Below are positions 1 through 20,699 of a stretch of DNA of 20,699 nucleotides, piece by piece. Numbering within the stretch: position 1 is the stretch's first letter; every line of letters begins with the position of its first letter. The stretch covers positions 1 through 20,699 of IMG/VR virus record IMGVR_UViG_3300048997_000371; one strand, given 5' to 3'. The DNA comes from a virus. Position numbers and translations under genes: made by a program. Under the pieces are notes generated by a model. The model saw only the letters and a list, made by a program, of their open reading frames with translations, searched no databases and was not told where the DNA came from.

Positions 1-9
1 ATGGAATTT

Positions 10-624
10 CTAACTGAGCCGATTGTGATAGGGATCGAGCAGCTCGCAAACTCCGCGCGGAACCGCGTGCAGCGTGGCCGGCGAGGAGTCCTCGCGGGTC
101 GCGTACCAATCGGCCGCCATCATCTTGATGGCCAGGCGAATGGGATCGGGGACCGCGGTCCCGGCATCGCCATAGCCGCAGGTGAATTCGACGATCACGC
201 TGTTCGGCACCATGCGCGAGGGTGGCCAGGGGCGCGCAAATGGCGGTATCAGTCGCGCCGGACGCTCTTCGCCGCCGGGATCCAACTGGTAATCGGTGAC
301 CTGATCGACCAGAGCCTGGACCGCGCCCCCGGTATCGACGTAAGTGAACAGGCTGATCGCCTGCAGCGGCGGCTTGGGCAGATAAAAGAATGCGAATCCG
401 CTGCGCTCGTACAGAACCTGATAAACGGGAAAGCCGTCGCGCAGATAGCGCCACTTCTGGGTGATGAAGACGCTGTGCGTGTAGTTCTCGGCCGTGATGC
501 GCGCCGCCGCGATCAGGCCGGACAGATAAGTATCGTCGGCGCCGATCGAGACGTTGGCGTGCTGCTTCATCTCGTCGAGGGTGACCGGCTCGACCGTCGG
601 AGCTGTGATGAGCTGCAATGGCAT
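10..624 (-). CDS. Head-tail connector protein (phiE125 gp8 / gp6-like)
   Basis: A 204-residue protein of the size and layout of phage head-tail connectors, which form the ring that joins the portal to the tail. The N-terminal stretch PTVEPVTLDEMKQHANV, followed by LSGLIAAARITAENYT, is the usual signature: a helix that begins VTLDEMKxH, then a second helix leading to a Tyr/Thr. The C-terminal part (FTCGYGDAGTAVPDPIRLAI, then MMAADWYATRED) also matches the family, in which a GYG..VP.P...A stretch precedes a WYxxRE helix. It lies downstream of the capsid gene and one virion gene, the normal place for a connector. A terminator-like hairpin lies just upstream of its start. The family assignment is confident; the exact subfamily is inferred from memory. 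Confidence 0.85.
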   Translation of the reverse strand: MPLQLITAPTVEPVTLDEMKQHANVSIGADDTYLSGLIAAARITAENYTHSVFITQKWRYLRDGFPVYQVLYERSGFAFFYLPKPPLQAISLFTYVDTGGAVQALVDQVTDYQLDPGGEERPARLIPPFARPWPPSRMVPNSVIVEFTCGYGDAGTAVPDPIRLAIKMMAADWYATREDSSPATLHAVPRGVCELLDPYHNRLS

Positions 625-635
625 CGGGGATCCGT

Positions 636-667
636 GAAAAGCGAAGCGCCGGGATCTCGCCCGGCGC
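636..667 (-). terminator. Terminator-like hairpin between two virion genes
   Basis: On the minus strand GCGCCGGG (667 to 660) pairs perfectly with CCCGGCGC (653 to 646) around a 6-nt loop, and is followed by TTCGCTTTTC. The stem is strong but the T tract is interrupted. It could therefore be a partial intrinsic terminator, or an RNA-processing or stabilising hairpin that lowers expression of the connector gene relative to the capsid gene. Confidence 0.4.
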
Positions 668-670
668 CTT

Positions 671-714
671 TATGCAGTTATGCAGTTACGGTTATGCAGT
701 TATGCAGTTACGGT
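671..714. repeat. 22-bp tandem duplication over a gene end
   Basis: Two exact copies of a 22-bp unit, TATGCAGTTATGCAGTTACG plus GT, lie head to tail (671-692 and 693-714). Each unit holds two copies of TGCAGTTA. Read on the minus strand, the first copy encodes the last codons and the TAA stop of the upstream virion gene; the second repeats that end in the non-coding spacer. This looks like a recent replication-slippage duplication. Confidence 0.9.
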
Positions 715-1203
715 CGGACTCACCGCGCCGGCGAAACGCGGACCGGACAGGACCGCGACCGCGCTGGCGATGACCGAGTTCACGCCGTTGGTGATATTGA
801 GCTGGACGTAGGGATTGGCTGCATCCAGTTCCGCGGCATCCAGTTCGATGACGTAAAAGATGCCGTCATTGGCCGAAGGCGCGTAGCCGGCGGCGGCGAC
901 TGCCTGGCGATCGCTGAGCACATCGTTGGCTGCGCCCGCGACCTCCTGGGTATAGAGGTTGAACGGAATCGCGACGGCGCCGGTACCGGCATTGTCCTGG
1001 CATTTCTTCAGGATGATGGCGGTAGGTGCGGCGGCGGAGACTCCGATCTGCACGATGATGCTCGCGTGCGCGTAATTGCGCATGGAGAAGGCTTGCGCCA
1101 CCTTGCCGCCGGTGACGTCCACCGGAGCCAGGATGTTGACGACGTGCCCTTTCTGCGCTGGTGAGAATCCAGTTGCCTTGGTGTTAGTTCCTTTCCGGGA
1201 CAA
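700..1203 (-). CDS. Virion protein of unknown role next to the capsid gene; non-standard start
   Basis: A compact beta-rich protein. The body from GFSPAQKGHVVNI through PVDVTGG, NYAHASIIVQIGVSAAAP, IPFNLYTQE, DGIFYVIELDAAELD and VIASAVAVLSGPRF resembles a phage protein often found beside HK97-type capsid genes. It may be a decoration, minor head or tail-associated protein; the role is not known. The start is a problem. No ATG or GTG precedes the conserved body after the capsid stop codon. The only usable codon is TTG at 1203, giving 167 residues. A good ribosome site, AAAGGA, sits at the right distance before an AAG codon at 1179-1177 followed by GCA ACT GGA. That site would suit ATG and looks like a lost start. 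The call uses TTG. Confidence 0.65.
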   Translation of the reverse strand: MSRKGTNTKATGFSPAQKGHVVNILAPVDVTGGKVAQAFSMRNYAHASIIVQIGVSAAAPTAIILKKCQDNAGTGAVAIPFNLYTQEVAGAANDVLSDRQAVAAAGYAPSANDGIFYVIELDAAELDAANPYVQLNITNGVNSVIASAVAVLSGPRFAGAVSPTVTA

Positions 1204-1228
1204 AAGCGGCCCCGGGCGCGAAGTTGGG

Positions 1229-1264
1229 AGCTGCGCAGCTCCGAAGCTTCGAAGCTGCGCAGCT
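1229..1264. repeat. 36-bp near-perfect palindrome after the capsid gene
   Basis: The sequence is built of AGCTGCGCAGCT, a 12-bp centre (CCGAAGCTTCGA) and AGCTGCGCAGCT again. Each 12-bp arm is itself a palindrome, and the whole folds as an 18-bp self-complementary stem with one G-T pair. It sits between the capsid stop codon (1272) and the next gene. There is no T run after it on the minus strand, so it is not a standard intrinsic terminator. An mRNA 3' stabiliser or a protein-binding site are possible. Confidence 0.85.
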
Positions 1265-1271
1265 AATTCAA

Positions 1272-2762
1272 TTACCGGCTCTGCAGCACGACGAAGGGCG
1301 ACATGGTATTGGCGCCATTCTTCGGGGTGAGGGCGGTCGACCACCATGGCTGGCCATCGAGGCGCAGCATGAAGCGGAAAGCCTGCTCACCGGTGAGGAA
1401 GGCCACGTGCATCGATGAGTCGGCACGCAGGCCGCCGCGCTGGCCTAGGATGTACTGCGACATATCCGCGAGGATGATGTCTCCCTGGGTCGAGAGCGAT
1501 TGGCATTGCTCGATGGGAATTACCGGACGGCCGAGCAGCAACCCGTATTGATTGCCCCTCGTGCCGGGCGGCGTGTAGAGCAACTGCACCGCGGTTCCCG
1601 CACCGAGTACCAAGCTGTAGAGCTGGTCTTCGGTATCCTGGTTGATGAACCAGACCGCGTTCTGGCGGCTGGGCCCGTACAGGCGCTTCCACATCTTGAG
1701 CACGTTGTTGGTGACGATGGTTCCGGTCACCTGGCCGGCTTCTTTAAGCACCTGGATGAAGGCCGCGCTGTTGAGCACGCCCAGCGGCTGGCCGTCGCCC
1801 GGTCCGTTGATGCAGGCGTCGTCGATCTTGAAGGCGAATTCGCTCGGTACTGCGCGCTGAATATACGACTCGAGCGCGGGACCGTCGGCGAGCTGCTCTT
1901 CGGTGGCAAAGACCAGGCCCATGAGCTTTTGTGCGGTGAGCTGAATCTGGCGGAACTTCGGCTTGCTGCCGGTGTATGCCCCGGCTTCGTTCGCCCAGAA
2001 GGCCTGCAGGCCGCCCCAGCGGGATCCATCGACGCGGCTCTTTTCATCGACCGCGTTCATCACCAGCCGATTGGAACTCATCGGCTGCTGATAGCAGCGG
2101 CTGGCAACTTGCCCGGTGTCGTAGGTGCGCTGCAGCAGATCGGCCGTGTATTCCGGAGCGATCAGGAATCCGCCTTCGGAATCGACGGTCTCGTTGGCGC
2201 CCTGCGGACCGGCGCTGAGCCGCGGATCGACGACCCGGCTGTTGGTGACCGCCGCGGTCTTGATGGCCTGCAGCTGTTCGCCCAGGCTCTTGAAGCCCAT
2301 CTTCCTATCGACCGCCGGTGCGTTTACGACCGGAACCGCGCTGCGTTCGGCATCCAGGAAGGATTCGGTGCGCTCGATGTCTCCGGCGAGGACCGCGCGC
2401 TCGGATTTGATGGCGTCGATGCGCTTCCTTTCTTCGTCAGTGAAGCCGCGCTTATGTTCGGCCGCGGCGTTGATCAACGCCATACCTTCAGTGCGTAGAT
2501 CGCTGTCTTTCTGGCGAAGCAGTTTGATGTTGCCGGCGACGAGGACCGGCGCGACGGCGAGAGCGACGCCATGGCCGCTCTGACCGCTGAAGAGGTGAAA
2601 GCCGCCGAACAGCGCGACTCCTACGAGAAGAAGCAGTGCGAGCGGCCCGAGCAGCGCCAGCAGGCTGAAGCCTGCGACCCCGATCTGCCGCGCGGACACG
2701 TTCTCTCGCATATTGCGATAGAACTTCCGTTTTTCTCCGGCACTTCGAAACTTCATTTTCAT
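1272..2762 (-). CDS. HK97-type major capsid protein with hydrophobic N-terminal extension
   Basis: The main shell protein of the head, 496 residues. Residues about 77-140 are the charged helical delta (scaffold-like) region typical of HK97 capsid precursors. The core follows from about 185, with family landmarks ETVDSEGGFLIAPEY (191-205), WANEAGAYTGSKPKFRQI (256-273), INGPGDGQPLGVLN (318-331), YGLLLGRPVIPIEQ (406-419) and the closing GQPWWSTALTP (470-480). The first 76 residues are odd: a basic N-terminus, a strongly hydrophobic stretch at about 27-52 and a second one at about 64-77. Codons between this segment and the delta helix contain no ATG, GTG or TTG, so the extension cannot be trimmed by choosing a nearby start. 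AAGGA lies just before the first ATG (2762) and is better spaced for the ATG at 2756. The adjacent S49 protease probably removes the whole N-terminal part. Confidence 0.95.
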   Translation of the reverse strand: MKMKFRSAGEKRKFYRNMRENVSARQIGVAGFSLLALLGPLALLLLVGVALFGGFHLFSGQSGHGVALAVAPVLVAGNIKLLRQKDSDLRTEGMALINAAAEHKRGFTDEERKRIDAIKSERAVLAGDIERTESFLDAERSAVPVVNAPAVDRKMGFKSLGEQLQAIKTAAVTNSRVVDPRLSAGPQGANETVDSEGGFLIAPEYTADLLQRTYDTGQVASRCYQQPMSSNRLVMNAVDEKSRVDGSRWGGLQAFWANEAGAYTGSKPKFRQIQLTAQKLMGLVFATEEQLADGPALESYIQRAVPSEFAFKIDDACINGPGDGQPLGVLNSAAFIQVLKEAGQVTGTIVTNNVLKMWKRLYGPSRQNAVWFINQDTEDQLYSLVLGAGTAVQLLYTPPGTRGNQYGLLLGRPVIPIEQCQSLSTQGDIILADMSQYILGQRGGLRADSSMHVAFLTGEQAFRFMLRLDGQPWWSTALTPKNGANTMSPFVVLQSR

Positions 2763-2853
2763 TGTCCTTAATTGGGATTTGCCGACTGTGCTCGGCGTCG
2801 ACGGACGCGGGCAGTGCGGAGTACTGCGCGGCGCTTCGGCGCCGGAAAACTTG

Positions 2854-2928
2854 TGGAGCCGCTGGAAACTCGCTAGGTCCTCGACCTCCTGCTTAATAGG
2901 CAGGTGCTCTGCTCTGAGCTACAGCGGC
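2854..2928 (-). tRNA. tRNA-like gene, Asn-like anticodon loop, degenerate T arm
   Basis: 75 nt including an encoded CCA. Visible parts on the minus strand: a perfect 7-bp acceptor stem (GCCGCTG with CAGCGGC) followed by TCCA, TA at positions 8-9, a 4-bp D stem (GCTC with GAGC), and a perfect 5-bp anticodon stem (CCTGC with GCAGG) closing the 7-nt loop CTATTAA, which has the expected T33 and A37. The anticodon would be ATT (Asn codon AAU); bacterial tRNA-Asn normally has GTT. The D loop is short and lacks GG. The T arm (AGGAC, CTAGCGA, GTTTC) pairs poorly and lacks TTCRA. It lies between the protease and capsid genes. It may be a divergent phage tRNA, a decayed one, or a tRNA-like RNA element. 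Confidence 0.5.
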
Positions 2929-2947
2929 GTGGAATATTTGTTTCGCG

Positions 2948-3967
2948 TTATGCAAGATCGAGGCGATGTCTCTCCAGGTCGAGGAGGATCTCGCGCTCTC
3001 CATCTTGCTGCTCGGGAATTTCTGGAATGGCTTCAGCCGCGGGCGCGATCGGCTCATGCGCATCTTCGTCATCGAGCGCTTGAGCTTCCGCTTTCAGGGC
3101 GCCGGCGCTGCGCGAGACGCCGTACTTCCCGAGGACCTGGTCGAGCGTCGCGACGCGATCGATCATCCCCAGCTTCAGCGCCTGCTGCGCGCTCACCGCG
3201 CGGCCCTGGCCGTAGCCATTGCGGACGTCGTCGGCTTTTACATTGCGCGCCCGGGCTACGGCGCGCGTGAACATCCCGTAGTTTTCATCGACCAGGCTCT
3301 GAAACGCCTGGCGGGCGTCGTCGGTCAGAGGCTCGAAGGGGTTTCCCTCGGTTTTGTATTTGCCGGCGCTGATCAGCGTCGTCTTTACGCCTTGCGCATC
3401 GATCGCCTTCGACCGCTCCTGGTGCGCGAGATACACTCCGATCGAACCGACGGCCGTCGAGGACGGTGTGGCGACGAGCTCGTCGGCCGAGCTGGCGATC
3501 CAGTAAGCCGCCGAGGCCATCTGCGTATTCGCAACCGCCGTCATCGGCTTTTTGCCGCGGGCCTTGAAGATCTCGTCGGCGAGCTCGGCAACTCCGTCCG
3601 TGGTTCCGCCCGGCGAATCCACGTCGATCACGATGGCTGAAACGTTTGGATCCGCGATCGCGGCGCGGAATGCCTGGGTGAATTTCTCGGTCGAGGTCCC
3701 GCGCGGTCCGGAGACATCGCTCATCATGTTGGCGCGATGGCTGATGATTCCGTAGAGAGGCAAAACGGCCACCGCTCCGGAAGGACCCGCAGCTGCGCGC
3801 GCGGCCGCGGCCAGAGATGCCGCCTGGATTCCAGCGAGGGTTGCGGGATCGACGAGTTGGCCCGAGGCCTTGAGCTCGAGAAAGGCGAGAATCGCTTCGA
3901 GCTTCTCTGGCTGGATCGCCCAGGGCACGGAATAGACCGCGCGCAGAATGCGCTGATAGGGTGTCAT
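2948..3967 (-). CDS. S49-family head maturation protease (SppA/protein C-like)
   Basis: A serine protease that cuts capsid precursors and scaffold during head assembly. The 339-residue protein starts at the ATG at 3967 (MTPYQRILRAVYSVPWAIQP), shortly after GAGGCG. The fold markers are visible: AIVIDVDSPGGTTDGVAELA (111-130), the nucleophile region TQMASAAYWIASSADELVAT with Ser152, VGSIGVYLAHQERSKAI (173-189), and the general-base region ISAGKYKTEGNPFEPL with Lys203/Lys205. An acidic tail after about 295 (QALDDEDAHEPIAP, EIPEIPEQQDGERE type) may serve a scaffolding role, as in other protease-scaffold proteins. The capsid gene follows after a tRNA-like element. Three virion genes separate the protease from the portal, which is less usual, since the protease most often follows the portal directly. 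Confidence 0.93.
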   Translation of the reverse strand: MTPYQRILRAVYSVPWAIQPEKLEAILAFLELKASGQLVDPATLAGIQAASLAAAARAAAGPSGAVAVLPLYGIISHRANMMSDVSGPRGTSTEKFTQAFRAAIADPNVSAIVIDVDSPGGTTDGVAELADEIFKARGKKPMTAVANTQMASAAYWIASSADELVATPSSTAVGSIGVYLAHQERSKAIDAQGVKTTLISAGKYKTEGNPFEPLTDDARQAFQSLVDENYGMFTRAVARARNVKADDVRNGYGQGRAVSAQQALKLGMIDRVATLDQVLGKYGVSRSAGALKAEAQALDDEDAHEPIAPAAEAIPEIPEQQDGEREILLDLERHRLDLA

Positions 3968-3981
3968 TTTGGGAATTCGCC

Positions 3982-4893
3982 TCAAGCCGCCATCATGATG
4001 GCGGCAAATATCTCTAACTCCACGTCCAGATGCTGGCCCTCGCCGGCGCATACCGGTCGTCGCTGCATCTCGATCACGGCGCCCCGGATGGCCTGTGGCT
4101 TCACTTCGCCTTCGGCGGCCGCGCGCTGTGCCTCTTGCCGCTCCCATGCTTGGCCGGCGATGATGACCGGCTCCACAGGTTCCGCTGGTTTGGCTTTTCG
4201 TCTCTCGGGCCGATTCTTTGGCTCCGACGCTCTCAGGTAGCTTCCGCCGCCAGCCAGAGGAGCACTGGCAGGGATTGACCCGGCAGATGACAGAAGCTGC
4301 GAGGTTTGCGCCATTCCCGCAGCGCCGGTAACGGCCGGCGGGAAGTCGAAGGCGCTGACCGTCTGTGGCGCTTGCGTCGTTGTTCCGGCGCCGATGAAGG
4401 CCTCTTGCGCCGGCGCGATCGCGCTCTGTTGCGATTGGCTGCTGGATCCGGTTCCACCAAACACCAAGCGCGCGACAACGGCCTCTCCCTGCGCTGCCTG
4501 AAACTCGGCGGAAGCTCCGGAGAATATTTCCTTGCCCGAAGCGGCGCTGGTTTGCGCGGCCTGAGCACCGGACTTCGCGCCGACGAAGGTTTGCTTTCCG
4601 GAGGCAGCTATCGCCTGCGCTGTTTGTGCGGATGACCTCGTACCGGTGAAGATGAGCTTGCCCGACCCGGAGACGCTCTGTGCCGACTGCGCATCGGCTT
4701 CGCTGGCTGCGAAGATCAGCTTCCCGGCCACCGCCGCTGTCTGAACAGACTGAGCGCTGGACTCGGTCCCGCTAATCGCCGGTACCGGTTGCGGCTGGGC
4801 GACCAGCCTGCTGGGGGCAACAGTCGGCTTACCGGATTGATCGACAACCTGCTTCAGTATGTTGCCGGTGCCGAAAACCTGTGACGATCGCAT
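3982..4893 (-). CDS. Virion-associated protein with 21-residue tandem repeats; function unknown
   Basis: 303 residues, not assignable to a known family. Residues 40 to about 186 hold seven repeats with an exact period of 21, marked by an aromatic or aliphatic residue at 40, 61, 82, 103, 124, 145 and 166. The consensus is F-x-G-x-x-S-x-A-Q-x-A-Q-x-x-A-x-S-G-K-x-x. The later repeats lose the GK ending, and a weaker eighth copy follows. The repeats are rich in Ala, Ser, Gln and Gly, fitting a beta-solenoid or extended fibrous fold. From about 222 a basic, Pro-rich segment (PKNRPERRKAKPAEPVEPVI) leads to a helical end (AWERQEAQRAAAEG). It sits in the head operon between a virion gene and the protease, so it is probably structural or an assembly factor. 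There is no signal peptide or membrane segment. Confidence 0.8.
   Translation of the reverse strand: MRSSQVFGTGNILKQVVDQSGKPTVAPSRLVAQPQPVPAISGTESSAQSVQTAAVAGKLIFAASEADAQSAQSVSGSGKLIFTGTRSSAQTAQAIAASGKQTFVGAKSGAQAAQTSAASGKEIFSGASAEFQAAQGEAVVARLVFGGTGSSSQSQQSAIAPAQEAFIGAGTTTQAPQTVSAFDFPPAVTGAAGMAQTSQLLSSAGSIPASAPLAGGGSYLRASEPKNRPERRKAKPAEPVEPVIIAGQAWERQEAQRAAAEGEVKPQAIRGAVIEMQRRPVCAGEGQHLDVELEIFAAIMMAA
4336..4776 (-). repeat. Seven in-frame 63-bp coding repeats
   Basis: This is the DNA region encoding residues 40-186 of the repeat protein, with a 63-bp period. The copies share the AQxxQ and (S/A)GK(x)(I/L)F codons but have diverged at the nucleotide level. The array is therefore old rather than a fresh slippage product, although copy number could still vary by recombination. 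Confidence 0.8.
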
Positions 4894-4899
4894 CGACGA

Positions 4900-5334
4900 T
4901 TACTCGTCAATCACTGCGTAGGCCTGAAGCGCGCTGTTGAGCTGCAGGTTCCACAGCACAACGCTCGACGACACCGGAATCACGAGACCGTTCTGCCAGG
5001 TCCAAATGACTCCTGACCCGATCGCGGCTGCGAGTCCGACCCTGCGCAGGAACTGGGTGGGCACGGTTGGCCCGGTGGTCCATGCGAGCGCGGATTGCAC
5101 CTGCGAGGCGACGGTGGGATCGCCCGAATCCTCCGGCAAGAAGTCGACCGGTGAAGTAGGCGTGATCCCGATCGCCGCCGGCCTGCCGAGTCCGATCAGA
5201 CTGGCGGTAGCGGCGTTCAGAAAAACGCCGATCTCCATAATTCGCGCGCGCACGTTGGCGCTGGTGCGGATTTCCCAGGCAGCGGCGCCGCTCGCCGTGC
5301 CCGTGGTAAGAACAGAGAGTGCGTAACGCGCCAT
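4900..5334 (-). CDS. Conserved phage virion-type protein, unknown role
   Basis: 144 residues with mostly beta-type, hydrophobic composition, no membrane segment and no cysteines. The N-terminus MARYALSVLTTGTASGAAAW leads to EIRTSANVRARIMEIGVFLNA, and the C-terminal part has GSGVIWTWQNGLVIP and VVLWNLQLNSALQAYAVIDE. Proteins with an N-terminal RYALSV, a 'RIxEIGIF' strand and a closing 'LWN' strand occur in the structural gene clusters of other phages, where they are usually left as hypothetical. That resemblance is from memory. It starts six bases after the stop of the preceding virion gene and ends six bases before the repeat-protein gene. A capsid decoration, fibre-attachment or neck role is possible but not shown. 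Confidence 0.75.
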   Translation of the reverse strand: MARYALSVLTTGTASGAAAWEIRTSANVRARIMEIGVFLNAATASLIGLGRPAAIGITPTSPVDFLPEDSGDPTVASQVQSALAWTTGPTVPTQFLRRVGLAAAIGSGVIWTWQNGLVIPVSSSVVLWNLQLNSALQAYAVIDE

Positions 5335-5340
5335 TGCGAC

Positions 5341-5739
5341 TTACTCCGTCACTGTATGAACGAAGCTGCTCACGCTCACCTGAGCGTGAATCTGAATCGC
5401 CACACTGTTGAGGATTAGGTCCGCGGCTGAAGTTCCAACGCTTCCATCCATCACCACGGTCACGCCGTCCGATTCGTAGCATCGAAACCAGGACGCCGTA
5501 CCGGTAGCGGCCGCATTGGCATCGCTCGCGATGGCATTGGCTGTGATCACTCCCGCCACGGACGCGGCAAAGGCGGGATTGGCGAAGCTGAGCGTGGAGA
5601 GAAGATTCTGCGTGGTGATGGCGGTGTTAGCGTCCGCCGGCTTGGCGCCGTCGTAGATCTTCAGGAAGCCCCCGTTCAGCAGGGCTGCCAGTGCATTGGC
5701 CTCCGCGTTCGCGGCCGCATTGCTAAGCTTAAGCGCCAT
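5341..5739 (-). CDS. Conserved phage virion-type protein, unknown role
   Basis: 132 residues beginning MALKLSNAAANAEANALAAL and continuing LLNGGFLKIYDGAKPADANT. This opening (a short helix, then an 'LKIYDG..P..A' strand) is a recurring motif in small proteins of phage head or tail clusters, generally annotated as hypothetical. The rest is Ala/Thr-rich with WFRCYESDGVTVVMDGSVG and VSVSSFVHTV, suggesting beta structure. The ribosome site is strong (GAGGAAAACG before the ATG). The upstream neighbour is the portal gene, with a 22-bp spacer that holds the perfect palindrome CAGTCATGACTG. The tight spacing with the next two genes suggests co-expression as virion components. Confidence 0.77.
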   Translation of the reverse strand: MALKLSNAAANAEANALAALLNGGFLKIYDGAKPADANTAITTQNLLSTLSFANPAFAASVAGVITANAIASDANAAATGTASWFRCYESDGVTVVMDGSVGTSAADLILNSVAIQIHAQVSVSSFVHTVTE

Positions 5740-5761
5740 CGTTTTCCTCAGTCATGACTGT

Positions 5762-7621
5762 TTAACTTTCCTCGATCACAAAACGCATCTCACCGTTGGC
5801 ATCGCGGGAGGCTCGTCCCGTTTTGGTTTTAGGGCCGTCCTTGCCTTCCACGGTGATGTTCAGGTTGAGAGGCTGCGGGTGCGCGGCTTCGATGTTGATG
5901 GGCCGCTCGCTCAGGCTCTGAATGGCGCTCGATTGCTGCCGCGATATTTCGCACTGCGCTTCGAGCGCGGCGCTTACCACCGTCAGAGGGCTTGCCTCGG
6001 CAGCCTGGCCTACTTCAGCCGCCCGGGCTCCGAGCCATGCCATGCCGCTGGTGAGCAACGCATCGAAACTCATGCCGCCGCCCATGATGCCGACAGCGGT
6101 CCGGGCCTCGGCCGTCCAGGCAGTATTGCGATCGCAGTACTCGCGAGCCGTCGCCAGCGGGATGCGCAGCCGATCGGCGAGAAATGTTGCATGCTCGCGA
6201 TAGAACTCGGCCGCGGCCGCGGCGAATTCTTTCTGATCGGCGCAGCGCTCGCTCAGCCGGCGCAGCGCGTTCACTTCCTTGCGCACGCAGGGCTCGGCCG
6301 CGCACGTCGCCAGCAGCTTGAGGCGACCGCGCAGCAGCGATGCCTGGTCCCCTCCGCCGGCGCCCGGATCCGCGGTCGAGGTATCGGCGATATCGGCCAC
6401 CGCCGGAGACGGATTGGCGAGCTGGCCGAGCGGGGCCCAGTTGAGCGGGCGCCAGTAGGTGTTGCCGTCGGCGATCGGGTTCATGTCCTCGAGCATGCGC
6501 ACGTCGTTCTGCGAGAGCCACCCGTTCTGAATGGCGACCTGATAGGCATTGAAGCGGCTGGCGGTATCGCCGCGCAGCAGCGCCGCCAGCGAGAACTTGG
6601 GGAAATACTTGCTCGAGAGAATCAGGTCGCGGGAGATGGTCTGCTCCCACAGGATCAGCCGCGGCAGAATGCACTGCACGGAAAACAAAATGTTGAACTG
6701 CTCGACGCTGGCGTAGCTCGCGGTCTTCTCGGTTTCGCCGATCAGATGTGGAGGCACGCCGAAGATCGAGCAGATTTCGATGCGCGAGAATTTGCGCGCC
6801 TCGAGCAGCTGGGCGTCGGCCGCGGTCAGGCCGAAGGTCTTGATGTCCATGCCCTCGGGCATCAAGGTCGCGCGATGGCGATTTGCGCCGGTCTGCGATT
6901 TGCGCCAGCTCTCGATGAACTCGCTCTCCGCCTCTTTCGTGCGGAACTTCCCTCCGACCAGCGCCATGCTGGGGCGGGCGTCGTTGCGGAAAAAGCGCGC
7001 GCTGTAATCCTGAGCGGCCAGGGCGACGCCGAAGGTATCGGCGCCCATGTGCAGCGTCGATTGCCCGGTGTAGCCGTCGTCCGACCAGTTTTTTAGGTGA
7101 AAGACCTCTTCCTGCACCAGGTAGCGGACGCTGTTGGTGAGCGGATCCTGGTAGCGGTAGCGCGGGCGCCCCGAGCTGAGGACCTCGAGGGTCACGCGAT
7201 CAGGATGGAGCGGCACAAGCTGGTCGACGGCGCCGCGCGGCCCGGGCAAAATCTCCGCATAAGCGTTGCCGCGGAACTCGAGATGGCCCTGCATCATCTG
7301 CCGGAATTCGAAGGCGGTCTGCAGCGTATTGGGCTGCGAATACAGCACGTCGTAAACCGGATGATTGGTGGCCAGCTTTTTTCCGCCGTCGGCCTGCTCG
7401 GTGAAGATCTTGAGCGGGCACATGGCCACGGTGCGGCCGATGATGCCCACGCAGGCGTGCGCGGCCGAGATGCGCTTGGCCGTCTCGGCCGTGATGCGCA
7501 TCCCGGTCGACGAGCCGGTACCCAGAGGCGAATACCAGAAATCGTCGTAAGGCGCGGGCGTGCCGGTAAGATCGGCGCGAAATTGGATGGCGCCGGCGAT
7601 GGCGGCGCGAAGCAGGCTCAT
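5762..7621 (-). CDS. HK97-type portal protein with long C-terminal extension
   Basis: It forms the dodecameric ring at one head vertex through which DNA is packaged. The 619-residue protein carries the Phage_portal family core at about 40-400: RISAAHACVGIIGRTVAMCP (50-69), YDVLYSQPNTLQTAFEFRQM (90-109), HLEFRGNAYAEIL (113-125), LVPLHPDRVTLE (135-146), EEVFHLKNW (171-179), KFSRIEICSIFGVPPHLIG (277-295), and EDMNPIADGNTYWRPLNWAP (378-397). About 200 more residues follow: a Cys-containing helical domain (about 426-560) and a tail with NLNITVEGKDGPKTKTGRAS and RFVIEES. Typical HK97-type portals are about 380-450 residues, so the extension is notable. The pattern 'ITVEGK.G..' at portal ends is seen in other phages. 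The start ATG has only a weak ribosome site and follows the upstream stop by five bases. Confidence 0.95.
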   Translation of the reverse strand: MSLLRAAIAGAIQFRADLTGTPAPYDDFWYSPLGTGSSTGMRITAETAKRISAAHACVGIIGRTVAMCPLKIFTEQADGGKKLATNHPVYDVLYSQPNTLQTAFEFRQMMQGHLEFRGNAYAEILPGPRGAVDQLVPLHPDRVTLEVLSSGRPRYRYQDPLTNSVRYLVQEEVFHLKNWSDDGYTGQSTLHMGADTFGVALAAQDYSARFFRNDARPSMALVGGKFRTKEAESEFIESWRKSQTGANRHRATLMPEGMDIKTFGLTAADAQLLEARKFSRIEICSIFGVPPHLIGETEKTASYASVEQFNILFSVQCILPRLILWEQTISRDLILSSKYFPKFSLAALLRGDTASRFNAYQVAIQNGWLSQNDVRMLEDMNPIADGNTYWRPLNWAPLGQLANPSPAVADIADTSTADPGAGGGDQASLLRGRLKLLATCAAEPCVRKEVNALRRLSERCADQKEFAAAAAEFYREHATFLADRLRIPLATAREYCDRNTAWTAEARTAVGIMGGGMSFDALLTSGMAWLGARAAEVGQAAEASPLTVVSAALEAQCEISRQQSSAIQSLSERPINIEAAHPQPLNLNITVEGKDGPKTKTGRASRDANGEMRFVIEES

Positions 7622-7626
7622 GAGAG

Positions 7627-7881
7627 TTAAACCCGCGCGGGTTCACGGAAGCTGCGCGGTCCGGTGCCCTGCGAAACGCTGGTGATCCAGACGTCCTGCG
7701 GACCGTCGCGAAATATTTTCAAGTTGCAGCAGGTGGGGCCCCACACACGCACGATTACGGCTGGCAGCAGATCTCCGGCCTGAACCATGTTTCCGCCTTC
7801 GACTTCGGCGCGGGCGTTGATGTCCTTGGCGTTGTACTCGTCGACTTCAAAATGCACGATTCTTCCGACGCTTGGGGTCAT
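7627..7881 (-). CDS. Small conserved phage protein between terminase and portal
   Basis: 84 residues: MTPSVGRIVHFEVDEYNAKD, then GDLLPAVIVRVWGPTCCNLKIFRDGP, then WITSVSQG. The plan ('VGRiVhY' opening, 'PA.iv.v.gp...nL.v..DG....w..SV.qG') is that of a small beta-barrel protein found in many phage genomes and left without function. The ribosome site GGAG stands before the ATG. It lies between a two-helix membrane microprotein and the portal gene, and so probably belongs to the late transcript. It may be a minor head component or an assembly helper; the sequence alone does not decide. Confidence 0.8.
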   Translation of the reverse strand: MTPSVGRIVHFEVDEYNAKDINARAEVEGGNMVQAGDLLPAVIVRVWGPTCCNLKIFRDGPQDVWITSVSQGTGPRSFREPARV

Positions 7882-7894
7882 AACTTCTCCATGT

Positions 7895-8074
7895 TTATTG
7901 GTGGCGCGGCCAGGCTCCGAATGCGGCGGCCGCCAGACACATGACGCCGCCGAGGATCCACGCCGAGGGGCGATGAATTTCGGCCACGCCGAAGATCATC
8001 GCGGCCGAGCCGGCCAGCGCGACCAGGTCCAGGGCGGAAAGATGGGACAACAGTTTTTTGACTTTCACTTTCAC
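7895..8074 (-). CDS. Two-helix membrane microprotein coupled to the terminase gene
   Basis: A 59-residue protein. It starts with GTG at 8074 in a GTGA overlap with the terminase stop codon and ends with TAA at 7895. The sequence begins MKVKVKKLLSHLSALDLVAL, then a hydrophobic segment (DLVALAGSAAMIFGVAEI, about 16-33), a short turn (HRPSAW), a second one (WILGGVMCLAAAAFGAW, about 39-55) and the tail PRHQ. The basic N-terminus and two short helices fit a small inner-membrane hairpin, and holin-like sizes are in this range. The position between terminase and portal is unusual for a holin. The coding case rests on the GTGA coupling, the membrane pattern and the way it fills the space exactly between its neighbours. 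Function unknown. Confidence 0.75.
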   Translation of the reverse strand: MKVKVKKLLSHLSALDLVALAGSAAMIFGVAEIHRPSAWILGGVMCLAAAAFGAWPRHQ

Positions 8075-9816
8075 AGGACCACAACTCCGGGAGACGAGAT
8101 ATAGGTCTCAGCCAGCAGCGCGCGATAGAAGGCCATCAGCAGCGCGATGGCGCCGTCGATCTTGTTTTCCGGCCTCTGTTTCTCCGGATATAAATCGTCG
8201 CGGCGGTTGCGCTTGCAGGTCACGTTCGAAATCATCCAGGCGAGAACCGGATCTCCGTCGTGGTGCAGGCGGCCTTCGAAGACCGCGGCCTCCGCCTCTT
8301 TCATCGCCGGCGAAAAAAAGGCCACGCTCGAGGTCACGGCGATCGCTTCGATGGCCCGGTCCCAGTCCTCGCGCTCCTGAAGAAACTCGACCAGCGGCGC
8401 GGCGTGGTGCGGATCGTGCGGCAGCTCGCGCACGATGAAGCTGCGCGAGTCCTCGATCAGGTCGTCGCGGATGCGGCCGTAGGAGGTGATATTTCCCGGG
8501 GTCGCGACGATGCGGCCCTCGGCCGCCCAGCGGCGGAAGTGATCGCCTGCGGCGTCATCGATGGCTTGCTGATTCAGGTAGTGCGAGGCAAAGACGTAAA
8601 AGTGCGGCTTGCCCTCGAGCTCGCGGCGAAACACCCGAACCTTGTCGGCGAAGTCGACGCGGTCGGCGAGATCGAGGCCAATGAAGCACTCGGCGCCCTT
8701 AAAATCTTCTATCCGCAGAGCGGGATCCGCGACCTGGTCCCACTTCTCCATGTTCATCCAGCCGACCGCGGCGTTCACCCAGACGTTCAGGTGCTTGGTC
8801 TTGAAGCTGGCCTGCTTGCGCGGGGACTGCAGCGCCGCCTTCTGATCTGAAAGAATCTTGCGCTGATTAATCGAGACGTACCAATTCGGGTTTGCCTTGA
8901 TCAGCGCGTCGACTGTCTTCCAATCATCGCCTTCGTCGATGGTGTAGATGATGGCGAAAAAGCGATCGTTCTCGAGCCGTCCTGCCAGGAGCTTCTCGAG
9001 CTCGAGGCGCAAGGCAAAGCATGGCGATGACCGATTGGTTCCGGCAGTCGTGACATAGAGCAGCAGCGGATTTTCCCGCGCCCCCATGCCGGTTTTCATG
9101 GCCTCGACGAACCAGTCGCTCGCGTGCTGGTGATATTCCTCGACGATTACGCAGGACGGATTCTGTCCGTCGCCGGGCTTCGCGATCACCGGCTTCATCA
9201 CCGCGCCGTCGCCTGGCTTGCGCAGGCTCTTGAGGTGGACCTTGATGCCGAAGGCTTCGCATAGTGCCGGCGTGCGCTCGGCCATCATCCTGGCCGGGCC
9301 GAAACCTACATCCTCGGCATGCTCTTTGCTCGTGGCGCCGAAATAGACTTCTGCCCCGGATTCGTTGTCGGCCGAGAACTTGTAAAGCCCGACTCCTCCG
9401 CCGAAGACAATGCTCTTCCCGTTCTTGCGCGGGACCTCGATGTACGCCTCATGGAAACGGTAGTGAGTGGGATCATCTCGCTCTACCCATCCGAAGATCG
9501 TGGTCAGAATGAATAGCTGCCACGGCTCGAGCGTGATCCGCTGGCGCGACCGAGCCCACTTGCCCTTAATGTGGGGTAATGCCTCAATGAATTTGCAGAC
9601 GCGCGCGGAACTCTGCGCGGAGTCGAAGACGAAAGGGAATCCTTCCGCTCTTTCGCTGCGCCGCAGATCATTGAGCTGCCGTTGGCACGCCTGGACAGCC
9701 TGCTTGCACGCCGCGATGTTGCCGGCGACTACATCGCGCGCATATTTTTTCGCGATCCCAGCATAATCGCGCTTATTGGATCGATTCAGTTTCCGAACTG
9801 TGAGAGTCGTCGTCAT
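8071..9816 (-). CDS. terL: Terminase large subunit (HK97-type, Terminase_1)
   Basis: The ATP-driven DNA packaging motor and nuclease, 581 residues from the ATG at 9816. ATPase motifs: Walker A in YIEVPRKNGKSIVFGGG (about 125-141), Walker B CVIVEEYHQH (222-231) with Glu226/227, and coupling motif YVTTAG (254-259). The adenine-binding region ITLEPWQLFIL (94-104) lies before Walker A. Nuclease part: FIGLDLADRVDFAD with Asp382 (and Asp388), and KIDGAIALLMA with Asp554 near the C-terminus, giving metal-binding acids. Family landmarks also include FKTKHLNVWVNAAVGWM (338-354). Its start overlaps the small-subunit gene by 44 bp. The complete motif set predicts an active enzyme. An HNH gene upstream of the small subunit favours a cohesive-end (cos) packaging strategy, by analogy with HK97-type phages. 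Confidence 0.97.
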   Translation of the reverse strand: MTTTLTVRKLNRSNKRDYAGIAKKYARDVVAGNIAACKQAVQACQRQLNDLRRSERAEGFPFVFDSAQSSARVCKFIEALPHIKGKWARSRQRITLEPWQLFILTTIFGWVERDDPTHYRFHEAYIEVPRKNGKSIVFGGGVGLYKFSADNESGAEVYFGATSKEHAEDVGFGPARMMAERTPALCEAFGIKVHLKSLRKPGDGAVMKPVIAKPGDGQNPSCVIVEEYHQHASDWFVEAMKTGMGARENPLLLYVTTAGTNRSSPCFALRLELEKLLAGRLENDRFFAIIYTIDEGDDWKTVDALIKANPNWYVSINQRKILSDQKAALQSPRKQASFKTKHLNVWVNAAVGWMNMEKWDQVADPALRIEDFKGAECFIGLDLADRVDFADKVRVFRRELEGKPHFYVFASHYLNQQAIDDAAGDHFRRWAAEGRIVATPGNITSYGRIRDDLIEDSRSFIVRELPHDPHHAAPLVEFLQEREDWDRAIEAIAVTSSVAFFSPAMKEAEAAVFEGRLHHDGDPVLAWMISNVTCKRNRRDDLYPEKQRPENKIDGAIALLMAFYRALLAETYISSPGVVVL

Positions 9817-10234
9817 CGGGCGCTGGTGATCGTCCTTGGGCGGCGAGCTCGGCGAATGGATCGGGCGTCTCCTCTGCCGGCTTCGGCACCGCGACGCGGC
9901 TGCGATCGGCGGGCGTGAGCCCCATGCGGCTGAGGCAGGAGATGATCTGGTTGGTCTCTGAAGCCTTGAGCTGGTCCTCGGGATCGCGCATGCGCGCAAT
10001 CAGCTTGGCGGTGATCTCGACCAGGATGCGATCGGCGACCGTGAGCACGCCGTGGGGAACCTGCTCCGCGAGCTCCTGCCAGATGCCGCGCTGCGCTTCG
10101 CTGAAGTACTCCGGAGGATCGCCGAGCGGTCCGTCCGGTACCGGCTCGTGCTCGCGCGCTCGCCGGCGCTGCGGATCGTGTTCAAAGGCGCCCGAGTCCT
10201 CGAGCTGCTTCGTGGGCTTGCGATTGGCGGCCAT
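9773..10234 (-). CDS. terS: Terminase small subunit (P27-like)
   Basis: It recognises the packaging site and loads the large subunit. 153 residues from the ATG at 10234 (MAANRKPTKQLEDSGAF). P27-type features are the basic N-terminus with KPTK..LE.SG, a Pro-rich stretch (EPVPDGPLGDPPEYFS), then the helical centre AQRGIWQELAEQVPHGVLTV, ADRILVEITAKLIARM, SRMGLTPADRSRV and an acidic C-terminal tail (PDDDDSHSSETESIQ). The LTPADRSRV motif is the usual P27 family end mark. It stands immediately upstream of terL with a 44-bp overlap. An alternative in-frame ATG at 10273 would add 13 residues of low-complexity sequence and is less likely. Confidence 0.9.
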   Translation of the reverse strand: MAANRKPTKQLEDSGAFEHDPQRRRAREHEPVPDGPLGDPPEYFSEAQRGIWQELAEQVPHGVLTVADRILVEITAKLIARMRDPEDQLKASETNQIISCLSRMGLTPADRSRVAVPKPAEETPDPFAELAAQGRSPAPDDDDSHSSETESIQ

Positions 10235-10409
10235 TACGTGGCTTCTACGCGCGCCCGCCGCGGGCCAGGGCATGGGCGGCCGGGCTGGCCGAACCGCCTG
10301 GTCATGGCCGCCCGCGGCGAACCTCGTTCAAAAAACGCGAATTCTGCGGAAATAAAAATTTGACTGCAGCGCGGTCGCGCCCGGGGCGGCGCCAGGAAAA
10401 ATGGCCCGC
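10235..10409. other. Non-coding spacer between HNH and terS; candidate packaging site
   Basis: A 175-bp gap in an otherwise tightly packed region. On the minus strand it has a GC-rich block (GGCGCCGCCCCGGGCGCGAC), an AT-rich patch (AAATTTTTATTTCC) and another GC-rich block before terS. In HK97-type cos phages the cohesive-end site commonly lies between the HNH gene and terS, so this is the best place for cos here. That is inference from gene order; no cut site can be read. Confidence 0.35.
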
Positions 10410-10790
10410 CTACCCCTCGCATTCGTTGCGCGCATTGCCGAAGCCGCCGTCGTCGCGTGCCGTCTTGCGGCTGTGGCACGCGTCACACAGCGACTGATGG
10501 TTGCTCTTCTCCCACAGCAGCTTGCGATCGCCGCGATGGGGCGTGACGTGATCGGTGCATGTCGCAAGCACCGGCATTGGGTGCATGCGGTCCGGGTCAG
10601 CGCACCAGGGATGCAGCACGAGGCGCCGCTTGCTGTAGGTGCGCCAGGCCGAATCGTATCCGCGCTCGGCTGCGCTGGGGCGCTGTCGTTCGCGCTCGCG
10701 CCTGCGATACGAGTGAGTCTCGCAGTACTGGCCGGATGTCAGATTGCGGCAGCCGGTGAATGAACACGGTTTGCGCGCTGCCATCGGCAT
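10410..10790 (-). CDS. HNH endonuclease
   Basis: A metal-dependent nuclease that, in HK97-like phages, works with terminase in specific cleavage at cos. 126 residues. The HNH core is clear: an Asp-His pair (TCTDHVTPHRGD, D80-H81), the central Asn-His (EKSNHQSLC, N97-H98) and the terminal CDACHSRKT (C102, C105, H106). Cys63 and Cys78 with Cys102/Cys105 give a structural zinc site of the treble-clef type. The N-terminus has another set of cysteines (C9, C14, C23) in PCSFTGCRNLTSGQYCETH, like the short zinc knuckle seen in many phage HNH proteins. It lies directly upstream of terS, the usual position. Either Met1 or Met3 could be the start. Confidence 0.94.
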   Translation of the reverse strand: MPMAARKPCSFTGCRNLTSGQYCETHSYRRRERERQRPSAAERGYDSAWRTYSKRRLVLHPWCADPDRMHPMPVLATCTDHVTPHRGDRKLLWEKSNHQSLCDACHSRKTARDDGGFGNARNECEG

Positions 10791-10803
10791 AACTGCGGCT
10801 TAC

Positions 10804-11265
10804 TTATGCACGCGTGCGGTACAGCATGAGCGATACGCCCTTGGTGGGGAAGCCACCGACGCGCGTGACGATGGCATTCCAGAAGCGGCCGCTGTCTATA
10901 TCAGGAGCCACTTCCACGGCGACGTCGCGGGGAAGATTGCCGATGTGGGTGAGCTCGCCCTCGATCATGGCCATGACGCGCACGGTGTTCGAGTCGTGCT
11001 CTTGTTCGGGATCGCGATCGAGCACTACCAGGTCAAACTGCAATATCGCGGCGATCAGATCCTGGCGCTCGCGACCGTTCTCGTTGCGATAAGTGACGCC
11101 GGCGACCTTGGCATGAATAGAGCGATCGATGCGCGCGCGATTGGGAACCAGTTCGCCAAACAGCGCGCTCTCGACGCGGCTGTTATCGCGATCGCGTTCC
11201 TCGGGCAATCGACCATAGAAGGTGGGGAGGGCGCCGCGTCGCTGGCGATAGAGTTGATTCCCCAC
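10804..11265 (-). CDS. HIRAN-like domain protein
   Basis: 153 residues with a GTG start three bases after the upstream stop. Residues about 52-150 look like a HIRAN domain: KVAGVTYRNENGRERQDLIA, then LVVLDRDPEQEHDSNTVRVM (the D.D.NAV-type strand), HIGNLPRDVAVEVAPDI (the 'GYLPR..A' motif) and FWNAIVTRVGG. In SNF2-type helicases such as HLTF, HIRAN binds 3' DNA ends; stand-alone forms occur in bacteria and phages. The first 50 residues are basic, with YGRLPEERDRDNSRV. It lies between a 4-TM protein and the HNH gene, so a role in DNA-end handling at packaging is conceivable but unproven. The assignment is from motif pattern only. Confidence 0.7.
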   Translation of the reverse strand: MGNQLYRQRRGALPTFYGRLPEERDRDNSRVESALFGELVPNRARIDRSIHAKVAGVTYRNENGRERQDLIAAILQFDLVVLDRDPEQEHDSNTVRVMAMIEGELTHIGNLPRDVAVEVAPDIDSGRFWNAIVTRVGGFPTKGVSLMLYRTRA

Positions 11266-11268
11266 GTT

Positions 11269-11673
11269 TTACAGTTTGTCTTCGCTGTTGTAGATCACGC
11301 TGTAATTGATGGCGCCGATGATCGCGAACGCGAAGCCGAGCAGCAAGAGTCCGTTCGAGGTGACGATGTCTGCGCGCCCCAGCGTCAGATCGATATGCGT
11401 GTAGTGCCCGATGAGCATCAGCATGATGCCCACAAACGTGAGGAACGGCCGGATCTTCACAAACTGCGAAGCCGCGGCGAGCACCGAGTTGGTATCGGGA
11501 ATCTCGAGGAACTTGCGGCCGGCGTCGCCGATCAGGTGCAGCAACACGCAAAATGCGGCCGCGGCGATCAGACTCCAGTTGCGATGCGCGAGGCCAAACA
11601 GGAAAAACATCAGCGCGGCGGCGATTCCGCCGAGCTGCAGAACTGAAGCCGCAACTCTTCCGAAAGATTTCAT
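11269..11673 (-). CDS. Four-helix membrane protein
   Basis: 134 residues with four predicted membrane helices at about 10-29 (SVLQLGGIAAALMFFLFGL), 33-49, 74-92 (IRPFLTFVGIMLMLIGH) and 106-127 (SNGLLLLGFAFAIIGAINYS). No cleavable signal is needed and no enzyme motif is visible. It has a good ribosome site (GAGAGAGGATCAA before the ATG) and starts 12 bp after a 2-TM protein gene. Its place next to a 2-TM protein, a membrane-anchored helical protein and a lipoprotein suggests a lysis or superinfection-exclusion role, and a holin is one option. No endolysin was found nearby to support this. Confidence 0.75.
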   Translation of the reverse strand: MKSFGRVAASVLQLGGIAAALMFFLFGLAHRNWSLIAAAAFCVLLHLIGDAGRKFLEIPDTNSVLAAASQFVKIRPFLTFVGIMLMLIGHYTHIDLTLGRADIVTSNGLLLLGFAFAIIGAINYSVIYNSEDKL

Positions 11674-11685
11674 TTGATCCTCTCT

Positions 11686-11910
11686 CTATTGGCTGCGTAC
11701 AGCTGGCGGAGTCTGGAAAAAGTGAATGAGGGCGATGATGGCGCCGATGACAAAGACGGCGGCGAACTTCGCAATGCCGGCCTTGGTCAGGGTGAAGGCG
11801 CCGGGATCGGAGTACTTCAACATCAGCGCATTGAATCCGCCGCCAACGCCTATAGCGAGAAGAACGCGCGCCCTGAGAAATTTCGCTCCTAACGTCGATA
11901 AGTCGATCAC
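11686..11910 (-). CDS. Two-helix small membrane protein, holin candidate
   Basis: 74 residues with a GTG start at 11910 in a GTGA overlap with the upstream stop, preceded by GGGAGGA. The N-terminal MIDLSTLGAKFLRARVLLAI leads into a hydrophobic stretch (VLLAIGVGGGFNALML, about 16-31); a second runs KFAAVFVIGAIIALIHFF (about 51-68), followed by a short tail (QTPPAVRSQ). Two membrane segments, small size and coupling to the membrane-anchored helical gene make it a class II holin candidate. The inference rests on position and topology only. The start is decided by the overlap and ribosome site, since the open frame upstream has no plausible alternative. Confidence 0.72.
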   Translation of the reverse strand: MIDLSTLGAKFLRARVLLAIGVGGGFNALMLKYSDPGAFTLTKAGIAKFAAVFVIGAIIALIHFFQTPPAVRSQ

Positions 11911-12500
11911 CGTTGCGTCCTCCCAATGACGTAAGCGGCGAAGCCGATCGGCGCCGCCCATTTCACGACGCGCACGCTGCGCTGCCACACAGATCCGCCT
12001 TTCGCGGCCTTGACGGCGGCCGCGAGCTCGGTTTTCTGTCGCGCGATCACATCCTGCTGATCCTTCACCTCGCCGGCCAGCTGGTCGCGCGCAACTCCGC
12101 ATTCACGGCAGCTGAGCGCGTATTGCGCGAGGTCGATTTCGTTTTGCTTGGTGAGCTGGGCCACGGGCGCATCGGGCAGCGTGTCCTTGGTGAGCGGAGC
12201 GGTCTGAACAATCGGCGTAGAAGTGTGGATCTGATCGCGGATGATGTCTGGCGCCTGCTGCGGCTGCTGGGCGACGATGCGAATTTGCTTTTCCAGGTTA
12301 TCGATCACCGCTTTGGTCACCGCCTGACTCATGGCGATTTTCTGCTCAGTAGCTTCTATCTCCGTCTTCTGCGTTTTGATCACGCCGTCGCGCAGGGCAT
12401 CGTCGCGCACCTTGTCCCGCCATTGGGAAGCGAGGATCAGGAGACCAGCAACGACAATGGCAGCGATGATGGCGGTATAGCGCTTGTGCAGGTTAGTCAT
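11907..12500 (-). CDS. Membrane-anchored helical protein, i-spanin-like candidate
   Basis: 197 residues from the ATG at 12500. An N-terminal anchor (YTAIIAAIVVAGLLILAS, about 8-25) follows a short basic start (MTNLHKR), fitting an N-in, C-out topology. Residues 26-80 are a charged helix with coiled-coil character (KTQKTEIEATEQKIAMSQAV), then a Pro/Gln-rich linker (80-115), a CRECGV motif (C131, C134), a second charged helix (DQLAGEVKDQQDVIARQK) and a hydrophobic end (VVKWAAPIGFAAYVIG). An inner-membrane anchor plus periplasmic coiled coil is the i-spanin plan, and the gene just upstream encodes a small lipoprotein. The C-terminal hydrophobic stretch is not typical of Rz, so the role remains uncertain. 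Confidence 0.72.
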   Translation of the reverse strand: MTNLHKRYTAIIAAIVVAGLLILASQWRDKVRDDALRDGVIKTQKTEIEATEQKIAMSQAVTKAVIDNLEKQIRIVAQQPQQAPDIIRDQIHTSTPIVQTAPLTKDTLPDAPVAQLTKQNEIDLAQYALSCRECGVARDQLAGEVKDQQDVIARQKTELAAAVKAAKGGSVWQRSVRVVKWAAPIGFAAYVIGRTQR

Positions 12501-12618
12501 TTCTGTTTTGCCACCCCACGCACTCGACGGGAACGACGAGATGTGCCGCGGCTGGTTTGCGCGCGGCACATCCGTTCAGCGCGAGCAGGACGATCGCGAC
12601 TTGGAAGCCTTTTTTCAT
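12493..12618 (-). CDS. Small lipoprotein, o-spanin-like candidate
   Basis: 41 residues: MKKGFQVAIVLLALNGCAAR and then KPAAAHLVVPVECVGWQNRN plus D. The n-region KK, the hydrophobic core and the lipobox LNG-C (Cys17) are those of a signal peptidase II substrate, leaving a mature lipoprotein of 25 residues with a second cysteine. Its last codons overlap the start of the membrane-anchored helical gene by 8 bp. A tiny phage lipoprotein overlapping a membrane-anchored coiled-coil protein is the hallmark of two-component spanins (Rz/Rz1). Here the lipoprotein comes first and is not nested inside its partner, the reverse of lambda. Coding is supported by the lipobox and by exact packing between two genes. 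Confidence 0.75.
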   Translation of the reverse strand: MKKGFQVAIVLLALNGCAARKPAAAHLVVPVECVGWQNRND

Positions 12619-12624
12619 GGCGAA

Positions 12625-12813
12625 TTATTTGCCGCTGGTCACTTCGTATCCGGGCTCACAGCTGCGCGGCGCGGAGAGGACGCGCACGATCTGGTTCGAG
12701 AATTCGAGCGATGCGGTGTTGCGCTCCCAGATCGGGAACGCCGCCGGGGTGATGCCCAGGCTTCGGCACCAGGCTACATACTTGGTGTAAATAACTTCAG
12801 GCCCTAACGGCAT
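12625..12813 (-). CDS. Small protein of unknown function
   Basis: 62 residues: MPLGPEVIYTKYVAWCRSLG, then ITPAAFPIWERNTASLEFSN and a C-terminal VRVLSAPRSCEPGYEVTSGK. The pattern 'Y..YV.WCRSLG..P..F..W' resembles a short helical domain; I know no function for it. There are two cysteines (16, 52), no membrane segment and no signal. It overlaps the upstream zinc-type gene by 10 bp, uses a CGAGAAG ribosome site, and ends six bases before the lipoprotein gene, so it is probably on the same transcript. Confidence 0.65.
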   Translation of the reverse strand: MPLGPEVIYTKYVAWCRSLGITPAAFPIWERNTASLEFSNQIVRVLSAPRSCEPGYEVTSGK

Positions 12814-13046
12814 GGCTGGCAGTACTTCTCGCGTTCGCGCGCGGGCCCGTCGGCGGCGCGCCAGAAGGGGCGCGTGCAGAATTCGCAGATCTTGCGTTCC
12901 ACCGATTTCGTCGCCGAGGGCGCGGCGGGGACGTAGGAGCCGTCGAGGACCGCCTCCGCGATCTGCCTAGCGGTCAACATGCGCGGCCGCATCTCCGGCT
13001 GGAGCAGTTGCACAATGTCCGGCGGAGTCCAGGTTGGGAAGCCCAT
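12804..13046 (-). CDS. Small zinc-binding-type protein
   Basis: 80 residues if the first ATG is used. The C-terminal half carries four cysteines in KICEFCTRPFWRAADGPARE followed by REKYCQPCR, a CxxC...CxxC treble-clef or zinc-ribbon pattern like that in small phage DNA- or RNA-binding proteins. The N-terminal half (WTPPDIVQLLQPEMRPRMLT, ARQIAEAVLDGSYVP) reads as good coding sequence and overlaps the preceding frame by 80 bp. No strong ribosome site is seen at 13046; in-frame ATGs at 12992 and 12980 are alternatives. The long overlap also allows that this and the preceding frame were once a single gene split by a frameshift. Confidence 0.6.
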   Translation of the reverse strand: MGFPTWTPPDIVQLLQPEMRPRMLTARQIAEAVLDGSYVPAAPSATKSVERKICEFCTRPFWRAADGPAREREKYCQPCR

Positions 13047-13173
13047 AGCGATCGCAGATTTCCATGGCCAGCTCGTAGATCTGCTCGAAGCACGCGAGTT
13101 CCGCGTTCAGCCTTTCGATCGTCCAGCGCATTCCGCGCCGCGGCGGCGAGTCGGCGGCCTGATCGCTCAACAT
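12967..13173 (-). CDS. Small helical protein of unknown function
   Basis: 68 residues from the ATG at 13173. The convincing part is the helical middle MRWTIERLNAELACFEQIYE, LAMEICDRYGLPNLDS; the last 20 residues (AGHCATAPAGDAAAHVDR) look like read-through in a non-native frame, in the section that overlaps the next gene. No clear ribosome site precedes 13173, and an internal ATG at 13131 is possible. Either a short gene with a long overlap, or the front half of a frameshifted gene continuing as the zinc-type protein downstream. Confidence 0.45.
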   Translation of the reverse strand: MLSDQAADSPPRRGMRWTIERLNAELACFEQIYELAMEICDRYGLPNLDSAGHCATAPAGDAAAHVDR

Positions 13174-13202
13174 GTGAGGGGGAAACGGGAAGAGACTCGG
13201 AT

Positions 13203-13472
13203 CTATAGCGCGGCGCGCAGCAACATCTGGCGTGAATTCAAACCGCGCGGCCTGCGCGCCTGATGCGGCCGATGGCGACGCTGTACAGCGGTAAAGCTCA
13301 TCTTGACGTGCGGGAATCGCGGCGCTGCGTAAACGATCATCGCGATCGCCGTGGGGACGAACTCGGGCCACGCACAGCCACAGCCCATGCAGACGCGCTG
13401 GGCGCTGTCGGCAAAATTAAGCGCAAGCTGTAGCCGGTGCTTTTCGCTCCCGCAGTTCGGACATTTCATCAT
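13203..13472 (-). CDS. Small zinc-ribbon protein
   Basis: 89 residues with a classic zinc-ribbon opening: MMKCPNCGSEKHRLQLALNF, then ADSAQRVCMGCGCAWPEF (C4, C7 and C28, C31, plus C33). Such ribbons bind nucleic acid or stabilise small regulators. The second half (PTAIAMIVYAAPRFPHVKMS and a basic tail with RRHRPHQARRPRG) has no recognised domain. It starts inside the upstream gene with a 56-bp overlap and uses an AAGAAGGCG ribosome site at a somewhat long distance. The start could be Met1 or Met2. Function unknown. Confidence 0.65.
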   Translation of the reverse strand: MMKCPNCGSEKHRLQLALNFADSAQRVCMGCGCAWPEFVPTAIAMIVYAAPRFPHVKMSFTAVQRRHRPHQARRPRGLNSRQMLLRAAL

Positions 13473-13905
13473 GATTGGGCTTCGCCTTCTTCGGGCGCTC
13501 GATCTTGAGCGAGGGAGAACGCTCGGCCATGATCACCGCTCGTTCGAACATGCGGCGCAAATTGCGCGGGGCGCCTTCGGGCAGCGTGCCGGCCAGCACA
13601 TAGTGCGCGGAGTCGGCAACCGTGTACTTCTTTACCTCGCGGAAGAGGCGCGCGAACAGCAGCCCGTCGCAGGCCTCCTGGATCTTCACCACTTCGGTGT
13701 CGATCACCGTGGTCTGCGAAGCGAAGCTCAGCGTGGCGCGGAAGAACTCGCCCTCGAGGCGCTTGGATTTCTCGGCGCGCGGAGGAATGAATCCGTGCTC
13801 CTCGACGTGGGCCTTGAGCTGGGCGCGGATCTCGCCCGATTCCTGATCCAGGAGCTCGAGCCTTTCACACAGTTCGTCAAGCTCGGCGGGCGATAGCTTC
13901 TTCAT
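13417..13905 (-). CDS. Helical phage protein, unknown function (weakly Gam-like layout)
   Basis: 162 residues. The N-terminus MKKLSPAELDELCERLELLD, QESGEIRAQLKAHVEEHGFI is a long charged helix, followed by a beta/alpha part (RLEGEFFRATLSFASQTTVI, DTEVVKIQEACDGLLFARLF) and a basic tail (LKIERPKKAKPNHDEMSELR). The layout of a long helical start and a compact strand-helix domain recalls host-nuclease inhibitors and single-strand-binding accessory proteins, but the resemblance is weak and I do not assign a function. It overlaps its upstream neighbour by 29 bp, has a GAGAAG ribosome site, and is the best-formed of the genes in this stretch. Confidence 0.75.
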   Translation of the reverse strand: MKKLSPAELDELCERLELLDQESGEIRAQLKAHVEEHGFIPPRAEKSKRLEGEFFRATLSFASQTTVIDTEVVKIQEACDGLLFARLFREVKKYTVADSAHYVLAGTLPEGAPRNLRRMFERAVIMAERSPSLKIERPKKAKPNHDEMSELRERKAPATACA

Positions 13906-14152
13906 CGGCGTGGCTTCTCTTTCTCATTGTGCCCGCAGGCGCGGGCGGATGGCTAGCGGCCACCGACACGGCGTAGTCCCAGGCCTCGAGATACTCGCGG
14001 ATCCACTCCTGGCGCTGCGGATCGTCGCTGAACAGGCAGCGGTTGCAGATCACGCGCTCCGGCCGGCCGCAGGTTCGCGGCGTCGGACATCGGAACTCGT
14101 GCGGAATGCCGATGGGGCAGAGATGAAGGCGAATGCGCGAGGCGGAATCCAC
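13877..14152 (-). CDS. Small cysteine-rich protein
   Basis: 91 residues with a GTG start. Cysteines at C12, C22, C28, C36 and C39 in HLCPIGIPHEFRCPTPRTCG and ERVICNRCLFSDDPQRQEWI suggest a zinc-binding module, followed by a helix (REYLEAWDYAVSVAASHPPA). The sequence upstream of the start is AT-rich and lacks a clear ribosome site. It lies 13 bp after the first gene of the downstream transcript and overlaps the following gene by 29 bp. No family was recognised; a small DNA- or RNA-binding protein is plausible. Confidence 0.6.
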   Translation of the reverse strand: MDSASRIRLHLCPIGIPHEFRCPTPRTCGRPERVICNRCLFSDDPQRQEWIREYLEAWDYAVSVAASHPPAPAGTMRKRSHADEEAIARRA

Positions 14153-14165
14153 AATTTAAAAATAT

Positions 14166-14564
14166 TTACGCGCTGCATGCGCCGAGATCGGCGGGAACGT
14201 AGCGCCGCGGCGGCTTGGGCCCGACCCGGATGGCGAGGGTATCGCCTACATAAGGCCAGATCTGAATCTTGGCCATGGCGCGATCGACGAAGTTCCCCGT
14301 CTCGCGTCCACGACCGCGCAGGCGCCGGCCGCGCAATCCGGCGTTGGCCTGGACCTCGGCGAAGGTAATGGTTACGCCTTTCACCTCAGCCAGCGAGCTG
14401 CGGCGCGGGGAGTTCAGGCGCACGACCAGCTTCTTGGCCTTGATTCCCGAGATGCGGATCGCCTCGCCGGTGGCGACCATCTCGAGCGCTTCCTGCAGGC
14501 CGATGCGGCGGATGATCTCATTGTTGACGCTGAGCAAGGTGGCGCGGTCCGAGTGGCATGACAC
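14166..14564 (-). CDS. Protein of unknown function, first gene after the regulatory gap
   Basis: 132 residues. The middle reads as a good domain: LSVNNEIIRRIGLQEALEMV, ATGEAIRISGIKAKKLVVRL, then a basic arginine-rich stretch (ANAGLRGRRLRGRGRETGNF) and a C-terminal part (AKIQIWPYVGDTLAIRVGPK). It has no membrane segment and no clear zinc site. The basic middle suggests nucleic-acid binding. It is the first minus-strand gene after a gap of about 390 bp that holds operator-like repeats, so its promoter may open the middle/late transcript. A ribosome site (GGAGAA) lies rather far from the ATG. Confidence 0.65.
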   Translation of the reverse strand: MSCHSDRATLLSVNNEIIRRIGLQEALEMVATGEAIRISGIKAKKLVVRLNSPRRSSLAEVKGVTITFAEVQANAGLRGRRLRGRGRETGNFVDRAMAKIQIWPYVGDTLAIRVGPKPPRRYVPADLGACSA

Positions 14565-14953
14565 TAAACGGGTTCTCCGGCGCGAACAGCATCGCGCATA
14601 GCAAAGGGCCTGATCATTTTGGATTCGGGGGATTTTGGAAAAAGGAATTCACGCCGGGTCTTGCGGCCGAAGGTCGCTCGCCGAAACACTTACGCGACCA
14701 GCAGCGCCGATGTCGCCCGGCCGGACCGTTGCGGTCCGCGTCTCCCGGCATCTGAAAAGAAGCAGAGCGCGCGGGAAAAATTCAGATTGTCTTGATTGAA
14801 TCGAGACAGACTCTAACTGCGAGGCGCGCTCGTGCGCAACAGGTAAGTTCCTCTTTTAGAGGGTAAGTTTTCGTGCGATGATGCGCTCACCCGATTGCCA
14901 CCAACATCCATTCAATCGAAACGCTTAGACGTTCCGTCGGGGATTCTCTCTAG
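14565..14953. promoter_or_regulatory. 389-bp gene-free regulatory region
   Basis: The largest gap in the window, between the first gene of the downstream transcript and a plus-strand ORF. It contains a 6-bp hairpin GGACCG-TTG-CGGTCC (about 14723-14737), the inverted octamer pair GATTGAAT (14794-14801) and ATTCAATC (14910-14917) with extended similarity (ATTCAATC, A/G, A, A/G, AC), and a direct-repeat/inverted-repeat block at 14842-14869. AT-rich stretches suitable for promoters occur near 14775-14810 and 14840-14875, but I cannot read a convincing -35/-10 pair. It is the likely control point for middle/late expression, possibly bound by the neighbouring helix-turn-helix protein. Confidence 0.55.
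14842..14869. promoter_or_regulatory. Operator-like repeats, 20-bp period
   Basis: GGTAAGTT occurs at 14842-14849 and again at 14862-14869, exactly 20 bp apart, about two helical turns. Between them lies a perfect inverted repeat, CCTCT-TTT-AGAGG (14850-14862). Two sites on the same DNA face around a dyad is a common layout for repressor or activator binding. No protein is proven to bind here. Confidence 0.45.
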
Positions 14954-15121
14954 ATGATCGTGTGCTTCTGCTGCTTCACTCCCACGCAACCGGTGTGCGC
15001 GCAGTGCCTTATACGCGAGGCGCTGCAAACCATCTTCCGCCAGGCGGAGGAGATCGAGCGCCTGCGCGCGCAGCTGCCGATCTCGGCTCAGACCGCGCAG
15101 CGTCAGGCCCTTGGCTCCTGA
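14954..15121 (+). CDS. Plus-strand cysteine-rich coiled-coil microprotein
   Basis: 55 codons on the strand opposite to almost all other genes. It reads MIVCFCCFTPTQPVCAQCLI, then REALQTIFRQAEEIERLRAQ, then LPISAQTAQRQALGS. The N-terminus has a CxCC...CxxC set (C4, C6, C7, C15, C18), a plausible small metal knuckle, followed by an amphipathic charged helix (EEIERLRAQL) that could dimerise. By hand count 47 of 55 sense codons end in G or C, as expected for a true gene here. The minus-strand reading across the same bases lacks such features. The stop overlaps the end of the convergent helix-turn-helix gene by 19 bp. A weak GGGGAT lies upstream of the ATG. Possibly a regulator; function unknown. 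Confidence 0.6.
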   Translation: MIVCFCCFTPTQPVCAQCLIREALQTIFRQAEEIERLRAQLPISAQTAQRQALGS

Positions 15122-15321
15122 TCTTTGACACGCGCTTTTCTGGGCTGGCGACGGCGTTCGATGCCGGCATAGGCGCGGATCTGGCTCACGCGGCTGAAGT
15201 GAATGCCGAACTCGGCGGCGATCGAGGCGTAGGTGCGCCCCTCGCGCAGCGCCGCGCAGATGGCCTGGTTGCGAGCGTCGGTCGGTCTTAGGCCTTTGGC
15301 CGTGCGCTTCCAGGGAGACAT
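15103..15321 (-). CDS. Small helix-turn-helix DNA-binding protein
   Basis: 72 residues from the ATG at 15321. The segment AICAALREGRTYASIAAEFG, then IHFSRVSQIRAYAGIERRRQ is a clear helix-turn-helix: 'EGRTYASIAAEFGIHFSRVSQI', in which R-T-Y-x-x-I-A leads to a G-I-x-x-S-R-V-x-Q-I recognition helix, as in resolvase- and sigma-type domains. A basic tail (RRRQPRKARVKDQEPRA) follows. It is the last minus-strand gene before the large regulatory gap and could control the promoter there. The start is uncertain: the ATG at 15321 lacks a ribosome site, and the in-frame ATG at 15375 would overlap the upstream gene by 25 bp. Confidence 0.75.
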   Translation of the reverse strand: MSPWKRTAKGLRPTDARNQAICAALREGRTYASIAAEFGIHFSRVSQIRAYAGIERRRQPRKARVKDQEPRA

Positions 15322-15350
15322 CCAGGAACATAGCTTAACTTGCCCCCCAG

Positions 15351-15644
15351 TTAATCGCTGATGATCTCGAACCATTCGCCTTTGGCGCGACGCCTGGAAC
15401 CCGCGGCTTTAAGCATCGCCTGGATAGTGCCGAGCGAAACAGGACGCAACACCCGCGCGCGGATGGGCTGATTGTCTGCGCGGACATATACACCGAGGGC
15501 GTAAGTTGTCCCAATTGCCGGAGGGACGCCGAAGAAACGGACTGCGATGATACCGACCACATCGAACACGCAAGCGATTTCGTTGTTATCTACGCGAAAT
15601 AACGCGTTGTAGCGCCGGCGGCCGCAGATTTTCTCGATCTTCAT
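15351..15644 (-). CDS. Small protein of unknown function
   Basis: 97 residues: MKIEKICGRRRYNALFRVDN, NEIACVFDVVGIIAVRFFGV, PPAIGTTYALGVYVRADNQP, then a basic C-terminal part (RPVSLGTIQAMLKAAGSRRR) that looks like a helix capable of DNA or RNA contact. Its ATG shares a base with the upstream stop (TGATG), pointing to translational coupling; a TTG three bases earlier is a possible alternative. No membrane segment, zinc site or recognised domain is seen. Confidence 0.68.
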   Translation of the reverse strand: MKIEKICGRRRYNALFRVDNNEIACVFDVVGIIAVRFFGVPPAIGTTYALGVYVRADNQPIRARVLRPVSLGTIQAMLKAAGSRRRAKGEWFEIISD

Positions 15645-15991
15645 CAAATGATGAGCCGCAGATCGATGGCGACGCAGCAGTGCTCGTTCCGTAACGGGAC
15701 AAAGCCCTGTTTCGAGATCTCCGCCTCGATCTCCTCGATCTTGCCCCCGAAGCGCTTCTGGATAAAGCGAGCCATGTTCTTCACCTGGTCGGGCCGCATG
15801 CGCGCGATGTCGATGCGGTAGAACTCGCCGGACTCGATGCCGGGCGCGGAGGCGATCTCAGGCACACACGATTGAAGCGGCACACTGATCGCCTCGTGTA
15901 TCTCGGGCTCATGATCGAGAAAGATTTCGCGGAATTCTTCGAACCGGGGATGATCGCGCATGATGGTCGCGGTCGGCGGCTTGATCGTCAT
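15644..15991 (-). CDS. Small acidic/helical protein of unknown function
   Basis: 115 residues: MTIKPPTATIMRDHPRFEEF, REIFLDHEPEIHEAISVPLQ, then YRIDIARMRPDQVKNMARFI, QKRFGGKIEEIEAEISKQGF and VPLRNEHCCVAIDLRLII. It has mixed helical segments and a closing strand pair, with adjacent cysteines near the end. No family is recognised. Its ribosome site (AAGGAAACTC) lies in the second copy of a short tandem duplication, so the spacer before this gene is recently altered. Confidence 0.7.
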   Translation of the reverse strand: MTIKPPTATIMRDHPRFEEFREIFLDHEPEIHEAISVPLQSCVPEIASAPGIESGEFYRIDIARMRPDQVKNMARFIQKRFGGKIEEIEAEISKQGFVPLRNEHCCVAIDLRLII

Positions 15992-15995
15992 AAAA

Positions 15996-16034
15996 AGAGT
16001 TTCCTTCAGACTTCGGAGAGTTTCCTTCAGACTT
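15996..16034. repeat. 21-bp-period tandem duplication carrying a stop codon and ribosome site
   Basis: AGAGTTTCCTTCAGACTT occurs exactly at 15996-16013 and 16017-16034. On the minus strand each copy reads GTC TGA AGG AAA CTC in the same frame, so both hold the stop codon of the upstream gene and an AGGAAA ribosome site. Only the copy nearer the next gene is well placed to serve as its ribosome site. Confidence 0.88.
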
Positions 16035-16374
16035 TTTTCGTGCGATCGCTGTCGAGCGTCATTGCCCAGTGTGGGCCGACCAGCTCGCCGCGTTGTACCG
16101 ACCAGACTCGTCGCAGTTCTACAATTTTGAGGCCGAACGTCGTTGCGATGGCGAAGGCTCGGAATCCGGCTTCGTAGCCCCCGCCAAACTCGATGGTTGG
16201 AACTGGATAGCAGTGCCCGACGCCGCCCTGGCAGGACTGGAATGTCTCGATCCCATTCTCGATCAGAGTCTTGACTGCATCGCGAATCCCCGCGTCCATG
16301 TGGCTATAGTCATGCGTTTGCATGTTTGCCTGATCGTGCAGCGAATACATCTCTTTGGGCTTGCTCTTCTTCAT
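16027..16374 (-). CDS. Conserved phage protein of unknown function
   Basis: 115 residues. The central block NGIETFQSCQGGVGHCYPVP, TIEFGGGYEAGFRAFAIATT, FGLKIVELRRVWSVQRGELV and GPHWAMTLD matches a family of small proteins repeated across many phages and prophages ('GIETFeSCqGG.GHaf..PtvrF.G...eG..Al..a...gLpv..LRRvW....GE..GP.WElt'). No function is established. The SCQGG...GH block looks like a conserved active or ligand site. The gene follows its neighbour by 19 bp with an AGAGGTTGG ribosome site. Recognition of the family is from memory of its consensus. Confidence 0.8.
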   Translation of the reverse strand: MKKSKPKEMYSLHDQANMQTHDYSHMDAGIRDAVKTLIENGIETFQSCQGGVGHCYPVPTIEFGGGYEAGFRAFAIATTFGLKIVELRRVWSVQRGELVGPHWAMTLDSDRTKKV

Positions 16375-16393
16375 TGGACCAACCTCTGGCCGA

Positions 16394-16609
16394 TCAGTGC
16401 ACTCCGCGGCTGCGCTCGAATGTTCCCTTAAACTCCGCGCGGTCCTGCACCGCCGCGGGCAGCTTCAATATCTCGGTCGCGCGCCTGGCGAAGAGCAGGG
16501 AGCGCATCGCCGGGTCGCTCGTCGCTCCCAGCAATTCGTCCAGCATGCCGATACGCCCGACCAGCACCCAGGCCTGGCGGCTTTTCCCCCATGCGTCCGG
16601 ACTTCTCAT
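16394..16609 (-). CDS. Small helical protein of unknown function
   Basis: 71 residues: MRSPDAWGKSRQAWVLVGRI, GMLDELLGATSDPAMRSLLF, ARRATEILKLPAAVQDRAEF and a basic end. It is almost all helical in character, with no cysteines and no membrane segment. Its start lies in an ATGA overlap with the upstream stop, so translation is probably coupled. No family recognised. Confidence 0.65.
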   Translation of the reverse strand: MRSPDAWGKSRQAWVLVGRIGMLDELLGATSDPAMRSLLFARRATEILKLPAAVQDRAEFKGTFERSRGVH

Positions 16610-16908
16610 GATTGCTTTCCTTTCAGCATGTCGGCTGCTATCCGCGCCGCATCCTCCACCGTCGTGGCATCGCCCTCGACGGAGACGCCGCCGGCGATCG
16701 GCCTGATCGTGACCGATTGCTCAGCGATGATGCGCTCCTCGACGTCGGCGGTGAAGAGGCGCTGCACCGCCAGGCGCTGTATGTCCTCGAATGCGATCGC
16801 GTCGCCGGCCTCCCACACCTTGATCAGGCGATAGCCGAACTTGCGATGGTGCTCGATGTAGAAGGTGCGCTTGGTGGGCGCGGCGACTTTTATGAGCTCC
16901 TCTTTCAT
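16606..16908 (-). CDS. Small protein of unknown function
   Basis: 100 residues from the ATG at 16908: MKEELIKVAAPTKRTFYIEH, HRKFGYRLIKVWEAGDAIAF, then EDIQRLAVQRLFTADVEERI and a C-terminal beta/helix part (SVTIRPIAGGVSVEGDATTV, EDAARIAADMLKGKQS). The start is fixed by an ATGA overlap with a membrane microprotein and by the ribosome site GGAGGAG immediately before it; the longer reading from 16962 would swallow that gene. The compact alpha/beta pattern is not assignable to a family. Confidence 0.7.
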   Translation of the reverse strand: MKEELIKVAAPTKRTFYIEHHRKFGYRLIKVWEAGDAIAFEDIQRLAVQRLFTADVEERIIAEQSVTIRPIAGGVSVEGDATTVEDAARIAADMLKGKQS

Positions 16909-17042
16909 GAGCTCCTCCGCTTTTCCCGGAACCATCCACGGACGGCGGCAACGATCAGACACAACAAAAGTGTGTCCGCAAGAGCCAAGCCAAGGCCGAT
17001 GATGGCCAGGATGAATCCAACCGTTTGCATTTCAGGTGTCAT
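16905..17042 (-). CDS. 45-residue single-pass membrane microprotein
   Basis: The sequence MTPEMQTVGFILAIIGLGLA, LADTLLLCLIVAAVRGWFRE, KRRSS shows one long hydrophobic stretch (about 8-35, with one Asp at 23, so it may form two short helices) and a basic cytoplasmic end (RGWFREKRRSS). Both borders are ATGA overlaps (start with the upstream stop, stop with the downstream start), which is strong evidence for coding despite the small size. A membrane toxin, exclusion peptide or lysis regulator are all possible; nothing in the sequence decides. Confidence 0.75.
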   Translation of the reverse strand: MTPEMQTVGFILAIIGLGLALADTLLLCLIVAAVRGWFREKRRSS

Positions 17043-17473
17043 GTAGTTTCAACCTCTCCCTGCCGAAGACTCTGCTCGGCGTACTTGGGGTACTTCGCCT
17101 TCAGCGCGAGCAGCGTCGGGCGCAGGATCGGATAATTCTGCGGGTCGGCGCGAAGGCCGGCTTCGGCGATGTTTTTTAAGAAGTCTCCCGCATGCGCCGA
17201 TGCGTTCGACAACCAGGTGAACAGATCGGGATCCCGATTCGCCACTACCAGGGGCGGCACCAGTGGATCCCGATAGGCGCGAACGCGATCGGCATGTATT
17301 CGTTTGAAATCGTCAAACACCACTCTCGCGTCGGGAAAATTTCCGGTCGTGTTGAAGACCTGGGCGAGCTCGCCAAGCATGTAGTCCCATCCCGGCCGTT
17401 CGAGCGCCAGCTCCGCGAGCGCGAGCAGGATTGCCTGCCGCTGCTCCTCTTCGATTGTGACTGTGTAATTCAT
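17039..17473 (-). CDS. Protein of unknown function with helical repeats
   Basis: 144 residues: MNYTVTIEEEQRQAILLALA, ELALERPGWDYMLGELAQVF, NTTGNFPDARVVFDDFKRIH, then DPDLFTWLSNASAHAGDFLK, NIAEAGLRADPQNYPILRPT. The opening (a short strand, then 'EE.R..ill.AL..la..RPGW..ml..ia') is a pattern I have seen in small phage and accessory proteins without known function. The start is fixed by an ATGA overlap and the ribosome site GGGAGGACGC. No zinc site or membrane segment. Confidence 0.72.
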   Translation of the reverse strand: MNYTVTIEEEQRQAILLALAELALERPGWDYMLGELAQVFNTTGNFPDARVVFDDFKRIHADRVRAYRDPLVPPLVVANRDPDLFTWLSNASAHAGDFLKNIAEAGLRADPQNYPILRPTLLALKAKYPKYAEQSLRQGEVETT

Positions 17474-17745
17474 GCGTCCTCCCGGACTTTCAATGCGATA
17501 CTGATCGGCCGGCCCTCGTGCATCACTCCGATTCCGTTCGAATCGGATATCTGCTTCCGAAACTCGGGATCCTTCCAGGCGCAATCCAGGCAAACAATCT
17601 TCAGCCTGGAGCTGTTCGCGGCGGATATGTTCGTCGCGTGCACCTGGACCACTTTCCCGCACCCGCACTTGCGCGCGATCGAGCGCGTGTAATGCGGAGC
17701 GTCCCACGCCAGGCAGACCAGCAGCTTGGGCTCGCTATCCGGCAT
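17470..17745 (-). CDS. Small zinc-ribbon-like protein
   Basis: 91 residues from the ATG at 17745 (MPDSEPKLLVCLAWDAPHYT). The cysteine sets ARKCGCGKVVQV and KIVCLDCAWKDPEF give CxC...CxxC, a zinc-ribbon-like arrangement around a beta core (VQVHATNISAANSSRLKIVC). The C-terminal part (ISDSNGIGVMHEGRPISIAL) ends the fold. It overlaps the upstream gene by 11 bp and has a GAGGAA ribosome site, which decides this start over the longer frame from 17841. Function unknown; a nucleic-acid- or protein-binding adaptor is plausible. Confidence 0.68.
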   Translation of the reverse strand: MPDSEPKLLVCLAWDAPHYTRSIARKCGCGKVVQVHATNISAANSSRLKIVCLDCAWKDPEFRKQISDSNGIGVMHEGRPISIALKVREDA

Positions 17746-18142
17746 GCAATATTCCTCGAGGGATTTCGCTTTCTCCCGGCATGATGATCCGCCTTTCCCA
17801 CGGCGCCGGATCGGGCACATCGTAGAGCGTGATGAACGCATGAAGCGAGCCGGGCAGGTTGAGCGACGGCATGACCGAGTAAATGCCTTTGGTGATGCGG
17901 CGCGCGCAGTACGCGTCCAGCTTAACCGTGTCGGTCAGGAGTGGAAACGCCAGGCAGCACCAATCCGCAAATAGCAGATGGGTTACGCCGTTGAGCATGC
18001 CGAAGACCAAGAGGTCGTCACGGTGATCGAGCAGTGACGACGCGCTCCAGCGAAAAAAGAGCTGGCAAATTGCCGCCGAAGGATCACCGAACTGCTCTTC
18101 GGCCCCTTCCAGCCATTGCTGAAGTTCGCTGATGGTTGTCAT
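17735..18142 (-). CDS. Protein of unknown function
   Basis: 135 residues from the ATG at 18142: MTTISELQQWLEGAEEQFGD, PSAAICQLFFRWSASSLLDH, RDDLLVFGMLNGVTHLLFAD, WCCLAFPLLTDTVKLDAYCA, then RRITKGIYSVMPSLNLPGSL. It is rich in aromatic and hydrophobic residues but lacks a clean membrane helix, with a Cys-Cys pair. The start is fixed by an ATGA overlap with the upstream stop. No family recognised. Confidence 0.68.
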   Translation of the reverse strand: MTTISELQQWLEGAEEQFGDPSAAICQLFFRWSASSLLDHRDDLLVFGMLNGVTHLLFADWCCLAFPLLTDTVKLDAYCARRITKGIYSVMPSLNLPGSLHAFITLYDVPDPAPWERRIIMPGESEIPRGILHAG

Positions 18143-18345
18143 GCCTGCTTCTGCCTCTCTTCGTCTTCCGCGATGAACAGGTGCGGAGCGAATTGTCCCT
18201 TGAAGCCCTCGAGGTCGACCATGCCGTCCGAGTGCACCGCCTGCACCCGGAAATATTGATAGGGGAGACTTTTCATGTGCGGGAAGCGAACCCGTTTGCC
18301 GAGCAGCTCTACGCCGCGCTTTACCTGCTCGTCGAGCTCCTTCAT
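18139..18345 (-). CDS. Small beta-type protein of unknown function
   Basis: 68 residues from the ATG at 18345: MKELDEQVKRGVELLGKRVR, FPHMKSLPYQYFRVQAVHSD, GMVDLEGFKGQFAPHLFIAE and a charged end. After a short helix, the alternating pattern 'G..VRFP.....YFRV..V..DGMV.L.GF.G.FAPH.F' suggests a small SH3-like barrel. The start is fixed by the ribosome site GGAGGAG and an ATGA overlap; the open frame continues upstream but in the neighbour's coding space. Confidence 0.7.
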   Translation of the reverse strand: MKELDEQVKRGVELLGKRVRFPHMKSLPYQYFRVQAVHSDGMVDLEGFKGQFAPHLFIAEDEERQKQA

Positions 18346-18653
18346 TCGCTCCTCCGGCCGTAGATGTTTTCCCACTCGCGCAGGAGATTTGCCGCTCGAG
18401 CATAGGCTGCGGTCTGCGGTCCGCATTTAGTGCGATTGCGCGGCTTGGTGAGCGATGTTGTCTCGCCAGTCATCTGCCGGCGGATCTCGTCGAGCCAGAT
18501 TTTGTAGGGATAGAGCACACGCTCGCCGAAGGGATAAGCGAGCTTCAGGGCCTCGCGGATTTCTTTTTCCGATCGGCCTTTGGTCTCCTCGAGCACGCGC
18601 GCAATAATTGGCGACGCGGTCGCGCGCCAGCGACTCCAGTATTGGCCTCTCAT
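18342..18653 (-). CDS. Small helical protein of unknown function
   Basis: 103 residues: MRGQYWSRWRATASPIIARV, LEETKGRSEKEIREALKLAY, PFGERVLYPYKIWLDEIRRQ and a basic second half with AAYARAANLLREWENIYGRR. The block 'ARVLEET.G.sEKEIR.AL..AYPFG.R..yPYKIWLDEIRRQ' is a recurrent motif of small phage proteins, some in replication regions, with no assigned function that I can state safely. Both its ends are ATGA overlaps. Confidence 0.75.
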   Translation of the reverse strand: MRGQYWSRWRATASPIIARVLEETKGRSEKEIREALKLAYPFGERVLYPYKIWLDEIRRQMTGETTSLTKPRNRTKCGPQTAAYARAANLLREWENIYGRRSE

Positions 18654-18838
18654 AGGTTTGCCACCGCAATCACGATGTTGTGGAAGTCCCGGATGTCGTC
18701 CGCGGCGAGCGCCACGAGCCAGGCCGCATGCACCAGGGCTTCCTGTTTCGACATGCGCACTCGCGGCATCAAGATCACGATCTGATCGCGATTCACCGAA
18801 ACCATCTGCTGATTGGCCAGGTTTATCTCGTCGCTCAT
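18650..18838 (-). CDS. Small protein of unknown function
   Basis: 62 residues: MSDEINLANQQMVSVNRDQI, VILMPRVRMSKQEALVHAAW, LVALAADDIRDFHNIVIAVA plus NL. The pattern 'N.d.I.il.pr..ms..eAl..AAwlv.la' is common in small phage proteins of unknown role. It is a strand pair followed by two helices, with no cysteines. Both borders are ATGA overlaps, which supports a genuine coupled gene. Confidence 0.75.
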   Translation of the reverse strand: MSDEINLANQQMVSVNRDQIVILMPRVRMSKQEALVHAAWLVALAADDIRDFHNIVIAVANL

Positions 18839-19134
18839 GAGGCCTTCTCCGCGGCGCGCCGCAGCGCCAGCAGGTCCGCTGTTTCCGGTACCGGCTGCTT
18901 GCGGATGGTGAGCGTGACCGTCTCCGAGCCCACGGTGAGCGTGGCTCCGCCGCGGCCTATGACCATCGGCTCGCTATGCGGCTCAGAGACGCCTTTGAGT
19001 CGGTTGGCGATCACCAGGCGCGCATCGTCGGTCATTGGGCGGGTGAGGTGGTGCCTCATCACCGTGCGCTCGGAAATACCCAGCTTGGCCGCCAGCGCCA
19101 GGACGTCTTCGCGAATCACCTTGGGCAGCGTCAT
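18835..19134 (-). CDS. Small helix-turn-helix protein
   Basis: 99 residues from the ATG at 19134. MTLPKVIREDVLALAAKLGI, SERTVMRHHLTRPMTDDARL carries a helix-turn-helix: LAAKLGISERTVMRH, with the A-x-x-x-G-I-S-x-x-T-V-x-R signature. A beta-rich C-terminal part follows (PMVIGRGGATLTVGSETVTL, TIRKQ). The ribosome site GGAGG and an ATGA overlap fix the start, although the open frame runs on to 19314 across the upstream zinc gene. Probably a transcriptional regulator within the early transcript. Confidence 0.75.
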   Translation of the reverse strand: MTLPKVIREDVLALAAKLGISERTVMRHHLTRPMTDDARLVIANRLKGVSEPHSEPMVIGRGGATLTVGSETVTLTIRKQPVPETADLLALRRAAEKAS

Positions 19135-19310
19135 GCCGTCCTCCGCAATTTGAAGGGGGTCATGCATCCGCAGTGCCGGCAGTGAGCGATGACCGCGTCG
19201 CCGAAGACCTGGATCGGCGTGGACCGGGAAAAGATTTTGTTGCAATGGTGGCAGCGCGGGCGTCCGTCGAGAAACTTGCACGCCGCCAGCGTCGCCGATT
19301 TGCTTGCCAT
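19131..19310 (-). CDS. Small zinc-finger protein
   Basis: 59 residues: MASKSATLAACKFLDGRPRC, HHCNKIFSRSTPIQVFGDAV, IAHCRHCGCMTPFKLRRTA. Cysteine pairs C20/C23 and C44/C47 (plus C49 and C11) form a CxxC-20-CxxC zinc ribbon. It has a good ribosome site (GAGGAAG before the ATG) and an ATGA overlap into the helix-turn-helix gene. The same bases in other frames give low-complexity arginine-rich readings, so this is the real frame. Probably nucleic-acid binding; specific role unknown. Confidence 0.78.
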   Translation of the reverse strand: MASKSATLAACKFLDGRPRCHHCNKIFSRSTPIQVFGDAVIAHCRHCGCMTPFKLRRTA

Positions 19311-19338
19311 TCACTTCCTCCCATTCTGGAACTTCGAT

Positions 19339-19560
19339 TCAGTTCCAGGTTGAAAACGTCTCCACGTGCTTGCGCAGCCGCGCGCAGACACACTTGCCGG
19401 CCGGAACGCGCGTCATCTCGAACCAGGGTCCCGCATGAGCTTGCGCGGCCGACTTTTCCTCGCCTGGGCGCTCCGGCTGACCTCTCGCCATCGGCCTGAG
19501 CAGCGCGCCGATTACGATCGCCGCCAGCACCGCCAGGGCGACATCGACGGCGCCGATCAT
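19339..19560 (-). CDS. Small single-pass membrane protein
   Basis: 73 residues from the ATG at 19560: MIGAVDVALAVLAAIVIGAL, LRPMARGQPERPGEEKSAAQ, AHAGPWFEMTRVPAGKCVCA and RLRKHVETFSTWN. One N-terminal membrane helix (about 5-21) with a cytoplasmic tail that contains a CVC motif. The start is fixed by an ATGA overlap with the upstream gene. Function unknown. Confidence 0.7.
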   Translation of the reverse strand: MIGAVDVALAVLAAIVIGALLRPMARGQPERPGEEKSAAQAHAGPWFEMTRVPAGKCVCARLRKHVETFSTWN

Positions 19561-19976
19561 GCCGGCCTCGCGATCTGACGACAGTCGCATTTGCTCACTG
19601 ATTGCGGCTTCTTCCCGGAGGCCGGGATCGTCTTCCATCCACTGCCGCCGCATTCGCCGCAATTCGGATCCGGCCCCGGCCTCTCCGGCCCAGGCGGAAT
19701 CAGCTCCCAAAGCACGTTGATCTCGGGCAGGAATTTTGAGCTCCGCATCGCCTCCAGCACTGAGATAGCGACGCGCTCCTGGCCATAGCGGCGCGTCATC
19801 TCCTCGATCTCGCTCATGTAGAGATCCGTCGTCCTGGGATCCTGAGCCGATAAGGCGCTGTTTGCGTAATTGGCGCAAAGCAACGCCAGTTGGCCATCGA
19901 CGAAGTCAGAGACCTCGTCGGGCGGCCCGGGCCTTTGCGATGTTTGCGATTGCTTGATCGAGTTTTGATTTTCCAT
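19557..19976 (-). CDS. Protein with zinc-knuckle C-terminus in the replication region
   Basis: 139 residues from the ATG at 19976, which has the strong ribosome site GGGAGG five bases upstream; an in-frame ATG at 19994 is less likely. The N-terminal half is helical (DEVSDFVDGQLALLCANYAN, DPRTTDLYMSEIEEMTRRYG, QERVAISVLEAMRSSKFLPE). The C-terminal part has DPNCGECGGSGWKTI and VSKCDCRQ, a CxxCxGxGW...CxC zinc site like those in DnaJ-type and phage replication accessory proteins. It follows a winged-helix replication-type protein with a 71-bp overlap, the position often taken by a helicase loader or partner. Role inferred only from context. Confidence 0.75.
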   Translation of the reverse strand: MENQNSIKQSQTSQRPGPPDEVSDFVDGQLALLCANYANSALSAQDPRTTDLYMSEIEEMTRRYGQERVAISVLEAMRSSKFLPEINVLWELIPPGPERPGPDPNCGECGGSGWKTIPASGKKPQSVSKCDCRQIARPA

Positions 19977-20460
19977 TCGCGCCTCCCATTGCACGACCGG
20001 GCGGGAACCTGTGTTCCCTAGTGTTAAATGTGTTCAATACCTTATTGTTTTGCGATTCCGGCTGGCCGGACCCATTAGGGGTAAAAACCGGACCGTTCGC
20101 CGGACCCATTCGCCGACCGGACGGTTCGCCTGGCCGGAGCCATTGCTGATTTGCCGGAGCGCACTCCGGCGCATTCCCCGCGGCGAGATTGACCTGCGGC
20201 AGGGTGAGCACATAGCTCGTCATCCGGCCTGGACCACCGCCTGCAACTTCGGCGGTGGCGTAGCCGGCACGCTCGAGCTCGCGTAAAGCTTCATAGACCA
20301 CCGTCTTCCCCTTGCGCATCGTTCTGCACAAGAGCTTGACCCCGGGACAGCACAGGCCGGTGAAGCCGTTGCGGTAGCGCAGCAAAGTCAGCAGCAGCAG
20401 CTTCTGTGTGTCCGGAATGGGAAGATCAATGATCACTTCAAAATCCGTCCGTAAGCTCAC
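19906..20460 (-). CDS. Winged-helix replication-type protein (HTH_36-like)
   Basis: 184 residues from the GTG at 20460. The N-terminal domain (about 1-90) is a winged helix: IPDTQKLLLLTLLRYRNGFT, GLCCPGVKLLCRTMRKGKTV, VYEALRELERAGYATAEVAG and GGPGRMTSYVLTLPQ, the pattern of HTH_36 phage proteins (a helix, 'CP....L....g.s..TV..al..Le..G', then a wing ending in Y.L). A long Gly/Pro/Asn-rich linker and a basic helix (KSKLDQAIANIAKARAARRG) follow. Such proteins are usually origin-binding initiators or replication regulators. The start lies directly after a run of nine C, with GGGAG 14 bases upstream. Confidence 0.8.
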   Translation of the reverse strand: MSLRTDFEVIIDLPIPDTQKLLLLTLLRYRNGFTGLCCPGVKLLCRTMRKGKTVVYEALRELERAGYATAEVAGGGPGRMTSYVLTLPQVNLAAGNAPECAPANQQWLRPGEPSGRRMGPANGPVFTPNGSGQPESQNNKVLNTFNTREHRFPPGRAMGGANGKSKLDQAIANIAKARAARRGL

Positions 20461-20469
20461 GGGGGGGGG
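20461..20469. repeat. Nine-base C/G homopolymer between ribosome site and start codon
   Basis: Nine G on the plus strand (nine C on the coding strand) lie between GGGAGCAA and the GTG start of the winged-helix gene. Tracts this long are prone to slippage, which here would change the ribosome-site spacing rather than the reading frame. The length may also be a sequencing uncertainty. Confidence 0.85.
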
Positions 20470-20486
20470 TTGCTCCCTTGGAATCG

Positions 20487-20699
20487 TTAGTCGAAAACGT
20501 GAATGCTTTCGCCCCCGAGTGACACTTTGACCGATTGCAGGCACGCGGGATTCGAACACAGATCGGGACCGATCCAGTAGCACGGCACTTCTACCGTGAC
20601 CGGACCATCGCCGCCTTGTTCGACATCCTGGTAAATGCAGGGACGGTCTTCAGTGCAGCCGCAGACGTTGCACTTGCGCGTGTCGATGGCTTTGCGCAG
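20487..20699 (-). CDS. Cysteine-rich protein, partial (start beyond the window)
   Basis: The last 70 residues of a gene that enters from the right edge. It reads LRKAIDTRKCNVCGCTEDRP, CIYQDVEQGGDGPVTVEVPC, YWIGPDLCSNPACLQSVKVS, LGGESIHVFD. Cysteines in KCNVCGCTEDRPC and PDLCSNPAC resemble a motif recurrent in phages ('CRVCGCTdd.aC......C.W..pdlCs.C'), a zinc-binding module of unknown role usually near replication or recombination genes. It ends 27 bp before the winged-helix gene start. Length and start cannot be judged from this window. Confidence 0.7.
   Translation of the reverse strand: MRKAIDTRKCNVCGCTEDRPCIYQDVEQGGDGPVTVEVPCYWIGPDLCSNPACLQSVKVSLGGESIHVFD

Follow-up and report, generated by a model that had tools for sequence, protein, structure and literature searches.

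What does an HK97-type phage capsid gain from beginning with a stretch that looks as if it belongs in a membrane, and where did that stretch come from? The question is raised by 20,699 nucleotides of viral DNA (the window; IMG/VR record IMGVR_UViG_3300048997_000371, an incomplete virus record), in which a capsid precursor gene opens with an unusual N-terminal extension. The original prediction, made from the letters of the window, described a basic N-terminus followed by two hydrophobic segments ahead of the delta domain, and offered a membrane tether, a lost-stop fusion with a small membrane gene, or a pro-peptide removed by the S49 protease as explanations.

The capsid precursor and its extension

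All the family tests place the window capsid among ordinary HK97-type proteins. PF05065, the phage capsid family, covers residues 197-475 (3.7e-41), and the HK97 capsid model TIGR01554 matches the 494-residue form of the protein, counted from Met3, from residue 86 (4.3e-55). The AlphaFold2 model (mean pLDDT 80.9) had its best Foldseek matches in the known capsids named in Table 1 (probability 1.00), and placed a two-helix coiled coil (helices 72-100 and 107-139, Met3 numbering) before the body. This delta domain aligns with the N-termini of relatives that lack the extension, and the gene lies, as in other HK97-type phages, after a prohead protease gene. The sequence ahead of about residue 78 is outside the known family: where HK97-type capsids usually have a soluble N-terminus, the window has a predicted membrane-inserting helix. 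Because a soluble N-terminus is a usual rather than a defining trait, the assignment to the HK97 type stands.

The reading frame is open from the extension into the capsid body recognised by PF05065 and TIGR01554, which confirms the predicted fusion of a hydrophobic extension with an HK97-type capsid. Within the extension, in-frame starts occur at codon 18 (ATG) and codon 22 (GTG); between codon 22 and the ATG at codon 94 of the capsid ORF there is none, and the claim that no start separates the extension from the delta helix holds. The ribosome site that had been noted before the extension is present as AAGGA, better placed for the second ATG than for the first. Since its spacing is 8 nt to the ATG at 2756 and 2 nt to that at 2762, and since the related capsid L002 begins at the Met equivalent to the second ATG, translation seems more likely to start at 2756 (Met3).

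The extension opens with a basic tail, as originally described. A hydrophobic helix whose centre holds a proline comes next, then a loop containing His; a second and weak hydrophobic stretch leads from there into the delta domain (Table 1). The hydrophobic stretch 27-58 has a peak Kyte-Doolittle 19-residue mean of 2.75, and the length of the main hydrophobic stretch (26-27 residues) is anchor-like. Insertion energies were calculated with the published biological hydrophobicity scale; as controls, bacteriorhodopsin helix A, glycophorin and a soluble helix behaved as expected. The hydrophobic helix had a dG of -3.65 kcal/mol in the window, and of -1.63, -3.35 and -2.61 kcal/mol in the three relatives that bear an extension (L002, L134 and L010, respectively); by these estimates its hydrophobicity suffices for entry into a bilayer. 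The second stretch, uncharged in all four bearers, had a dG of +1.84 kcal/mol in the window and of +2.4 to +3.0 kcal/mol in the three relatives, and AlphaFold2 modelled it as coil with a pLDDT below 50. The two hydrophobic segments of the original prediction therefore become one strong and one doubtful segment. The loop has hardly any charge and contains 2-5 His in the four bearers; in the window these are H56, which lies within the end of the helix, and H64. In the AlphaFold2 model, one continuous helix (6-53) is followed by coil of pLDDT below 50 to about residue 72 and then by the two delta helices, and a second model, led by L134, had the same layout with the helix broken or kinked at the proline.

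Table 1. Features of the capsid locus in the window (all on the minus strand)
Feature	Position	Evidence or remark
Capsid precursor ORF, HK97-type	1272-2762 (-); better start 2756	496 residues from Met1, no internal stop
Capsid gene stop codon	1272..1274 (-)	
HK97-fold capsid body	1338..2174 (-)	PF05065; Foldseek: GTA, T5 and HK97 prohead I capsids
Delta (scaffolding) domain, two-helix coiled coil	2340..2531 (-)	AlphaFold2 and alignment; begins NIKLLRQ
N-terminal extension	2532..2756 (-)	75 aa from Met3; 77 aa from Met1 (2762)
Second, weak hydrophobic stretch VALAVAPVLVAG	2532..2567 (-)	residues 66-77
Loop without K, R, D or E	2568..2588 (-)	charge maps and alignment
Strongly hydrophobic helix FSLLALLGPLALLLLVGVALFGGFHLF	2589..2669 (-)	residues 32-58; invariant Pro40
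Basic N-terminal segment MKFRSAGEKRKFYRNMRENVSARQ	2685..2756 (-)	core motif AGE[KR]RKFYRN
Ribosome-binding region TTAAGGACA	2763..2773 (-)	direct reading
S49-family prohead protease, adjoins the capsid gene	2948..3967 (-)	PF01343, 3.4e-36

Distribution and origin of the extension

When viral contigs were scanned with the capsid, 45 related loci came up; in L002 and L010 the match begins at residue 2-3. The extension alignment, used in a further scan, added L133 and L134, one sequence present on two contigs (7650 of 7652 bases equal). The same architecture was thus found in three other viral contig lineages, L002, L134 and L010, each of which carries, like the window, a single copy of the extension. 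L002 is 66% identical to the window in the capsid body. L134 is 41% identical in the extension and only 27% in the body. Over the first 25 residues of the extension, identity to these two is 65-70% (70% for L134), and conservation is higher in the basic tail motif AGEKRKFYRN than in the hydrophobic part. Against shuffled sequences the extension scored z = 12 with both L002 and L134, and leave-one-out profiles recovered L134 at 6.5e-9 (built without L134) and L002 at 1.7e-5 (built without L002). L010 is 55% identical to the window in the body; its extension is too diverged for proof of homology. Since a profile built from the window, L002 and L134 did not detect the L010 extension, L010 shares the architecture and the place of the extension rather than a proven ancestry. 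Good ribosome sites also precede the L134 and L010 extensions. The occurrence of the extension on independent contigs, joined to close and to distant capsids, rejects an assembly error. Taken together, the comparisons at the sequence level demonstrated that the extension is real, conserved, modular and rare, and joined directly to the delta domain.

How rare it is was seen in several searches. Outside the L002 and L134 lineages, L010 alone among 80 dereplicated capsids has a strongly hydrophobic N-terminus, and the next highest N-terminal mean among them is 1.19. The exact codon-degenerate motif AGE[KR]RKFYRN occurs in only 3 contig records in IMG/VR; an extra contig from a relaxed motif scan (L155) turned out to match by chance, in a frame of 27 residues. 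By tblastn with E up to 10, the extension had no match in about 50,700 phage records or in 72,500 plasmids, and a capsid-pattern scan of bacterial genomes returned only Bacillota prophage-like loci, in which the extension was not detected. Capsid and portal matches in the phage records were below 60% identity and spread across many hosts. Matches of the extension in Pfam and NCBIfam were marginal and below curated cut-offs, those in PHROGs had E values of 0.05 or worse, and the best in PDB was 0.85. With no match above curated thresholds in these four collections, the extension is, as judged from sequence, a new and rare domain.

In each bearer, the end of the extension coincides with the point at which closely related capsids begin. 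The closest capsids without an extension (L003/L004 and L006, 57-59% identical) begin with MNIKLLRQ or MNIKHLRQ at the equivalent of window N78; the nearest relatives of L134 (45-51%) begin with MSLSKIREL or MTIKEM at the equivalent of L134 N73; and the relatives of L010 begin with MKNINALRQ. Most homologues do start near residue 77 (such a start in all close homologues had been named as evidence against a genuine extension), while the bearers start before it. A tree of 79 capsid bodies, in which the L134 branch is very long, needs three changes of the trait; the starred branches force all three, and a single change was obtained in none of 200 bootstrap trees. At least two, and probably three, separate capsid branches appear to have acquired the module. 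One early gain followed by many losses is still conceivable, but because the window and L134 are more alike in their extensions than in their bodies, module transfer is the simpler reading. The best reading is that the extension represents a rare and new, horizontally exchanged domain that became joined to HK97-type capsid genes at their start codon.

Neither a profile nor a hydrophobic-ORF scan found a stand-alone small membrane gene upstream of the relatives' capsids, and the few small hydrophobic ORFs near these capsids have no similarity to the extension. Stand-alone homologues were also not found in the relatives' flanks, the four bearers, or the phage or plasmid records. Because no stand-alone version was found in these places and gains fell on at least two capsid branches, the casual lost-stop fusion that the original prediction had allowed for is unlikely.

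A possible role in prohead assembly at the membrane

We tentatively propose, as a reading somewhat short of probable, that the extension is a mobile membrane-targeting pro-domain, which would tether the capsid precursor to the inner membrane while the prohead is being assembled, and would leave together with the delta domain. The nascent chain would be delivered to the inner membrane by SRP, Sec or YidC, and the first helix would be captured by the membrane during translation while the basic tail stays cytoplasmic. Either the hydrophobic helix and the weak second stretch would form a hairpin, or the helix broken at its proline would act as a re-entrant anchor, such that the delta domain and the capsid body remain in the cytoplasm. 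Because such an anchor would keep the body cytoplasmic yet tethered, subunits or early capsomers could concentrate at the membrane and the prohead could grow there. Once the prohead protease had cut away the delta domain, the anchor would be gone as well, and the shell would be released for packaging. The membrane step, the topology and the cleavage are the parts of this proposal that we infer. The basic N-flank and the uncharged remainder of the extension agree with an N-in topology. Since the body needs the cytoplasm for DNA packaging and the basic tail argues for N-in, the chain would have to return across the membrane, and this step appears to be the weakest point of the mechanism: the second stretch is by prediction too weak to insert alone and is not modelled as a helix, and with a single N-in helix the capsid would end up in the periplasm. 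The delta domain of HK97 proheads is on the inner side of the shell; if all subunits had anchors, the interior would therefore have to resemble a membrane or micelle, unless cleavage came early. In a bolder form of the proposal, which we regard as decidedly improbable, every precursor subunit is a membrane protein, host membrane, as a patch or a vesicle, is the scaffold on or around which the prohead is built, and the anchor module is passed between phages.

Assembly at the membrane has a precedent in T4: head assembly begins at the inner membrane, with gp40 and YidC taking part, the portal initiator lies on that membrane, and the maturation cleavages precede release of the prohead (PMC4493910, PMC9958956). 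The T4 initiator is membrane-bound and has no recognisable transmembrane sequence (PMC4493910), and according to a review, membrane association of proheads in assembly has been shown for T4 and not for other phages (PMC3185693). The likeness of the window capsid to the T4 system of portal gp20, chaperone gp40 and host YidC would lie in the proposed membrane start of the prohead and its later release; in T4 the anchor is on the portal initiator, whereas in the window phage each capsid subunit would carry the hydrophobic segment. The procoat of the filamentous phage M13 resembles the proposed precursor in that hydrophobic coat segments are inserted in the inner membrane before assembly, but its fold and virion are unrelated, and the hydrophobic part of the window capsid precursor would belong to a pro-domain and not to the mature shell. 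The membrane-containing phage PRD1 is relevant to a reading with a lipid core in the shell, but has a double jelly-roll capsid and separate membrane proteins. Among tailed phages of the HK97 fold we know of none with an internal membrane, and no HK97-type capsid with a transmembrane N-terminus was seen among the papers listed in a literature search. What sets the window capsid apart from other HK97-type capsids of the same fold is the membrane-type domain before the delta domain, otherwise found only in L010 among the 80 capsids. A capsid with its own membrane domain makes the relation between prohead and membrane testable in one gene, with the relatives that lack the extension as natural controls.

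Several other explanations were weighed against the membrane tether. The problem of single-span topology would disappear if the extensions of many subunits came together within the prohead as it grows, forming a protein micelle that might include lipid and adding to the delta domains as a hydrophobic core scaffold with no need of stable insertion in the host membrane. The position of the extension before the delta domain, which faces the interior in HK97, and the single long helix that runs toward the delta coiled coil in the AlphaFold2 model agree with this. We nevertheless consider it unlikely: a helix with a dG of -3.7 and a strongly basic flank is normally captured by SRP during translation, and a mere greasy core would need no tail motif better conserved than the hydrophobic part. 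Less likely again is that the capsid gene encodes a polyprotein, from which the prohead protease frees a small membrane protein such as a holin-like or exclusion peptide. Such proteins do resemble the basic tail and hydrophobic helix, and exchange between capsids would suit a passenger module; but stand-alone homologues were lacking in the fetched flanks, the bearers, and the phage and plasmid records, production at capsid level would be unusual for a holin-like or exclusion role, and the window already has a separate holin-like ORF (11269-11673, weak PF10746 match).

A leader resembling a signal peptide, which would only deliver the nascent chain and then be cut by a host or phage protease near the relatives' start to leave an ordinary precursor, might explain why the junction coincides with the relatives' N-terminus and why the window and L134 have a tripartite look (basic, hydrophobic, then VAG-N or LAG-N, where a type I signal peptide would have an AXA-type cleavage site). 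Nothing similar is present in L002 or L010, however, and their junctions (IPTE-N and AVAPL-N) share no cleavage motif; the hydrophobic stretch has the length of an anchor, and export would take the capsid out of the cytoplasm. We think this very improbable. Hardly credible is that the extension is never translated, with synthesis starting at a non-standard codon downstream and the upstream frame a relic. ATC or CTG codons do lie near the junction, where the relatives start, but no Shine-Dalgarno sequence precedes them, whereas AAGGA precedes Met3 and good ribosome sites precede the L134 and L010 extensions; moreover, the frame and the basic motif are conserved with L134 despite 27% body identity.

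Prohead proteases and neighbouring elements

The family of the upstream protease differs among the bearers: S49 in the window, ClpP-type S14 in L010 and HK97-type S78 in L134. A link of the extension to the S49 protease is therefore rejected. The pro-peptide idea of the original prediction is weakened as far as removal by S49 in particular is concerned, because the extension also occurs beside S14 and S78 proteases; loss of the extension together with the delta domain is possible. The maturation proteases that accompany these capsids are of three kinds, and the module was apparently gained separately on the capsids; it may therefore confer an advantage of its own.

Proteases of these three unrelated families share, in their C-terminal part, a Cys-rich acidic segment of the form CxCxxCxxxxCxxC...C (in L010, ECECDCPECKDGNCAECSDPDCEDPNC). 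The segment was seen in S49 (L003, L014, L018, L120), S14 (L007, L009, L010) and S78 proteases (L134, L140/L158); examples are the genes at 2863-3762 in L010, 1748-2737 in L007 and 2605-3855 in L140. Loci with such upstream proteases are L003, L007-L012, L014, L015, L018, L019, L070, L078, L120, L133, L140, L142, L144, L148 and L158. The segment may be a metal-binding module common to different maturation proteases. The S49 protease of the window is without it.

Between the protease and capsid genes of the window, a tRNA-like element (2860-2926, minus strand) scored 29.4 bits with the Rfam tRNA model, just above the cut-off. Its acceptor stem (GCCGCTG/CAGCGGC) is perfect, but with its degenerate T arm the element is not accepted by ARAGORN; it was not found in the seven relatives checked. 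Between the portal and protease genes, positions 3982-4893 (minus strand) encode a 303-residue protein with degenerate repeats (AQ.AQ..A.SGK..F.G) and no Pfam match. In L040 and L072, the capsid ORFs (805 and 837 aa, respectively) seem to hold protease and capsid fused in one frame.
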